The translations under genes were made by a program, and so were the position numbers. Below the pieces are notes generated by a model. The model was given only the letters and a program-made list of their open reading frames with translations. It was not told the DNA's origin and made no database searches. Below, piece by piece: positions 1-64,000 of a stretch of DNA of 64,000 bases; position 1 is the stretch's first letter, and every line of letters starts with the position of its first letter. The stretch is from Methylophilus sp. QUAN. GTDB taxonomy: Bacteria > Pseudomonadota > Gammaproteobacteria > Burkholderiales > Methylophilaceae. The DNA lies in NCBI RefSeq assembly GCF_015354445.1, contig NZ_JADKYT010000003.1, positions 62,001 to 126,000 of the forward strand. Direction: 5' to 3'.

Positions 1-1
1 G

Positions 2-358
2 ATGCGCGATGTGGGCTTTGATTATAGCTTTAGCTTTTTGTATAGCCCGCGCCCGGGTACGCCAGCCAGTTACCTGCCTGACGAAACGCCGCAAGCCGAC
101 AAAGCCGCCTGGCTCAAGCAACTGCAAACCGAAAACGAAACCAACGGTGACGCCATCAGCCGTGCCATGTTAGGCACGGTGCAACGCGTGCTCATTGATG
201 GCCCGTCATGGAAAGATCCTAACCTGCTGGCAGGTAAAACTGACAATGGCCGTGTTGTAGATATCGCCGCCGATGCGCGCTTTATCCACCAGATGGTGCA
301 AGTCAAAATCACCGACGTCTACAACCCCAAACGCCTAGTTGGCGAAATTGTGAATTAA
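2..358 (+). CDS. miaB: MiaB, C-terminal part (tRNA 2-methylthio-N6-isopentenyladenosine synthase), 5' truncated by window edge
   Basis: This is the last 118 residues of MiaB, the radical-SAM enzyme that adds the 2-methylthio group to i6A37 of tRNAs. The catalytic Fe-S and radical-SAM domains lie left of the window. What is seen is the end of the radical-SAM barrel (SFLYSPRPGTPA is a typical MiaB signature) followed by a TRAM domain from about residue 58 to the end, ending KRLVGEIVN. The next gene, phoH, begins 2 nt after the stop, the usual miaB-phoH arrangement in betaproteobacteria. The frame is open to the left edge, so the real start is not visible. Confidence 0.93.
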   Translation: MRDVGFDYSFSFLYSPRPGTPASYLPDETPQADKAAWLKQLQTENETNGDAISRAMLGTVQRVLIDGPSWKDPNLLAGKTDNGRVVDIAADARFIHQMVQVKITDVYNPKRLVGEIVN

Positions 359-360
359 GC

Positions 361-1314
361 ATGGAAATTACGTTAAGCCCTGAAGACAACCTGATGCTGG
401 CCAACTTATGTGGCCCGCTGGACGAGAACATCCGCCAGTTAGCGAACGGCCTGGACATTGACATCAACCGTCGTGGCAGCACGTTTTACCTGAGCGGCAC
501 ACAAACCAATATGCGCTTGGCCGCGCAAATGCTGGAAAACTTTTACGCACGCTCCAAAAAACCGATAGACCTGGAAGACATTCAACTGGGCCTGGTAGAA
601 ATCGACAAACTCAAACCAGAAGAAGTCAGCTCCAGTGCCATGCCCACGCTGATGACCCGCCGTGGCGACCTGCATGGCCGCACCCCGCGCCAGGTCAGCT
701 ATTTGCAACAGATACAGGATCACGACATCACGTTTGGCATTGGTCCTGCCGGTACCGGTAAAACCTACCTGGCCGTCGCTAGCGCGGTGGATGCTATGAC
801 ACGTGACCGTGTAAAACGTATCGTGTTGGTTCGTCCTGCCGTAGAAGCGGGCGAACGCCTGGGCTTTCTGCCAGGTGACTTGAACCAGAAAGTCGACCCT
901 TACCTGCGTCCACTATACGATGCGCTGTATGACTTGGCCGGTTATGACACCGTGAACAAGATGTTTGAACGTGGCGCCATTGAAGTCGCCCCGCTTGCCT
1001 ATATGCGTGGCCGTACGCTCAACCAAAGCTTTATTATTCTGGATGAAGCGCAGAACACCACTCCAGAGCAAATGAAGATGTTCCTCACCCGTATTGGCTT
1101 TGGTACCAAAGCCGTCATTACAGGTGACGTCACGCAGATTGACTTGCAGCGTCATCAGAAAAGCGGCTTGGTAGAAGCGCAGAAGATTCTCAAGGATGTG
1201 AAGGGCATTGCCTTTACTCAGTTTATGTCGCAAGACGTAGTGAGGCATCCGCTAGTGCAGAAGATCATTAATGCTTACGAGAAGTTTGAACAGAGTACAC
1301 AGAAAACTGACTAA
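361..1314 (+). CDS. phoH: PhoH-family ATPase (YbeZ-like)
   Basis: A 317-aa PhoH-like P-loop ATPase of the YbeZ type, linked in other bacteria to ribosome maturation and RNA metabolism with YbeY. There is an N-terminal KH-like region (about 1-100). The PhoH domain has Walker A GPAGTGKTYLA near residue 127 and Walker B FIILDEAQN near 223. It starts 2 nt after miaB and is probably co-transcribed with it. The usual next gene, ybeY, is not downstream; a long intergenic repeat begins 44 nt after the stop. Family assignment is firm; the cellular role is inferred from the family. Confidence 0.93.
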   Translation: MEITLSPEDNLMLANLCGPLDENIRQLANGLDIDINRRGSTFYLSGTQTNMRLAAQMLENFYARSKKPIDLEDIQLGLVEIDKLKPEEVSSSAMPTLMTRRGDLHGRTPRQVSYLQQIQDHDITFGIGPAGTGKTYLAVASAVDAMTRDRVKRIVLVRPAVEAGERLGFLPGDLNQKVDPYLRPLYDALYDLAGYDTVNKMFERGAIEVAPLAYMRGRTLNQSFIILDEAQNTTPEQMKMFLTRIGFGTKAVITGDVTQIDLQRHQKSGLVEAQKILKDVKGIAFTQFMSQDVVRHPLVQKIINAYEKFEQSTQKTD

Positions 1315-1357
1315 ACACTTCTGATATTTAAGTGTTGTGCATTTTAGCATCAGATTG

Positions 1358-1940
1358 TTTCGCCTCTCGGCGAGTCACTTTCTGGTGCTTGTCCCCCAGA
1401 AAGTAACCAAAGAGGACGACACCCAGCCATCACGGCCTAAAGGCTCCCTTGCGTTGCTCAAATTAGGGCTTTCGTCCGTTGCTTTGCCGGACTTAGGCAT
1501 AAGCCGGTCACGAAACTCAACCTGGCAGCTCACACCCCCCCGTGAACCGCTGCGGGATTCGGACAGTCGCTCCCTCTACTCTTATTTTGTCTCCGCTACT
1601 CAGCGTGATGAATGGGATTTATCTCGCCAAACTCACATTGGCGAAGTTTGGACGGTTCAAAAACCAGATTCGTTTATTAAAACCACCAACCATTGCGCTC
1701 ACTTGGTGTTCTGGGTCCCCATCTGCCGCGCCGAGCAACGCAGGGTTGGCGGGAGTTTTCGGCCATCGGCTGTCCGAGTTCCGCAACAAGCCACGTTCTG
1801 TGTGGCTTGTCAGGGCGAGTTTCGATGGACGCCCGCCAAGCCGAGTAGCGCAAGGAAAAAGCGGAAGCTGGGGTGCACTTTCTTTTGGTTACTTGTTCTT
1901 TGTGCAAGCAAAGAAAAGTAACTCGCCGAAAAAGGCGAAA
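1358..1940. repeat. Long inverted-repeat-ended intergenic repeat element (non-coding)
   Basis: No convincing gene lies between phoH and the GST gene. The stretch begins TTTCGCCTCTCGGCGAGT and ends with the inverted version ACTCGCCGAAAAAGGCGAAA. The similarity continues inward for about 65 nt: the left arm carries CAGAAAGTAACCAAAGAG, matched in inverse by CTTTCTTTTGGTTACTTG on the right. I recognise this sort of sequence as a dispersed repeat found in several proteobacterial genomes, often downstream of genes. Open frames inside it have no ribosome-binding site and no recognisable product and are not called. It may act as a mobile or REP-like element or form a large hairpin after phoH. Confidence 0.6.
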
Positions 1941-2007
1941 AACGATGTCACCCAAGCCCACTCAGCAGAATGACTTTCTTAAGCAATGTCCACTCAGCCG
2001 ATACTGA

Positions 2008-2625
2008 CTATGTCGACTCAATATATGTTGGAAACTTCCGCATAATCTGCACAAACAACGCACTTTCCAGCCAACCGTTTAACCAAGCACGCAATTGCGG
2101 ATAAGCACTACCAGCAAACCACTCAGCATCCACCGCCGCAAACTGGCGGATAAACGGAAAAATCGCCACATCCGCTACACTGGCAGAATCACTCAACAAA
2201 AAACGATGTTGCTGCAAGACTGTTTCCAGCGCTTGCAAGAACTGCTCGCCTTGCTGGCGGTAAAACAATTGCTGTTGTTCCGGATAACGCTCTGGATATT
2301 TATAGCGGTCGAGGGCTTTTTTAAAATCACCATCATTGATACTAATGAAGTGATTAACGGCTTCACGGTCAGCATGTAACCAGCCTTGCGGATCATGCTG
2401 CGCTAATGCCCACTGCATAATATCCAGACTTTGCTCTAGCACCGTGTCATCTGGCAGTTGCAAGACTGGCACCGTGCCTTTGGGGGAGATTTGCAATAAA
2501 TGTGCAGGCTTGTCGCGCAATGACACTTCACGCACTTCAAACTGAACTTGCGCTGCCCATAGGGCCATACGGGCACGCATGGCATATGGGCAACGGCGGT
2601 AGGAGTAAAGAATAGGCAATGCCAT
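2008..2625 (-). CDS. Glutathione S-transferase family protein
   Basis: A 205-aa GST-fold protein. The N-terminal thioredoxin-like domain (about 1-75) carries the CPYAMRARM motif, with Cys in the position used by omega/beta-like GSTs; an all-helical C-terminal domain follows. It probably performs glutathione-dependent reduction or conjugation in the cytosol; the substrate is unknown. The start chosen is the ATG at 2625, which overlaps the pyrD stop as TAATG, a sign of translational coupling. An upstream in-frame start would add seven residues inside pyrD and is less likely. No terminator is visible before the repeat to its left. Confidence 0.85.
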   Translation of the reverse strand: MALPILYSYRRCPYAMRARMALWAAQVQFEVREVSLRDKPAHLLQISPKGTVPVLQLPDDTVLEQSLDIMQWALAQHDPQGWLHADREAVNHFISINDGDFKKALDRYKYPERYPEQQQLFYRQQGEQFLQALETVLQQHRFLLSDSASVADVAIFPFIRQFAAVDAEWFAGSAYPQLRAWLNGWLESALFVQIMRKFPTYIEST

Positions 2626-3641
2626 TAGAGCAGTGCTTTGCGGCAATCCTTGATGAGTTGTGGCCCTTTATAAATCAGGCCACTGTAGAGCTGCACCAGG
2701 CTGGCACCTGCGGCTATTTTTTCTTTGGCATCGTCGCCATTTAAAATGCCACCTACACCAATAATAGGCAAACTGCCTTGCAGTGACGCCGCCAGGGTTT
2801 GAATCACGCGTGTAGAGCCTGCTTTCACTGGCGCGCCAGATAAGCCACCCGTCTCTTCTGCATTTTTTAAACCTGCCACAGCATCACGTGCCAGCGTGGT
2901 GTTGGTGGCGATAACGCCATCCAGGCGGTGTTGCATGAGTAGCTCAGCAATTTCCTGTACTTGCTCTGTGGTCAAATCTGGTGCAATTTTGAGGGCGACA
3001 GGTACATATTTGCCATGCACTTGCGACAGGATTTTTTGTTCGGATTTAAGCGTAGCCAGCAATTGGCCTAGCGCATCTTTTTCTTGCAAGGCGCGCAGGT
3101 TTTTGGTGTTGGGTGAAGAGATATTCACGGTGATATAGCTGGCATGGCTATACACTTTGCGCATGCAGGTCAGGTAATCCTCAGCCGCCCTGTCGTTAGG
3201 CGTGTCAAAGTTCTTACCAATATTGATACCAAGGATGCCTTTAAACTTGCTGGCTTTTACGTTCTGGATGAGCTGATCCACACCCAGGTTATTAAAGCCA
3301 AAGCGGTTAATAATGGCCTGAGCCTCAGGCAAACGGAACAAGCGCGGCTTGGGGTTGCCGGGTTGCGCGCGCGGCGTGACCGTGCCGACCTCAATAAACC
3401 CGAAGCCTAGCGCTGCCATACCATCAATCACGGCGGCATTTTTGTCCAGGCCTGCGGCCAGGCCTACCGGGTTAGGAAAAGTCAGTCCCATCACTTGAGT
3501 AGGCTGATCGGGTAAACGGCCTGCAGCCAGTGTTAACAACCCGAGTTTTTCAGCGCGCTTGAGCGATTGCAAGGTAAGGTCATGTGCCTGTTCTGCATCC
3601 AGTTGAAATAGCAGCGGTTTAAGCAGCGGGTAAATATTCAT
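2625..3641 (-). CDS. pyrD: Dihydroorotate dehydrogenase (quinone), class 2
   Basis: A 338-aa class-2 DHODH, which oxidises dihydroorotate to orotate with FMN and passes electrons to membrane quinone. The N-terminal membrane-associating helix ([20 protein letters not shown]) is typical of class 2. It is followed by the FMN barrel with [17 protein letters not shown] (containing the catalytic Ser) and the phosphate-binding GVGGI near residue 295. Length is normal for the family. The gene leads a two-gene unit with the GST gene downstream (1-nt overlap). Confidence 0.96.
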
Positions 3642-3809
3642 ACGTCACTTTTCCTGAATCTTTTTTTAATGCGTGGCAATGGTCGCTTATTTCAGCGCTT
3701 GTTGCCTGCATCACTTTTGCGTTACATCAAAAACCATGTTGATCATAGGGTTCAAAATATTCCTCAGATGCATTGCTTGCCAGATAACTAGCTTACAGGA
3801 GGAAACCCC

Positions 3810-3935
3810 ATGAAAATTTTGATTGATTTGTTATCTACTGACTATGGTTTGATGAGTTTTATCGTGATTGCCATTATCTTTGTGGTCATGACCTGGGCAG
3901 GCATTTATGTCTACCTCAAGGCACGCCAGCAATAA
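3810..3935 (+). CDS. Small single-TM protein, DUF3149-like (41 aa)
   Basis: A 41-codon ORF starts with a strong Shine-Dalgarno (AGGAGG, 5 nt before the ATG) and ends just before a strong terminator. It encodes MKILIDLLSTDYGLMSF followed by one hydrophobic helix and a basic tail (KARQQ). The amphipathic LLSTDYGLMS start and length match the DUF3149 family of small betaproteobacterial membrane proteins. Function is unknown. It stands alone between pyrD (divergent) and the large oxidoreductase (convergent). Confidence 0.75.
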   Translation: MKILIDLLSTDYGLMSFIVIAIIFVVMTWAGIYVYLKARQQ

Positions 3936-3958
3936 GTAGCTGACACGGCTCGACCACT

Positions 3959-3990
3959 AACACAAACCCCGCTTGCGCGGGGTTTGTGTT
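3959..3990. terminator. Bidirectional intrinsic terminator
   Basis: A perfect 14-bp stem (AACACAAACCCCGC with its complement) closes a TTGC loop. A-rich and T-rich flanks on the two sides let it work for both the small DUF3149 gene (plus) and the large oxidoreductase (minus), which converge here. Confidence 0.85.
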
Positions 3991-3992
3991 GT

Positions 3993-6900
3993 TTACAGCA
4001 GCACTTTTTCAATGCCGCCGTTATTGGCTTTCTGGATATAATTTTCCATCCAGTTTTCACCCAGCACATGCTTGGCCATTTCCACCACAATGTAGTCGGC
4101 TTCAATACCAGTGTCATCACCGTAGCGTGACAAGCCTTGCAGGCAGCTTGGGCAAGAAGTCAGGATTTTGACTGGCTGCTCAGGAGCACCCACGGTCAAG
4201 CCCATTTTTTCCATGCCTTTTTCCAGCTCTTCCTGCTTGCGGAATTTGACCTGGGTCGCAATATCAGGACGTGCCGCGGCGAAGGTGCCAGACTCACCGC
4301 AGCAACGGTCATTCAGCGCCACGTCAGTGCCCATGAGCTTGTTAGTGACTTCCATCGGCTTGTAGGTCTTCATCGGCGAATGACAAGGGTCATGATACAT
4401 ATACCGTGTACCCGTCACGCCTTGCAGGCGCATGTCTTTTTCCATCAGGTATTCGTGGATATCGAGCAAGCGGCAGCCCGGGAAAATCTTCTCGAACTCG
4501 TATTTCTGCAACTGATCCATACAAGTCCCGCAAGACACAATCACAGTCTTGATATCCAGGTAATTCAGCGTATTGGCGACACGATGAAACAGCACGCGGT
4601 TATCCGCCGTAATCTCTTGGCCTTTGTCGTGATTGCCAGAGGCTGTTTGCGGGTAACCGCAGCACAGGTAGCCAGGTGGCAATACGGTGATCGCGCCTAC
4701 TTCGTACAGCATGGCTTGCGTGGCCAAGCCGACGTTAGAGAACAAGCGCTCGGAACCGCAGCCTGGGAAGTAGAACACGGCTTCCGAATCCTCGGTCACT
4801 TTTTGCGGATTCCGGATGACCGGAATCATGGTGTCGTCTTCCACGCCCAGCATGGCGCGCGAGGTCTTGGACTGCATCTTCTTCGGCATCGGGCGATTAA
4901 TAAAGTGAATCACCTGCGCCTTGATTTCAGGCTTGCCTACGGTCGCTGGCGGCGCTTTTTTATCCTTGAGCAGGCCAAATTTCTTGGCCAGGCTATTGGC
5001 AATATTAATCGCTTTATAGCCCATGCCTATCATGGTACCGCGCAGCAATTTAATGGTGGCCGGATCCTTGGCGTTCAGGTACAGCATGCCTGCTGCCGTG
5101 CCAGGGTTAAATTTCTTTTTACCTTGCTCGCGCAGGAAGTTACGCATCTTGACTGACACGTCACCGAAGTCGATATTGACCGGGCACGGCTTTTCGCAAC
5201 GGTGGCAGACCGTACAATGGTCAGCCACGTCGTTAAACTCATCAAAATGCTTGAGTGAAATACCGCGACGCGTCTGCTCTTCATACAAGAAGGCTTCAAT
5301 CAGCAACGAAGTACCCAGAATCTTGTTACGTGGCGAGTACAGCAAGTTGGCGCGTGGCACATGCGTAGAGCATACTGGCTTACACTTGCCGCAACGCAAG
5401 CAGTCAGAAATATCATCGGCAATCTCGCCAATGGCAGACTGCTCCATGATGATGGACTCTTGCTCCAGCAAACCAAAGCTAGGCGTATAGGCGTTTTCCA
5501 GCCCGGAACCCATTAACAATTTGCCTTTGTTAAAGTGGCCTTTCGGGTCTACCTTGTTTTTGTAAGCGGCAAAGGTATCAATGGTGGCCTGGTCCAGGAA
5601 CTCCATTTTGGTGATACCAATACCGTGTTCGCCGGAAATCACACCATTAAGGCCTCGTGCCAAGTCCATCACACGTGCCACGGCGGCGTGTGCGTCCTGC
5701 ATCATGCCGTAGTCATCGGAGTTGACCGGGATATTGGTGTGCACGTTACCGTCACCAGCGTGCATATGCAGCGCAATAAACACGCGGCTTTTCAATACGG
5801 TTTTCTGGATTTCGTCCAGTTTATCCAGGATTTTCTGGTATTCGCGGCCAGCAAAAATATCCGCCATCGGGCGCTTGAGCTCACGCTTCCAGGACACGCG
5901 CAGATCATACGACTGCACGGCACGGAACACGTTGTCATATTGCGAAAACGCTTTACCAAGCTCGCCCAGTACGGCCACAGGTTCATCCAGCGTATTCAAC
6001 AGCAAACGCCATTTGGCACGCACGTCGCGCAATAATTGCAGCGCAATATTCTGCTTGGATTTCACACCTTCAGGGTCGGCGTTACCGTCTTCGTCCGGCT
6101 GCAATGGCAGGTCGCCAGACACAAACGCTTCCAGTTCATCGACCAGGCGCAATTTATTTTGAATCGACAATTCAATATTGATGCGCTCAATGCCGTCTGA
6201 ATACTCACCCAGGCGTGGCAATGGAATCACCACGTCTTCGTTAATTTTAAAGGCGTTGGTGTGACGCGCGATCGCCGCTGTGCGTGAACGGTCTAACCAG
6301 AATTTTTTACGCGCCTCAGCCGAGACGGCAATAAAGCCTTCACCGTTACGGGCGTTACACATACGCACCACGGCAGACGCCACTTCACCAACAGCGTTTT
6401 CGTCATCAGAAGCGATATCGCACAACAACACCATTTTAGGGCGTTGCTGACGCGCAGCCTTGGTCGCGTAACCCACAGCCTTCACATAGCGCTCGTCCAT
6501 GTGCTCCAGGCCAGCCATGATCACAGCTGGGTCTTGTTTGGCGGTCGCATCCAGGTAGTCTTTGATTTCAACAATGGCAGGCACCGCGTGCGATACATTG
6601 CCGAAAAATTCCAGCGCAATGGTACGCACGTGCTTGGGCATGCGGTGCAGAATAAAGGTCGCAGACGTAATCAGGCCGTCACAACCTTCTTTTTGCACGC
6701 CAGGCAAACCAGACAAAAACTTGTCGGTCACGTCTTTACCCAGGCCAACCTTACGGAAGCTAGGACCAGGAATTTCGAGAATCTCTGGCTCGGACAGCAG
6801 GTTCTTGAAGTCGATGTCGTAGCGGCTGATTTTAAAGCGCGCCATGTCGATGTCGTGAATCTTGCCCAGGTTATGGTCCAGGCGCTCCACTTCCAGCCAT

Positions 6901-7862
6901 GTGGCGTCAGGCGTCACCATGCGCCATGAGGCGAGGTTATCCAGCGCGGTGCCCCACAGCACGGCTTTTTTACCACCGGCGTTCATGGCAACGTTACCGC
7001 CAATACAGCAGGCATCCGCAGAGGTTGGGTCGCAGGCAAATTCCAATCCGGCCGCAGTGGCTGCGTCCATGGCACGGCGTGTCACCACCCCGGCACCACA
7101 CTCAATGGTGGCTACCTGGCGTGAGACACCCGGCAAGGTGCGCATTTGCACACCGGTGTGCTGATCCAGTTTTTCGGTATTGATGACGGCAGACAAAGGT
7201 GTCAACGGCACGGCACCACCGGTATAACCAGTACCGCCACCGCGCGGGATAATGGTTAACCCTAATTCGATACACGCACGTACCAGGTAAGAAATTTCGG
7301 CTTCTGTATCCGGGTTAATCACCACAAAGGGATACTCGACACGCCAGTCGGTCGCGTCGGTCACATGTGAGACGCGTGCCAGACCATCAAACTGCACATT
7401 ATCTTTGCGCGTAAACTTGGTCAGTTTGGCCATGGCTTTTTTGCGCAAATCGGCGGTTTGCTTGAAGTCATCCGCAAATTTTTCTACCGCTTTGGTAGCT
7501 GCAGTCACCAGCTTCTGCACTTTGTCATTACCGCTACTGCGTTCATCAATCGCAGAAATTCGGTGATACAAGGCCTCGATCAGGGCTTTGCGGCGCTTGG
7601 GATTCTCCAGCAAGTCATCTTGCAGGTAGGGGTTGCGGGAAACCACCCACAGATCGCCCAGCACCTCAAACAGCATGCGTGCACTACGTCCCGTTTTACG
7701 CTCAGCGCGCAAGGCATTCAAAATGCCCCAAATTTCTTCACCCAGAAACCGAATGACAATTTCGCGGTCTGAGAAGGAAGTATAGTTGTACGGAATTTCG
7801 CGTAAACGCGTGAGAGGAGTAGAATTGTGCTTTAACAAATCTGCGTTAACAGGTGCGTTCAT
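3993..7862 (-). CDS. Giant FAD/FMN-binding oxidoreductase with Fe-S and CCG domains (DUF3683 family)
   Basis: A 1289-aa fusion. The order is an N-terminal DUF3683-like region (about 1-160), a FAD-binding domain of the VAO/glycolate-oxidase type (about 170-340; [16 protein letters not shown]), and a FAD-oxidase C-terminal domain (to about 790; [15 protein letters not shown] and SGEHGIG). Then come two 4Fe-4S motifs near 825-910 ([22 protein letters not shown]) and two cysteine-rich CCG domains ([27 protein letters not shown]). The layout is that of D-lactate/2-hydroxyacid dehydrogenases that feed the quinone pool, with all partners in one chain. The substrate cannot be told from sequence. It is monocistronic. 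Confidence 0.88.
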
Positions 7863-7957
7863 TGATAATTTATCAAAAACAAAAGCTAATTATACCACGC
7901 CACATTCGGCACAAACACGGTACAACGGCTAGGGTTTTTGAGTAATCAGGTTTTAAG

Positions 7958-8464
7958 ATGTCTACATTCAAATCCAAATGTAAAAAATGGGTAGTACCAC
8001 TGGTCGCATTAGCCTTGTTTGCGGGCCTGGCAGTTGCGGTGATGCAAAAGCCACAAGCCCCGGAAGTCACATTCACCACGTTAACTGGTGAAAAAATCAG
8101 CATGCAGTCACTACGTGGCAAAACCGTACTGGTCAACTTCTGGGCCACGGACTGCCCTGGCTGCATCAAGGAAATGCCAGAGTTGATCGACACTTACCAG
8201 CAATACAAAGACAAAAACCTGGTCGTCATTGCCGTCGCCATGCCTTACGATCCACCCGCCCAGGTTGCCAATTACACTAAAGAAAAAGCCCTGCCTTTTA
8301 ACGTCATGCACGATGGTTACGGCGAAATGGTGAAGGCCTTTGGCGATGTCAACCTCACCCCAACGACCTTTATTTTTGACGCCCAGGGCAACCGCGTACA
8401 AAAAACCATAGGCGAACTCAACTTCCCCGAGCTGCGTAAACTACTCGACCAGAAAGCCAGCTAA
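7958..8464 (+). CDS. TlpA-like thiol:disulfide oxidoreductase
   Basis: A 168-aa membrane-anchored thioredoxin-fold protein. One N-terminal hydrophobic helix (about 10-30) is followed by a redoxin/AhpC-TSA domain with the active-site motif CPGC in NFWATDCPGCIKEMP and a cis-Pro segment (NLTPTTFIF). TlpA/ResA-type proteins work on the periplasmic side, reducing cytochrome c or copper-site cysteines. It is immediately followed by hemJ (0-nt gap), so haem or cytochrome biogenesis is a reasonable context. Confidence 0.88.
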   Translation: MSTFKSKCKKWVVPLVALALFAGLAVAVMQKPQAPEVTFTTLTGEKISMQSLRGKTVLVNFWATDCPGCIKEMPELIDTYQQYKDKNLVVIAVAMPYDPPAQVANYTKEKALPFNVMHDGYGEMVKAFGDVNLTPTTFIFDAQGNRVQKTIGELNFPELRKLLDQKAS

Positions 8465-8875
8465 ATGTTGTGGGTGAAAGCGTTTCATCTCATTTTTGTC
8501 ACCAGTTGGTTTGCCGGGCTGTTTTACCTGCCGCGCATTTACGTCAACCTGGCGATGGAGCAAGATCCGCAAGCTCAGGCACGCCTGCTGCTAATGGCAC
8601 ACAAACTCTACCGGTTTATGCAGCCACTGATGTTGCTAGCCTTGGCATTTGGGATTTGGTTATGGTTAGGTTACGGTTTCAAGGGCGGCTGGCTGCATGC
8701 AAAGCTGACCCTGGTGGCGTTACTGATAGGCTACCACCATGCCTGTGGCAGCCTGTTGAAAAAATTCAGCGCCCAGCAAAACCGCCGCGGCCATGCCTGG
8801 TTCCGCTGGTTTAACGAAGTCCCGGTACTGATCCTGATTGCCGTCGTCATCCTGGTCGTGACCAAACCGTTCTAA
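8465..8875 (+). CDS. hemJ: HemJ-like protoporphyrinogen IX oxidase (CopD/UPF0093 family)
   Basis: A 136-aa, four-helix membrane protein. It has the HemJ signature near the N-terminus (FHLIFVTSWFAGLFYLPRI), with conserved His8, and a conserved Lys in HAKLTLV. HemJ oxidises protoporphyrinogen IX in bacteria lacking HemG/HemY. The ATG directly abuts the tlpA-like stop, and the next ORF begins 4 nt after its stop, so the three genes probably form one transcript. Confidence 0.85.
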   Translation: MLWVKAFHLIFVTSWFAGLFYLPRIYVNLAMEQDPQAQARLLLMAHKLYRFMQPLMLLALAFGIWLWLGYGFKGGWLHAKLTLVALLIGYHHACGSLLKKFSAQQNRRGHAWFRWFNEVPVLILIAVVILVVTKPF

Positions 8876-8879
8876 GCAC

Positions 8880-9626
8880 ATGCTGGACGCATTGCTGCAA
8901 TCCGAATGGCTAATCCGCATGCTGGACAAATCCGGCAAGCGGGCCGTACACAGGTTACTGGCAGTATTCAGCATTCTCGACGACCTGCTGTCCAGCCCGA
9001 TAGCGCAACCGCTACCTGACACGACAGCAACCCTCAATCCGCCAGACAGACTACAACATTACCTGAGCACCCAGGCACAACTGGCAGGAGCAAGGCTGCC
9101 GGACATGCTGGCCAATCAGTTGTATTTCATGGCACTCAGCGCCTGCCAGGAAAAGCTGCTACATCCACAATCCAGCGCACTGCAGCACGCCAGGCAAGCC
9201 GCGCAGGCACTGGTGGACGTACAAACCAGGCGCGAGATCAACTGGCTAGCTATCCGCAATTATGGCGTGGTGATGGCGACATTATTTTTTGGCCTCATGG
9301 GTGGATATTACTGGCATATGCAGGTCACCCCTACGCCTGTATTACAGGCAAAGTCACCGGAATACCCACCGACTGCACATCCGCTATCTCACGAAGCCAG
9401 CCCATCCGAAACTGCCGCCATTTACAGCCGCCTGGAAACCATGAAACACGGCGATTGCCGCCTGCTGGAAGCCATTCAACTGCCAGAACGACTGAAAAGT
9501 ATCTATATCGAAAACATCATCAACGGCCATGTCACCACCAATCGCGACGAACAAGTACTCGTCAACCAGTTGCTCGACCAGGTGAAATGCAATTACACGC
9601 CCAAGCTGATGGTGAACTCCAAATAA
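8880..9626 (+). CDS. Hypothetical membrane-anchored protein, 248 aa
   Basis: I do not recognise a family. It has a helical, Leu/Ala/Gln-rich N-terminal part (about 1-125), one clear transmembrane segment (about 128-147, YGVVMATLFFGLMGGYYW), then a Pro/Ser-rich linker and a C-terminal domain of about 80 residues with two cysteines (HGDCRLLE, QVKCNYTP). These could form a disulfide if that part is periplasmic. It lies 4 nt after hemJ and is closed by a terminator, so it is the last gene of the tlpA-hemJ unit. Confidence 0.65.
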   Translation: MLDALLQSEWLIRMLDKSGKRAVHRLLAVFSILDDLLSSPIAQPLPDTTATLNPPDRLQHYLSTQAQLAGARLPDMLANQLYFMALSACQEKLLHPQSSALQHARQAAQALVDVQTRREINWLAIRNYGVVMATLFFGLMGGYYWHMQVTPTPVLQAKSPEYPPTAHPLSHEASPSETAAIYSRLETMKHGDCRLLEAIQLPERLKSIYIENIINGHVTTNRDEQVLVNQLLDQVKCNYTPKLMVNSK

Positions 9627-9628
9627 AA

Positions 9629-9652
9629 AAGCCGTCGCAATCACGACGGCTT
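9629..9652 (+). terminator. Intrinsic terminator after the hemJ operon
   Basis: A 9-bp stem AAGCCGTCG / CGACGGCTT with a 6-nt loop sits directly at the end of the hypothetical gene. An A-run on its left gives a U-run in the opposite direction, so it may also stop the convergent SRPBCC gene. Confidence 0.7.
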
Positions 9653-9668
9653 GATGAGCACTACTTAA

Positions 9669-10166
9669 TTACTGGAACAATGTTTTCAGCTGGTTCAAAC
9701 CACCATCATAAACGCCCTTGATGGCATCAGAGGCAGCCTTTTCATCGGCCGGTGCTTTAGGCAAGAAATGGCTTTCCCACACCACCACAGACTTGCCATC
9801 GCCATTGCTATGCACGCTCACAGTAGAGGCGTACTCATTCACCGGCAACACGCCATCAGTGATTTTGTATGAATAGCTTTTGGCTTTGGCGTTATAGGCG
9901 GTCAATGTTTCGTTGATTCTTCCGCCATCTTTCAAGGTTAATACACGCTTGGCACCGGCATTGTTGTTTTTACCGGAGACAATCTCGGTTTTGGCCACTG
10001 CCGGATGCCAGGCACCCAAATCGCCAAAGTCAGCGACTTTTTTCCAGACCACATCCACCGGCTGATTCAACTCAACCGACTTGACCACAAATAACGGCTC
10101 CGCCGCAAATACGCTGCCAGCAGTTGCCAAGAATGTTGCTAATACCAATGATTGTAGTTGACGCAT
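9669..10166 (-). CDS. Secreted SRPBCC/polyketide-cyclase-like protein
   Basis: A 165-aa protein with a signal peptide (MRQLQSLVLATFLATAGSVFA) and one SRPBCC (START-like) domain. It has the VWKKVADFGDLGAWHP entry motif typical of the polyketide cyclase/dehydrase family 2. It probably binds a hydrophobic ligand in the periplasm; the ligand is unknown. The chosen start has AGGAGAA 5 nt upstream; an earlier in-frame ATG would bury the signal peptide. It is divergent from a TetR gene, with two palindromes between them, so it is the likely target of that repressor. Confidence 0.82.
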   Translation of the reverse strand: MRQLQSLVLATFLATAGSVFAAEPLFVVKSVELNQPVDVVWKKVADFGDLGAWHPAVAKTEIVSGKNNNAGAKRVLTLKDGGRINETLTAYNAKAKSYSYKITDGVLPVNEYASTVSVHSNGDGKSVVVWESHFLPKAPADEKAASDAIKGVYDGGLNQLKTLFQ

Positions 10167-10201
10167 GATGTTCTCCTGTTGTGATTGATTGACCATAAAA
10201 C

Positions 10202-10222
10202 TATACTATACGGTATAGTATA
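10202..10222. promoter_or_regulatory. Perfect palindrome, probable TetR operator (SRPBCC side)
   Basis: TATACTATAC-G-GTATAGTATA is a perfect 10-1-10 palindrome, 36 nt upstream of the SRPBCC start codon. A second, related palindrome lies on the TetR side. The shared half-site is CTATAC. Confidence 0.75.
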
Positions 10223-10279
10223 TTTAACATGATAATAAAAACTAAATCAATAGGATTTATTCCTTGCACCTTGGCTTAC

Positions 10280-10301
10280 CTCTATACAAGGCGGTATAGA
10301 G
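10280..10301. promoter_or_regulatory. Second palindrome, probable TetR operator (autoregulation)
   Basis: CTCTATAC-6 nt-GTATAGAG is an exact inverted repeat ending 15 nt before the TetR start codon. It shares CTATAC/GTATAG with the 10202-10222 palindrome. TATAAT follows at 10305-10310 and could be the -10 of a nearly leaderless TetR mRNA, because no clear Shine-Dalgarno precedes the ATG. Confidence 0.65.
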
Positions 10302-10316
10302 TGCTATAATCAAAGC

Positions 10317-10883
10317 ATGAATACTTTAAAGCAAAAGATTCTTCAGGTTTCCACTGACCTGTTTCAGACGCGTGGTATCAATTCCACCGGCGTGGACACG
10401 ATTGTGGCCGTAGCCGGCACCACCAAAATGACGCTTTACAAGTATTTTGAAACCAAAGAAGAACTGATTCTGGCAGTGTTGCAGCAAAGCCATCAGGACT
10501 TTCAAAACTGGATGAATGAAAAACTGGGTGGCCTCGGCGGCAGCCCGAATGAAAAAATCCAGAAACTGTTTGAATTCATTGAAGAATGGGTGACTTCGCC
10601 CTCCTTCACCGGCATCGCCTTCATTAAGGCCTCAGCAGAATTCCCCAACGAAGAAAACCGTATTCACCAGCTGTCTTCACAGCAATCGCGCGAGTTCCGC
10701 CAATTTATTACCAAGCTGGCGCAAGACGCCAATATTAAAGATGCCGAAGGCCTGGCGCTGCAATTGTCCATCCTGTTTGAAGGTGCGGTGCAGGCCGAGC
10801 AAATCAAACGTGGCTCAGGCGCCATCAAATCGGCTAAAAAAGCCGCCAAAACCTTAATCGACATTGCCATCAAGCAATCCTGA
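10317..10883 (+). CDS. TetR/AcrR-family transcriptional regulator
   Basis: A 188-aa TetR-type repressor. The N-terminal HTH (about 8-54) has the classic pattern, with GINSTGVDTIVAVAGTTKMTLYKYFETKEEL, here split over the turn and recognition helix. The C-terminal domain is the ligand and dimer part. It is divergent from the SRPBCC gene with two CTATAC palindromes between, the standard autoregulated repressor-target layout. The effector is unknown; a hydrophobic compound fits the SRPBCC partner but is a guess. Confidence 0.88.
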   Translation: MNTLKQKILQVSTDLFQTRGINSTGVDTIVAVAGTTKMTLYKYFETKEELILAVLQQSHQDFQNWMNEKLGGLGGSPNEKIQKLFEFIEEWVTSPSFTGIAFIKASAEFPNEENRIHQLSSQQSREFRQFITKLAQDANIKDAEGLALQLSILFEGAVQAEQIKRGSGAIKSAKKAAKTLIDIAIKQS

Positions 10884-10966
10884 GCCTCATCAGGCTTTCA
10901 GCACTTGCCAGCAGCCAGCCTGGCGGCAATAATAGCCTCACTTTCAATTAAAGACTTTAAGCGTTC

Positions 10967-11935
10967 ATGAACATTCTAATTTGCGGCTCACTGGCCTACG
11001 ACACCATCATGGTGTTTCCTGACCAATTTAAAAACCATATTCTGGCAGACAAAATCCATAAACTCAGCGTAGCCTTTTTGGTGCCGGAGATGCGCCGTGA
11101 ATTTGGCGGCACCGCAGGCAATATTGGTTATAACCTGCAATTGCTGGAAGGCCAGCCACATATCATGGCCACCGTGGGCGATGACTTTGCCCCTTATCAG
11201 GCCTGGTTGGAGCAAAATAATATTGATCCACGGCATATCACCACCGTGGCAGGCACTTACACCGCACAGGCGTTTATCACGACCGATATGGATGACAACC
11301 AGATCACCGCCTTTCACCCAGGCGCCATGCAGCATGCGCACGCCAACAGCGTGAATGATGCGCGGGATATCAAACTGGCGATCATTGCGCCCGATGGCCG
11401 TGATGCCATGTTCCAGCACGCCAAAGAGTGCCATGATGCGGGCATTCCGTTTATGTTTGACCCTGGCCAGGGCTTGCCGATGTTTAATGGCGAAGAACTG
11501 CTGCACTTTATTGAAATGGCCGACTACCTGGCGGTGAACGATTACGAGTCCCAAGTCATCCAAGACAAAACAGGACTATCATTAGAGCAACTGGCGGCTA
11601 AAGTCAAAGCGCTGATCGTGACGCTGGGTAGCGAAGGTTCACATATTTATGCCGATGGTCAACGCCATGATATTCCGTGCGTTAAAGCAGAGGCCTTGGT
11701 GGACCCGACTGGCTGTGGCGATGCTTACCGTGCCGGCTTGCTATATGGCATTGTACGTGGTTGGGACTGGAAAGCCTGTGGCCGCCTGGCATCGACCATG
11801 GGGGCGATCAAGATTGCCAGCCGCGGCGGCCAGAACCACCAGCCAAGCCGGGCAGAAATTGAAAACATTTATAGCCATGCACTGGTGCAGGATGCGCTCA
11901 AAGAAGACCCATCCCTGCGCCAGAGTGCCAGCTAA
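10967..11935 (+). CDS. PfkB-family carbohydrate/nucleoside kinase (adenosine-kinase-like)
   Basis: A 322-aa ribokinase-fold kinase. It has the N-terminal substrate region with GGTAGNIGYNL near residue 46 and the C-terminal PfkB signature DPTGCGDAYRAGLLYG near 245. The catalytic Asp is in GCGD, where most members have GAGD; the GCGD form occurs in bacterial adenosine-kinase-like PfkB proteins. It would phosphorylate a sugar or nucleoside with ATP. The substrate is not decidable from sequence. It is an isolated gene. Confidence 0.85.
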   Translation: MNILICGSLAYDTIMVFPDQFKNHILADKIHKLSVAFLVPEMRREFGGTAGNIGYNLQLLEGQPHIMATVGDDFAPYQAWLEQNNIDPRHITTVAGTYTAQAFITTDMDDNQITAFHPGAMQHAHANSVNDARDIKLAIIAPDGRDAMFQHAKECHDAGIPFMFDPGQGLPMFNGEELLHFIEMADYLAVNDYESQVIQDKTGLSLEQLAAKVKALIVTLGSEGSHIYADGQRHDIPCVKAEALVDPTGCGDAYRAGLLYGIVRGWDWKACGRLASTMGAIKIASRGGQNHQPSRAEIENIYSHALVQDALKEDPSLRQSAS

Positions 11936-12003
11936 ACAATACATAGATATAAGTGATTGACGTTAAATAGTGAAGTGATGTGTGTAAATACTAGGAGAGA
12001 AAA

Positions 12004-12462
12004 ATGACAACACGCGTATTAAAATGGATGGCTGTCGCAGTAATCACCGGGGTATTGGCGGCGTGCGCTAGCTCAAACTCTGGCAATGTGTATTCACGAG
12101 ACGAAGCGCGTAAAGCACAAACAGTCAAAACCGGCGTGGTGGAAAGCGTGCGCTCCGTGAAACTGGAAGGCACCAAGTCACCTGTCGGGACCATTGCCGG
12201 TGGCGCCATTGGCGGTATCGCGGGTAGCTCGGTCGGCGGCGGCAAAGGCAGTGCGATTGCTGCCGTGATTGGCGCAGTGGCCGGTGGCCTGGCAGGCTCT
12301 GCCGCAGAAGAAGTGGCGACACGTAAAAACGCTTACGAAATCACAGTCAAGCTGGATGGCGGTGGTTTAGTCGCCATTGTGCAAGAGGCTGACGAGCAAT
12401 TTAACGCAGGTGACCGTGTGCGTATTGTTGAAAACGGCGGCACTTCACGCGTATCGCACTAA
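12004..12462 (+). CDS. Glycine-zipper outer-membrane lipoprotein (SlyB/PcP-like)
   Basis: A 152-aa lipoprotein with a signal peptide ending in the lipobox VLAAC (Cys about residue 21) and a glycine-zipper 2TM domain at about 58-100, with GGAIGGIAGSSVGGGKGSAI repeats of small residues. A short beta-rich C-terminal domain follows. SlyB/PcP proteins sit in the outer membrane and stabilise the envelope. AGGAG 8 nt upstream supports the start. It is monocistronic, with its own terminator. Confidence 0.88.
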   Translation: MTTRVLKWMAVAVITGVLAACASSNSGNVYSRDEARKAQTVKTGVVESVRSVKLEGTKSPVGTIAGGAIGGIAGSSVGGGKGSAIAAVIGAVAGGLAGSAAEEVATRKNAYEITVKLDGGGLVAIVQEADEQFNAGDRVRIVENGGTSRVSH

Positions 12463-12482
12463 GCACATAAATAGTTTCATTT

Positions 12483-12509
12483 AAAAGAGCGGCCATGGGT
12501 CGCTCTTTT
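12483..12509 (+). terminator. Intrinsic terminator
   Basis: A 9-bp stem AAAAGAGCG / CGCTCTTTT with a 9-nt loop runs into a T-tract, downstream of the glycine-zipper lipoprotein gene. Confidence 0.8.
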
Positions 12510-12629
12510 TTATTTAGTGCATGCAGTTTATTAGTCACTGGCGGCGTCACACAACTGTCACACCAACGTCACCAATCGTTCATGTGACACTCCTAATATC
12601 TCGCTAAACCTCAACCAAGGAGTTGCGTG

Positions 12630-13418
12630 ATGTTAGAACGCCATCTGCAAGAACACGGCACATACCAGACCGAGATTCAATCGCCAGCCAGCACCGCCCG
12701 TAAGCCAGCTTCAACCCTGAGCGTGGCACTGGCCACCAGCGCAGAAGAGATCATGGAAGCACAACGCCTGCGCTACCAGGTGTTTGCCGAAGAAATGGGC
12801 GCACAAATCAAAGGCCAGCAAGGGCTGGATGTCGATGGTTTTGATGCCTTTTGCGACCATTTGCTGGTACGCGACGATGCGACCCAGCAAGTGGTTGGCA
12901 CTTACCGCATATTGAACCCGATGCAAGCCATGCTGGCAGGGGGTTACTACTCCGCTGGTGAGTTTGATTTAAGTCGCTTGGCCCCCCTGGCTGATCGTAC
13001 GGTGGAAGTTGGCCGCGCTTGCGTACACGCAGACTACCGTAGCGGCGGCACCATCACCATGCTATGGGCAGGCCTGGCAAAATACATGATGGCGCGCCAG
13101 TATGAGTATATGATCGGCTGCGCCAGCATCTCCATGCACGACGGTGGCCATACGGCAGCGTCATTGTTTAACAACTTGCGTGACGACTATTTATCGCCTG
13201 CAGAATACCGCGTGTTCCCACACAATCCATTGCCGATTGACGCCCTGGATCAATCCCTGACCGTCACTTGCCCGCCACTGGTCAAAGGCTACTTGCGACT
13301 GGGTGCTTATATTTGCGGCGAACCGGCCTGGGACCCGGCTTTTAATACGGCAGATATGCTGGTATTGTTACCCCTGTCTCGAATGAATCCCAGATATGCT
13401 GCGCATTTCTTGAAATAA
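12630..13418 (+). CDS. olsB: OlsB-like N-acyltransferase (ornithine-lipid synthesis, first step)
   Basis: A 262-aa GNAT-fold acyltransferase of the OlsB/hemolysin-related group (LRYQVFAEEMGA near residue 48; EVGRACVHADYR near 128). OlsB transfers a 3-hydroxyacyl chain from ACP to the alpha-amine of ornithine. The start is the ATG 7 nt after AAGGAG; a GTG 3 nt earlier is possible but too close to the Shine-Dalgarno. The PlsC-type gene directly downstream is the expected OlsA partner, and that pairing is the main support for the specific function. Confidence 0.72.
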   Translation: MLERHLQEHGTYQTEIQSPASTARKPASTLSVALATSAEEIMEAQRLRYQVFAEEMGAQIKGQQGLDVDGFDAFCDHLLVRDDATQQVVGTYRILNPMQAMLAGGYYSAGEFDLSRLAPLADRTVEVGRACVHADYRSGGTITMLWAGLAKYMMARQYEYMIGCASISMHDGGHTAASLFNNLRDDYLSPAEYRVFPHNPLPIDALDQSLTVTCPPLVKGYLRLGAYICGEPAWDPAFNTADMLVLLPLSRMNPRYAAHFLK

Positions 13419-13434
13419 CTTGCCACAAACTTCA

Positions 13435-14169
13435 ATGATCGTTCGCGGGTGGCGCATCACCCGCATCACACTGCATGTCCTGACAGGTGTTACCTTAGCC
13501 GCCATTGTGCTACCGGTATGCAATCGCTGGATGCGGCTCGGCCTGATTCAATGGTGGTGCAAGCGCCTGCTGCACTGTTTTAACCTGCGCGTGACCACCA
13601 GCGGCGAATTACCCGATATCCGCACCCACGGCGTGTTGTTTGTGGCCAACCATATTTCCTGGTCAGACATCCATGCCATCAACAGCATCATCCCGGTGCG
13701 CTTTGTCGCCAAGCTGGAGATCAGAAACTGGCCGATCTTTGGTTACCTGGTCAGAAAGTCCGGCACCATTTTCATCAATCGTACACGTAACCGCGATGCG
13801 GCGCGCGTGGTGAATATTTGCAGCCATGCGCTCAAATTGAATGACAATTTATGCGTGTTCCCGGAAGGCACTACCACCGAGGGCCTGAGTGTACTGCCGT
13901 TTAAAAGCAGCCTGATTCAGGCGGCTATCGAGGCCAACACTAAAATCATCCCGGTGGCGATTCACTATCCGCTGCCTGATGGCCAACCGAACCTGGACGC
14001 AGCTTACGCTGGCGACACCTCGATCATCGAATCGATGAACGCCTACCTGAAAATGCAGCAACCGGCGGTGCACTTGCATTTTGGTACGCCGATTGCGGCC
14101 AGCGGACAATCACGACAACAGCTGGCTCAGCAAGCCCATGCGCAGATTACCGCAACATTATTTGGTTAA
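13435..14169 (+). CDS. olsA: OlsA-like 1-acyl-sn-glycerol-3-phosphate acyltransferase
   Basis: A PlsC-family membrane acyltransferase of about 244 aa. It has an N-terminal hydrophobic segment, then motif I as NHISWSD (in place of NHxxxxD, catalytic His/Asp) near residue 71, FINRTRNRDAAR, and FPEGTTTEG (motif III) near 142. In the OlsBA pathway this enzyme adds the second acyl chain to lyso-ornithine lipid; plain lysophosphatidic-acid acyltransferase activity is the alternative. The ATG at 13435 is chosen; a TTG at 13420, 1 nt after the olsB stop, would add five residues. Confidence 0.72.
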   Translation: MIVRGWRITRITLHVLTGVTLAAIVLPVCNRWMRLGLIQWWCKRLLHCFNLRVTTSGELPDIRTHGVLFVANHISWSDIHAINSIIPVRFVAKLEIRNWPIFGYLVRKSGTIFINRTRNRDAARVVNICSHALKLNDNLCVFPEGTTTEGLSVLPFKSSLIQAAIEANTKIIPVAIHYPLPDGQPNLDAAYAGDTSIIESMNAYLKMQQPAVHLHFGTPIAASGQSRQQLAQQAHAQITATLFG

Positions 14170-14181
14170 ATGGCCGGCGCC

Positions 14182-15549
14182 CTAGCGCAGCCATTGCACC
14201 AGCATCCCCACCACTGCATACGCCGCGATCACGGCAATCACATTCAGTTTAAAGCGCGCTAACGCCAACCATGCCACAACGGCCAGGCCGATGGCTAGCC
14301 AGTCTATGCCAGGGAACCATGTGCTCTGCAAAAACACATGGTAAGCAAAAAACAGGGCCAGATTTAAAATCACACCGACCACGGCAGCAGTAATCGCGCT
14401 CAATGGGGCCGTGAGACGTACATTGTCACGTGTATTTTCAATCAGCGGCGCACCGCTAAAAATAAATACAAAACTGGGCAAAAAGGTGAAAAAAGTCACC
14501 ACCGTCGCCGCTAAAAAGCCCGCCAGCAATGGCCCATCTGCTGCCAGCGCCTGGTTGAGCCAACCGCCAACAAAACCGACAAAGGTCACCACCATAATCA
14601 ATGGGCCTGGCGTGGTTTCGCCCAGGGCCAGACCATCCATCATCTGCGCCGGGCTGAGCCAATGGTAATGATCGACCGCACCCTGATATACATAAGGCAA
14701 GACGGCATAGGCGCCGCCAAAAGTCAGCAAGGCCGCTTTGCTGAAAAACCAGCCCATTTGCGTCAACGCCCCCTGCCAGCCGAAGTGCCACCACAAGCCA
14801 GCCATCACCAATAGCCAGAGTACCACCCCCGTGACTGCAATGCGCACCATGCCCAGCCAGCTAAAACGCGCATGTGCCGGTGTAGGCGTATCATCATCAA
14901 TCAGGGCACGGCCAAAATGCTGTGTGGCCGCACCATGCCCGCCCACGGTAAAGAGCGTTGGCGCCAGGCGCGCACCGATCAAGCCCAGGCCTGCAGCAGT
15001 CAATACGATCAGAGGAAACGGCAATTTGAACAGGAAAATCGCCACGAATGCCAAGGCAGAAATCGCCCACATGACGCGATTTTTTAGCGCGCGCGTGCCA
15101 ATGCGATAAGCCGCAAACAGCACAATCGCTACCACCGCCGGTTTTATGCCGTATAAAGCGCCCGCCACCGTCGGTACGTGACCATAAGCCATATAGACCC
15201 AGGCCAGCAACACCAGCATAAAAAACGAAGGCAAGACAAACAACACCCCGGCGATCACGCCGCCCCAGGTGCGATGCATCAGCCAGCCGATATAGGTGGC
15301 CAGTTGCTGTGCCTCTGGTCCAGGCAACACCATGCAGTAATTAAGTGCATGTAAAAAACGTTTTTCCGAGATCCAGCGTTTTTGCTCCACCAGGTCGTGA
15401 TGCATGATGGCAATTTGCCCGGCCGGGCCGCCAAAGCTAATCAACCCGAGTTTAAGCCAATACCAGAAAGCTTGCCTGAGCGACACTGGCGCAGGCGGCG
15501 TGTGTGTATCGGTGGGAGATGTCATATCAGAAGAAGAATGTGCGTGCAT
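14182..15549 (-). CDS. chrA: Chromate efflux transporter ChrA (CHR family)
   Basis: A 455-aa polytopic membrane protein with two homologous CHR halves. The N-half motif is FGGPAGQIAIMHHDLVEQ, followed by ALNYCMVLPGPEAQQLATY. The C-half equivalents are LLTFGGAYAVLPYV and GLALGETTPGPLIMV. Two-domain CHR proteins export chromate, in exchange with sulfate. It lies convergent to olsA. The hydrophilic N-terminus (His/Ser/Thr-rich, about 25 residues) is variable in the family. Confidence 0.9.
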   Translation of the reverse strand: MHAHSSSDMTSPTDTHTPPAPVSLRQAFWYWLKLGLISFGGPAGQIAIMHHDLVEQKRWISEKRFLHALNYCMVLPGPEAQQLATYIGWLMHRTWGGVIAGVLFVLPSFFMLVLLAWVYMAYGHVPTVAGALYGIKPAVVAIVLFAAYRIGTRALKNRVMWAISALAFVAIFLFKLPFPLIVLTAAGLGLIGARLAPTLFTVGGHGAATQHFGRALIDDDTPTPAHARFSWLGMVRIAVTGVVLWLLVMAGLWWHFGWQGALTQMGWFFSKAALLTFGGAYAVLPYVYQGAVDHYHWLSPAQMMDGLALGETTPGPLIMVVTFVGFVGGWLNQALAADGPLLAGFLAATVVTFFTFLPSFVFIFSGAPLIENTRDNVRLTAPLSAITAAVVGVILNLALFFAYHVFLQSTWFPGIDWLAIGLAVVAWLALARFKLNVIAVIAAYAVVGMLVQWLR

Positions 15550-15713
15550 AAGGCCTCATTTCATAGGGGTATGCTCACGACTAAGCATGACCCAAGATTT
15601 GAGCAGTCCTTGGACGCAAGGCGTCTTGAAGCGGGGAGGCTGCTGAATCCCCAGTGCGCATCATAGCATATATACCGCACCCACAATGGTAGCCGACGCA
15701 GTCATAAGGCCTG

Positions 15714-16475
15714 TCAGCGCACATAGGCATCCACACCTGTTTTTAAAATGAGTAGTGAGACCACCAGCATAAAGACCCGACGCACCAATCCGGCGCCATG
15801 TTTGAGCGCCAGAGACGTTCCCAGCACGCTGCCCGCAATATTCGCCGCGGCCATCACCAGCCCCACCTGCCACCATACATGGCCCGTCGCCGCCAGCATC
15901 AGCAGTGCGGCAAAATTCGTGGTCGCGTTCAATACTTTGGCCGAGGCAGAAGCGTGTAAAAAGTCCTGCCCCAAGCAGCGCACCAGCAGAAAAATAAAAA
16001 AACTGCCCGTACCCGGTCCAAAAAAACCGTCATACCAGCCAATCAATGCGCCAATTACCAGTGCCAGCCACAAACGTGTTTTGGCGCTGTGTTGTGTCCT
16101 GCCATGTTGCAAGCCAAATTGGGGATATTTGAACGTATAAACCAACACCAGCAGCAATACCCAGGGCAACAGCTTGCGCAAGAACTGCGAATCCATCCAG
16201 GTCAGCGTCCACGCCCCCAGGCCAGACCCGGCAAACGCGAGCAGCGCCGCTGGGGCCAGCCAGCCCCACTCCAACTGTACACGACGACCATAACGCCAGG
16301 CGGCGACCGTGGTACCAAACACGCTGGAACATTTATTCGTGCCCAGTAATAATGATGGCGACGAGGCAGGATAAGTCGATAACAGTGCGGGCACCGACAG
16401 CAGGCCACCACCGCCGACCATCGCATCCATGACCCCGGCCACGAATGCTGCCACCACCACTAACCACACTTCCAT
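15714..16475 (-). CDS. TauE/SafE (TSUP) family permease
   Basis: A 253-aa membrane protein with about eight helices in two repeats. The family signature occurs at the N-terminus (GVMDAMVGGGGLLSVPALL) and again in the second half (GWYDGFFGPGTGSFFIFLL). These permeases export sulfite, sulfoacetate or similar anions; the substrate here is unknown. The start is the ATG at 16475; a longer reading would add a charged, non-membrane 58-residue extension overlapping apaH. It follows apaH by 14 nt, so the two are probably co-transcribed. Confidence 0.85.
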   Translation of the reverse strand: MEVWLVVVAAFVAGVMDAMVGGGGLLSVPALLSTYPASSPSLLLGTNKCSSVFGTTVAAWRYGRRVQLEWGWLAPAALLAFAGSGLGAWTLTWMDSQFLRKLLPWVLLLVLVYTFKYPQFGLQHGRTQHSAKTRLWLALVIGALIGWYDGFFGPGTGSFFIFLLVRCLGQDFLHASASAKVLNATTNFAALLMLAATGHVWWQVGLVMAAANIAGSVLGTSLALKHGAGLVRRVFMLVVSLLILKTGVDAYVR

Positions 16476-16489
16476 CACAGGCGCACCAA

Positions 16490-17329
16490 CTACTCGCCAA
16501 CCGTGCCTGCTGGCCGGTCGCGCGGATCTAAGGGCACTTGGGTAAATGCACCTGTTTCCAGCGTATAAGCCGTCAACTGTCGCCCCCATAAACAACCTGT
16601 ATCCAGGGCAACAACGCCCTCGCCTTGATACAAACCAAGGGCTGACCAATGTCCAAACAGAATGGTTTGGCTGGCTTGTGCAGATTGCCGTGCAGCCACT
16701 TTGAACCAGGGCTGATAGCCTGCCGGAATATCCTGCACCTCGCCTTTAAAGGCAAACTCCATTGCACCGTCATTATCCAGCAAGCGCATGCGCGTCAGGC
16801 CATTGGTAATCGCGCGCAAGCGATCAATGCCGGTCAAACGATTATCCCAGGCAGCCGGGTGGTTGCCATACATCTGCTGCAAAAAGTTTAAATAATCTGC
16901 TGACCGCAACACAGCCTCGACCTCGGCCGCCAGCGCCCTGGCCTCTGGCAAGGTCCATTGCGGATAGAGCCCGGCGTGCAGCATGGCAAAATCGTCTTCC
17001 AGCACCATCATCGGCTGTTGGCGTAACCAGCCGAGCAACGCTGCACCATCGTCGGCAGAGAACAATGCCGTCAGCGTATCAAAGCGATGCGGTGGCCGGA
17101 TATGATGTGCCACGGCAATCGCGTGCAGGTCATGGTTACCCAGCACCAGCCGCACATGCTCGCGGTGCGTGTATACCCAACGCAGCACATCCAGAGAGCC
17201 GGTACCGCGATTAATCAAATCCCCCACCAGCCACAGGCTGTCACGGCCAGGCTGAAAGTCCACCTGCGCCAGTAAATGCATCAGGGAGTGGTAACAACCC
17301 TGGATATCACCAATTGCGTATCTCGCCAT
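16490..17329 (-). CDS. apaH: Symmetrical bis(5'-nucleosyl)-tetraphosphatase ApaH
   Basis: A 279-aa metallophosphatase that hydrolyses Ap4A to two ADP and removes Np4 RNA caps. It begins [12 protein letters not shown] and carries the calcineurin-like metal motifs GDIQG, GDLINRG, GNHD and, towards the C-terminus, FGHWSALG. Length and motifs match the family closely. It is the first gene of a two-gene unit with the TauE-like permease. Confidence 0.95.
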
Positions 17330-17368
17330 GGATTCTACTTTGCCAGAAAAACGAATTCACCAATAAAA

Positions 17369-17391
17369 AAGCCGCTTGAATCAAGCGGCTT
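17369..17391. terminator. Intrinsic terminator
   Basis: AAGCCGCTTGA / TCAAGCGGCTT is an 11-bp inverted repeat with an A-run on its left. On the minus strand it ends the cytochrome c gene with a U-run. Confidence 0.75.
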
Positions 17392-17407
17392 CTCACATTC
17401 ACAGCAA

Positions 17408-17911
17408 TTACTTCTTCAAGCTGGCAGGATCAAACTTTGCACCAGCCTGATTTGCCATATAAGCCACGGCATCTGCCACTTCATGGTCGCTCAGGTCAGC
17501 CGCACCGCCGCGTGGAGGCATGCTGCGGATACCTTCTGTGGCGTGTTTCACCAAAGTTTCATAGCCTTGTGCAATACGTGGACCCCAGTCACCGGCGTTA
17601 CCGATTTTTGGTGCACCCAGTGCGCCTACACCGTGACAGGCGACACAAGTGCCTTTCACAATCTCTTCACCACTTTTCTCAACGTGGGCACCCGCGGCTT
17701 CGGCCACTTCAATGGTCGCCACCGGTTTGATGTTTGCCACGACTTTTTGCTCGACTGCGTCAGTTTCTTCTTTGGAAGGTGCTGCTTTTTCACTGCCAAA
17801 CACGCCAAACAGGTAAGCCAGTAACGAAACCAGCAAAGTAAAACCAACAATGGCACCTGGAATCGCAATAATTAACTCTTTAATGCTTGAACCTTGTTTG
17901 TAATCCGACAT
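17408..17911 (-). CDS. Membrane-anchored c-type cytochrome (cytochrome c5-like)
   Basis: A 167-aa protein with one N-terminal membrane helix (about 13-37), an Ala/Glu/Lys-rich linker, and a class I cytochrome domain. The haem motif is CVACH in GTCVACHGVGALGAPK, and the distal Met lies in SMPPRGG. This is the cytochrome c5/c555 pattern: a periplasmic electron carrier tethered to the inner membrane. It is monocistronic between two strong hairpins. Confidence 0.88.
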   Translation of the reverse strand: MSDYKQGSSIKELIIAIPGAIVGFTLLVSLLAYLFGVFGSEKAAPSKEETDAVEQKVVANIKPVATIEVAEAAGAHVEKSGEEIVKGTCVACHGVGALGAPKIGNAGDWGPRIAQGYETLVKHATEGIRSMPPRGGAADLSDHEVADAVAYMANQAGAKFDPASLKK

Positions 17912-18009
17912 ATCCGTATCCCGTTGCGTTAGAAAAAATATCCCCGCGATTATAACGCAGAACGACTACGCAGCAAACGCGCATACGGGCTTTTCCATGC
18001 GCCAAAAGC

Positions 18010-18043
18010 AAACAGCCGGGCATGTTGCCATGCCCGGCTGTTT
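18010..18043. terminator. Intrinsic terminator (strong 15-bp stem)
   Basis: AAACAGCCGGGCATG and its exact complement are separated by TTGC. It sits 17 nt after the stop of the PEP-CTERM gene on the minus strand. Confidence 0.75.
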
Positions 18044-18060
18044 ATTGACAGAATGACCGA

Positions 18061-19545
18061 TTATTTCTGACGGCGGCGCATCGCAGCCATCGCCACCAGG
18101 CCCAAGCCCAGCATCGCTGCAGAACCTGGCTCAGGTACCGCACTGATACGGAACAAGGAAGTCGTGTTGGAACCTTCGTTGGCAAATGCCAGGAAGATAG
18201 CGCCGTCTTTTTCAAATGCAACCAGGCCTTCTGGCGCCAGATCGCCATCAGACACGATCATGTCGATAAAGCTGACCTTAGTCGGGTCGGTAACATCAAA
18301 CAGCGCAATCGCACCTTTCAGGGTTCTTTCCAGACCCACCGCCGCAATGGTACGGCCACCCAGCGTGAACAAATCTACACCTTCTGGCTCCACACCTTTG
18401 TCACGGCTACGGCCATCATCGTAAATGCCACGTGCAAACGCTTCTTTATCAAGGATGTCGCCACTGTCGTACACCAGGTTGCCATCGGCATCACGGATGC
18501 TGAAAGAGCGTGCGCCTGCTGCGTACAGATCGTCTGGAGATGAGTCTGTATTCGACACACGGATATTAGCCAATTCGCCAGTCGCGCCCAGTGAGCTTGC
18601 TGCAGAGCGGTCACCGTCATCTTCACGGAAATCGCCTTCGTTTGCCGTCACCAGGTAAGTCTTGCCAGCCACGTCGTAGGTCGCGATACCGTCAGGCATG
18701 TACAAGCCCTTTACGTTAGCGCTGATAAAATTAACGCTGCCATTATTGAGCGGGTCTATCGTGTTACCTGGCAAGCTGAAATCTTTCACGCCCAGGCCCA
18801 CCACTTTTGTGAAAGAGTTTGTGTTCAGGTCCAGAATACCAATCGCGTTGGCTTCTTGCAGGGTGACATAGGCTTTGCTGCCATCGGCACTGACTGCAAT
18901 ATATTCCGGCTCGAAATCCATGCCGGTATTGGTACGTATATGGCTGCCAGAAGTTGGCACACCAGCCAAAGTGGCCGTCGCAGCCACAGTGCGGCTGGTC
19001 ACATCAATAATCGTGACGCTACCGACCGGGTCATTGGCAGATGCGCCATACACGCGTGGTACGCTGTTGCCGATACGTGAACCATAGACATTTGGCGTGC
19101 CTTCGTTGGCGACCAGGATTTTGCTGCCATCTGGGGTGAATGTCAGCATGTCTGGCAATGCACCCACGGTAAATGTGTTGGTGCCTGCGGCCAGGCTTCT
19201 GCTGGAAGTGTCATACAACTGCACGATACCTGCATTGGTACGTGTATTGTTTTCAATGGCAAATGCAGCCATGCCATTGCGGATGCTCACGCTGTTGATA
19301 CTGCCATAAGCACTGGTATCAATGCGTTGCAGCAAACTACCAGTGTTCGCATCCAATACGTCCACCCCTTTTACGCCCGCCACCCACAAAGTGTTGGTAG
19401 TCGCATCAAAGGCTGGGATTTCAGACAAATAGCCACTACCGCTGTGGGCAAATGTCCACTCTTTGCTAATCTGGTACGTTGTTGCCGCTTGTGCCATGCT
19501 CATGCTACCGAACAGCAAGCCCATCATTAAAGTCATTTTTTTCAT
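18061..19545 (-). CDS. Choice-of-anchor I beta-propeller protein with PEP-CTERM sorting signal
   Basis: A 494-aa secreted protein: signal peptide (MKKMTLMMGLLFGSMSMAQAA), a long beta-propeller-like region of the choice-of-anchor I type (FTPDGSKILVANEGTP, AVSADGSKAYVTLQEANAI, YLVTANEGD) and a C-terminal PEP-CTERM tail. The tail is VPEPGSAAMLGLGLVAM followed by a basic end (RRRQK). PEP-CTERM proteins are processed by exosortase in exopolysaccharide-producing bacteria. No exosortase is in this window. The propeller family resembles esterase/phytase-like surface proteins, but no activity can be assigned. Confidence 0.88.
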   Translation of the reverse strand: MKKMTLMMGLLFGSMSMAQAATTYQISKEWTFAHSGSGYLSEIPAFDATTNTLWVAGVKGVDVLDANTGSLLQRIDTSAYGSINSVSIRNGMAAFAIENNTRTNAGIVQLYDTSSRSLAAGTNTFTVGALPDMLTFTPDGSKILVANEGTPNVYGSRIGNSVPRVYGASANDPVGSVTIIDVTSRTVAATATLAGVPTSGSHIRTNTGMDFEPEYIAVSADGSKAYVTLQEANAIGILDLNTNSFTKVVGLGVKDFSLPGNTIDPLNNGSVNFISANVKGLYMPDGIATYDVAGKTYLVTANEGDFREDDGDRSAASSLGATGELANIRVSNTDSSPDDLYAAGARSFSIRDADGNLVYDSGDILDKEAFARGIYDDGRSRDKGVEPEGVDLFTLGGRTIAAVGLERTLKGAIALFDVTDPTKVSFIDMIVSDGDLAPEGLVAFEKDGAIFLAFANEGSNTTSLFRISAVPEPGSAAMLGLGLVAMAAMRRRQK

Positions 19546-19641
19546 GTGTTTACCCTCTCCTCAAAACTCCAGAGAGCATAGTCACCCAACATGACAAATC
19601 CTTGACGCTGGCATGTCAGAAACATGGCAGCGGACTACGTA

Positions 19642-20781
19642 CTACAGTCTGGCATACGCGTAATTTTGCGGATAAACCACTTTCTCGCGCGCATCGGTCC
19701 AGATAATGTCGCAATTGTCATCATCCATATGCACCATGCGGCCATTGCGGTCGACACAATACTCGCCGCACACAATGCGGTCTTCAATCGCATAGCCCTG
19801 GGCAATACGCGTGTAATCAAACAAAATCGAGCGAATCACCGTGCTGTCGCGCTGGATATGGCAACCGGAGTTAATCCAGGTCGGGCCGACAATCCGGGTA
19901 TTTTTATCAATGCGCGAGCCTGAGCCGATATACACCGGCCCCTCAATCTGCGTGTGCTCCCAATCAATATGCACATTCAGCCCCACCCACACACCAGGTT
20001 TGACCTGCTTGCCCGGAATCGGCATGGACGGGAAAAAACCCTGCATCATTTGCTGCATCACCAGCCAATAATCGCTCACCACGCCAATATCAATCCAGTT
20101 AAACGGATGCTGGATCGCGTAAAACGGCAGGCCGCGCTGCACCAACAAAGGAAACAAATCCGAGCCAATATCAAATTCGCTGCCGGAAGGAATCAGGTCT
20201 AATACTTCAGGTTCGAAAATATAAATCCCGGTACTCGCCCAGTTGGAGCGCGCCTCTAACTGACTAGGCTTCTCCTGAAAAGAAATGATACGGCCTTCAT
20301 TATTAGTCACCACCACGCCATAGCCAGACACCTTATCCATAGGCACCTGCATGGTCACCAGGCTTGCCAGCGCCCCCTTCTCCTTGTGCTCTTTCACCGC
20401 ACGCGTAATGTCGAGGTCAATAATCGCATCACCGCACAACACAATCGTCGTGTCGTCAAAAAAGCCGCTAAAGTCCTGAATCTTGCGCATGCCACCTGCG
20501 GAGCCCACCGCATGCGGCACAATCTTGCCATCGACAATATCGCCCTCAAACGAATAGCCAATATTCACGCCAAAGCGATGACCATCTTCAAAGTAATCCT
20601 GAATTTTCTGGTGCAGGTAACTCACATTCACCATGATATCGGCCACGCCATGCATGGCCAGATGCTCAATCAAATACGCCATCACCGGCTTACCCAACAC
20701 CGGGATCATCGGCTTAGGCAATTCATAAGTCAGCGGCCGGACACGTGTGCCTTTACCCGCGGCCAAAATCATGGCTTTCAT
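19642..20781 (-). CDS. NDP-sugar pyrophosphorylase with left-handed beta-helix domain
   Basis: A 379-aa nucleotidyltransferase. The N-terminal Rossmann-like domain begins MKAMILAAGKGTRVRPLTY, with the KPMIPVLGKP sugar-phosphate motif. From about residue 255 a hexapeptide-repeat beta-helix follows (HIDWEHTQIEGPVYIGSGS, TRIVGPTWINSGC). This is the mannose-1-phosphate guanylyltransferase / glucose-1-phosphate thymidylyltransferase layout; which nucleotide and sugar cannot be fixed from sequence. It likely serves cell-surface polysaccharide synthesis. It is monocistronic. Confidence 0.85.
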   Translation of the reverse strand: MKAMILAAGKGTRVRPLTYELPKPMIPVLGKPVMAYLIEHLAMHGVADIMVNVSYLHQKIQDYFEDGHRFGVNIGYSFEGDIVDGKIVPHAVGSAGGMRKIQDFSGFFDDTTIVLCGDAIIDLDITRAVKEHKEKGALASLVTMQVPMDKVSGYGVVVTNNEGRIISFQEKPSQLEARSNWASTGIYIFEPEVLDLIPSGSEFDIGSDLFPLLVQRGLPFYAIQHPFNWIDIGVVSDYWLVMQQMMQGFFPSMPIPGKQVKPGVWVGLNVHIDWEHTQIEGPVYIGSGSRIDKNTRIVGPTWINSGCHIQRDSTVIRSILFDYTRIAQGYAIEDRIVCGEYCVDRNGRMVHMDDDNCDIIWTDAREKVVYPQNYAYARL

Positions 20782-20924
20782 AGTGCAATACCCTTAAATA
20801 ACTTAACGTTTACTGGCTAAGCATAGCCACGCACTATGACAACATTATTTCAGCAGCGTAGCTGCCAGGTGGACAAGAAGAGAAAATAGCCCGCAGGTGC
20901 GCCAAGCCAGCGCGACTTATTTGC

Positions 20925-20930
20925 TATAAT
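20925..20930 (+). promoter_or_regulatory. Extended -10 of the tRNA-Arg promoter
   Basis: TGCTATAAT ends 9 nt before the mature tRNA 5' end: a perfect TATAAT with TG-type extension. No good -35 hexamer is seen 17 nt upstream. Confidence 0.6.
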
Positions 20931-20939
20931 GGCAGGATT

Positions 20940-21016
20940 GCGCCCGTAGCTCAGCTGGATAGAGTATTGGTTTCCGAAGCCAAGGGTCGTGGGTTCGACT
21001 CCCGCCGGGCGCACCA
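20940..21016 (+). tRNA. tRNA-Arg (anticodon CCG)
   Basis: A 77-nt cloverleaf with encoded CCA. The acceptor stem is GCGCCCG/CGGGCGC, the D-arm GCTC...GAGT, the anticodon stem TTGGT/GCCAA with loop TTCCGAA (anticodon CCG), and the T-arm GTGGG-TTCGACT-CCCGC. It reads Arg codon CGG. An AT-rich insert with inverted ends begins 12 nt after the CCA, a common place for integration. Confidence 0.96.
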
Positions 21017-21079
21017 GTCAGAAAAGCAAAGCCAAGATAGTTGTCACTAGAGTGATGACTTGGCCGTAAAGGCCACTTT

Positions 21080-21123
21080 ATGCTTCCATTTCAGGACGGA
21101 CATTTTATGGTTCCGTCTCATTG
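21080..21123 (+). repeat. 44-bp direct repeat, left copy (IS21-end-like)
   Basis: It matches 24595-24638 at 41 of 44 positions in the same orientation. It contains CATTTTATGGTTCC at 21101-21114 and GGACGGA just before it. A second, weaker unit lies at 21073-21087. Confidence 0.75.
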
Positions 21124-21143
21124 GGCTGCGCAAAATATGTATA

Positions 21144-22031
21144 TCATTTGAGTCGTAACGCATTTAACACTAAAGTAAAGGCAGGTGAAGGTTGTCGCCT
21201 ACTTGGATAGTACAAATGGTATCCACCAAAAGTCGGACACCAATCCTCCAAAACCTTCACTAATTTACCTTCCCGTAACGGTTCTTCTATCTCATCTTCT
21301 GGAAGCAGGACTATCCCCAAACCCGCAATAGCAGCGTCAATTTGAGGGTAAACCGTATTAAATATTAGTTGACCATTAACCCGCACATTCAATTGCTGAC
21401 TATCTTTGACAAAATCCCACACATATAAACCACCAGATGTCTCCATTCGCTGATTGATACAGTTATGGGTAGTCAATTCTTGAGGGCTTTTCGGAGGAGG
21501 ATGTTTAGCAAAATAGCTAGGTGATGCCGCAACTACAAATCGAAGTGCGGGGCCAATCGGAATCGCAATCATATCCTTGTCTAAAGTAGCGCCAAGCCGA
21601 ACACCTGCATCAAAACGTTCGCTCACAATATTTACTAAACCTAGATCGACATCAAACTCAATATTGATATCAGGATACTCTTCGAGTAAAGGGGCTAGTT
21701 TTGGTAATAGAATTGAGCGTAGCGAAGTTTCACCACAAGTGATCCGCACAGTACCTGCGGGTTTGTCACGTAATGCAGTCAAAGCATCCAGTTCAGTTTG
21801 AATATCATCAAATCTATATCCGATAGCATCAACCAAACGCTGCCCCGCTTCAGTAGTAGATACCCCTCTAGTTGTCCTTGTTAGAAGTCGGATATCTAAC
21901 CTCTCTTCCAAACCTCGCATTGTCTGGCTAAGAGCAGATTGAGTAACGCCCAATTTGGCAGCTGCCTTAGTAAAACTCTTTTCTCTGGCAACCGTAACAA
22001 ATGCCAGCAAATCATTCAAATTGCGCTTCAT
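21144..22031 (-). CDS. LysR-family transcriptional regulator
   Basis: A 295-aa LTTR with an N-terminal winged HTH (KAAAKLGVTQSALSQTMRGLEERL) and a C-terminal periplasmic-binding-like effector domain. The ATG at 22031 with GAGG upstream is preferred to a TTG six codons earlier. It is divergent from the MFS gene with 131 nt between, the standard LTTR arrangement, so it most likely controls the MFS-hydrolase pair. It is closely similar in layout to regulators of small efflux or detoxification modules. It is part of the AT-rich insert. Confidence 0.87.
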   Translation of the reverse strand: MKRNLNDLLAFVTVAREKSFTKAAAKLGVTQSALSQTMRGLEERLDIRLLTRTTRGVSTTEAGQRLVDAIGYRFDDIQTELDALTALRDKPAGTVRITCGETSLRSILLPKLAPLLEEYPDINIEFDVDLGLVNIVSERFDAGVRLGATLDKDMIAIPIGPALRFVVAASPSYFAKHPPPKSPQELTTHNCINQRMETSGGLYVWDFVKDSQQLNVRVNGQLIFNTVYPQIDAAIAGLGIVLLPEDEIEEPLREGKLVKVLEDWCPTFGGYHLYYPSRRQPSPAFTLVLNALRLK

Positions 22032-22162
22032 TGCCTCAAACAACCCCAATCATTTATTAGATTTTCTAATAAGCCATTTAAGCATTCATTATCTACCAAT
22101 ATAACTGAGATGTCTTCAGAATTGCATCTCAATCAATTTAGCCATTAATACAATCCAAATTT

Positions 22163-23401
22163 ATGTCAGTGCCTGTTAGCAATTCAAAGAACTCTCCAAA
22201 TGAGTCTCAAGGACAAGTGAACTCAGTTAATTATTGGGGTGGTGTATTTGCGATGAGTATGTGTGCCTTTGCGCTCGTAGCAGCCGAATTTATGCCTTTG
22301 AGTTTGCTAACGCCAATTGCATCGGACTTTCGAGTGACTGAAGGATTAGCTGGTCAAGCCATTTCTATCTCAGGAGTCTTTGCATTAGTGACAAGTCTTC
22401 TGGTTTCTTCTGCGGCTGGGAACATCAACAGAAAAACCCTCCTTCTAGGAATGACCGCAATGATGGCAATCTCAGGTGTCATTATTGGCTTCGCCCCTAA
22501 TTATCCGATCTATATGCTTGGCCGCATTTTTATTGGAATTTCTATAGGTGGCTTCTGGACAATGTCTGCCGCAACAGCGATTAGGTTAGTAGATAAACAT
22601 AAAGTCCCCAAAGCACTGGCAATTTTGAATGGTGGAAACGCACTAGCTACTGTTGTAGCCGCACCAATTGGAAGTTACTTAGGTGATCTTGTCGGATGGA
22701 GAGTGGCATTTCTTTGCTTGGTACCTACAGCTGTTATTGCATTCATTTGGCAGCTAGTCAGCTTGCCTAGCATGCAGGCAGTGCAAACAACAACAAATAA
22801 AAATGCATTTCTTCTACTCAAGCAACCGGCTATCGCATACGGGTTGATTGGCGCAAGTTTCTTCTTCATGGGTCAGTTCACTCTTTTTACGTATTTAAGA
22901 CCCTTCCTCGAAACAGTCACGCATGTGCATGATCATCAGCTTTCTTACATCTTGCTGTTGATTGGAAGCATGGGATTTGTAGGCACGATCATTATTGGCT
23001 CGTTCTTAAGTCGTGGCTTTTATAAAACTCTAATTTCAATCCCACTGATCATGGCTTTAGTAGCAATGCTATTGATTGTGTTTGGAAATAGCTTATCCAT
23101 GGCAATGGCGCTATTAGCGATTTGGGGATTGGTAGCAACAGCTGCGCCCGTTGGTTGGTGGACATGGGTGGCTAATACAATGCCCGCCGATGCTGAGGCC
23201 GGCGGCGGATTACTGGTCGCAATTGTGCAATTAGCAATTGGTTCTGGCTCTTTTCTGGGTGGAGTCATGTACGACTATAAAGGATTTGAATCCACCTTTT
23301 TATTGAGCATTGCAATGTTGGCTATCGCCGCATTTATGACACTACAAACATCTCGTCTTAACAAACTTCATCAGTCAACACACCAAAGGAATCATTTATG
23401 A
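22163..23401 (+). CDS. MFS transporter, DHA1 (AraJ/efflux) type
   Basis: A 412-aa, 12-helix major-facilitator protein of the drug:H+ antiporter-1 type. The hydrophilic N-terminus (about 25 residues) leads into VFAMSMCAFALVAAEFMPLSLL, and the antiporter region includes MLGRIFIGISIGGFWTMSAA. Substrate is unknown. The stop overlaps the hydrolase start as ATGA, so the two are translationally coupled and the hydrolase may act on the same compound. Confidence 0.87.
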   Translation: MSVPVSNSKNSPNESQGQVNSVNYWGGVFAMSMCAFALVAAEFMPLSLLTPIASDFRVTEGLAGQAISISGVFALVTSLLVSSAAGNINRKTLLLGMTAMMAISGVIIGFAPNYPIYMLGRIFIGISIGGFWTMSAATAIRLVDKHKVPKALAILNGGNALATVVAAPIGSYLGDLVGWRVAFLCLVPTAVIAFIWQLVSLPSMQAVQTTTNKNAFLLLKQPAIAYGLIGASFFFMGQFTLFTYLRPFLETVTHVHDHQLSYILLLIGSMGFVGTIIIGSFLSRGFYKTLISIPLIMALVAMLLIVFGNSLSMAMALLAIWGLVATAAPVGWWTWVANTMPADAEAGGGLLVAIVQLAIGSGSFLGGVMYDYKGFESTFLLSIAMLAIAAFMTLQTSRLNKLHQSTHQRNHL

Positions 23402-24531
23402 AAACACTCCTAAGAAACAGTTTATTGCAGACAACGCTAATAGCCAGCATGGCCATCGCAATGAGCTCTCAAACAGCCTTAGCCAATTTATCACTTCCGT
23501 TGAAAGGAGATAAAAACGTGAAGTTAACTCAAAAATGGGATAAAACATTTCCGCAAAGTAGCTTAGTCGAGCACCAGAAAGTAACTTTTAAAAACAGATT
23601 TGGCATTACTTTGGTTGCTGATGTTTATGTGCCCAAAAAGCGCAGCTCTGGCAAGTTACAAGCTATCGCCATTAGCGGCCCATTCGGAGCGGTTAAGGAG
23701 CAATCATCGGGTGTCTATGCGCAAGAGCTGGCAGAACGTGGGTTCTTAACCATTGCTTTTGATCCTTCTTACACCGGTGAAAGTAGCGGTGAGCCAAGGA
23801 ATATTGCTTCCCCAGACATCAATACTGAAGATGTCATGGCTGCTGTTGATTACCTGGGCTTATTGGACCTAGTAGATCGCAATAAAATTGGATTGCTTGG
23901 TGTTTGTGGTTGGGGCGGTCTAAACCTGAGTGCAGCGGCAGTTGATAAGCGTATTAAGGCTGTTGCAACGACCGTGATGTACGATATGTCCCGTATTTTG
24001 AGTCAAGGTTTTAACGACAGCTATACACCTGAACAGCGTACCAAGTTATTAGAGAATCTAAGTTACCAGCGCTGGGTAGACGCAGAAAATGGTAAACCAG
24101 CTTACGGTAGCCATGCCCCTAGTTTTGATAAAGCTGGCAATGTGGTTCGTGATGTGCGCACACTACCTGAAGTTTTACCTGAAAATGCTCACCCGATTAC
24201 GGCAGAGTTCTTCGATTACTACAGAACAAAACGGGGATTCCATCAACGCTCGCCCAATTCAGCTGGCGCATGGTCAGTCACTACACCGATCTCGTTTATG
24301 AACTTTCCTCAGCTCACTTATATTAAAGAAATATCGCCACGACCAGTATTGATTGTCACAGGTGAAGTAGCTCATTCCAGATACTTCGCTGAGACCGCTT
24401 ATAAAGAAGCCTCTGAACCAAAAGAGTTGGTAATTGTGCCAGGTGCTAATCATGTTGATTTGTATGACAAACAAAGCGGTAAGATTCCGTTCGACAAGTT
24501 GGAAGCATTTTTCAAAAGCAATCTGAAATAA
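23398..24531 (+). CDS. Exported alpha/beta hydrolase with Cys nucleophile elbow
   Basis: A 377-aa protein with a signal peptide (to about residue 30, ...SSQTALANL) and an alpha/beta-hydrolase fold of the dienelactone-hydrolase/peptidase-like group. The nucleophile elbow reads GVCGWGG near residue 167, so the nucleophile is Cys rather than Ser. The late His is in PGANHVDLYD near 355, with an Asp probably near VTGEVAHS. Substrate is unknown. The gene overlaps the MFS gene by 4 nt and ends with a GGGAGGC/GCCTCCC hairpin. Confidence 0.82.
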   Translation: MKTLLRNSLLQTTLIASMAIAMSSQTALANLSLPLKGDKNVKLTQKWDKTFPQSSLVEHQKVTFKNRFGITLVADVYVPKKRSSGKLQAIAISGPFGAVKEQSSGVYAQELAERGFLTIAFDPSYTGESSGEPRNIASPDINTEDVMAAVDYLGLLDLVDRNKIGLLGVCGWGGLNLSAAAVDKRIKAVATTVMYDMSRILSQGFNDSYTPEQRTKLLENLSYQRWVDAENGKPAYGSHAPSFDKAGNVVRDVRTLPEVLPENAHPITAEFFDYYRTKRGFHQRSPNSAGAWSVTTPISFMNFPQLTYIKEISPRPVLIVTGEVAHSRYFAETAYKEASEPKELVIVPGANHVDLYDKQSGKIPFDKLEAFFKSNLK

Positions 24532-24546
24532 ATGTATCAATGCAGG

Positions 24547-24568
24547 GGGAGGCTTTCTGATGCCTCCC
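24547..24568 (+). terminator. Hairpin after the hydrolase gene
   Basis: GGGAGGC and GCCTCCC are separated by 8 nt, 15 nt after the stop. There is no T-tract, so it may be a weak terminator or a 3' stabiliser. Confidence 0.45.
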
Positions 24569-24594
24569 AAATAGTACTGTCTCACGGCCAAGTC

Positions 24595-24638
24595 ATGCCT
24601 CCATTTCTGGACGGACATTTTATGGTTCCGTCCCATTG
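24595..24638 (+). repeat. 44-bp direct repeat, right copy, followed by three further CATTTTATGGTTCC-type units
   Basis: It matches 21080-21123 at 41 of 44 positions. Units of the form CATTTTATGGTTCC follow at 24640-24653, 24670-24683 (one change) and 24735-24749 (diverged). The 363-nt stretch between the hydrolase and the chemoreceptor-like gene holds only these repeats and the element end. Confidence 0.75.
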
Positions 24639-24894
24639 CCATTTTATGGTTCCACTTTCGTCACACGGCCATTTTATTGTTCCGATCTTGAAGGAGTTAC
24701 AAAATAAAATGTGGAATAAAACTGTTAAAACGGCCAGTTTATGGTTACCTTCGAGGTTGGAGGACTTACCTAAGTACAATAGTGATTACTAGCTTGGCTT
24801 TTTTGTGTCCAGAACGGAAAGTTAGGTCAGTCTGTAGGTTTTCCTTTGAATAGCTATCACAGTCATCCAATCATCGCCGTTTATGGCCTTAGAC

Positions 24895-26040
24895 CTAAGC
24901 CAATGTAGCCAGCATTGCTTCAAAATCAAGTCTTAGCATTAATGACCATGGTGAGGTTTTAGCACCCGTTTTTATGGGATGAAAAAACAGAATATCGGAT
25001 CTATTGTGCGCTTCAACAAATGATCTTCCTTCGCTAATGGCTTTTTTAGCCTCCGGCGTAAGATCATGAGCAGGCTTGCCCACACGCTCCACATCAGGAT
25101 GTGTGATATAAGACCCCGCATTTGAAATCAGGGCATATGAGCCAATCCCGTAAGGTTTAAGCTGACTTAAATCTTCCTGAAATTTATTAAGCGCGAAATC
25201 AATCGCCGATACCCCGATAAACTTGCCTGCAGACATAATCACCACGACCATCGTAGCCACTTGTACGGCCTGGCCGTTACTTAACACATACTCAAAAGGC
25301 TCTGTCATCAAATTCTTGCCCAGTCGCCTTGGTTGGTCATACCAATGATTCATCCCGGACGCTTCATAGGCTTCTAATTTGTCACCTACCATTGCGCCAC
25401 TAGCGCGATTCCAATAAGGAATAAAGCGGCCTGTCTCATCATGCCCTTCTTTGTTGATATATTCGTTATCCAACCCATCGAAGGCATTTGGCTCAAAACA
25501 ACAGGCGTAACCTAGCACATCAACATCGGCTTTTAGATTCGCCATCAAGAGCGCATTCACTACATCACGCTTTGGCCTAATGCGGGACGCTCTCATTCCT
25601 TCAATCAGATTTTTAATGCCTGACAGACTGGTTTCCAGCTGCATAAAACGCATTTCAATCTGCATTGCTTGCGCCGCCACAACAAAAGAAGCGCTTTTTA
25701 ACAGTGAGTCTTTCTCTGCACGCAACACTTCAAGGCTGGCTTTCACCGAGTCATTTTTAATCGAGGAAACAATACGACTGATTTCAGTCGCTGCTTTGGA
25801 TGATTGCTCAGCCATCACGCGCACTTCGCCTGCAACAACGGCAAATCCAAGACCGGCCTCGCCTGCCCTTGCAGACTCGATGGTTGCATTCATTGAAATG
25901 AGTGTTGTTTGTTTAGCAACCTGCTTAATAATGTCAGCGACTTTGCCGATTTCATTTGAACTGACCTCTAGGCCTTTGACGAGATTTTTGACCAGCTCAA
26001 TCGTCTGGCCTGTGCTCGAATCATTTAATTGGATACTCAA
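24895..26040 (-). CDS. Soluble methyl-accepting-chemotaxis-like protein with C-terminal Cache domain
   Basis: A 381-aa protein with reversed MCP architecture and no transmembrane segment. Residues about 10-95 are a minimal MCP signalling hairpin whose tip reads SMNATIESARAGEAGLGFAV, normally the far C-terminal part of a receptor. Helices of about 60 residues lead to a Cache/PDC sensor domain (about 170-375; NHWYDQPRRLGKNLMTEPF, YALISNAGSYITHPD). The start is TTG with GAGAGG about 8 nt upstream, and an in-frame TAA directly precedes it, so no longer form exists. It could bind CheA/CheW from the cytosol, sensing an internal metabolite. Confidence 0.75.
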   Translation of the reverse strand: MSIQLNDSSTGQTIELVKNLVKGLEVSSNEIGKVADIIKQVAKQTTLISMNATIESARAGEAGLGFAVVAGEVRVMAEQSSKAATEISRIVSSIKNDSVKASLEVLRAEKDSLLKSASFVVAAQAMQIEMRFMQLETSLSGIKNLIEGMRASRIRPKRDVVNALLMANLKADVDVLGYACCFEPNAFDGLDNEYINKEGHDETGRFIPYWNRASGAMVGDKLEAYEASGMNHWYDQPRRLGKNLMTEPFEYVLSNGQAVQVATMVVVIMSAGKFIGVSAIDFALNKFQEDLSQLKPYGIGSYALISNAGSYITHPDVERVGKPAHDLTPEAKKAISEGRSFVEAHNRSDILFFHPIKTGAKTSPWSLMLRLDFEAMLATLA

Positions 26041-26098
26041 TTACTTTACCTCTCATTCAACCCAAAGTGAGTTACCCCCATGAAGGGGAGTAAATAAG

Positions 26099-26120
26099 AA
26101 AGGGGGCTGGTGCCCCCTTT
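26099..26120 (-). terminator. Intrinsic terminator of permease 1
   Basis: AAAGGGGGC-TGGT-GCCCCCTTT is a perfect 9-bp stem; on the minus strand it is followed by TTTCTTATTT. It lies 53 nt past the permease stop. Confidence 0.8.
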
Positions 26121-26172
26121 AGCTCTTACAAACAATCCATGGTAATGGACCGCAGAGCTTATTATTTCGCCC

Positions 26173-27870
26173 TTATGAGGCTAAATGACTCGTAAAGTAC
26201 ACAATCACTCCAGCAACAATCAACGCAACGTAAGGAAGTACACCTGCGGTCGTTTTCTGATCACCGTCCAAAAGCATGTCTTCTTGCATTTCCTTAGGTA
26301 ACACCCCTTTATCCACGATGTAATGTCTCCAGATAAAGATCGGGAATACCAGTCCTGCCATCACCAAACCGCTCATTAATGTACCGGCACCCCAGATGTT
26401 GGCGCCCAGCCCCATGAGGGTGACGTTAACAAAAGCCAGGAAAGTACCTAATACGATCAAAATGGTCGGCGCTTTGTAAGGGCGCTCCCAATTAGGTCTA
26501 TCCATACGGTGAATCCAGCCCGCGTTCAGGTTCAGGAAGTTGAAAATGACGTAACTGACATTGGCGGCAGCAAGCAAGAACATATAATCAGACATCATCA
26601 GCAAGACGAAGTTGAAGATCATGTTGGCCCACATGGCGCTTGTTGGTGCGCCATGCTCGTTCACTTTGGACAGGAACTTTGGTAGCAAGCCATCTGCGGA
26701 ACCTTGATACAAGGTGCGTGAAGCACCAGACATGGTGGTCATGATTGAAAGCAGCAATGCCAGGATCAGCATCACCACAACCAGATTGGCAATAAACGCG
26801 GTATTACCTAGAATACCAGACAGGGCTTTTGCAACGCCCATACCGCTATAAATATCAGGCGCCAGCATGCCGTCATACACAGCGGCACTGGTCACATTAC
26901 CAGCTGCATCGGTGACTGCTGGTGTAATCAGTTGCCCCAAGCCCAAATGGCCCTGGAATGCCAATGGCACCAATGTGAACACGCCCACACAGAGCAAGCC
27001 AGAATAGAAAATGGCCTTGAAAGTATCAGTTTCAGGATTTTTAAATTCGCGGGTGTAACAAACGGCTGTTTCAAAACCGTAGGTTGACCAGGCAGCGATG
27101 AACAGGCCACCTGCCATCAACACCCAACCATCAAGATTCCACAGCCCGTCAATGACGTTGCCTACACTATCGTAAGCCAATGGGGATAATGGGAAAAAAT
27201 GCTCAGAAGGCATATCCCCTGTGATCAGCGGCACAAGCCCGATCATGATCAGCGGGATCAAAGCTGCAACGCCCAAAATCATGGTAGTTCTGGCGGAACG
27301 CAGAATGCCGCCATTCTGGATGAAGTAGACCAGTAACAGTAAGGCGGAGCCAATGACAAAAGTGGCATTGATACGTAGCGTCAGTCCCTCTTTCAACATG
27401 CCCAAATCCAGGAGTGTCAGCTGCCAGGTATTGATGGCGGCATCGGGGGCAAACATTGCCGTGAGAATATACCCTGCCGCCAACCCTGAACCGATTGAAA
27501 GTACCGGCGTCCAGGCGACCCAGTTACACCAGATTGAAAGCGGTGCGACAAACTTGCTGTAACGAATCCAGGCAACAGCGCCATACACGGATGCACCACC
27601 CGTTTTGTGTGGAAACAAGCCGGCAATTTCTGCATAGGTAAATGCCTGAATAAAGCCAAAACCAATGGAAATCATCCATACCAGCCAGGCTGGTTTACCC
27701 ACCGTGGCCGCAATGGCTCCCATTGAAAACAACACTAAAGCGGGCACCCCGCTGGCAACCCAAAATGCACCAGTCCAGCTAATTGTGCGATGTAGCGAGG
27801 CATTTCCAGCCACTACATCGTTGCTGACATCTGCGGTGATTGCATCTGTCACTTCTACCGTTTTTTGCAC
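26173..27870 (-). CDS. APC-superfamily amino acid/amine permease (paralogue 1)
   Basis: A 565-aa, 12-or-more-helix APC permease. It is nearly colinear with the 44106-45803 protein, sharing GAFWVASGVP near the start, IAATVGKPAWLVWM-type segments and NAGWIHRMDRP near residue 460. The GTG start at 27870 has AAGGGAGG upstream and gives exactly the paralogue's length. It sits alone behind a regulated promoter (28028-28086) with a leader of about 150 nt. Position in the methylated-amine block suggests import of trimethylamine, dimethylamine or methylamine; this is inference, since APC members carry many amines. Confidence 0.87.
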   Translation of the reverse strand: MQKTVEVTDAITADVSNDVVAGNASLHRTISWTGAFWVASGVPALVLFSMGAIAATVGKPAWLVWMISIGFGFIQAFTYAEIAGLFPHKTGGASVYGAVAWIRYSKFVAPLSIWCNWVAWTPVLSIGSGLAAGYILTAMFAPDAAINTWQLTLLDLGMLKEGLTLRINATFVIGSALLLLVYFIQNGGILRSARTTMILGVAALIPLIMIGLVPLITGDMPSEHFFPLSPLAYDSVGNVIDGLWNLDGWVLMAGGLFIAAWSTYGFETAVCYTREFKNPETDTFKAIFYSGLLCVGVFTLVPLAFQGHLGLGQLITPAVTDAAGNVTSAAVYDGMLAPDIYSGMGVAKALSGILGNTAFIANLVVVMLILALLLSIMTTMSGASRTLYQGSADGLLPKFLSKVNEHGAPTSAMWANMIFNFVLLMMSDYMFLLAAANVSYVIFNFLNLNAGWIHRMDRPNWERPYKAPTILIVLGTFLAFVNVTLMGLGANIWGAGTLMSGLVMAGLVFPIFIWRHYIVDKGVLPKEMQEDMLLDGDQKTTAGVLPYVALIVAGVIVYFTSHLAS

Positions 27871-28027
27871 ACAAACCTCCCTTGAATTGAATCTGCCTAA
27901 CCCCACCCAATAATCGCGGTTGCTCCATCAGTTTTTATAGGCGACCCATCATTTAAAAATTAATAAATAGCGCTTCACGATACTGATTCATGGAAATAAA
28001 CAATTTCCGTTTATCGCATCGCCGTCA

Positions 28028-28086
28028 ATCATAGCGACGTGAAAAGTGACTTTCTATTACCACTTAGGCTTACCTCATAAGTGGTA
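28028..28086 (-). promoter_or_regulatory. Promoter A: 28-nt NarL-like box + -35/-10, upstream of permease 1
   Basis: Box 28059-28086: left heptamer TACCACT (28058-28064) and core TACCTCA-TA-AGTGGTA (28071-28086). TACCACTTA and TAAGTGGTA also form a perfect 9-bp inverted repeat. Read on the minus strand, 2 nt (AA) separate the box from TAGAAA (-35, 28056-28051), then 17 nt, then TATGAT (-10, 28033-28028). The rest of the 580-nt gap up to the response regulator (28087-28453) shows nothing I can name. Confidence 0.75.
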
Positions 28087-28453
28087 GCTGGTAGCTAATT
28101 AACAGTAGGTAAACTGCGAATCAAAACGGCGGAATAGATCAATTGACTGATTGGAAGGACTGGGGCTTAAATCAATTAAAGCGGTTTTTTCAGGTTGAGT
28201 GTCATCGCAAAACACCTATCTGGCACAGGCTTGAAATTGAGATTGTGCTTTCGCGATGAATGGTGACTCGGGTGATGTTCTACTGGTGGCTTGCAAAGAA
28301 AAGCTAGGGACGTAAGGGTTCAGAAGCGATATTAACGATAGATGACAATCAGGCGTTAGCTCGTATAAAAATCAAAGGCATCAGCTGCCGAGGTGGCCGT
28401 TGAATGCACCTATTGATCAAATCATGACAAAACGCCTAATGTCTTCAAACGCC

Positions 28454-29092
28454 CTAAACCACCTTTTTAGTGTGTGCCCATACGGCAGCTTCTAAGCGGC
28501 TGGTTAATTTAAGCTTACTGAGCAGATGCTTGATATGCACTTTGACAGTGGTGTCGCTGATACCCAAGTGCCTTGCGATGGTTTTGTTATTGAGGCCTTT
28601 TGCCAGGCACTCCAGAATCTCCCGCTCACGCTCGGTGAGGGAAACATCATCGTCTTGCTTGTTCAAGGTCGGATTCACCAGCGCATTCTTCAGAATATCT
28701 GTCAGGCTTTCATGCAACACCGTGATGCCGGACATGGCTTTTTTCAAGCTTGCACACAAGTCCTCAGGCTCCATATCTTTCAATAAGTAGCCATCGGCGC
28801 CAGCACGTAAAGCTTCCAGCAGATCATCCTCAGCATCAGAAACCGTCAACACAATACATTTCGTATCAAGTTTGGCTTCTTTGATCCGCGTCAGTGTTTC
28901 TATGCCATTCATGACCTTCATATTCAGGTCAATTAAAGCCAGCCCAGGTTTTAGCTGCTCGACCAGAGACAGCCCCTGTAACCCGGAGGCAGCCTCCCCA
29001 ATCACATCGAACTCGGGATCCGAGGAAATCATCTGCATGACGCCTTTACGGAATAATGCGTGATCATCAATAATTACGACTGTCGTTGCCAT
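28454..29092 (-). CDS. NarL/FixJ-family response regulator
   Basis: A 212-aa LuxR-type response regulator. The receiver domain (about 1-120) has DDHALFRKG and the phospho-acceptor Asp in ALIDLNMKVMNG, with conserved Thr/Lys positions (TVSDAE, LLKDM). The GerE/LuxR HTH (about 148-205) reads LTEREREILECLAKGLNNKTIARHLGISDTTVKVH, here in two adjoining helices. The histidine kinase ends 16 nt upstream, so the two form one operon. Its family binds TACYYMT-type heptamers, exactly the elements found in eight promoters of this block; I propose it is their activator. Confidence 0.9.
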   Translation of the reverse strand: MATTVVIIDDHALFRKGVMQMISSDPEFDVIGEAASGLQGLSLVEQLKPGLALIDLNMKVMNGIETLTRIKEAKLDTKCIVLTVSDAEDDLLEALRAGADGYLLKDMEPEDLCASLKKAMSGITVLHESLTDILKNALVNPTLNKQDDDVSLTEREREILECLAKGLNNKTIARHLGISDTTVKVHIKHLLSKLKLTSRLEAAVWAHTKKVV

Positions 29093-29107
29093 TTTCTAAC
29101 CCCATCT

Positions 29108-30955
29108 TTATTGTTTTATACCCTCATTTTTTGGTCGGAACACTAATCTCACCCGTGTTCCGCCTAATCGGCGAGGGATCACCTCAATTTCACCACCCAG
29201 ACAATGGGCGCGTTCGGTCATAATCGCCAGCCCATAATGGTGTGGCTTAGACTCATCAAACGCGGGACCAATCCCGTCATCATCCACCATGACAATCACT
29301 TCGCCCGTGGACTGCAGTACTAACGACACTTTGACTTTCTCAGCGCCTGAGTGCCGCACAATGTTCGACAATGCCTCCCGGATAACGTGCAGCAAATGAA
29401 ACTCTTCATTCACAGTCAGCCGGCAATCTTGCAATCGGTTATCCAGCGCAATCGAGAGATTAGAACGGCTGGAAAACTCGCTAATGGTTTCCTCCAATAC
29501 GTGATCCAGACCTCGCACATCCATTTGCACCCGGAATGTCGTTAATAACTCCCGCAATTCTTTGTAGGCATTATCCAACCCTTCACGGATATCATTTGCA
29601 ATTTCCGCGGCGTCTGAACTCACCCCCTCCTGATTGAAGATGCTCTGCAACCGTGCAAGCTGAAACTTCATATAAGACAACGACTGGGCGAGGGAATCAT
29701 GTAACTCCCGCGCAATCACTGCGCGCTCCTCAAGCAAAGCCACACGCCTTCCCTCCTGCTCACGGGCCTGAAACCCCATGGCCATCGCCACCATCTGCGA
29801 AGTGACTTCAATCAGCTGGATTTCCATGTCCTCAAAATAGTGGTTGGCATCGGTCTCGATGAGCAGAATACCTAGCCAGCCATTGGAGCTTGGCAATGGC
29901 ACTGTCGTGTATTGAATGCACTCCCCCTGGATAAGCTTGGTCTCATGCGTCACTTCAAACATTTGCAGATCTTGATCAAACATACTTTTATCGAAAGATA
30001 GCGGCGTATACCCCGAAAAAAGGGCCCGATGTGAAGAAAAGCGTGAGCCGATATCACTGAACATTAAGGCGACGTTCTTCGCATCCAATGTTTTTTCCAT
30101 CGAATAAAGCACCTTTTTCAGGGTGATTTCATTCAAGTCAGAATTTGCGATCAACCTCGCCAACTTAAGCAGGAAGTCTTGAGATAACAGTGTTTTTCGC
30201 GCTTTCTCAGTACTGATCTTATTGGTCCAGTTGCTCTCCGCCTGATAGCCCTCAATGCGGGCCGACATTTCTGCGGTGAGTTTCTCCAACTTTTCTAACT
30301 CATCGCCATAATGAAAATCTTTGCCCTCATTGATTAGATCACTCGGGATCAGCTCATAGATGCGTCCCAAACGGGTAATCAGGATACGCCAGGCAGTGAG
30401 CATGATGCATGCACCAATACAAATAGCCAGAAAGACGCAAGCCAATTGCATGATTTGAACGACTGCCTGCTTGGCTTCTACATCGTCTTTTGACGCCTCA
30501 ATAAACTCATCATAAGCCTCAACAATCAGTTTGCCTTTCAGCAGCGTCTGCTCTTTAGAAGCGCCATACAAGCAACACTTAACAAACGCTTGGTGCAAGT
30601 GGCTGAGCTTTTCATAGGCAGCGGCCAAGCGGGTATCACTCTGCTTCCTACTCCAGGCATACGTTGCATCATCAAAATTACTGATACTCAGGGAAATTTT
30701 GTAGGGTTCTGCGCCAACTTGAGTGGCAGAAGTCTCCAACTTATAGAGCTCTTGCTTCCATAACATTTGCTCGTTATAGGCTTGGGTGATCGTTGCCAAA
30801 TGATTGGGGACATAATCAAATAAAAATAACGAGGTCGCCTGCATCAGCACGACGACAATCATCAATGAAGCAACGAGCACATGCATGCTGGCATATAGCT
30901 TGTGGCTATTGACATACCTCTTTAATTTTCTAAAAAACACTAAAATATTTCGCAT
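29108..30955 (-). CDS. NarX/NarQ-like sensor histidine kinase
   Basis: A 615-aa kinase with TM1 (about 24-48), a periplasmic helical domain (about 49-162) and TM2 (about 164-190). A HAMP-like linker and a GAF-type domain (about 255-400) precede HisKA_3 with RELHDSLAQSLSYMKFQLARL (His near 418) and a HATPase (VDDDGIGPAFD; HYGLAIMTERAHCLGG). The layout is NarX-type, but the nitrate-binding P-box (INxAGxQRM) is absent, so it senses something else. Two adjacent Cys (KCC) lie in the periplasmic part. It precedes the response regulator in an operon and is divergent from a PAS-only membrane protein. Confidence 0.88.
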   Translation of the reverse strand: MRNILVFFRKLKRYVNSHKLYASMHVLVASLMIVVVLMQATSLFLFDYVPNHLATITQAYNEQMLWKQELYKLETSATQVGAEPYKISLSISNFDDATYAWSRKQSDTRLAAAYEKLSHLHQAFVKCCLYGASKEQTLLKGKLIVEAYDEFIEASKDDVEAKQAVVQIMQLACVFLAICIGACIMLTAWRILITRLGRIYELIPSDLINEGKDFHYGDELEKLEKLTAEMSARIEGYQAESNWTNKISTEKARKTLLSQDFLLKLARLIANSDLNEITLKKVLYSMEKTLDAKNVALMFSDIGSRFSSHRALFSGYTPLSFDKSMFDQDLQMFEVTHETKLIQGECIQYTTVPLPSSNGWLGILLIETDANHYFEDMEIQLIEVTSQMVAMAMGFQAREQEGRRVALLEERAVIARELHDSLAQSLSYMKFQLARLQSIFNQEGVSSDAAEIANDIREGLDNAYKELRELLTTFRVQMDVRGLDHVLEETISEFSSRSNLSIALDNRLQDCRLTVNEEFHLLHVIREALSNIVRHSGAEKVKVSLVLQSTGEVIVMVDDDGIGPAFDESKPHHYGLAIMTERAHCLGGEIEVIPRRLGGTRVRLVFRPKNEGIKQ

Positions 30956-31008
30956 ATCACAAGCAGATTTTCTTATACTGATATTTTGATGTAACTAGGC
31001 AGCAGCAT

Positions 31009-32367
31009 ATGAGCATCTTTATATTTTCAACGATGATTATCAGTATTATTTACCTAATCGTCCTGGGTGCATGGCACAGCATTGAAGGTCCTTTTTTAGC
31101 ACACTTGGCTATTCTGGTGACAATTGCCATCGCGATCTTTTCAGCAGCGCTGGTTTTTATTGTTCAACCCCTGTTTACCAAAGCCAGCACCAATAAAAAA
31201 AGTGAGTCTACACAACAACTTTCCTGGTTAAGAGAAACCTCCAACGCCTTGTCTTCCCCCGCTGTGCTGCTGGATGGCCTGATTGTGAAATTTGCCAATA
31301 CGCCCTTCCTGCGCACACTCGGTTTGGTCGGCCTCGAAGACCAGATCAAGGGCATGCCGTTCACCAACATCATTCATCCCGCTGACCACCAGATCTTTGC
31401 TGAACTCAATGCGGAGGCAGCCACCGGAAAGACCAAAAATGAATCCACCAATATTCGCCTGATTTCACTCGATGGCTCAGCTATTCCTTCCAATGTCAGC
31501 CTCACCAAGATGCGTGAAGACAGGGATGCAAACCTCACTTTATTCCAATTTACACCGCTTTCTGCAGAACATACACTCAGCAGCCACTTTGACCCTCAAT
31601 TTAACTATCATTTCATCATCGACAAACTCGAGCAGATTGTTTTCCAGCTCAACTTTGAAGGCAAAATTGTCTTTTTAAACCCCGCCTGGGAAAGCTTTCT
31701 TGAGTACACGATCAAGGACAGCCTCAATAAAACCATTTCTGACTTTGCGCACCCTGAAGACAAGCTCATGGTGGAGTCCAGACTTGAATCCGTTGCCTAC
31801 GGCAGAAAGCCAAGTTTCACCATCGACTTGCGTTTAATCTCCCTTCAGGGAGAGTCCAACTGGTTCCGTTTGAGAGCCAGATCCTCTTCAAATATCTCTG
31901 GCGAAAGAACCAGCGTTGTCGGCACCATTACCAATATTCAAGACATCAAGGATGCTGAAGCACAACACTCGGCAAACCGTCGTGCCGCCAATGCCCTGCT
32001 CAGCCATATCCCGGGGATGATTTATCGTTGCAGACATGACAGATCATGGACCTTCGAATATGTCAGCGAGGGCTGTATTGACATCACAGGCTACGATTCA
32101 CTGGATTTACTGCACGACCCTAGTCTTACCTATAACCTGATTATCCACCCGACGGATAGAGCGGCGGTTTGGAAGTTGATTAATCAGCAAATCGCCGAAG
32201 ATGAAACCTTCAATATTGTCTACAGGATTATTACCCGCAAGGGCGAAACAAAACTGGTGCAAGAAGTTGGGCGTGGCGTATTTTCAAGCACCGGCGAGCT
32301 GTTGGCACTGGAAGGATTCATCACCGCGGTGCCTGACAAACAACACCACGTTTCCACACTATCCTGA
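31009..32367 (+). CDS. Membrane-bound multi-PAS protein with no output domain
   Basis: A 452-aa protein with two N-terminal membrane helices (about 2-20 and 28-55). Three PAS/PAC modules follow: about 70-190 (VLLDGLIVKFANTPFLRTLG), 205-325 (IVFLNPAWESFLEYT, then FRLRARSSSNISGERTSVV as a PAC) and 335-445 (FEYVSEGCIDITGYDSLDLL). It stops right after the third PAC: there is no kinase, GGDEF, EAL or phosphatase domain. It is divergent from the NarX-like kinase with 53 nt between starts. It may be an accessory sensor that modulates that kinase through PAS contacts. Confidence 0.8.
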   Translation: MSIFIFSTMIISIIYLIVLGAWHSIEGPFLAHLAILVTIAIAIFSAALVFIVQPLFTKASTNKKSESTQQLSWLRETSNALSSPAVLLDGLIVKFANTPFLRTLGLVGLEDQIKGMPFTNIIHPADHQIFAELNAEAATGKTKNESTNIRLISLDGSAIPSNVSLTKMREDRDANLTLFQFTPLSAEHTLSSHFDPQFNYHFIIDKLEQIVFQLNFEGKIVFLNPAWESFLEYTIKDSLNKTISDFAHPEDKLMVESRLESVAYGRKPSFTIDLRLISLQGESNWFRLRARSSSNISGERTSVVGTITNIQDIKDAEAQHSANRRAANALLSHIPGMIYRCRHDRSWTFEYVSEGCIDITGYDSLDLLHDPSLTYNLIIHPTDRAAVWKLINQQIAEDETFNIVYRIITRKGETKLVQEVGRGVFSSTGELLALEGFITAVPDKQHHVSTLS

Positions 32368-32577
32368 CCATACAACGTCCTTGTACAAAGACCAGGCCTG
32401 ATCGACACGAAGACCTGCCTACTGGATCTGCGGCCAGCTAAAGCCGCACGATCTCCCTTGCAAACCCACCACACGTGGCAGCTAACCTAATTTAAGCTAA
32501 TCACTAGCACACTAGCCCTTAGCTTAAGTCATGCTCGCGTTCGTGTAACCATCAAAGCTAAACGTGCCGGAGGGATT

Positions 32578-32661
32578 CGGGAGGCAATGAATATTGCCTC
32601 CCTGGCAAGCCCATTCTCGTTTGTACTGTCACTTGAGAGAGGTAAAGTACAGTGAACTTGT
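32578..32661 (-). ncRNA. Candidate small RNA downstream of orphan promoter B
   Basis: Promoter B (32668-32726) points left into a 535-nt region without a credible gene. The predicted transcript starts near 32661 with a CAAGTTCA segment, as does the folE2 leader RNA. It contains an imperfect hairpin and ends in a 24-nt perfect stem-loop (GGGAGGC arms extended to GGGAGGCAAT/ATTGCCTCCC, 32578-32601). No U-tract follows the stem, so the 3' end is uncertain. An 18-codon ORF lies inside but lacks a good ribosome site. Confidence 0.4.
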
Positions 32662-32667
32662 GCTTTT

Positions 32668-32726
32668 ATTTTCAGGCTTAAGCAGGCGGGGGACAATTCC
32701 CACTTAGGATTACTCCCTTAGGAGTA
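32668..32726 (-). promoter_or_regulatory. Promoter B: orphan NarL-like box promoter
   Basis: Box 32699-32726 starts CCCACTTAGG and has core TACTCCC-TT-AGGAGTA (32711-32726). The inverted half reads TACTCCT, a full match to the NarL heptamer consensus TACYYMT. On the minus strand AA, TTGTCC (-35, 32696-32691), 17 nt and GAAAAT (-10, 32673-32668) follow. No protein gene lies directly downstream. Confidence 0.75.
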
Positions 32727-32902
32727 TTTACATGCAGAACGTAAGATGGGCCTGACTATTTTTAAAAGCAAGACCGCTTAGAAAGACGATGAATCTACAG
32801 AACATCCGTCAGCGACATGTGACGGATGCCTGAGATGCTGGAGTTACCTGGCGGATGACAACGGCACGGGAGCAGCCTATTGATGTCTTGCCAAGCGCAA
32901 CG

Positions 32903-33163
32903 CTAGAAGCTGCGTTTGGCGAGTGCGTGCAATTTGAGGGCTTTTTGCGACTGGAGATCGTTCCCCCTGAAGGTCGCATCTTGCCATGCCGTGTCTGCTG
33001 CAGCACTCGTACGTTTGGGCTGTTGATAAGGCCGCTTACTCAAGTTCTGCATCTGCGTGGAATACATCGCAGATTTCACATAGACAGCATCAGCAGCATT
33101 TGTAGATTGCATCCCACCCAAAACCATGATTGATGTTGCGATAAAAACATGTACTTTCATCAT
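32903..33163 (-). CDS. Small secreted protein of unknown function (86 aa)
   Basis: It has a clear signal peptide (MMKVHVFIATSIMVLGGMQ, cleavage after about STNAADA) and a polar, basic mature part rich in Gln, Lys and Ser (about 60 aa) with no cysteines. AGGAAAAAA precedes the tandem ATGs at 33163/33160. It starts 48 nt after the HODM stop on the same strand, so it is probably the last gene of the dmm operon. I do not recognise the family. A hairpin, CATCCGTCA/TGACGGATG (32803-32828), lies downstream. Confidence 0.6.
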   Translation of the reverse strand: MMKVHVFIATSIMVLGGMQSTNAADAVYVKSAMYSTQMQNLSKRPYQQPKRTSAAADTAWQDATFRGNDLQSQKALKLHALAKRSF

Positions 33164-33211
33164 TTTTTTCCTATGTCGTTGATATGGCGTGACGAACACC
33201 CGTCTTGTCAT

Positions 33212-34252
33212 TTATTCCGGATGTGACCCGTACGCCAATACTTCGCCATCATCAAACTGTGCAAGCCAGTCAATCACATAGCGGTGATAACTCGTCATCC
33301 CCTTGTATTCAATCAAGTCTGGATGCAGGTCTTTTTGCACGCGGTGCAGACGCTTAGCCCATCGTGGATAGGTAGTGATATCTTTCAGGCTCATGAGGTA
33401 ACACCTCACGCCAAATACAATCGCATTGCTACGCGGCAACCTGAACAGGCTTTGCAACTCAACGCGCAGGTTCACCAGGTCACCGACCGTCTCGTTATTG
33501 ACCTTATTGCGGTCTATCGCCCATAGCGGGTAATTCTCTGGAGAAGTATCCAGCCGTGGATTCACGGTCATGGTCCAGTTCAGTCTACGCACGGGATTCC
33601 CCACTTGCAGATTCAGCAGGTATTTCAGGGCTCTATCCAACACGCCCAGCTCAGTCACCTTGGGCACTGGGCCATGCCATTCCTGCCATGACATGCCGGT
33701 ATTAAATGCCAATGACCAGTCCGCCTGACTGGTTACAATGCCAGCATCCGAATACAGGGTGCCATCCCGCTGATCCAGCAAGACAAAATCACCTTGCATT
33801 TGACGCCCCATATATTCGAATGGCTCTGAGGGCAGCGTGCTGGCATCACCAAAAGTGAAGGTATCCATGATGTCTAAAGGGCGATTTTCCCAGGTCCAGA
33901 CGTTGCCATTTTTGGTGAGCGTGAAATACTCAGGATAATCATTGGCCATGGAGGTCATCGCGAGTTCGAGAAAGTCCCACTGCGCATCCATCATGTGCGG
34001 CAAGGCACTGTAACGGCCAGGGTCTTGTTCCAGTGTGATGATCTTGTCCAGGCACTCGGACACATAATGCTCATCCACATCAAATGTGAACTCATACACG
34101 GATCCCTGCGCACCTTTGGTATGTGGCTCGATATTGACCGAATACATATAATGATCTTCGGCAAAAGGGAAAGGGAAACGCTTGATGGCTCCAGGGGAGT
34201 TTTTGTAACTATAGTCATCCCGGAATGACTCATCATTGAAATTTAATTGCAT
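33212..34252 (-). CDS. Haem-dependent oxidative N-demethylase (HODM) catalytic subunit, DUF3445 family
   Basis: A 346-aa protein I place in the DUF3445/HODM-alpha family: the haem-binding PAS-fold subunit that oxidises dimethylamine to methylamine and formaldehyde with O2 and NADPH (DMA monooxygenase, Dmm). Recognisable pieces include KRFPFPFAEDHYMYSVNIEP at the start, LDQRDGTLYSDAGIVTSQADWS in the middle (split here over a loop) and LRVELQSLFRLPRSNAIVFG near 275. It follows the reductase gene by 44 nt in one operon with the DmmA-like subunit, which supports the assignment. It is cytosolic, with no signal peptide. Confidence 0.82.
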   Translation of the reverse strand: MQLNFNDESFRDDYSYKNSPGAIKRFPFPFAEDHYMYSVNIEPHTKGAQGSVYEFTFDVDEHYVSECLDKIITLEQDPGRYSALPHMMDAQWDFLELAMTSMANDYPEYFTLTKNGNVWTWENRPLDIMDTFTFGDASTLPSEPFEYMGRQMQGDFVLLDQRDGTLYSDAGIVTSQADWSLAFNTGMSWQEWHGPVPKVTELGVLDRALKYLLNLQVGNPVRRLNWTMTVNPRLDTSPENYPLWAIDRNKVNNETVGDLVNLRVELQSLFRLPRSNAIVFGVRCYLMSLKDITTYPRWAKRLHRVQKDLHPDLIEYKGMTSYHRYVIDWLAQFDDGEVLAYGSHPE

Positions 34253-34296
34253 GTTTATCGCCTTAATTCGAATAAGAAATGAATGGTGTGCAGGGC

Positions 34297-35250
34297 TTAT
34301 AAATCCAATACCAAGCGTTTACCTTTGGTACGCGAAACGCATGGCATGATGCTTCTACAGGACACTTTTTCCGAGTCAGACAAATAGTGATCATGATGCT
34401 CGATACCACCATCCGTTTCGAGGACAGTGAGTTCACAGCGGCCACAAACGCCCCCGCGGCAGAGCGAATCCGCTTTGACACCCGCCGCTTCAATCGCCTC
34501 CAGCATACTCATTTCCGCGGGCACCTGAATTTCGATATCAGACTTGGCCAGTTGCACCTTGAACGGTTCGCCTACAGGCGGCGAGGAGAATTCTTCGTTA
34601 TGAATATTGTTCTCAGGCCAACCCAGGTTTCTGGCAGTCTCCAACACAGCAACCACCATGGGAGACGGACCACACACATAGACATGAGAGCCCAGTGGCT
34701 GCTGGCTTAACAGCGCATTCAGGTCAATACGCTCGCCTTGACTGTCGGCATAGCAATGCAAGTGGCCCTCACACATTTCTTCCAGTTCATTGACAAAAGC
34801 GGCCTGCTCATAAGCGCGAAATGCGTAATGCAGTTCATAGTCTGCACCTACCCTTTTGAGGTCTTCTATTTGAGACATGAAGGGGGTAATGCCGATGCCA
34901 CCTGCGATCAGGATATGCTTATGCGCCAACTTGGACAGTGAAAAAAGGTTCACCGGGTGTGTGATCTTCAGGCGCATGCCGACATGCACATGCTCGTGCA
35001 TAAACAAGGAGCCGCCACGTGAGCTTTCCTGGCGCCGCACAGAAATATGATAAGCCTGGGTATCTGTAGGTGACCCCATCAGGGAATAGGGATTCCTGTA
35101 TGTTCTCCCCTCTGCATCCATCGTCACCACGATATGGCTGCCACCTGAGAATGAGGGCAGCTCAGAACCATCTTCATGCACCAGGGTAAAGTGCTTAATT
35201 AACGGTGTCACGGCCTCAATGGCAGCGACTTTTACATTGATTGTACTCAT
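34297..35250 (-). CDS. Ferredoxin-NAD(P)H reductase subunit of DMA monooxygenase (PDR/VanB type)
   Basis: A 317-aa phthalate-dioxygenase-reductase-like protein: a FMN/FAD-binding barrel (about 1-100; RTYRNPYSLMGSPTD), a nucleotide-binding domain (about 105-225; HILIAGGIGITPFMSQ) and a C-terminal plant-type 2Fe-2S domain with Cys motif CRGGVCGRCEL plus the last Cys in CVSR. It carries electrons from NAD(P)H via flavin and the Fe-S centre to the haem subunit. It overlaps the upstream gene by 4 nt (ATGA). Confidence 0.88.
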   Translation of the reverse strand: MSTINVKVAAIEAVTPLIKHFTLVHEDGSELPSFSGGSHIVVTMDAEGRTYRNPYSLMGSPTDTQAYHISVRRQESSRGGSLFMHEHVHVGMRLKITHPVNLFSLSKLAHKHILIAGGIGITPFMSQIEDLKRVGADYELHYAFRAYEQAAFVNELEEMCEGHLHCYADSQGERIDLNALLSQQPLGSHVYVCGPSPMVVAVLETARNLGWPENNIHNEEFSSPPVGEPFKVQLAKSDIEIQVPAEMSMLEAIEAAGVKADSLCRGGVCGRCELTVLETDGGIEHHDHYLSDSEKVSCRSIMPCVSRTKGKRLVLDL

Positions 35251-35849
35251 GGATAAATCTCCTCAATCGCAGGTAACTCCCCTGGAGACTCTGCATCAAC
35301 CATCAAGCCCATATATGCGCCCAGATTTCTTGAAAAATGGTCACGCACAAACAGCATGCGCTCACAGCCACAGCAGGCAGTAATATTGGTTGTGACATAC
35401 TTGGAAATGGTTTTGCAGTGCACACAGTACACACTGCGGGCCAGGGTATCGGCCTGCTCTTTCATGATTTCCATTTCCTGAATACCAAACGGTTTAGCCG
35501 CCGCGACCACATCCCAGATAAACCCTTCTGAACCGGCCACATAGATTCGCAAGCCCATTTGCGCATCGCGCAGTTCAAGCTGAAACTGCGTCAACAAGGC
35601 GTCGTCAAATTTATGTATATGCAGACCTTCGGGCACAACCATCTTTAAGGTGTCTGAATAATCGGCTTCCATCTGCCCATATTTTCCATACAGTACTTTG
35701 ACCGGTTGTGTCGGGTGCATTTGCTGAAACAACTTGAGAACTGCCATACCGCCTATGCCAGTGGCAAGCACCAGATGTGAAGTCGCCTTCTCATGCCACT
35801 TCAAAGATGTATAGACAGGTTTACTTTTAATCCAATACCCACGTTCCAT
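35247..35849 (-). CDS. DmmA-like subunit of dimethylamine monooxygenase
   Basis: A 200-aa protein starting MERGYWIKSKPVYTSLKW. An N-terminal Rossmann-like part with LVLATGIGGMAVLKLFQQ is followed by a cysteine-rich C-terminal part (CVHCKTISKYVTTN, then ACCGCERML), which could hold a metal or Fe-S centre. I match it to the small subunit annotated as DmmA in DMA monooxygenase clusters. GAGAT precedes the chosen ATG; a longer ORF start is not used. It is the first gene of the dmm operon, 87 nt after the predicted start site of promoter C. Confidence 0.7.
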   Translation of the reverse strand: MERGYWIKSKPVYTSLKWHEKATSHLVLATGIGGMAVLKLFQQMHPTQPVKVLYGKYGQMEADYSDTLKMVVPEGLHIHKFDDALLTQFQLELRDAQMGLRIYVAGSEGFIWDVVAAAKPFGIQEMEIMKEQADTLARSVYCVHCKTISKYVTTNITACCGCERMLFVRDHFSRNLGAYMGLMVDAESPGELPAIEEIYP

Positions 35850-35942
35850 ATTTATCTCTTCAATTAACCATACGCTGAGCACCGCGCCAGAGCCAACCAT
35901 CGTGAATGTGGCATCTGAGATATCCGCAGCACCTTTGCAGCA

Positions 35943-36001
35943 AGACTAAAGCAAGCAGGTGTTGGCGAAAATTATCTTGAAGTTGTACTCCCAAAGGGGT
36001 A
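35943..36001 (-). promoter_or_regulatory. Promoter C: NarL-like box promoter of the dmm operon
   Basis: Box 35974-36001 with core TACTCCC-AA-AGGGGTA (35986-36001; halves TACTCCC and TACCCCT). On the minus strand AA, TTTTCG (-35, 35971-35966), 17 nt and TAGTCT (-10, 35948-35943) follow. It is 94 nt upstream of the DmmA-like start codon. Confidence 0.75.
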
Positions 36002-36024
36002 GCCATTTTTGAAGGATTGATGGC

Positions 36025-36133
36025 AAAAAAGAAGGGCACTTAGTATGTGCCCCTGTGAAGGATGGTTGAACGATCCCTGCCGTATGAAATGCAGTCTAAA
36101 TGCAAACCAATGCTGACGAAAAAGCATTGTGAC
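36025..36133 (-). ncRNA. Candidate small RNA between promoter D and an intrinsic terminator
   Basis: Promoter D would start a transcript near 36133. It contains a hairpin CAATGC...GCATTG near its 5' end and ends at GGGCAC-7 nt-GTGCCC (36034-36052) followed on the minus strand by TTCTTTTTT. That gives an RNA of about 108 nt that terminates before promoter C of the dmm operon. No ORF with a ribosome site is inside. Confidence 0.5.
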
Positions 36134-36139
36134 ACGTCA

Positions 36140-36198
36140 AGAGTAAGCTCATTGTGCCCACTTGCAAATGATCATGAGGTTGTACTTCCAAAGAAGTA
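36140..36198 (-). promoter_or_regulatory. Promoter D: NarL-like box promoter with extended 40-nt palindrome
   Basis: Core TACTTCC-AA-AGAAGTA (36183-36198). The box is embedded in an outer inverted repeat ATCATGAGG (36171-36179) / CCTCATGAT (36202-36210), giving a 40-nt palindrome. On the minus strand the -35 is TTTGCA (36168-36163), then 17 nt and TACTCT (36145-36140). Confidence 0.7.
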
Positions 36199-36216
36199 TT
36201 TCCTCATGATGCAGAT

Positions 36217-36241
36217 AAAAAAAGGGCACTAAAAAGTGCCC
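36217..36241 (-). terminator. Intrinsic terminator of the tmd-etf operon
   Basis: GGGCACT-AAAA-AGTGCCC (36224-36241) with seven T after it on the minus strand, 28 nt past the etfA stop. Confidence 0.88.
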
Positions 36242-36268
36242 CAAAGTCAGACCACTCAAAAAAAATTA

Positions 36269-37234
36269 CTATGCTGCAAGCTGGGCTTTCAGTTCTTCCT
36301 CTATGTCAAAAATATCAGCCACAATGCCATATTTGGCGATGGTAAAGATTGAAGCACCCGGGTCGGTATTCACCGCAATAATCGTAGGGACATGCTTCAT
36401 GCCAGCCATATGCTGGATGGAACCTGAAATGCCCATAGCGACGTAAAGCTTGCATGACCCAACCACCTTGCCTGATTGACCCACCTGCCTGGATTTAGGT
36501 AACCAGCCAGCATCCGCAATCGGGCGTGAGCAGCAAAGGGTTGCGCCTGCTTCGTCTGCCAACTCGCGGAATTGCTCCACGTTCGTTTCTTCGCCAATCC
36601 CGCGGCCAATCGACATGATGAAATCAACGGTGGTGATATCAATATCATTACCGCCGCCGACTTCTACGTAGTCTTTGTTTTGACTACGTGACTGCACAGA
36701 CGGTGCATCCATATGAGACACGGCTGGACTACCTGCCCCATCCAATGGCTTGAATACGCTAGGGCGGATCGTCAGTACCACGGTTGACTTACCTGGGAAA
36801 TCAACTTCAACGTTAACCTTCTGGTTGTAGCCACCACGGGTGGCAACAAGTTCATCCCCTTGATACTCCACAATATACACATCCGTGGCAAATCCATAAC
36901 CGGCCTTACTTGCCAAAGAGGAGGCATAGCCCAGTGAATCCACGGAGTGCGGCAGCAATACGACAGCCGGATTGTGAGCCGCAATCAATGCCGAGACGGA
37001 AGCTTCAAACACATCTGGATCGAAATCAGCCGATGGCCCTTTGACAACCACAAGCTCATCTACCCCATTGACCGATAATGCAGGTACAAAAGCGTCTGCC
37101 TGGCTACCAATCACGGCCACCAAGACTTTGTCATCGGCACTTTTCTTCAGGCCATTTGCGGCGCCGATCAACTCCAATGAGACGGGACGTAAATCGTTAC
37201 GGCGATGTTCTGCAATCACCAATATTTTACTCAT
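36269..37234 (-). CDS. etfA: Electron transfer flavoprotein alpha subunit
   Basis: A 321-aa ETF alpha chain. The C-terminal FAD domain carries SRPIADAGWLPKSRQVGQSG and GISGSIQHMAGMKHVPTIIAVN. It reads almost identically to the ETF-alpha I remember from Methylophilus W3A1, the physiological electron acceptor of TMADH. It takes electrons from the 4Fe-4S centre of TMADH and passes them to an ETF:quinone oxidoreductase. It follows etfB by 2 nt and is the last gene of the tmd operon. Confidence 0.96.
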   Translation of the reverse strand: MSKILVIAEHRRNDLRPVSLELIGAANGLKKSADDKVLVAVIGSQADAFVPALSVNGVDELVVVKGPSADFDPDVFEASVSALIAAHNPAVVLLPHSVDSLGYASSLASKAGYGFATDVYIVEYQGDELVATRGGYNQKVNVEVDFPGKSTVVLTIRPSVFKPLDGAGSPAVSHMDAPSVQSRSQNKDYVEVGGGNDIDITTVDFIMSIGRGIGEETNVEQFRELADEAGATLCCSRPIADAGWLPKSRQVGQSGKVVGSCKLYVAMGISGSIQHMAGMKHVPTIIAVNTDPGASIFTIAKYGIVADIFDIEEELKAQLAA

Positions 37235-37236
37235 GA

Positions 37237-38031
37237 CTATGCTCCTTTGAATTCATTAATGATTTGAATGATTTTTGCCGCCTGCTCAGAAATAGTGCCT
37301 TCAATCATGGTGGCACGGCCTTTTTCCGGGATGTACATGCGACGTACGCGTGACATGGATTGGGCAGCACCGACATCATTTGCAGAGAGTCCAATGTCAG
37401 CCAGGGAGACTTCCTCAATCGGCTTGGTCGCGGCTTGCTTGATCCCGCGCAGCGACGCATAGCGCGGCTTGTTAATGCCAAGCTGGATGGTCAGCACGGC
37501 CGGGCAATTGATTTCAACTTCTTGCAGCATGCCGCCTTCAAGTTCACGACGGATGACGGCTTTGTTGTCACCTGGCTTGTATTGCAAGTCGGCGACCACT
37601 GCCGCATGTGGCCAATTCAGATAAGAAGCGACTGAAATACCGGTAGAGGCATACGCCTGGTCAGAAGACTGCACACCGGCAAACACCATATCCGGCGCTT
37701 CTTTCTTGATCACTTCAGTCAAAATGCGGCCAACCACGATGGCGTCAGAACCCTCTGCAGCGCCATCCCAGACTCTGACCGCGCGGTCCGCTCCCTTGGC
37801 CAGGCACTTGCGCAGGCTTTCATCTACACGATCCGGACCCACAGACACTACGACCACCTCAACCTCGGTATCGCTAGACTCTTTGATCTTCATCGCCTCC
37901 TCTAGTGAGAAGTCATCCCACTCATTCAGGTCATACATCATGAAATCTTCATCGACGTCCAAACCGTCGTCTCGAATTTCAAAGTCTTCTTCCAGTGCTG
38001 CGGTCTGTTTTACTGCCACTAATATCTTCAT
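37237..38031 (-). CDS. etfB: Electron transfer flavoprotein beta subunit
   Basis: A 264-aa ETF beta chain, beginning MKILVAVKQTAALEEDFEI, with the conserved VVSVGPDRVDESLRKCLAKGADRAVRV region and the ETF-beta signature near EVEINCPAVLTIQLGINKPRY (split by the strand turn). It binds AMP and partners EtfA. It sits 16 nt after the leucine-rich-variant gene and 2 nt before etfA. No second etf pair is in this window, so it is dedicated to TMADH here. Confidence 0.96.
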   Translation of the reverse strand: MKILVAVKQTAALEEDFEIRDDGLDVDEDFMMYDLNEWDDFSLEEAMKIKESSDTEVEVVVVSVGPDRVDESLRKCLAKGADRAVRVWDGAAEGSDAIVVGRILTEVIKKEAPDMVFAGVQSSDQAYASTGISVASYLNWPHAAVVADLQYKPGDNKAVIRRELEGGMLQEVEINCPAVLTIQLGINKPRYASLRGIKQAATKPIEEVSLADIGLSANDVGAAQSMSRVRRMYIPEKGRATMIEGTISEQAAKIIQIINEFKGA

Positions 38032-38047
38032 ACCTTCGTCTCCTTCA

Positions 38048-39460
38048 TTACTTCGTTACTAGAAATGTATCGGGCATTTTCAGGCAGATATTTGCTGCCC
38101 ACCGATATACCGAAAACCTGACCTGGAAGTCTGGATCATCCCGCAGACTCCACTTGTCCTGTGCTTGCAAATGAGGGTTGTGTACGAGCAACACGCGGTG
38201 CAAGTAGTAAGGGTCCTCAAGTAAGGGCAGCAAGGTATTGCGTGCCGCTGACTTGTTTAAAATCACCCCCCTCCTTACATCTGCTTCATTTGAACTGACC
38301 AACTCCTTCAAAATACTTTGTGGCGTATTAGGGTTGTTTGCCACGCCACTTAATACATCCACATCCTTGTCATCCGCCAGCTTCATCAGGATTCTTTGTG
38401 ATGCATTCGCCTGATAAGCCACCCCAGAACGTACCCAGGCATTTTTGTCCTCCGCGAGCATATTGAGCAAATGCACCGTACTCATTGAGTTACGTGCTAC
38501 GGCCCGCCTGACATCTGCGACTGCATCCACAGCAAGCCGGTACAACACATCCAGTGATGTGGTCGGGCTGCGCGCAATTCTCTGCCTGACCCAGATGTCA
38601 TCATCTCTGGACAAGGCCTCAATGTGCTCTTCCGACAAATCAACACGCGAAGCCACTTCACGCCTGACCAGCTCACTTTTATCCTTAATCAAGTGACGAA
38701 AGAGGGCGACTGGCGTTAAGGCGTTAGCCGCAACGCCCGCCCTCACGCCTGCATCCTCACAGGCTGCATAACGTTGCAGGCTCTCCTTGCTCACCCGACG
38801 GTTCCTGGCCAGCACGCGCATCATCAATACCTCTTCACTTGCCGCAGCTTTCGCAATCAACCAAGCCAGACAATTGGCATGTCCAAGGATGGCCGCCTGC
38901 GTATAGACATCCGATGCATCAAATATCCTTGTCAGCAACTCGGCAGAGGCCGATGCGTTCTGGGCAATATTCTTGTGGATGGCCACTGCGATATCACTCC
39001 CAGAGGCACGCTCCGACAACTCCGCCAGCACCTTGGCATTCGCTGCGGGGTTTTTACTCAACGCTAACAAGCATTCACTATCGTTGGCGTGGAGTGCGAT
39101 CCTTCTTAAAACCTCCGTCCCACTGTTTAAATGTTGCGCGATGAGCTTGGTGAGTCCGGCCTTGTCCTTGCTGCGCGCCTCTTCGTACAGGCCGGATAGC
39201 ACGCTGGATGACGTTCCAGGGTTTTTATCCAGCCGGAGTTCAATCGCCTCATCGTGAACGCCTGCTAATGCGGTGAGTACCGATGCCGGTGTATGCTCCC
39301 AGCGGGCAATGGCTAACGCCGTTCGCCTTGTGCCGCAAATCAGCGCTTCTAATTCGAGCTTTGTGATCCCTGTTGCCAGCTCATGCACAGCAGCGGCAAC
39401 ATAGGGGTCTCTCGATTTAATCGCTAACTGCACCAGCGCATCAGCACTCCCAAACATCAT
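38048..39460 (-). CDS. Leucine-rich-repeat-variant/HEAT-like repeat protein
   Basis: An all-helical repeat protein of about 470 aa. From about residue 60 it is built of 24-36-residue units with the pattern VRRxVAxN...LLxxLAxD, for example ADVRRAVARNSMSTVHLLN, AWVRSGVAYQANASQRIL and VDVLSGVANNPNTPQSIL. This is the leucine-rich repeat variant (LRV) type. The N-terminal Cys cluster that binds 4Fe-4S in some LRV proteins is not evident. The ATG at 39460 is used; a GTG at 39469 overlaps the preceding stop (GTGA). Its place inside the tmd-etf operon suggests a scaffold or assembly role; function is unknown. Confidence 0.78.
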   Translation of the reverse strand: MMFGSADALVQLAIKSRDPYVAAAVHELATGITKLELEALICGTRRTALAIARWEHTPASVLTALAGVHDEAIELRLDKNPGTSSSVLSGLYEEARSKDKAGLTKLIAQHLNSGTEVLRRIALHANDSECLLALSKNPAANAKVLAELSERASGSDIAVAIHKNIAQNASASAELLTRIFDASDVYTQAAILGHANCLAWLIAKAAASEEVLMMRVLARNRRVSKESLQRYAACEDAGVRAGVAANALTPVALFRHLIKDKSELVRREVASRVDLSEEHIEALSRDDDIWVRQRIARSPTTSLDVLYRLAVDAVADVRRAVARNSMSTVHLLNMLAEDKNAWVRSGVAYQANASQRILMKLADDKDVDVLSGVANNPNTPQSILKELVSSNEADVRRGVILNKSAARNTLLPLLEDPYYLHRVLLVHNPHLQAQDKWSLRDDPDFQVRFSVYRWAANICLKMPDTFLVTK

Positions 39461-39465
39461 GCATC

Positions 39466-41610
39466 TCACTCTGAGGTTGAAATAACCTCGGCCACACCGG
39501 TGATGTCGACAACGTCGTACTCAATACACTCATCAATCAGCTCAATCAGCTCTCGCACCACGAACTGACCTTCAAAGCCTGATGTTTTAAGGGCATCCTC
39601 GAACATCGTCAGATCTTTAGGGCATGACACGATGAACACGTCCAGGCCCTCAATTTGTCCAGCTTCACGCATACGGTTTGCTGAGGGTTTCTCAATACCT
39701 ACCGGATCCGGAATCCAGATACGGCCGCCGCCAGCACCACAACAGAATGAGTTATCGCGGTTACGGCCCATCTCCACCAGTTCGCAGCCCAACAGCTTGA
39801 TCACATCGCGAGGCGCGTCATAGCCTTTGTTATAGCGGCCTAAGTGGCATGGATCGTGGAAAGTCACACGGTAATCGAGCTTTTTCTTCAGTGTGATCTG
39901 ACCAGATTCAATCAACTGTTTCACCAAGGTGGTGTAGTGATTGATTTCAAACTCACCGCCAAAGTCCGGATACTCGTTACGGATGGTGTTGAACGAGTGC
40001 GGGTCAGTGGTGACAATCGACTTGAAATCACATGACTGCAGCGTGCCGATGTTCGAAGTCGCCAGGTGTTCGTACAAACCTTCTTCACCCACACGGCGGA
40101 TGTCGTTGCCTGCATTCATTTCGGCTTCAAACAACAAACCAAAGTTGATACCGGCTTTATTCAACAGTTTTGCAAATGATCTTGTGACTTTCTGGTTACG
40201 TGGATCAAATGACGCATAGTCACCCACAAACCAGAGAATATCGACAGGCTCAGCCCTGGCATCCTTGATTTCAAATGGCAGGTCTTTGGCCCAGGCTGCG
40301 CGCTTGCGCTTTGACTCACCAAAAGAGTTGCCTGTTTTATGAATGGTTTGCAATGTTTTCTCGAGGATAGGCTCCATCTCGCCTGCTTCCACCAAGTTGC
40401 GACGCATTTGCACGATGATAGGCACATGCTCAACGGCAACAGGGCAAATCTCGACACACGCCAGACAAGTACGGCAAGACCACAGGGTTTCCTGCATGAC
40501 CTGGCCTGGAGATTTACCATGAATATCCAGCTCAGCCTCTGCCGGCAGTTCTTTGGCATTCAGCGTCTTGTTCGCGAACTCACGCAGAGACAGAATCACG
40601 TCACGTGGTGACAGTGGTGCCCCTACGGCATTGGCAGGACACGCCTCCTGACAGCGACCGCACTTGGTACAAGCATCCAGATGCAACAGGTTTTTCCAGG
40701 TTAAATCAGTAATGGTTTTATAACCGGCATTCGCCTGCTCAACCGGAATGATGGGCAATCGTCTGCCCACCAGCGGGCTCTTGAACATCAGAGAGGCAGC
40801 GGCGGTGAAGATGTGCTTGATTTTGGTGTAGGGAATACACGCAATAAACGTCAGTGACAGCAAGCCATGGAACCACCACAGGTATGGGCGGAATGCGCCC
40901 GCACCTTCTGCAGTCATGCCCAGCCCTGCCATCAGATGCGCAAGGATGGCACCTACCGGTGACCAGAAACGATGATCCCAGACCGAAGGGGTTTCACTGA
41001 GCCAGACCAGACGTGTCGCTTCCAGAATAAAGCCAGTGACACCAATCAGGATGAATGACCACAGGAAAGCCCAGTCTTCGCGACGGTAGCCGCTACGATC
41101 ATAGTCCGGATCGCCGACTTGCCTGTCCACACGCTTGTAATCAAGCTTGGGCAAATGCATCCACTTACGGCGATACATCATGTAAAGCAGACCCGCGATC
41201 ACGCCGAAACCGGCGACATCCAGCACTAAAGAAAACAGTAGGTAAAAGTTACCGTACCAGAATCTCACACCGAATAACGGCTCAAGAATATCGTACTCCA
41301 ACGTAATGGTGGCAGTACCGATGAAGAGTAAAACAAAACCAAAGAAAATCAGGCCATGCGCACGGCCCGCTTTTTTGTCACGACGTACCAAAGTACGATG
41401 TGAAGCCATGGTCTTAACCATGTCCCAAAAGCGTTTGAAGATTTGGTTCCAAGATTCATCTGGCTTACCGCGGCGATATTTACGCACCTGTACATAACAG
41501 CCGTGAATAAAGATCGCAATCGCAAGATAACCAAATGCATAGAATAGATAGATTGCCTTCGGGTCAAAGTCCTGGAAGAGTATTCGAGTGATTTGTGTAG
41601 GATCTGTCAT
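39466..41610 (-). CDS. EtfD/DgcB-like membrane Fe-S oxidoreductase (ETF:quinone route)
   Basis: A 714-aa protein. The membrane part (about 20-290; several helices, NarI-like) is followed by two 4Fe-4S motifs (CTKCGRCQEACP near 320 and CRTCLACVEICP near 385) and two cysteine-rich CCG domains (DPCHLGRYNKGY, FCCGAGGGRIW, VSCPKDLTMFE). This is the heterodisulfide-reductase-like architecture of EtfD and DgcB, which accept electrons from ETF or a flavoprotein and reduce quinone. ATG 41610 has AGGTG 7 nt before it. Between tmd and etfBA it is the logical exit from TMADH/ETF to the respiratory chain. Confidence 0.85.
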   Translation of the reverse strand: MTDPTQITRILFQDFDPKAIYLFYAFGYLAIAIFIHGCYVQVRKYRRGKPDESWNQIFKRFWDMVKTMASHRTLVRRDKKAGRAHGLIFFGFVLLFIGTATITLEYDILEPLFGVRFWYGNFYLLFSLVLDVAGFGVIAGLLYMMYRRKWMHLPKLDYKRVDRQVGDPDYDRSGYRREDWAFLWSFILIGVTGFILEATRLVWLSETPSVWDHRFWSPVGAILAHLMAGLGMTAEGAGAFRPYLWWFHGLLSLTFIACIPYTKIKHIFTAAASLMFKSPLVGRRLPIIPVEQANAGYKTITDLTWKNLLHLDACTKCGRCQEACPANAVGAPLSPRDVILSLREFANKTLNAKELPAEAELDIHGKSPGQVMQETLWSCRTCLACVEICPVAVEHVPIIVQMRRNLVEAGEMEPILEKTLQTIHKTGNSFGESKRKRAAWAKDLPFEIKDARAEPVDILWFVGDYASFDPRNQKVTRSFAKLLNKAGINFGLLFEAEMNAGNDIRRVGEEGLYEHLATSNIGTLQSCDFKSIVTTDPHSFNTIRNEYPDFGGEFEINHYTTLVKQLIESGQITLKKKLDYRVTFHDPCHLGRYNKGYDAPRDVIKLLGCELVEMGRNRDNSFCCGAGGGRIWIPDPVGIEKPSANRMREAGQIEGLDVFIVSCPKDLTMFEDALKTSGFEGQFVVRELIELIDECIEYDVVDITGVAEVISTSE

Positions 41611-41694
41611 TGTTATCACCTGTTTCTGAATGAATGAGTTCCATTAGCCCATGGGCAACGTGTAACTTGTATGTCGGGATTAATGCGTTGAAGC

Positions 41695-41723
41695 AAGGTC
41701 GGCGAGCTTGTGCTGCCGACCTT
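41695..41723 (-). other. Intercistronic hairpin between tmd and the EtfD-like gene
   Basis: AAGGTCGGC / GCCGACCTT is a 9-bp stem with an 11-nt loop, 15 nt after the tmd stop and 85 nt before the next start. There is no U-run, so it probably protects the tmd message or lowers read-through rather than ending transcription. Confidence 0.55.
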
Positions 41724-41737
41724 ACACTCATCAGGCG

Positions 41738-43960
<2,223 letters not shown>

Positions 43961-43974
43961 TCAAACTATGTGTC

Positions 43975-44033
43975 ATTTTCATAGTGATACCCAGGAGAGA
44001 CAATTACACTCATGGCTTACTACTTAGGTGTTA
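43975..44033 (-). promoter_or_regulatory. Promoter E: NarL-like box promoter of the tmd-etf operon
   Basis: Box about 44006-44033, core TACTACT-TA-GGTGTTA (44018-44033), left arm shifted by 1 nt. On the minus strand AA, TTGTCT (-35, 44003-43998), 17 nt and GAAAAT (-10, 43980-43975) follow. The leader would be about 38 nt. The -10 hexamer is identical to promoters B and F. Confidence 0.75.
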
Positions 44034-44105
44034 CTCAGTAGCGCTTGACTTTTAAGCATGCAATGCTGGTGAAAATATTGCTTTAAACTTTGCGCATCAG
44101 AGGGG

Positions 44106-45803
44106 TTAAAGTTGGTCGGTATACCAGACCACAAGAATGGCAACGGCAATGGTGACGTAAGGCAGGTGCTCGAAGAATTTTGTATATCTTGGCCGATTCA
44201 CTTGTACCTGCATGTCGCTTAGCAACTGCGTCGGGAATACGCCTTTATCTTCAAAATAATGGCGGTAAATGAATAAGGGCACGATGAGAGAAGAAAAGAA
44301 GAGCCCAGTCCTTAACGTGCCCTCGCCCCAAATTTCCGTACCCATCCCCATGATGGCCAAATTGAGGTAGCCAAGCAGCACGCCTGCGCCCATCAAGATA
44401 TTTGGTGTTTTATAAGGCCGCTCCCAATGCGGCCTGTCCATGCGATGGATCCAGCCGGCATTCAACACCAGAAAATGATAGATGATATACGCCACGTTGG
44501 AAGCCGCTAGCACAAACACATAATCCGACATCATGAGCAGGATGAGGTTATAGGAAAGGTCTGTCCACATCGCCCTGGTCGGAGAACCATTCTCATTGAC
44601 CACAGATAAATACTTGGGCAACAAACCATCCACTGAGGCTTGGTAAAGTGTTCTGGCCGAACCTGACATGGTGGTCATAATCGCCAGCAGCAAGGTGATG
44701 ATGAGCATCACCACCATGATATTGGCGATGATTGCGCCGCCACCGACAATGGAAGCCAGCGCACTGGCCACCCCATTCCCCTTATAAATATTGGCAGCGA
44801 GCATGCCGTCGTACATGGCCGGTGACTTCACTTCCCCTGCATCCCCGATCACAGCAGGCACCACCAACTCCCCTAGCCCCAAGTGACTTTGAAACGCGAT
44901 TGGCACCAAGGTAAACACGGCCATACAGAGCAATGCGGAATAAACAATCGCCTTGAAGGTATCCGCCTTGGGATCCTTAAACTCACGCGTGTAGCACAAT
45001 GCCGTTTCAAATCCATAAGTGGACCATGCTGCTACAAATAATCCGCCCGCCATCAGCTTCCAGCCATCCAGATTCCAGTCGCCATCAATGACATTGCCGT
45101 CCATGTCGTATGCTAATGGCGTGAGCGGAAAGAAATGTTCGCTGGCCAGGTCGCCAGTGACAAAAGGCACCAGTCCAATCAACAACAATGGGATGAGCGC
45201 CACCAACCCCAACACCATGGTGGTGCTGACTGAGCGTAAAATACCACCGTGCTGCACGGCGAACACCAGCAATAGAAAGGTGGCACCCAGAATGAAGGTT
45301 GCATTGATCCTCAGGCTGAGGCCCGCCTTGATCGTACTTAAATCCAGCAACGTGATTTGCCAGGTATTGATCAGCGAGTTTGCATCAAACAGGATGCTTA
45401 AAGAGTAGCCTGCGGCTAAACCTGAGCCAATCGCCAGTACCGGCGACCAGGCGGCCCAGTTACACCATACATTCAACGTAGCAATAAACTTGCTGTAGCG
45501 TATCCAGGCAACCGCACTATGGATGGACAACCCGCCAGACTTATGTGGGAACAGCCCGGCAATCTCCGCATAAGTAAAAGCCTGGATAAAACCAAAGCTA
45601 ATCGAGACCATCCACACCAGCCAGGCCGGTTTACCGACGGTTGCCGCGACAGCGCCTAGGGTGAATAAGACCAGCCCCGGCACCCCGCTTGCAATCCAAA
45701 AGGCGCCCTTCCAGCCAATGCCTCTATGCAAACCAGTTTGGGCTGCAGGTGCCTGACTGGGGAGATCAGCCGCAACGGAATGATCAGAAGAGGATAAAGT
45801 CAC
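44106..45803 (-). CDS. APC-superfamily amino acid/amine permease (paralogue 2)
   Basis: A 565-aa paralogue of the 26173-27870 permease, alignable end to end (GAFWIASGVPGLVLF, IAGLFPHKSGG, FETALCYTREFKDP, NAGWIHRMDRPHWERPYK). GTG start with no strong ribosome site. It follows ribB by 90 nt in the same direction with no terminator visible between, so it may be read from the folE2 promoter. Presumed to import a methylated amine or related compound; the different operon suggests a different substrate or affinity from paralogue 1. Confidence 0.85.
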   Translation of the reverse strand: MTLSSSDHSVAADLPSQAPAAQTGLHRGIGWKGAFWIASGVPGLVLFTLGAVAATVGKPAWLVWMVSISFGFIQAFTYAEIAGLFPHKSGGLSIHSAVAWIRYSKFIATLNVWCNWAAWSPVLAIGSGLAAGYSLSILFDANSLINTWQITLLDLSTIKAGLSLRINATFILGATFLLLVFAVQHGGILRSVSTTMVLGLVALIPLLLIGLVPFVTGDLASEHFFPLTPLAYDMDGNVIDGDWNLDGWKLMAGGLFVAAWSTYGFETALCYTREFKDPKADTFKAIVYSALLCMAVFTLVPIAFQSHLGLGELVVPAVIGDAGEVKSPAMYDGMLAANIYKGNGVASALASIVGGGAIIANIMVVMLIITLLLAIMTTMSGSARTLYQASVDGLLPKYLSVVNENGSPTRAMWTDLSYNLILLMMSDYVFVLAASNVAYIIYHFLVLNAGWIHRMDRPHWERPYKTPNILMGAGVLLGYLNLAIMGMGTEIWGEGTLRTGLFFSSLIVPLFIYRHYFEDKGVFPTQLLSDMQVQVNRPRYTKFFEHLPYVTIAVAILVVWYTDQL

Positions 45804-45893
45804 TGTGGGTGGCCCAATAGGCGATGCTGGCGTAATCCATGCATTCAGAACCGTCTGCGTTTTTGGTTAATTTAGCGGATGAACAAATTCAAA

Positions 45894-47078
45894 TCATACC
45901 GCTTTCTGCCAACTGTCCCTAGTCACGAAATCGGTGACGCTTAAACCAAAACCAGACATGCTTGGTATTTTGCGCGGTTCAGCCATTAAGCGCATATTCA
46001 AAACTCCCAAATCTCTAAGTATTTGTGCACCAATCCCATAATCTTTGAGCGTATGCTGGTTGTTTGATGGATAAGCTGCTGAGTGAATTGCATTGATAAC
46101 ATCTCCATTTTTCTCTTCACGCCTTAACATCACAATCACCCCTTCGCCGACCTGACTGATTTTGCGCATCGCATCAGGCAAGCTCCAGCTATGGTGCTTG
46201 CTACTCGCGTCCAATACGTCCAGCACAGACAAGGGCTCATGCACTCTGACTAATATACTTTTCTCTTTATTCATCGTGCCTTTCACCAAGGCCAAATGCA
46301 GTTCATTCGCCAATGACTCTTGATACGCAATCAGCTGAAAGGGTCCATAAGGGGTTTCAATGAGCCGCTCGGCGACACGCGATACCAGGCATTCTGTTTG
46401 GCTTCTGTAACTAATCAAGTCTGCGATCGTGCCAACCTTCAGGTCAAATTGCGCCGCAAACTCCAAAAGATCGGGTAAACGTGCCATTTCGCCATTATCT
46501 TTGAGGATTTCACAAATCACGGCAGAGGGGTCCAGATTTGCCAGCCTGGCGATGTCACATCCAGCTTCAGTATGACCTGCGCGTACCAACACCCCTCCAC
46601 TCTCGGCAATGAGTGGGAAGACATGCCCGGGGCTCACAATATCCAATGGTTTTGCATGTGCCTGTACAGCGGTTTTAATCGTGTGCGCCCTGTCAGCCGC
46701 TGAAATACCCGTGGAAACCCCTGCTGCGGCCTCAATAGAGGCCGTGAAGTTAGTGCCCATTTTTGTGCCATTACGGGACACCATCGGGCTGAGGTTGAGT
46801 TGTCGCCCACGTTCAGGTGAAATCGTTAAGCAAATCAAACCACGCCCATGCTTAGACATGAAGTTAATCGCCGCCGGAGTCACATGCTCAGCCGCCATCA
46901 CCAAGTCGCCTTCATTTTCCCTATCTTCATCATCCAGCAGGACAACCATGCGACCGGCCCGGATCTCTTCGATAATCTCAGTAATGGGACTAATGAGCTT
47001 TCTGGTTTTTTTATAAGTGACAGAGGCCTTGACTGATGTAGTCTGGTTTAACAAGGCACTTTCTACCGGAATATTCAT
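45894..47078 (-). CDS. ribB: 3,4-dihydroxy-2-butanone-4-phosphate synthase with degenerate GTP-cyclohydrolase-II-like domain
   Basis: A 394-aa protein. The RibB domain (about 35-235) has LLDDEDRENEGDLVMAAEHV and RAGHTEAGCDIARLA and makes the 4-carbon precursor of riboflavin from ribulose 5-phosphate. The C-terminal half is RibA-like, but the Zn-binding cysteines of true GTP cyclohydrolase II are absent (IHSAAYPSNNQHTLKDYGI in that region), so that activity is unlikely. ATG 47078 has AGGAGGG overlapping the folE2 stop: coupled translation. Within the amine regulon it would boost flavin supply for TMADH and ETF. Confidence 0.88.
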   Translation of the reverse strand: MNIPVESALLNQTTSVKASVTYKKTRKLISPITEIIEEIRAGRMVVLLDDEDRENEGDLVMAAEHVTPAAINFMSKHGRGLICLTISPERGRQLNLSPMVSRNGTKMGTNFTASIEAAAGVSTGISAADRAHTIKTAVQAHAKPLDIVSPGHVFPLIAESGGVLVRAGHTEAGCDIARLANLDPSAVICEILKDNGEMARLPDLLEFAAQFDLKVGTIADLISYRSQTECLVSRVAERLIETPYGPFQLIAYQESLANELHLALVKGTMNKEKSILVRVHEPLSVLDVLDASSKHHSWSLPDAMRKISQVGEGVIVMLRREEKNGDVINAIHSAAYPSNNQHTLKDYGIGAQILRDLGVLNMRLMAEPRKIPSMSGFGLSVTDFVTRDSWQKAV

Positions 47079-47088
47079 GATTGCCCTC

Positions 47089-47886
47089 CTACAGGTCCTG
47101 GCTCGTAATACAGGCGTACGCCGAATGATTGTGAATAGACTCAAAGTTTTCACACTCAACAACAAAACTCTTGATACGGGCTTCCTTGTAAAAGGCCGTG
47201 GCAATATCCCGCACCATGTCTTCGACAAACTTAGGGTTGTCGTAGGCGAACTCCGTCACATATTTCTCGTCAGGTCGTTTTAACAACCCATACAGTTCAG
47301 AAGACGCCTGCATTTCTACTAAACGGATGACATCTTCAACCCACATCAATGTATTGAAAGACACCGTCACCGTCACATGGGAGCGTTGATTGTGCGCACC
47401 ATAGGCAGATATCTTTTTTGAACATGGACACAGGCTGGTCACCGGAATGACGATGCGTACCTTTAAATCGTGCCCGGCTTCCGAAATCTCACCGAGAAAA
47501 GTCACTTCATAGTCCAGCAGGCTTTTGACACCTGACACTGGCGCCGCCTTGTTGACGAAATAGGGAAACGCCATTTCAATGTAGCCGGACTTCGCTTCAA
47601 GCTTGAGCGCTGTTTCATGTAACAGCAGGTAAAAATTTTCAAGCGAGATTTCGTGCTCATGATGATTGAGAATCTCGACAAACCTGGACATGTGCGTCCC
47701 TTTAAGGTGCTGCGGCAATTGCACATACATATTCAGCAGTGCAATCGTGCCTTGCGTGTCACCAGATTTATCCTTGACCTTAATCGGGTGACGAATCGCC
47801 TTAATGCCTACCTTATTGATGGCCAATTGGCGACCATCAGCAAGGTTTTGAACATCTTCTATGGGCAATGGCAGTGGTGAATTCAA
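47089..47886 (-). CDS. folE2: GTP cyclohydrolase FolE2 (type IB)
   Basis: A 265-aa GCYH-IB enzyme converting GTP to 7,8-dihydroneopterin triphosphate, the entry to folate and to methanopterin-type C1 carriers. Features: [15 protein letters not shown] near residue 63 and the metal-binding Cys in [20 protein letters not shown] near 150. It sits directly before ribB (10 nt) and behind a leader with an intrinsic terminator (47964-48000). Its presence in an amine-oxidation regulon fits a need for tetrahydrofolate or tetrahydromethanopterin to take up formaldehyde. Confidence 0.93.
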
Positions 47887-47963
47887 GATAATGCTCTTTT
47901 CTCAATCAAGTGATTGTCAGTGACGAGGTCTTTATTGCTTTGATATCCATTCCTGTACACCCC

Positions 47964-48056
47964 CAAAAAAATGGGGAGGCCAACTGGCATTAGCCTCCCC
48001 TCTTAGTGCAAGTTCAACTCGGATGTGAGGGGAAATCAGCTTGTTTCTGAACTTGA
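47964..48056 (-). ncRNA. folE2 leader RNA / candidate small RNA ending at an intrinsic terminator
   Basis: From promoter F a transcript would start near 48056. Its first segment CAAGTTCA pairs perfectly with TGAACTTG (arms 48048-48055 and 48009-48016). A terminator follows: GGGGAGGC-12 nt-GCCTCCCC (47973-48000), then seven T on the minus strand. The RNA is about 93 nt; folE2 begins 77 nt further on and needs read-through. It could be an attenuator, a riboswitch or a released sRNA. Confidence 0.55.
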
Positions 48057-48062
48057 GATTGA

Positions 48063-48121
48063 ATTTTCAAACTTGTGCGCAAGCATGACAATTGCCATTA
48101 AGGATTACTCCGTAAGGATTA
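48063..48121 (-). promoter_or_regulatory. Promoter F: NarL-like box promoter of the folE2 unit
   Basis: Box 48094-48121, core TACTCCG-TA-AGGATTA (48106-48121). It matches the promoter B box at 22 of 28 positions. On the minus strand AA, TTGTCA (-35, 48091-48086), 17 nt and GAAAAT (-10, 48068-48063). Confidence 0.75.
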
Positions 48122-48180
48122 CTTAGATCTTGATTGCCAGAATCGATTAGGCAGGATAGAAAGAGAGGGCAGAAACGAAA

Positions 48181-48211
48181 CATTCCACGTAATAGGCCAT
48201 TACGTGGAATG
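48181..48211 (-). terminator. Intrinsic terminator of the cupin gene
   Basis: CATTCCACGTAAT-5 nt-ATTACGTGGAATG is a perfect 13-bp stem, followed by TTTCGTTTC on the minus strand, 29 nt after the cupin stop. Confidence 0.82.
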
Positions 48212-48240
48212 CGGATCAGGAGGTGAAACTTGAAGCGTTA

Positions 48241-48591
48241 TTACAGAGGCGCACGTTGGCCAGTGAAGAAGCCAACTGCTTTATCTGGTGTGCTGAAAGT
48301 CACATTGCTGCCTGCTGGGAAATACAATACATCACCCACGGTTGCAGTCACTTTTTGACCGGTGTCATCAGAAATGATGAAAGTGCCTGCTACTACGATT
48401 TTCATTTCTTCGTAATCATATGAGTAGCTTAATTCATTACCGGCATGCAGGTGGAAGAAACCAGCACAGATGGTTTTGTCTTTATCTTGAGACACGAATG
48501 TATCACCCAGGAACGCTGGTACATTCGGCACATTCATTGAAGGCTGGTCATCTTTAATAGCCTGTTTTTTAAATTGAAACGGTTTACTCAT
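48241..48591 (-). CDS. EutQ-like cupin-domain protein
   Basis: A 116-aa single-domain cupin resembling the C-terminal part of the ethanolamine-utilisation protein EutQ (GFFHLHAGNELSYSYDYEEM, FIISDDTGQKVTATVGDVLYFPAGSNVTF). The classic two-His cupin metal motif is only partly kept (one His in FHLHAG). It has its own regulated promoter (G) with a short leader and its own terminator, so it is made as a single, probably abundant, product of the amine regulon. Function is unknown; an accessory or ligand-binding role in amine metabolism is a guess. Confidence 0.8.
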   Translation of the reverse strand: MSKPFQFKKQAIKDDQPSMNVPNVPAFLGDTFVSQDKDKTICAGFFHLHAGNELSYSYDYEEMKIVVAGTFIISDDTGQKVTATVGDVLYFPAGSNVTFSTPDKAVGFFTGQRAPL

Positions 48592-48628
48592 TACAGTTCT
48601 CCTTTGGGGTTACTTGAAAAGTGTTTGT

Positions 48629-48687
48629 ATTAAATCGTTTTCAAAATGAACCGACAATTACACCTAAGGGGTACTCTCAAAGAAGCA
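48629..48687 (-). promoter_or_regulatory. Promoter G: NarL-like box promoter of the cupin gene
   Basis: Box 48660-48687, left heptamer TACACCT (48659-48665), core TACTCTC-AA-AGAAGCA (48672-48687). On the minus strand AA, TTGTCG (-35, 48657-48652), 17 nt and TTTAAT (-10, 48634-48629). The leader would be about 31 nt, ending in CAAAGGAGAA before the ATG. Confidence 0.75.
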
Positions 48688-48787
48688 TAAGCAAGCACGC
48701 GCTGTTGAATCGAATAGGATGGCTTTGACCGGCACGTAAATAGAGAGCAAGGATGGACGGCATGGCCTGAGTCAAGCCAGCCAGACG

Positions 48788-48827
48788 AAAAAAGGCCTCC
48801 TGCTGATGAGAAAAAGCGCAGGAGGCC
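48788..48827 (-). terminator. Intrinsic terminator of the TorF porin gene
   Basis: GGCCTCCTGC / GCAGGAGGCC is a 10-bp stem with TTTTTTCG after it on the minus strand, 37 nt past the porin stop. Confidence 0.82.
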
Positions 48828-48863
48828 AGGGAAAAATCGTATGAATGAAGATTGCGTTAGCGC

Positions 48864-49703
48864 TTAGAACGTATGCTTTATGTAGCCATAGAACCTGCTT
48901 TTATCAAGGTCGTCACCCGACGCATCGACATACCAGCCTTTTTTGGTAATAGAGTGGATGTAGCTAATACCGGCATTCCACCCCTTCGAGCCGGCAAATT
49001 CGAATGCGCGACTAATCCCGACTGACATATCCGTGTAGTTGCCAACGCTGTAATTTTCAACCACCTGATGTCCGATGTGAATATTATAGTTGGTATCCGT
49101 GGTGGGGACTTTGCCGGTGTAATTGACATCAATGTAGTTTGTTCCTCTTGAGCTACCATGCCCGACAGGCTTTCCTCGGTAGGTGGTTGTGCCAAGAGAA
49201 TTGGTGTTATAGCCGAACCAGTCCGTCAATGCCTGGTAGTACTTCACATTCAAGCCTTTATAGTCGACCTTTAGAATCATCTCGACCACGTCGGAATTTT
49301 CACCGGTGAACGTATAGCCTTGGGGATAGGTAAAATTGAAAATCTCGCCAGTAATCGCAAGGTCTTCTGTAATGGCCTTTCTATACCCAACATAATAATC
49401 CGTTTCATAGGTGTTGCCGTAAACCGCATCTCTATGCACAGTCCCGTAACCAAACCCGGCATAAAATCCACTGTCATGCGAATAATCGATGCTCGCATAA
49501 AACTGACCGTGTTTTGCGAATGACAAGCCCCTGAACAAGTAATCGCTATACGCGCCCGCCGTCATCGACCAGTGGTGCGGCGAACTCTTTGCCCCACTTT
49601 GCTCTTCGTTATCGCGCTGCACGGCCTCTTCAGCCAGTGCTACCGAACTTCCTCCAAATGCCAGGAAGAAGCTACAGACTATGATTCCTTTACTCTTTTC
49701 CAT
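48864..49703 (-). CDS. TorF-family putative outer-membrane porin
   Basis: A 279-aa protein with a signal peptide (MEKSKGIIVCSFFLAFGGSS...ALA) and a beta-barrel of the TorF/TIGR02001 type: alternating aromatic strands such as MTAGAYSDYLFRGLSFAKHG near the start (YLFRGLS is a family hallmark) and a C-terminal Phe (YGYIKHTF). ATG 49703 with AAAGGGAG upstream is preferred. Promoter H lies 285 nt upstream. In context it probably lets small amines through the outer membrane; that is inference. Confidence 0.83.
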   Translation of the reverse strand: MEKSKGIIVCSFFLAFGGSSVALAEEAVQRDNEEQSGAKSSPHHWSMTAGAYSDYLFRGLSFAKHGQFYASIDYSHDSGFYAGFGYGTVHRDAVYGNTYETDYYVGYRKAITEDLAITGEIFNFTYPQGYTFTGENSDVVEMILKVDYKGLNVKYYQALTDWFGYNTNSLGTTTYRGKPVGHGSSRGTNYIDVNYTGKVPTTDTNYNIHIGHQVVENYSVGNYTDMSVGISRAFEFAGSKGWNAGISYIHSITKKGWYVDASGDDLDKSRFYGYIKHTF

Positions 49704-49994
49704 GTACTCCCTTTCAAATCGCATATCATATTTTTAATAATTACTTATTACTGACCGATGCCTAAAAGGTGAGGCTATTCGCCAAGATTGATTATTTGAA
49801 CTACGTTGAATACTTTTATTTTTTGAACTTGTACTCACTTCATCTTTTATTGAATATCCTCAACAACGCCTGATCGCCATCAGCAAATAAATAGTGCAAT
49901 GATGCAATTCAACAATAGCGAGGTTATTTTTTTAAATATAGAAAGAACTGGCATGCAGTTGCATTTAGAGCTACCGCGATGACTGTGATGCCAC

Positions 49995-50053
49995 TTTTTA
50001 CTACCACCTGCCGGTTTTTACCATTCCCACTAAGTCTTAATACCTTTGAAGTA
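49995..50053 (-). promoter_or_regulatory. Promoter H: NarL-like box promoter upstream of the TorF porin
   Basis: Box 50026-50053 starts CCCACTAAG and matches the promoter B box at 21 of 28 positions. Core halves are TAATACC and TACTTCA (read outward). On the minus strand AA, TGGTAA (-35, 50023-50018), 17 nt and TAAAAA (-10, 50000-49995). The long leader (about 285 nt) to the porin is unusual. The divergent AraC gene starts 177 nt to the right. Confidence 0.6.
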
Positions 50054-50229
50054 TTGCCGGGGTGTATTTTTCGAGATAAGTTAACCCTCCTACATAGATC
50101 AAGACACCGGATATCAAAACACTGAGCGTCCTGATAAAAACAAAAAGAGCTAACCAGCTGAATTCATGAGAGAAATCAGCGAACAAAAGCTCATGCATAT
50201 GACGGGTGTTGTCAATTAGGAGCAAAAAC

Positions 50230-51243
50230 ATGGGGAATTGTGACTTTTTAGAACGAACTGACATCATTGCCAGTACAGACTTTCATTTGATTAAGCGTGA
50301 GTCTTCCGATGTCATTGAGCAAGCAGAAGCTTTACCCTTTTGGTCGCAGGATTACACGCAGCTTGGAAAGGGCGGATTCTCAGGCTCCATCAAGAGCATT
50401 CATCACAGCGGTATCCAGATTTTTAGCGAGAAGATGAACCGCGCGGTCGACCAAATTGCCAGCGCGCCTAAAGATTGCCTGGTCATAGGATTGCCCACCA
50501 TCGTTGAGGGTGACTCAACCTGGGGACTGCTACCTGTGAAACCCCTCTCTTTAATCACACTAGGGAAAAATACCGAGTTGTATTTCAGAACTTCTGCCAA
50601 CTCTGAAATCATTGCAGCGGTGATTCCCATCAGCAGGATGCAAGCCTTCGCAAAGAAAATTGAATGGTCAGGATTTGAAGAGGCCGTCAGCACCATCAAA
50701 CCTGTAGAAATGCTACACAACGAAGCCTCCGGTCGCCTGTTAAAAACACTCACATACGGGCTTCACTCTGTTTACGAGGACTCAAATAAAGCGCACCGGA
50801 ATGAAAGCTGGGAAAACTATGAAGAGGATTTACTCGCCTCATCTATGCATGCTCTCATGCTGGCCAGCAAAAATGCTCATCCATTCTATTTTGATCACAA
50901 GATTCCAAGATATATCGTCAACCGGGTCAGGCATCTCACTCTATCGAGAGACGGCTTCCCGTTAAGCATTGACGAGATATGCGACCATTTGCGCATTCGG
51001 CGTAGAACGTTGAACTCAGCATTTGCACGCGCATTAGGCATTACACCATTAACCTATATGCGGAATCTCAAACTCCATAAAGTACGCATGGATTTAATCA
51101 CTTACCCCAGTGAAAAAGCCAGCATTTGCGAAGCGGCCTCAAGATGGGGCTTTGTCCATATGAGCCTTTTCTCAAAGTACTATAAAGAACTGTTTGGAGA
51201 GTACCCAACTGAAACACTGCAGCGAGTGAGGACAAAAGAATAA
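50230..51243 (+). CDS. AraC-family regulator (EutR-like)
   Basis: A 337-aa regulator. The N-terminal region (about 1-200) lacks a clear known fold to me. The C-terminal AraC HTH (about 235-335) reads LSIDEICDHLRIRRRTLNSAFARALGITPLTYMRNLKLHKVR, here over two helices, then WGFVHMSLFSKYYKELFGEYP. The C-terminal pattern RRTLNxAFxxxLGxxPxxYxRxxRL is that of the EutR group, which senses ethanolamine in enterics. ATG 50230 follows TTAGGAGC; the upstream TTG is rejected. It is divergent from the porin. Confidence 0.85.
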   Translation: MGNCDFLERTDIIASTDFHLIKRESSDVIEQAEALPFWSQDYTQLGKGGFSGSIKSIHHSGIQIFSEKMNRAVDQIASAPKDCLVIGLPTIVEGDSTWGLLPVKPLSLITLGKNTELYFRTSANSEIIAAVIPISRMQAFAKKIEWSGFEEAVSTIKPVEMLHNEASGRLLKTLTYGLHSVYEDSNKAHRNESWENYEEDLLASSMHALMLASKNAHPFYFDHKIPRYIVNRVRHLTLSRDGFPLSIDEICDHLRIRRRTLNSAFARALGITPLTYMRNLKLHKVRMDLITYPSEKASICEAASRWGFVHMSLFSKYYKELFGEYPTETLQRVRTKE

Positions 51244-51373
51244 GTGTCATCACTGTTAAGCACGCGCCGAGAATTAGCGGTGAAGATCATCCTGCCATCA
51301 AAGGATGGTCAACTGAGGATGACCATTGCTCACTTTCATCCGTTCCGGCGCACCATCAGCAACTTATCCACCC

Positions 51374-52249
51374 CTAATACGCGCGTGCCGCATGAACAGA
51401 AAATCTGCTTGGTGTTTCCATATGTCGTGGCGTGATTGATTTCGGCTTTAAGAACGCATCAATCGCAGCCGCTAAACGTTCAGGCTCATCATATGGCAGC
51501 CCATGCCCGACATCAGGAATGAGTTTGTATTGCAGGTCTGGGTTAAGTGCATGCAACTCACGGGCGGTTTCGGCAGAGACGATGCCTTCGCTGCCCAGTA
51601 CCAATAAAGTAGGGACGTAAATATTGCGTACCAATTCATCAAATTCCGGGTGCGGCGGAATCAGCACATCGAAAGCACGCGGATTGGTGCGGAACCTGGC
51701 TTGTACAATATGTTCCAGCATCTCAGATGAACGATAGCGATATTTGGCTTTGGCTTCTTTAAATAACTCTGATTTACTGGAGCGCAATATCTGGCGGTGC
51801 TGTTTCACTGCCTCACGTTCATCCAATTGGCCCTGCCACTCAGGGCTGATGAATGTCGGGTCTGCCAGCACGATGCCTTCAATCGCAAAGCCTAAGCGGC
51901 TGGCAACCATGGCGGCGGTCATGCCGCCCATTGAGTGGCCGAGCAGGTAAGGCGATTGAATGTCTAGCGTTCTGATCAGTTCGATCACGTCATTGGCGTG
52001 GTCTTGATAGGTGTATCCATGCAGAGGGGCACTTGACTGACCATGGCCGCGCGCATCCGGCATGATAATGTCAAAGTGGTCTTCAAGCTCACGTGCCAAT
52101 TGTGACCAGCACGCGCCACTGGCGGTGAGATCATGCAGCGCAATCAAGGTGGGCTTGTTGCCGCCTGTTCTTAAATAGTGAATATTGATGCCGTTTGCCC
52201 GGCACACGGCATTCGTCCAGTTGGCTGAAATAATGTTTTTACGTGTCAT
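51374..52249 (-). CDS. Alpha/beta hydrolase
   Basis: A 291-aa cytosolic alpha/beta-hydrolase-fold protein with the nucleophile elbow GHSMGG (Ser near residue 106), an oxyanion region HDLTASGACW near 39, and the late catalytic His in PDVGHGLPYDEPERL near 260. It resembles esterase/haloperoxidase/HPP-hydrolase types; substrate is unknown. It begins 2 nt after the UmuD-like gene on the same strand, so the two are probably one operon under the tandem operator at 52876-52918. Confidence 0.85.
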   Translation of the reverse strand: MTRKNIISANWTNAVCRANGINIHYLRTGGNKPTLIALHDLTASGACWSQLARELEDHFDIIMPDARGHGQSSAPLHGYTYQDHANDVIELIRTLDIQSPYLLGHSMGGMTAAMVASRLGFAIEGIVLADPTFISPEWQGQLDEREAVKQHRQILRSSKSELFKEAKAKYRYRSSEMLEHIVQARFRTNPRAFDVLIPPHPEFDELVRNIYVPTLLVLGSEGIVSAETARELHALNPDLQYKLIPDVGHGLPYDEPERLAAAIDAFLKPKSITPRHMETPSRFSVHAARAY

Positions 52250-52251
52250 GA

Positions 52252-52872
52252 TTAAAACTTTCTGAAAGATCCGGTGACAACACCCCAGATGGCGAACTGC
52301 ATGCGGCCCTGGATGAGAATGGGTTCATATTTACCTGAGGAGTTGGCCGGCAATAACTTGGGATCACCGTTCTTCTGCTTGGCTAAGGTCTTGATCGTGA
52401 ACTCACCATCAATCATTGCCAGCACGATGTCACCTATCGAGGCCTGCTTTCTTTTATTCACAATAGCCTTATCGCCGGGGAGCAAGCCCGCTTCGATCAT
52501 CGACTCCCCCTGGATCGTGACAAAAAAGGTATTTGTCGGGTCATCAATCAGGTAGCCATTGGGGTCCATCCGCGACTCTTCATCGCTATCTGCCGGGGAT
52601 GGCAACCCAGCGGGCACCTTGGACTGATACAGTGGCAGGCTTAAGTTATCCAGCTCTTCACATAGCTGTGTAAACTCCGCGACACTATCCAGCTGGCCTT
52701 CCAGTTGTTGAAGGCGCTGCTTCTTCGCATACGCCTCCAGAAAATTGGCGATGACCGGCTTTTGGCTGTCAGGCACACGAATGACACTGGTATTTTCCTT
52801 ATAGGTACCCGTCCCAAGCTTGCGTCCTGAACCAGGCCGTTTGCCACCATTTTTTTTGTCTTCACTGTCCAT
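52252..52872 (-). CDS. UmuD/LexA-like S24 autoprotease
   Basis: A 206-aa protein. The N-terminal basic segment GKRPGSGRKLGTGTYKENTS with an IRVP strand is the type seen in extended UmuD-like proteins, followed by a helical linker. The S24 peptidase domain (about 90-206) has a likely self-cleavage site Ala-Gly in VPAGLPSPADS, the catalytic Ser in QGESMIEAG and the catalytic Lys in EFTIKTLAK. There is no umuC beside it; instead it is coupled to a hydrolase. Two 21-bp direct repeats sit just before its start codon, suggesting autorepression relieved by cleavage. Confidence 0.82.
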   Translation of the reverse strand: MDSEDKKNGGKRPGSGRKLGTGTYKENTSVIRVPDSQKPVIANFLEAYAKKQRLQQLEGQLDSVAEFTQLCEELDNLSLPLYQSKVPAGLPSPADSDEESRMDPNGYLIDDPTNTFFVTIQGESMIEAGLLPGDKAIVNKRKQASIGDIVLAMIDGEFTIKTLAKQKNGDPKLLPANSSGKYEPILIQGRMQFAIWGVVTGSFRKF

Positions 52873-52875
52873 GGA

Positions 52876-52918
52876 TTTTATTGTAACAACAATCAGTTTT
52901 TATTGTAACAAAAATCAG
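52876..52918. promoter_or_regulatory. Tandem 21-bp direct repeats upstream of the UmuD-like gene (probable operator)
   Basis: TTTTATTGTAACAACAATCA (+G) at 52876-52896 and TTTTATTGTAACAAAAATCA (+G) at 52898-52918 are identical at 20 of 21 positions, offset 22 bp (two helical turns). Each contains the near-palindrome TTGT-A-ACAA (52881-52889, 52903-52911). The first copy begins 4 nt from the start codon, where a bound protein would block initiation. Confidence 0.75.
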
Positions 52919-53038
52919 ATTATTTTATGTAAATAGTCTGACATCAGGCGAGAACGGCAAATCAAGACTGCAAAAAAATCAATGCACTCACAGCCAGACT
53001 CCTTTAAATAGTGGCCTAGTTGTGAGGTTTTAATATTA

Positions 53039-53413
53039 TTAAAAACTGAAAATCGTGTACCCGTCATGTGATAACTGGGCGATGCTTGGCAGTCCGGAGG
53101 TTCCTGGCACACTGTTATCAGTGACCAGATGAAAGCCGTTTAGCTCCGCATCCTCACGCGCACCGAATACATCTGCACATCCGCATGAAACACCGACGAC
53201 CACATCGGAGACTGCCGCGTAAAGTTGATATAGCGGATGACCAACTTTGGTGACATGGCTGACCCAACGCGTACCCGTACCTTGAAAATAAATAGCGACT
53301 TCTATGTTTTTCTGCTTGAAGTCGTAGGCGGCGGCCAGGCCATTAAATGCGCGGCCTAGTGCGTCTTCGCCGCCGTGTGTTGGGTCTGAAAAAATAATGA
53401 TGGCTGCTTTCAT
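53039..53413 (-). CDS. DsrE/DsrF-like family protein
   Basis: A 124-aa DsrE-like fold protein (MKAAIIIFSDPTHGGEDALG at the start; GVSCGCADVFGAREDAE near 75, with two Cys in place of the single sulfur-relay Cys). Such small proteins handle sulfur or bind nucleotides; no sulfur genes are nearby, so the role is open. It is a single gene with AGGAGAA upstream. Between it and the UmuD-like operator (52919-53038) I see nothing else. Confidence 0.8.
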   Translation of the reverse strand: MKAAIIIFSDPTHGGEDALGRAFNGLAAAYDFKQKNIEVAIYFQGTGTRWVSHVTKVGHPLYQLYAAVSDVVVGVSCGCADVFGAREDAELNGFHLVTDNSVPGTSGLPSIAQLSHDGYTIFSF

Positions 53414-53479
53414 GTGGTTCTCCTTTGATCAGGTAATGTCGTGATTGACACCAGAATTTTAGGAGTGGAAAGCAACTGG

Positions 53480-53516
53480 AAAAACGACTCAGCGAGAAAT
53501 GGATTGTTTCGCTGAG
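53480..53516 (-). terminator. Intrinsic terminator of the LysR gene
   Basis: CTCAGCGA-13 nt-TCGCTGAG (53488-53516) with CGTTTTT after it on the minus strand, 8 nt past the stop. Confidence 0.7.
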
Positions 53517-53523
53517 CGTAATA

Positions 53524-54411
53524 TCATTTGGGATTTAAAGTTGGCTGACGACGTAAATACTCCACCATCTCATCTATAAAACGACGGACTTTAGAAGAAC
53601 CTAATTTGTCTTCCCGGTGCACCACATGCACCGGCCATGGCGCTTCTTCAAATGGCTCAAGGATCAGGCGCAAGGCATCACGATCTACCTCGTTCCATAC
53701 TTGATATGACAGCAGGCGCGCGATGCCTAGTCCACCTGTTGCAGCAGCTAAAGCCGCATCATTGCTGGTGACAGTCAGGCGCGGATCCATCCTGACCAAT
53801 AAAGGCTCGCCATCGGATTGAAAGCGCCATTCGGTATGCGGTGAAACGGCACTTGAGGCGATAATGGCATGCTTGGCCAGGTCAGCGGGCAATTGCGGCG
53901 TACCAAATTTTTCGAGATAAGCTGGCGATGCGCATAGCACGCGTCTGACCTGCCCTACTTTAATGGCCCGCAACCCGGAGTCAGGCAAGTGCCCGATACG
54001 GATGGCCACATCCATGCCTTCATCGACCAGATTGGTCACGCGGTCGACTAAATGCGCAATCATTTTTACCTGCGGATAACGTTGCATGTAATCAATCATG
54101 CAAGGCATGACAAACAGACGCCCGAACATCACCGGCGCGGTGATGGAAAGCGTGCCGCGTGGTGTGGTGTTACTGTCTGCGACCGCTTCATTGGCCTCTG
54201 CAATACTGGCCAAAATGGCCCGCACATTGTCGTAATACTGGCGGCCCGCATCGGTGAAGCGCACATTACGCGTCGTTCTTTGTAATAACCTGGCGCCAAG
54301 TTGTTCTTCCAGCGCCACAATCGCACGCGTCACTGCAGCCGGAGAAATATCCAGTTTGCGTGAAGCAGCCGCAAACCCACCCTCCTCGGCAACACTCGCA
54401 AACACTCTCAT
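53524..54411 (-). CDS. LysR-family transcriptional regulator
   Basis: A 295-aa LTTR as read from the first ATG: MRVFASVAEEGGFAAASRKL begins inside the usual first helix. The HTH (DISPAAVTRAIVALEEQLGA) and effector domain are complete. Five more in-frame codons upstream read D-Q-F-H-L, the normal LTTR N-terminus, but are preceded by ATC (54429-54427), not ATG. A GGGAG stands about 8-10 nt before that ATC. It is divergent from the PNPOx-like gene, its probable target. Confidence 0.85.
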   Translation of the reverse strand: MRVFASVAEEGGFAAASRKLDISPAAVTRAIVALEEQLGARLLQRTTRNVRFTDAGRQYYDNVRAILASIAEANEAVADSNTTPRGTLSITAPVMFGRLFVMPCMIDYMQRYPQVKMIAHLVDRVTNLVDEGMDVAIRIGHLPDSGLRAIKVGQVRRVLCASPAYLEKFGTPQLPADLAKHAIIASSAVSPHTEWRFQSDGEPLLVRMDPRLTVTSNDAALAAATGGLGIARLLSYQVWNEVDRDALRLILEPFEEAPWPVHVVHREDKLGSSKVRRFIDEMVEYLRRQPTLNPK

Positions 54412-54545
54412 TAAGTGAAACTGGTCGATGGTCTTTCTCCCATTACGTTCTCCGGGCGAAATAATGTATTGCGGCTAGCCCTGATTCTCTCATTCACATT
54501 ATTGACTAAAATTTGCCCATGCGTAAACAAAGCCAGGAGAAAATC

Positions 54546-55181
54546 ATGACGACACATTTGGTTGCAGATTTAGTATCACCCAGCGATATCGTGTTCACCC
54601 CGGCGGTGAAAGCCAGACAAGAAGAAAATGGCTCAAGAGCAGGTTATGCGAAATTCGAGAGCACACGTGGCTGGGAGTCTCGCGTGACGCCTGTGCTTGC
54701 CGAGTTTATTGCTGAGCAATCCAGCATGTATATGGCGACTGCCAATGCCCAGGGGCAACCTTATATGCAGCATCGCGGCGGCCCGCGTGGTTTTTTACAT
54801 GTGCTCGACGAACAAACACTGGCCTTTGCGGATTATGCCGGTAACAAGCAATACATCACCGCAGGCAATCTGGATGAAAACCCGAAAGCACAGCTATTTT
54901 TGATGGATTATGCCAATGCGCAACGCATCAAAATCTGGGGAGAAGCCAAGGTGGTGACTGGCGACCATGACTTGGCGGCCCGCGTCTCTTCGCCGGATTA
55001 CCCGGCCAGGGCGGAGCGTGTGATTGTGTTTACGATCAAGGCCTGGGATGCGAATTGTCCTAAACATATCCCCAAGCTTTTAAAAGTAGAGGATGTCATG
55101 CCCGCGATTCAGGCGCGTGATCAAAAGATTGCCGCCTTGGAGGCACGACTGAAAGAGTTAGAGCAGAAACTCTCGGGGTGA
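54546..55181 (+). CDS. Pyridoxamine-5'-phosphate-oxidase-fold flavoprotein
   Basis: A 211-aa protein of the PNPOx-like FMN-binding split-barrel group (FIAEQSSMYMATANAQGQPY, HRGGPRGFLHVLDEQTLAFADY, RIKIWGEAKVV), ending in a coiled-coil tail (IAALEARLKELEQKL). It probably binds FMN or F420-like cofactor and reduces small molecules; the substrate is unknown. ATG 54546 has CCAGGAGAAAA upstream; an earlier ATG lacks this. It is divergent from the LysR gene. Confidence 0.85.
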   Translation: MTTHLVADLVSPSDIVFTPAVKARQEENGSRAGYAKFESTRGWESRVTPVLAEFIAEQSSMYMATANAQGQPYMQHRGGPRGFLHVLDEQTLAFADYAGNKQYITAGNLDENPKAQLFLMDYANAQRIKIWGEAKVVTGDHDLAARVSSPDYPARAERVIVFTIKAWDANCPKHIPKLLKVEDVMPAIQARDQKIAALEARLKELEQKLSG

Positions 55182-55263
55182 TAAGTGTCCGTTTTGCATC
55201 GGCCTGTGCTTCATGATTGAATGGCTGCGGAAAACGCAGCCATTCAACAATCTCAAATAGTGC

Positions 55264-55641
55264 CTAGCTGGCATCGCCTCTTAAAGCAATCGCCACATTC
55301 AAAGCTGTGAGCACGTTTTCTGCATCCAGACTGCTTTCACTGACTAGTGCCTGGTGCTCACCTGCTGGCGTGTGGATGACGATTGAATATCTGGGAGTGG
55401 CCAGGAACCATAGCACACCTCCATAAATAATGGAGAAGATACCAACGAGCGGCAGGCTGCCGCTACCAAACAACAGCGCCAGGCCACCGAATAGACAGAC
55501 GCGGGCGAAGCCGAGTTGGGGCTTGAGGATTCTGCGCTCTATGGTGGTCACGCTTTTAATGGCGATGGTTTTACCGTTAACAATAAAGCGACTGTTACTG
55601 ACGCTTACGCCTTGATGGCTGAAATAGATTGCTTCTTCCAT
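55264..55641 (-). CDS. DUF6232-like small membrane protein (paralogue 1)
   Basis: A 125-aa protein. An N-terminal beta-rich part (YFSHQGVSVSNSRFIVNGKT) is followed by two membrane helices (about 47-80, VCLFGGLALLFGSG...LVGIFSIIYGGVLWF) and a C-terminal beta/alpha part (YSIVIHTPAGEHQALVS). The same plan and motifs recur in the 56205-56663 protein. The family is of unknown function. It flanks the unknown 55804-56193 gene. Confidence 0.72.
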   Translation of the reverse strand: MEEAIYFSHQGVSVSNSRFIVNGKTIAIKSVTTIERRILKPQLGFARVCLFGGLALLFGSGSLPLVGIFSIIYGGVLWFLATPRYSIVIHTPAGEHQALVSESSLDAENVLTALNVAIALRGDAS

Positions 55642-55803
55642 AGCGCATCTCCATTGTTATCGAGGAATAAAATTTTAACACTAAAATGTCAATAATTAAC
55701 TATTGATAACAATTAAGTGAGGATTTTTGGTGACGAGTAACCGCTATACTGACCTTGAATAAGGTGCAAACCCTGTGTTGGCACAGACATAAAGGATACC
55801 GAT

Positions 55804-56193
55804 ATGCATCAAAAAACGTTTCTGGCAAAAGATGGCCAGACTTACACCCTAAATCTCAACGAAACAGGCGAGGAAATTGTTGTCTTACTCAATCGCGAGC
55901 AGGTTGGTGTGATTGATTTTCAGTTTAGCAAGGGCATACAAGGTGCCGAGAGCTACCTGATCACCGTGCTGGACCTGGAAAAGTGTAAACGCAAAGGCAT
56001 AGGCGAGGCGTCACTCAGGTTTCATCAAGCCGTTTTCCGCCGTCCGTTAAGGGCCAATGGCGACATTCGGGAAGGCAGGCAATCGCAAGAAAGCCAGCTA
56101 ACAAAAGAAGGCAGCGGCTTTATTGGCCATATGCGCGCCAAAGGTGTGATCGAACTGATCGATTTTCACGGCGCCTTCAGTGAAGACGAGTAG
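55804..56193 (+). CDS. Hypothetical protein, 129 aa
   Basis: I do not recognise a family. It is beta-rich at the start (TFLAKDGQTYTLNLNETGEE), with a stretch LEKCKRKGIGEASLRFHQ near 58-75 that looks like the acetyl-CoA-binding turn of a GNAT fold (KGIGEAxL), then a charged C-terminal half (RRPLRANGDIREGRQSQES). It may be a diverged or partial GNAT. AAAGGATACC precedes the ATG. It lies between two DUF6232 genes, both on the opposite strand. Confidence 0.55.
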   Translation: MHQKTFLAKDGQTYTLNLNETGEEIVVLLNREQVGVIDFQFSKGIQGAESYLITVLDLEKCKRKGIGEASLRFHQAVFRRPLRANGDIREGRQSQESQLTKEGSGFIGHMRAKGVIELIDFHGAFSEDE

Positions 56194-56204
56194 CAAGTAC
56201 CGCC

Positions 56205-56663
56205 TCACTCAATAAGTGGCGGTGACATCGGCGGAAAATCCGTATGCGTGACGTGAGATGTCCCTCGCACATGCGCAGCGCCACTCACCGCAGATACGCC
56301 TCGATTAATCAACGCCGCATCCAGCGCCCGAATGACCTGCTCAATATAGCGGCTATTGTTATCTTTCAGTACCTTATGCTCGCCCGTGGCAGTCTTTATC
56401 ACCACAACATAGCTCGTTTTGACAAATAGCCAAGTCATCGCACCAAGCGCAATTAAACAACCGCCCACGACAAATAGCGCGCCTTCGGTCAGCAGAAATA
56501 ATAATCCGATAGAGAGAATGAAAACCGCCAGACTTCGCGGCGGCTCAACCACACCCAGCTGCACTGAAATAATGTCACGTATGTTGTATATATAGCCGCT
56601 GGCGATAAAGCGGCTGTCGCTGATGATGACACCACCATCACTGAAAAATACTTTTCTATCCAT
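56205..56663 (-). CDS. DUF6232-like small membrane protein (paralogue 2)
   Basis: A 152-aa paralogue of the 55264-55641 protein (VFFSDGGVIISDSRFIASG, two helices around 45-82, SYVVVIKTATGEHKVLKD), with about 25 extra C-terminal residues. It converges with the hypothetical gene (11 nt between stops). Function is unknown. Confidence 0.72.
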   Translation of the reverse strand: MDRKVFFSDGGVIISDSRFIASGYIYNIRDIISVQLGVVEPPRSLAVFILSIGLLFLLTEGALFVVGGCLIALGAMTWLFVKTSYVVVIKTATGEHKVLKDNNSRYIEQVIRALDAALINRGVSAVSGAAHVRGTSHVTHTDFPPMSPPLIE

Positions 56664-57009
56664 GGTTTGCTCCTTTAGAGCTATCTAGACGGGGGCGAGT
56701 CAGGGATAAAAGAGCAGCAATCACGAAGACACCCACGCACACTACGTGTTACGTTGTGAATCTATACGACTACAAACGCATGCCACTGAAGTAAAAGCGC
56801 TACTAGGGAAGCACGAGAAAGAGGCTTAAAACGACAACTAAAAACAATGACTTAAGTGAGAAGACCTCAAACAACCACAAAGAGGAGAAGGTAAAGGGGG
56901 GTTCCGAGAGGGTTTGGATTAACTATACGCCCATGCAGGACGCCATGTATATTATTTTCATACGTTAAGATCACTGGCAGTGGCAAGTCGAACCTGCCTC
57001 AATAACGAC
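56664..57009. other. 346-nt gene-free stretch
   Basis: Between the DUF6232 gene (start side) and the diguanylate cyclase (stop side). The plus strand is purine-rich around 56880-56925 (AAAGAGGAGAAGGTAAAGG). I see no RNA gene, hairpin with U-tract or credible ORF; it presumably holds the DUF6232 promoter. Confidence 0.5.
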
Positions 57010-58956
57010 CTACACCGTTTCAACCATAAACACGCCATTTTTGCCGTTTTTCTTGGCTGTGTACATGGCTTTGTCCGCTTGCCGGATCAATTCGGTCGGT
57101 TGCGTCTCTTGAGAATGCTCACTGGTGTAATAGGCGATACCGATACTGACGGTGATATTTAAGGTCACCTGGTTAAAATGAAACGGCTCAGAAATCGCAC
57201 GCAGCACTTTTTCTGCAATCCTGCTCGCGTCAGCGACCTGGCCCACCCCCTCCAGCACAATGATGAACTCATCACCGGCATAGCGGGCCACCGTGTCAGA
57301 CTGGCGCGTGGACTTGTCTATCCTGTTGGCCACTTCGCGCAACAGCATGTCGCCCACATTGTGGCCATAGGTATCATTGACTGCTTTAAAGCCATCCAGG
57401 TCAACAAATAAAATAGACAGCGTGGTTTGATTAGCTTTAGCGCGCTGCACGGCAATAGGCAGAATTTCTTCCAACTTGCGCCGGTTCGGCAGGCCGGTTA
57501 ATGGGTCATTGCGAGCCTCATTTTTGAGCAAGCTTTCGAGTTGTTTTCTATCGGTAATATCGCGCAAAAACGAGGTGAACAGGACTTGCTCATTGATCTC
57601 CAGCACGTTCACTTGCAGCTCAATCGGGATACGTACGCCATCCTTCCTGATCGCCTCCAGTTCGATGCGCTTGCCCATCATGTCAGATTTCTTTTCCAGC
57701 GCGAACCGCCGCATGCCTGCACGATGCGCCTGCTGCAACTCATTCGGGATAATCAGTTTATCCAGCTTGCGGCCGATCGCCTCTTCATCGCCCCAACCGA
57801 AAATATGCTCAGCCTGCTTATTCCAGGCTTTGACAATCCCGTCAGCATCCATGCATACATAAGCATCGTTGGCATTATCCAAAATGGTGCGCAGCTCTAG
57901 CTCTGCGTTTTGCAACAACTGCTCCGAGGCCGTTTTTTCCTGATAGGCTGCCAGCATGGCCTTGTTTGCCTGCTTGAGCTCTTCGGTACGCTGGCTCACT
58001 TTATCCTCCAGCGTTTTACGCAGCAATGTCAGCGCGATTTCTGTCTCTTTGGCGCTTTGAATATCTCTGACAATCGCCACAAAGTAATCCAACCCACCAG
58101 TAGCGGTGAGCTGCTTGGTCACGGTCAGCTCCACCCAAACCACGGTGCCATCTTGTTTAATATATCTTTTTTCGAGCTGATAACAATCTAACTTGCCAGC
58201 GACTAATTGATCCAGCAGGTTTAAATCAGTGTTTAAATCCTCAGGTAAGGTAATATCCTGAAACGTCAGCGTCAATAAATCCGCCCTGGAATAACCAACA
58301 ATGCGGCACAACTCCTCGTTCACTTCTAGCCAGCTGCCGTTTGGCTTGACCATGGCAATGCCGATGGCCGCATTTTCAAACAGGGTTTTAAACTTGCTTT
58401 CGGAGGTTTGAATCGACTGCTTGGCTTCCAGCATACGCTCACGGAACTGCAGCTCCCTTGTGGCAAGATGCGCCAGGTCATTCAGTGCCGCTAACTCTCT
58501 TTCAGTGAGTTTCTTGGGCTTTTCATCAATGACACAGAGCGTGCCTAGTGCATAACCTTCCAGGCTTTTGATCGGGATGCCCGCATAAAAACGGATATTG
58601 GGCGCATTCAATACCAGCGGATTATTGGCAAAGCGTTCATCAGTCAGCGCATTCTCTACAATCAGCTGCTCACCGCTTTCAACGGCATGCGTGCAAAAAG
58701 AAATGTCGCGCGCGGTTTCTGATACCTCAACCCCATGCTTGGATTTAAACCATTGCCGATGTTCATCCACCAATGAAATCAGAGAGATCGGCGTCTCAAG
58801 AATCGTTGAGGCAACGCGGGTAATAGTGTCGAAGAAATCTTCAGGCTCAGAGTCGAGTAACCCTAACGCGTAGAGTTTTTCCAATCGTCGCTGTTCATCA
58901 TTCAACATTTTTGCGCTCACATCTTGTTCGGTATTCAATACCTGAAATAACGTCAC
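57010..58956 (-). CDS. Diguanylate cyclase with GAF and two PAS sensor domains
   Basis: A 648-aa cytosolic protein. GAF (about 30-170; SFCTHAVESGEQLIVENAL), PAS-PAC 1 (about 185-310; TLFENAAIGIAMVKPNGSW), a short coiled coil, PAS-PAC 2 (about 350-475; DANDAYVCMDADGIVKAWNK-type segment) and GGDEF (about 480-645; DPLTGLPNRRKLEE; active site ARYAGDEFIIVLE). AGDEF is a common active variant. There is no RxxD inhibitory site at the usual place (about 5 residues before the motif) and no EAL, so it is a predicted c-di-GMP synthase. It is monocistronic. Confidence 0.9.
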   Translation of the reverse strand: MTLFQVLNTEQDVSAKMLNDEQRRLEKLYALGLLDSEPEDFFDTITRVASTILETPISLISLVDEHRQWFKSKHGVEVSETARDISFCTHAVESGEQLIVENALTDERFANNPLVLNAPNIRFYAGIPIKSLEGYALGTLCVIDEKPKKLTERELAALNDLAHLATRELQFRERMLEAKQSIQTSESKFKTLFENAAIGIAMVKPNGSWLEVNEELCRIVGYSRADLLTLTFQDITLPEDLNTDLNLLDQLVAGKLDCYQLEKRYIKQDGTVVWVELTVTKQLTATGGLDYFVAIVRDIQSAKETEIALTLLRKTLEDKVSQRTEELKQANKAMLAAYQEKTASEQLLQNAELELRTILDNANDAYVCMDADGIVKAWNKQAEHIFGWGDEEAIGRKLDKLIIPNELQQAHRAGMRRFALEKKSDMMGKRIELEAIRKDGVRIPIELQVNVLEINEQVLFTSFLRDITDRKQLESLLKNEARNDPLTGLPNRRKLEEILPIAVQRAKANQTTLSILFVDLDGFKAVNDTYGHNVGDMLLREVANRIDKSTRQSDTVARYAGDEFIIVLEGVGQVADASRIAEKVLRAISEPFHFNQVTLNITVSIGIAYYTSEHSQETQPTELIRQADKAMYTAKKNGKNGVFMVETV

Positions 58957-59033
58957 AGAAACGAAAAAATTAACGCTTCTTAGCTAAAAGTCATGGTTTA
59001 TTGACTGAAAAACAGACTCGCGTCCGCCACAGG

Positions 59034-59060
59034 CATAAAAAAACGGGGCAAAAGCCCCGT
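59034..59060 (-). terminator. Intrinsic terminator at the end of the mau cluster
   Basis: ACGGGGC-AAAA-GCCCCGT with seven or more T after it on the minus strand, 23 nt after the cytochrome c stop. Confidence 0.88.
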
Positions 59061-59083
59061 CAGAATGGAGATCAACCATTTTC

Positions 59084-59431
59084 TTATAAAGAAGTAATCC
59101 ACTGCACCACTTCTTTGAATTCGTCATCGCTCAACTTGCCCGCGTTAGGTGGCATAGGCAACACACCCCAATTACCACGGCCGCCAGTTTTAATTTTTTC
59201 GATTAATGTGGCCTGTACATCCTGGCCTTTATATTTGGCAGCCACGTCTTTAAATGCCGGACCAACCTTGCGGCTATCGACGTTGTGACAAGCCAGGCAA
59301 CCGCCTTTGTCGGCCAGTGCTGTGCCATCAGCCCAGGCGGCTTGTGAGGTCAAACCCAGCGCGGCAATAAACAGCAAGCTGGTAAGGCCAGGCATGGCTA
59401 ACCATGCATATTTTGATTGAGTGTTCATCAT
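59084..59431 (-). CDS. Small class I cytochrome c (c551/c552-like)
   Basis: A 115-aa periplasmic cytochrome: signal peptide (to about AWADG), haem motif CLACH in KGGCLACHNVDSRKVGPAFK, and distal Met in VLPMPPNAGKLS. It follows mauN by about 105 nt on the same strand and precedes a terminator, so it may be the last mau-cluster gene. In strains without amicyanin (mauC), azurin or a small cytochrome c takes electrons from methylamine dehydrogenase; this is a candidate. The start is one of two tandem ATGs (59431/59428). Confidence 0.85.
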   Translation of the reverse strand: MMNTQSKYAWLAMPGLTSLLFIAALGLTSQAAWADGTALADKGGCLACHNVDSRKVGPAFKDVAAKYKGQDVQATLIEKIKTGGRGNWGVLPMPPNAGKLSDDEFKEVVQWITSL

Positions 59432-59535
59432 GAAATCCAGTGTATTTGGTAAGAGAATTCTAATGGTCAATACCGATGTCTGATGGCAAAAATCGGCATC
59501 ACCTACCAGCATTGTCATGCGCCTGAAACAAGCTG

Positions 59536-60384
59536 TTAGTCACTGCTGACGACGGGGATCCCTTTAAAGGCACTTGTTTTTTTAAAACTCAGGTTCATGG
59601 CGAGTGCGCCGGTGGAACACTGGTCCAGGCAAGCCCCGCAGCGGGTACAATCACCATGCGTGACATACGTTGCTTTTTTAGAAACCACTGGCGCCAGCAC
59701 ATGCGGCTCAGGGCAGACTTTGATGCATTCGGCACAGCCGTGGCAGGCGCCTGCCTGTGTGGCTTTGACGCGTAAACGGCCTACCCGGCCCAGCTCGGAG
59801 TAAAACGCACCTACCGGGCAAATATGGCTGCACCAGCCACGGCGCGTGACAAAAATATCGAACAGGAAAATACTGGCCAACACGGTGGCACCGGCGACGG
59901 AACCCCACATCAGTTCGCGCTGGAACAAGGTAATCGGGTTAATCGTCTCCCAGGCCAGGGTGCCGGAAAGCAGCGACAGCAGTAGCGATAACACCAAAAT
60001 CGCCACCCGCAGGTTCTTCGACAAGGTGTAATTGCTTTTGATATTGAGCTTTTGCCGCAGCCAATAAGAAAGGTCAGTCACCAGGTTAATCGGGCACACC
60101 CAACTGCAATAAATACGGCCACCCAACAACAGGTAAAACACGGCCACAATGACCACACCAATCAGGGCAGCTTTGCCCAACGGCGCCCCGGCAAACAACG
60201 ATTGTAGCCAGATATAAGGGTCAGTGAGGCCAATGCCGAACCAGACACTGGAAGACAAATTACCTTGCGCAAAATAACCGCCCGCAGCTAACTCAACGGC
60301 AAAGGCGGCAATAATCAGCAACTGCACGATACGCCGGCTGAATAGCCAGCGATTGCGATAGAGCACGGCTTGCAGGCGTCGCAT
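59536..60384 (-). CDS. mauN: MauN polyferredoxin (NapH-like membrane Fe-S protein)
   Basis: A 282-aa membrane protein of the NapH/MauN group. Four or five helices carry CSWVCPINLVTDLSYWLRQ and CSHICPVGAFYSELGRVG, followed by two 4Fe-4S clusters (CHGCAECIKVCPEP, CTRCGACLDQCSTG). It starts 4 nt after mauM. MauM and MauN are thought to form an electron route for methylamine dehydrogenase maturation or oxidation; they are not essential in all strains. Confidence 0.9.
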   Translation of the reverse strand: MRRLQAVLYRNRWLFSRRIVQLLIIAAFAVELAAGGYFAQGNLSSSVWFGIGLTDPYIWLQSLFAGAPLGKAALIGVVIVAVFYLLLGGRIYCSWVCPINLVTDLSYWLRQKLNIKSNYTLSKNLRVAILVLSLLLSLLSGTLAWETINPITLFQRELMWGSVAGATVLASIFLFDIFVTRRGWCSHICPVGAFYSELGRVGRLRVKATQAGACHGCAECIKVCPEPHVLAPVVSKKATYVTHGDCTRCGACLDQCSTGALAMNLSFKKTSAFKGIPVVSSD

Positions 60385-60388
60385 AGGT

Positions 60389-61069
60389 TTACCAGCGTCC
60401 TACCGATTGCGCGCCTTCAACGCCTAAACCTAACTCACGTGGCAGCACGCGTATGGCCGCTTCCGAGAGCACACAGTGTTTTTCACAGGTGCCGCAGCCG
60501 GTGCATTTGCTGCTATCGACGGTGGGAATCTGCAATACGCCGCGTTCATTTTTAATCGACTTGAGCGAAATCGCCTCACCAATAATCGGGCAGACGCGCA
60601 CACAAATACTGCAAGTGAGGCCTTTGTAATTGAGACAGGTCTCATGCCCGACCAATACCGCCACGCCCATATCGGCTTTTTTAATATCGGTCAGTAATGG
60701 GCTCAATGCCCCTGTCGGGCAGGCACGTGCGCACGGGATATCCGGACACATGCGGCAAGGGTCCCTGCGGCCAACAAAATAAGGCGTGCCGGTCGGTGCC
60801 GGATCACTCCAGCTGGCCAGGTGCAAAATATCATAGGGACAGGCTTCTACGCACAAGCCACAGCGGATACAGGCGGCATTAAACTCCGGCTCAGGCAAGG
60901 CGCCTGGCGGCCTGAGTACGCTGGCGGCACGCGCCGGACGTGAATCGAGCACCGCTTTACCAAACATGGTAATGACGGTCGCCGCGCCTAACTGGCGGAA
61001 AATTTTGCGAAAAACTTTACGCCGTTCAGGCTCGGCGATTTCTGCTGCTACAAATGTTTTGTCGGCCAT
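60389..61069 (-). CDS. mauM: MauM ferredoxin-type protein (NapG-like)
   Basis: A 226-aa Fe-S protein with several 4Fe-4S motifs (CIRCGLCVEACPYD, CRMCPDIPCARACP, CLNYKGLTCSICVRVCP, CTGCGTCEKHC). It has an N-terminal hydrophobic/Tat-like stretch after ERRKVFRKIFRQLG. ATG 61069 has AGGAGG 5 nt upstream; it overlaps the end of mauL by 44 nt, which suggests tight coupling. It probably works with MauN. Confidence 0.9.
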   Translation of the reverse strand: MADKTFVAAEIAEPERRKVFRKIFRQLGAATVITMFGKAVLDSRPARAASVLRPPGALPEPEFNAACIRCGLCVEACPYDILHLASWSDPAPTGTPYFVGRRDPCRMCPDIPCARACPTGALSPLLTDIKKADMGVAVLVGHETCLNYKGLTCSICVRVCPIIGEAISLKSIKNERGVLQIPTVDSSKCTGCGTCEKHCVLSEAAIRVLPRELGLGVEGAQSVGRW

Positions 61070-61550
61070 ATAGAACCTCCTGACGGGTGAGCCTGGGTGA
61101 ATCAGACTTGGAAACAGAAGAGGACACGTTCACAGCATTTACCAGCAAATTGGCGCGAATAATCGGATGTATCCAGCATTGCAGCACAAACTCGCCTTTG
61201 GCATCGGCGGGCACTTGCCAATGGACAGTGGTGCCCGGGGTTTGCACCCCCAGATTCACCATGGTGCCGTCCGGGTAAGTCACATAAATGCTGTGCGAAA
61301 TATCCGAACGGTTGCGGATGGTGATGGTGTCGCCCGGTTGCGGCTCAAAATCCACAGGCGCAAACTCATGGTCAGACAGCGTCATGCGATGACTATGCGC
61401 AGGATCACCAGCAGACTGTTTCAACGGCGCGTGACTCGCCGCGCTACAGCTGGCGAGATACAGTGCCAGCAACACCAGCAAGGCATACAGGCCTATCCAG
61501 GCGGACAGTTTGCGCGATGCGCTCATTAATCCAGGCAAAAACGTTTTCAT
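61026..61550 (-). CDS. mauL: MauL cupredoxin-like methylamine utilisation protein
   Basis: A 174-aa protein with an N-terminal membrane/lipoprotein-like segment (ALLVLLALYLASC, a plausible lipobox Cys) and a plastocyanin-like domain (HEFAPVDFEPQPGDTITIRN, FVLQCWIHPIIRANLLVN). One Cys and His residues that could hold copper are present, but the classic full type-1 set is not certain. It lies between mauG and mauM, its standard place, and its last 15 codons overlap mauM. Confidence 0.85.
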   Translation of the reverse strand: MKTFLPGLMSASRKLSAWIGLYALLVLLALYLASCSAASHAPLKQSAGDPAHSHRMTLSDHEFAPVDFEPQPGDTITIRNRSDISHSIYVTYPDGTMVNLGVQTPGTTVHWQVPADAKGEFVLQCWIHPIIRANLLVNAVNVSSSVSKSDSPRLTRQEVLYGRQNICSSRNRRA

Positions 61551-61583
61551 CTACCCACCACCCTCACGACCATTCAACGATTG

Positions 61584-62609
61584 CTATTCAGGCATCACTG
61601 GTGCCTGCACCTTCAGGGCACCACCGTCCAGACTTTGGATAAAAGCGATCAGGTCACTTTCTTCCAAGTCTGACAGTTCAAACTTTTGCATATCCTTGGA
61701 AAGGCTCTCGCGCTGGATGGCCTCACTTTTGTAATGCTTGATCACGGTTTTCAGGCCACGGATGGAGCCATCATGCATATAAGGCCCTTCAATCGACAGG
61801 TCGCGCAAAGAGGGGGTTTTAAACGCATGCTGCATCAAGGTCACTTGTGCAGGTACTTTGGCGCCCCGGCCTAGATCTTTGCTCGGCAGGCCAATGTCAT
61901 GAAAGCTATCGTCGGTAAACCGCCATGAACTATGGCAAGCCACACAATTGGCTTTATTTTTATCGTTAAACACAGCAAAGCCACGTTTGGCGGATTCGCT
62001 GATGGCCTCTTCGTCGCCTGCTACCCAGCGGTCAAACGGGGCAATATTGGACACCAGCGTACGCTGGAAACTGGCCAGGGCCTGCGTGATCCGCTGCTGG
62101 CTAATACTGTCATCGCCAAAGGCCTGGGTAAACAAGGGGCGATAGCCCTGAATTTGCTGTAAACGACTCACCAGACTGGCGAGGTCAAAATTCATTTCGT
62201 GTGCGGTGGTGATTGGCAACACGGCCTGTGCTTCAAGGGTGCTGGCGCGGCCATCCCACATGAGTGCACTCAACCATGCACTGTTTAATACTGTCGGCGT
62301 GCGACGGGCATTGCTGACGCCTTCTGCCTGCAATGGCAACGTGCGGCCATCACTCCAGCGCTGGTCTGGGGAGTGACAAGTGGCACAAGCCATCCCGCCT
62401 GACCTTGAAAGGCGCTGGTCGAAAAACAGGGTTTTTCCCAGCGTGGCTTTTTCCACGGTCAGGGGGTTAGACAGGGGTGATGGAATACTGTCTGGCCGCT
62501 TGAATTTTTCCCTCGGAGGAAGATTTGCGGACCAGGCAGTATTCGCCACCATCAGCGTGCTTACGATTAGAACCCAATTTCTAAACAAGATTAAGCTTCT
62601 AAACCACAT
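61584..62609 (-). CDS. mauG: MauG di-haem enzyme for TTQ biosynthesis
   Basis: A 341-aa exported di-haem protein of the bacterial cytochrome c peroxidase/MauG family. Signal peptide ([19 protein letters not shown]), haem motifs CATCH ([17 protein letters not shown]) and CVACH ([13 protein letters not shown]). MauG oxidises the MauA precursor to make the tryptophan tryptophylquinone cofactor. The segment [18 protein letters not shown] keeps both Tyr and Met near the position where MauG has its axial Tyr. ATG 62609 is preferred to an upstream start. It is 25 nt after mauA. Confidence 0.9.
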
Positions 62610-62634
62610 ACTGATTTTTCTTTGACAACAAGCG

Positions 62635-63198
62635 CTAGCTTGCTTTACCCACAATCGGTGAAATGGTGCAGTGATACGTCATGGCATCATTGTCAGCACC
62701 AAAGCACCAGACGATATCGTTGTTGAACTCAGGGCGGTACACCGGCAATTCACCTTGTGTATTCACGCAGTTACAACGGCCGCAAGTTTGCTTACCACAG
62801 CAGTCACGGTAGGCAATCAGGTAAGTCTGCTGATCACCCGGGTTGTAACAACTGGCCACCCATGAGCTTGGTGACAGACTGCTGCCTGGTGGGCAAGACG
62901 TCAAAGTACCGCCGCAGCAGTCACACAGGTTGCCGTCGATCGTACAATGGCGCCAGTAGTCACAAGCCTTGGGGTCTTTGTCCTGCGGCTTGAAGCCACT
63001 TCTGGTCAGGTTACCCGTGGTAGCTGCCTGCACTTCACCACCCAGGCGTGAGCGGCGGTCTACCGGCAACAATGGTAACAAGGCAGAACCGACCAGGAAG
63101 CCACCCAGGCGGCCGATAAAGCCACGGCGGCCGGTTTTGCTGGCGGTGGTCCGTGCCAGCTTCTCAATTTTTGAGTCAAACCCAGTTTCTTTTTTCAT
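62635..63198 (-). CDS. mauA: Methylamine dehydrogenase light (small) subunit MauA
   Basis: A 187-aa precursor of the TTQ-bearing beta subunit, which oxidises methylamine to formaldehyde and ammonia in the periplasm. It has a twin-arginine signal ([20 protein letters not shown]) and a cysteine-rich mature chain ([33 protein letters not shown]) with the six-disulfide pattern. The two TTQ tryptophans are in DYWRHC-type and [11 protein letters not shown] segments, the latter near residue 165. AGAGAG precedes ATG 63198. It is flanked by mauD and mauG. Confidence 0.96.
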
Positions 63199-63237
63199 TT
63201 CGTTTACTCTCTCCGTAATCAAGACGTGAACCAGCGC

Positions 63238-63873
63238 TTAATGCACTTTGTTCGCGGTCACTTGTTTAAATTTAGGGGCAGTGTTTTCATCCTTGAGGTA
63301 GTTCTGCAAGGTTGAGTGGCCATGACGGATAGTCTCAAACAGGCTTTCTACATGCTCACGGGTATTGCACAGGCCTTTAGCCAGGATTTTGCCGTCCTGA
63401 TCCAGCAACACGCCGTAAGGTACTTTTGATACTTGGTAGCGCATGCCAATCTCGGCAGAAACCACATACAACTCACCATCCAACGGGTGATCCTTGAGGA
63501 ACTGGCGATGCTCAGCCTGGGTACCGTCACTGATCAGAATCACGTCAGTCTCTTCAATCGCTGCCACTGAGCGAATGATAGGCAACAGTTTCTGGCAGAT
63601 CGGGCAGGATGGGCCGGTAAACATCAGCAAGCTTGGGCGGCCCGGGGTGATGGAGCGGCCGACCAGCACTGGCTCGCCGTCGAAGGTGTTCACGTTGAAA
63701 ATCGGTGAACGTTCGCCGACATCCGGACCGTGGTCTATCATCATGGCGCCCAGCGGTGCTGAACGTTCATGTAACAAGCCAATTTGACGGATCACGCCCA
63801 GCATTAATGCTGCCAATGCCAAAAATGCTCCCCACAACAGCACATTTGATGCAATCAAGATTCCACTAGTCAT
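63238..63873 (-). CDS. mauD: MauD thioredoxin-like methylamine dehydrogenase maturation protein
   Basis: A 211-aa protein with one N-terminal membrane helix (ASNVLLWGAFLALAALMLG) and a periplasmic thioredoxin fold with active-site CPIC in FTGPSCPICQKLLP near residue 93 and a cis-Pro region (KVPYGVLLD). It helps form the many disulfides of MauA. Its start overlaps the mauE stop (ATGACTAG), so the two are translationally coupled. Confidence 0.94.
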   Translation of the reverse strand: MTSGILIASNVLLWGAFLALAALMLGVIRQIGLLHERSAPLGAMMIDHGPDVGERSPIFNVNTFDGEPVLVGRSITPGRPSLLMFTGPSCPICQKLLPIIRSVAAIEETDVILISDGTQAEHRQFLKDHPLDGELYVVSAEIGMRYQVSKVPYGVLLDQDGKILAKGLCNTREHVESLFETIRHGHSTLQNYLKDENTAPKFKQVTANKVH

Positions 63874-64000
63874 TTGAATTTCCTTTATAGATTTCTAATT
63901 TATGTTTGGTCGCTGGAAAGCCAACCATCAGGTCTGCCGCCATGTAAATCAGTGACAGCATGACGGCCGAAGCCAATGCAGTCAGGGCTGATTCGATGCT
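63866..64000 (-). CDS. mauE: MauE, C-terminal fragment (cut by window edge)
   Basis: The last 44 codons of a membrane protein, read from the right edge: SIESALTALASAVMLSLIYM then AADLMVGFPATKHKLEIYKG and NSND, with the stop TAG inside the mauD start (ATGACTAG). A hydrophobic helix followed by a polar tail, and the position before mauD, identify it as MauE. It is required with MauD for processing of methylamine dehydrogenase. The rest of the gene, and the expected mauF and mauB, lie beyond the window. Confidence 0.85.
   Translation of the reverse strand, partial: SIESALTALASAVMLSLIYMAADLMVGFPATKHKLEIYKGNSND

Follow-up and report, generated by a model that had tools for sequence, protein, structure and literature searches.

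The folE2-ribBA genes of a Methylophilus trimethylamine operon are preceded by a leader that seems to stop in an intrinsic terminator, which raises the question whether this leader works as an attenuator, as a riboswitch or as the source of a released small RNA. In the window, that is the whole stretch of 64,000 nucleotides that was analysed, the minus strand carries the operon in the order folE2, ribBA, trimethylamine N-oxide permease and tmd. The folE2 gene (GTP cyclohydrolase IB; 47089..47886; Pfam PF02649, NCBIfam NF010200) begins with a TTG at 47886 and is followed by ribBA (DHBP synthase/GTP cyclohydrolase II-like; 45894..47081; NCBIfam NF010626, 562.7 bits against a cut-off of 513), whose listed open reading frame runs from 47228; this analysis places the ribBA start at an internal ATG, 47081. 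The permease occupies 44106..45803 (NCBIfam NF053774, 753.6 bits against a cut-off of 690), and tmd, encoding trimethylamine dehydrogenase, occupies 41738..43930 (1728.7 bits to PDB 1djn over query residues 2-730). A EutQ-type cupin gene (48241-48591, minus strand) lies upstream of the folE2 leader, and a second, ordinary folE2 is present elsewhere in the same genome. Folate is a carrier for formaldehyde and FMN is needed by trimethylamine dehydrogenase; the leader sits in a trimethylamine-growth regulon, where cofactor supply should match formaldehyde flux and FMN demand.

The reading that we favour, with a probability of roughly 0.6, is that the folE2 leader gives rise to a 5'-UTR-derived small RNA by premature termination, folE2-ribBA being made by read-through. 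An activator-dependent promoter of the trimethylamine regulon would start the leader RNA, which would fold at once into a 5' hairpin with a pyrimidine tract on display; most polymerases would stop at the intrinsic terminator after about 93 nt and release the short RNA, and a minority would read through to yield folE2-ribBA mRNA at a low rate. Growth on trimethylamine would then bring a modest rise in folate and flavin synthesis, with the short RNA in larger amount. Sequence comparison supplies the promoter element with its spacing, the terminator, a 5' hairpin that covaries in one genus, the tract and a constrained free-standing paralogue, and we infer the activator, the transcription start, the termination efficiency and a supply of folE2 mRNA mainly by read-through. 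A preliminary description of this DNA had named the promoter, an 8-bp stem and the terminator, all of whose coordinates hold on direct reading of the minus strand. Its proposals of termination with read-through and of the stem are supported, that of a released small RNA gains in likelihood, and that of a riboswitch sensing a pterin or flavin finds no support; the regulon element, the free-standing copy (termed orphan below) and the pyrimidine tract are additions to it.

Promoter F (48063..48091, minus strand) consists of a -35 hexamer TTGTCA (48091-48086), a 17-nt spacer and a -10 hexamer GAAAAT (48068-48063), and the predicted transcription start of the leader falls at about 48058-48056. Taken alone the match is ordinary: 9/12 positions agree, and the region contains 6 sites of this quality where shuffles give 7.0 +/- 2.5. 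Among 21 orthologous folE2 leaders, a TTGNNN hexamer followed at exactly 17 nt by NANAAT was found in 19, the exceptions being G194 (CATTAT) and G204 (AATAAT at 18). Upstream of the -35 and overlapping it lies the regulon element TAATCCTTACGGAGTAATCCTTAATGGCAATTGT (48088..48121, minus strand), an imperfect inverted repeat of the form TAMTYC-N4-GGAGTA, and the block GGAGTAATCC...ATTGT ahead of the folE2 leader recurs at other loci. A longer element pattern, allowing at most 3 mismatches, matched in 33 of the 187 genomes of Methylophilaceae and nowhere when reversed as a control, and each match that was read out precedes folE2, the permease or the orphan RNA. Diverged forms occur upstream of tmd in Methylophilaceae, with a diverged copy before tmd at 44020-44000 and a possible one before the cupin gene at 48674-48654 in the window, both on the minus strand. 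Across 399 genomes of the order, a related pattern including the -10 region matched in 4, of which 2 lie outside the family with 3 mismatches each; since the reversed control also yields 2 matches, nothing credible is seen beyond Methylophilaceae in this set. We infer that one amine-responsive activator stands behind the element and that the promoter of the trimethylamine regulon depends on it.

As separate observations on the element, the form TAMTYCNNNNGGAGTAATCCNNANTGNNNATTGT is common to folE2 and TMAO permease genes (loci L082-L124) and is diverged before tmd. An AraC-type, EutR-like regulator gene is present at 50206-51243, and nothing ties it to the regulon element. A sigma-54-like match at the leader (TGGCA-N7-TGC) was discarded, as by eye it is not kept in G013 or G027.

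The terminator (47965..48000, minus strand) reads GGGGAGGCTAAT-GCCA-GTTGGCCTCCCC-ATTTTTTT and forms 12 pairs in all, with arms GGGGAGGC (48000-47993) and GCCTCCCC (47980-47973) and seven T at 47971-47965; from the end of the T run to the folE2 TTG at 47886 there are 78 nt. The region has no surplus of terminator-like sites (5 vs 3.7 +/- 2.0 in shuffles), so it is the conservation of promoter spacing in 19/21 and of the terminator in 21/21 leaders, unlike the single-sequence tests, that raises the observation above chance. Under a loose rule (hairpin plus U run), a terminator was found in 12/12 folE2 leaders, 1/30 permease leaders and 0/12 tmd leaders, and under a stricter rule in 9/12, 0/30 and 0/12, respectively. 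Two of the 42 controls are doubtful, namely the second of the L106 entries and the window permease, for which the presumed element shows 8 mismatches, and setting them aside gives 1/40 controls with a terminator; the strict-rule count leaves out the folE2 match L064, which is not from Methylophilaceae and matches the element poorly, with 10 mismatches. Shuffled folE2 leaders satisfy the loose rule in 37/180 cases, so that single cases prove little and it is the consistency across leaders that carries weight. Nine more folE2 copies from a protein search (G183, G143, G173, G169, G170, G185, G163, G168 and G194) all showed on inspection the element, in some diverged, the 5' hairpin and the terminator.

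A terminator accordingly stands between promoter and folE2 in all 21 leaders, its U run ending 26-183 nt before the start codon as measured, leader by leader, from the terminator strings identified earlier; the hairpins persist although they vary in sequence and in size (24 to 89 nt). Between U run and start codon G104 and G194 have no more than 26 and 29 nt, which is too short for an ordinary promoter outside the hairpin, so the folE2 mRNA there would come via the terminator and folE2-ribBA is very likely made by read-through in these two genomes. With terminators in 21/21 and these short gaps, premature termination with folE2-ribBA by read-through, as claimed in the preliminary description, is well supported. 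The leader unit was absent by eye from all five upstream regions of paralogous folE2 genes that were read (two in G027 and one each in G160, G169 and G101), a comparison that leaves out four other paralogous loci.

The leader RNA is predicted to span 47965..48058 on the minus strand, a length of about 93 nt (91-94 expected) with both ends being predictions. Its 5' part forms a perfect 8-bp stem, P1, with arms CAAGTTCA at 48055-48048 and TGAACTTG at 48016-48009, which encloses the pyrimidine tract UUUCCCCUC at 48027..48035. The leader fold is moderately better than that of shuffles (z = -2.6; 3/200 shuffles as good), and P1 belongs to the minimum-energy fold when 94 nt of RNA are folded and is absent when 101 nt are, pairing of the tract with the terminator arm then replacing it. 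In an alignment of 13 rows from genus g7, the covariation of P1, P2 and terminator was 0.219 against 0.139 +/- 0.015 in shuffled alignments (0/500 as high), and the same structure slid along the alignment scored at most 0.096. Both sides change in two of the three outer P1 pairs; for the inner three, 66.7% of cells are paired, a count favoured by the structure having been taken from one row; the rows are related. The 8-bp stem of the preliminary description is backed by this covarying equivalent and by the orphan copy, where it is predicted in 2 of 3 folds. Outside these leaders the arrangement differs: G032, G104 and G204 have long 5' hairpins of differing sequence followed by UCUCCUC(U/A)C, P1 not enclosing the tract.

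The tract itself recurs widely, UCUCC being found in 18/18 leaders outside Methylophilus and UUUCCCCUC in the three Methylophilus leaders. Pairing was computed for 15 RNAs, 12 leaders and 3 orphans, and in 13 of them the tract is less paired than the RNA average; in G145 and G013 it is predicted mostly paired, with a mean unpaired value of 0.25 and 0.34, respectively. Between the window and G004 the folE2 leader RNA is identical in 70/94 columns and its surroundings in 69/109 and 54/79. As leader identity is little above that of the surroundings, the folE2 leader appears to keep its architecture rather than its letters.

A model, R1, trained on the 13 g7 leaders was searched against 187 genomes with strict filters, and all 14 strong matches are folE2 leaders of g7 genomes, the training rows themselves (13) plus G168, whose score is like that of G185; weak matches occurred in G082, G086 and G090 (E 0.016-0.29). 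That strong matches stand only before folE2 in g7 fits a cis role better than a general role in trans. R1 misses the known diverged leaders of Methylophilus, G194 and G032/G104/G204, so that further diverged copies outside g7 could escape it. Thirty genomes have a tmd of at least 85% identity (G145 partial), and a leader was found in 21 of them; of the other nine, G181 is the one from g7 and gave no R1 match. The 21 leaders span five genera, and the leader has so far been found only in Methylophilaceae.

In favour of the released-small-RNA option raised earlier, the same regulon contains a free-standing paralogue that is strongly conserved. This orphan copy (32579..32726, minus strand) has the same element (32726-32693), pyrimidine loop and purine/pyrimidine hairpin as the folE2 leader unit, with a -10 at 32673-32668 and an RNA of about 32666-32579. 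Its features include a possible P1 (32660-32653/32613-32606), whose outer stem letters CAAGUUCA/UGGGCUUG are the same as in the folE2 leader, a loop CCUCUCUC at 32642-32635 and a hairpin at 32602-32579, which is followed by GAATCCC and lacks the U run of an intrinsic terminator. P1 is part of the fold predicted for the copies of G013 and G004; for the window copy it can be drawn and is not in the fold. The orphan is also present in G013 and G004, about 15.4 kb from folE2. No conserved gene was found behind it on the minus strand, the 84-codon open reading frame of the window not being found in G004, and a plus-strand gene (31009-32367) converges on the unit. Between the window and G004, two Methylophilus species, the orphan RNA is identical in 85/88 columns (97%), the element in 27/34 and the spacer in 11/19, against 73/188 upstream and 26/51 just after the RNA; the sequence just outside the RNA is thus 39-58% identical. 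With the RNA conserved and the flanks not, the orphan looks like a free-standing small RNA under the kind of constraint that action in trans would lead one to expect. An AT-rich inverted repeat (TTAAGCTAA...TTAGCTTAA; 32527-32489, minus strand; 35/39 identical between the window and G004) lies between this RNA and the convergent gene, of PAS-domain type, and is perhaps a shared terminator.

Several known systems offer a likeness. CcsR RNAs of Rhodobacter carry a CCUCCUCCC motif and have a link to C1 metabolism. By their description, C/U-rich small RNAs of this kind resemble the folE2 leader in the C/U-rich tract and the C1 link, and differ in that the target search for the folE2 leader, given below, returned no signal. 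Vsr217 of Vibrio is a small RNA from the malK 5' UTR for which cis and trans roles are reported. It is similar in that the pathway activator drives it and that its parent 5' UTR belongs to a gene of a catabolic regulon; its genes and sequence are others, and the folE2 leader has in addition a free-standing paralogue (PMC8265627). UpsM, from the leader of the Rhodobacter sphaeroides dcw cluster, is likewise family-restricted and is released by a Rho-independent terminator in the leader; likened here by description, it differs in its 268-nt leader, its cell-division genes and its conditional RNase E cleavage (PMC5089854). In the RZ/RA small RNAs of Sinorhizobium SAM-II riboswitches, a leader terminator likewise produces a small RNA before a biosynthetic gene, but these are ligand riboswitches with a known aptamer and the folE2 leader matches no Rfam class (PMC9373788). 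Among open-licence papers, no title or abstract start describes the folE2 leader or any Methylophilus small RNA; Methylo- names and folE are absent from the main text of a survey of premature terminators (PMC2965389), and a passage of another paper mentions the dmd-tmd genes without regulation (PMC8399692). The present leader would add to the premature-termination small RNAs a Methylophilaceae member unmatched in Rfam 15, and since the regulon also contains its free-standing paralogue, genetics could tell cis from trans roles in a single laboratory methylotroph.

The alternatives are weighed below by odds that overlap and do not sum to one. A regulated attenuator may tentatively be entertained, in which the tract and the purine 5' arm of the terminator form an antiterminator and a signal (a protein, an RNA or a metabolite acting on P1) picks the fold; it overlaps with the favoured explanation, as such a device would also release a short RNA. 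The purine arm GAGGGG (47997..48002, minus strand) can pair with the pyrimidine tract as a possible antiterminator or serve as the terminator 5' arm. In the window the tract-arm pairing reaches -15.6 kcal/mol, a value attained by 4% of 133 other terminators, which come from the fetched DNA, and by 1% of shuffled upstreams, and it is the pairing that the 101-nt RNA adopts at minimum energy. In the g7 alignment 92% of its cells pair, and the first five bases of the terminator 5' arm are purine-only in 21/21 leaders against 3/133 other terminators, a difference that descent and transition bias may partly explain. However, native tract-arm pairs were no better than swapped ones (p = 0.16), the pairing in the leader set was not above the background of the 133 other terminators (p = 0.09; 0.07 for 11 representatives), and its covariation in g7 was at shuffle level; in G032, G104 and G204 the tract lies outside P1, so no common switch is kept. 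The antiterminator as a conserved switch was rejected on the swap test, the covariation and the comparison with the 133 terminators. Of the regulated attenuator proposed in the preliminary description, what stands is a strong antiterminator pairing in the window, which does not rise above background across relatives; conditional read-through is possible. As to attenuation by a leader peptide, a 20-codon open reading frame from 48098 begins upstream of the predicted leader start, and permease leaders with the same element keep none by eye.

It is unlikely that the short RNA belongs to an independent small-RNA gene upstream, with folE2-ribBA transcribed from its own promoter after the terminator. 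The orphan copy indicates that such an RNA can exist without folE2, and 57-183 nt are free after the terminator in 19/21 genomes; but in G104 and G194 only the 26 and 29 nt are free, all the strong R1 matches in g7 are folE2 leaders, and by eye no promoter is kept between terminator and start.

Under the favoured reading of a small RNA released by premature termination, some action of the leader RNA in trans is a serious minority possibility. The complement of the orphan loop, searched in G000, G013 and G004 with at most 2 mismatches, gave 33 matches (3 self) against 25 for reversed controls, and that of the leader tract in the same genomes and at the same threshold gave 12 (3 self) against 6. 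None of the 14 matches read in context occurs in all three species; three in G000 (L142, which G013 shares; L145; L158) immediately precede a possible start codon, and purine-rich ribosome sites would account by chance for sites before start codons. One such site stands as an observation of its own: at L142 (G000) and L135 (G013) a purine-rich complement of the orphan loop, with 2 mismatches, directly precedes a possible start, followed in both by a 311-codon open reading frame. Candidate targets within the regulon were tried and rejected, the tract of each leader pairing with its own tmd start region no better than with those of other genomes (p = 0.78; 20 genomes, 12 representatives) and likewise its own permease start region (p = 0.94; 12 genomes, 8 representatives). 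GGAGA in the tmd ribosome site is present in 17/20 leader genomes against 2/9 others, a distribution that follows genus and was not counted as evidence.

A more specific proposal is that one activator governs leader and orphan as a cis/trans pair, in which the fixed CCUCUCUC loop of the orphan pairs with the leader purine arm, or with SD-like purine sites elsewhere, and so sets read-through. When the orphan loop was run against the window, the folE2 leader arm came at the 1.6th percentile and other sites were stronger. We hold this pair to be quite improbable; if true, it would tie cofactor supply to amine flux.

A metabolite riboswitch that controls folE2-ribBA (of the tetrahydrofolate, pterin, FMN or preQ1 class), with pterin or flavin sensing as suggested earlier, has very little likelihood. 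The position of the leader ahead of folE2-ribBA and the presence of a hairpin and terminator would suit it, and an H-type pseudoknot might be drawn in the leader. Nevertheless, the window leader matched nothing in Rfam 15 at gathering level, the two window matches being a tRNA and chrB-b located elsewhere; 47880-48250 returned three chance-level matches only (E 8.9-9.5), and the leaders of ten related loci gave none at E<=1, nine matches falling elsewhere in those loci. Covariance models of known riboswitch classes (THF, FMN, preQ1, SAM and others) in Rfam 15 were without a match at the leaders searched. The unpaired core moreover differs between clades, and no sequence resembling a ligand core is common to all of them.

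Least probable of all is a chance hairpin or the leftover terminator of an upstream gene, which the loose-rule matches in 37/180 shuffles would favour, but the terminator is kept in 21/21 leaders of five genera, and the cupin gene has a terminator-like hairpin of its own (48180..48212, minus strand; from the terminator scan and separate from that of the leader), so that the terminator at 47965 is not needed for it.

Two minor observations arose from the Rfam search. The chrB-b RNA (RF03086) lies at 15603-15653 on the minus strand with 52.1 bits, above the gathering score, and sub-threshold V_AS9 matches were seen near folE2-ribBA at L182, L173, L175, L179, L121, L177 and L119, all of them outside the leaders.
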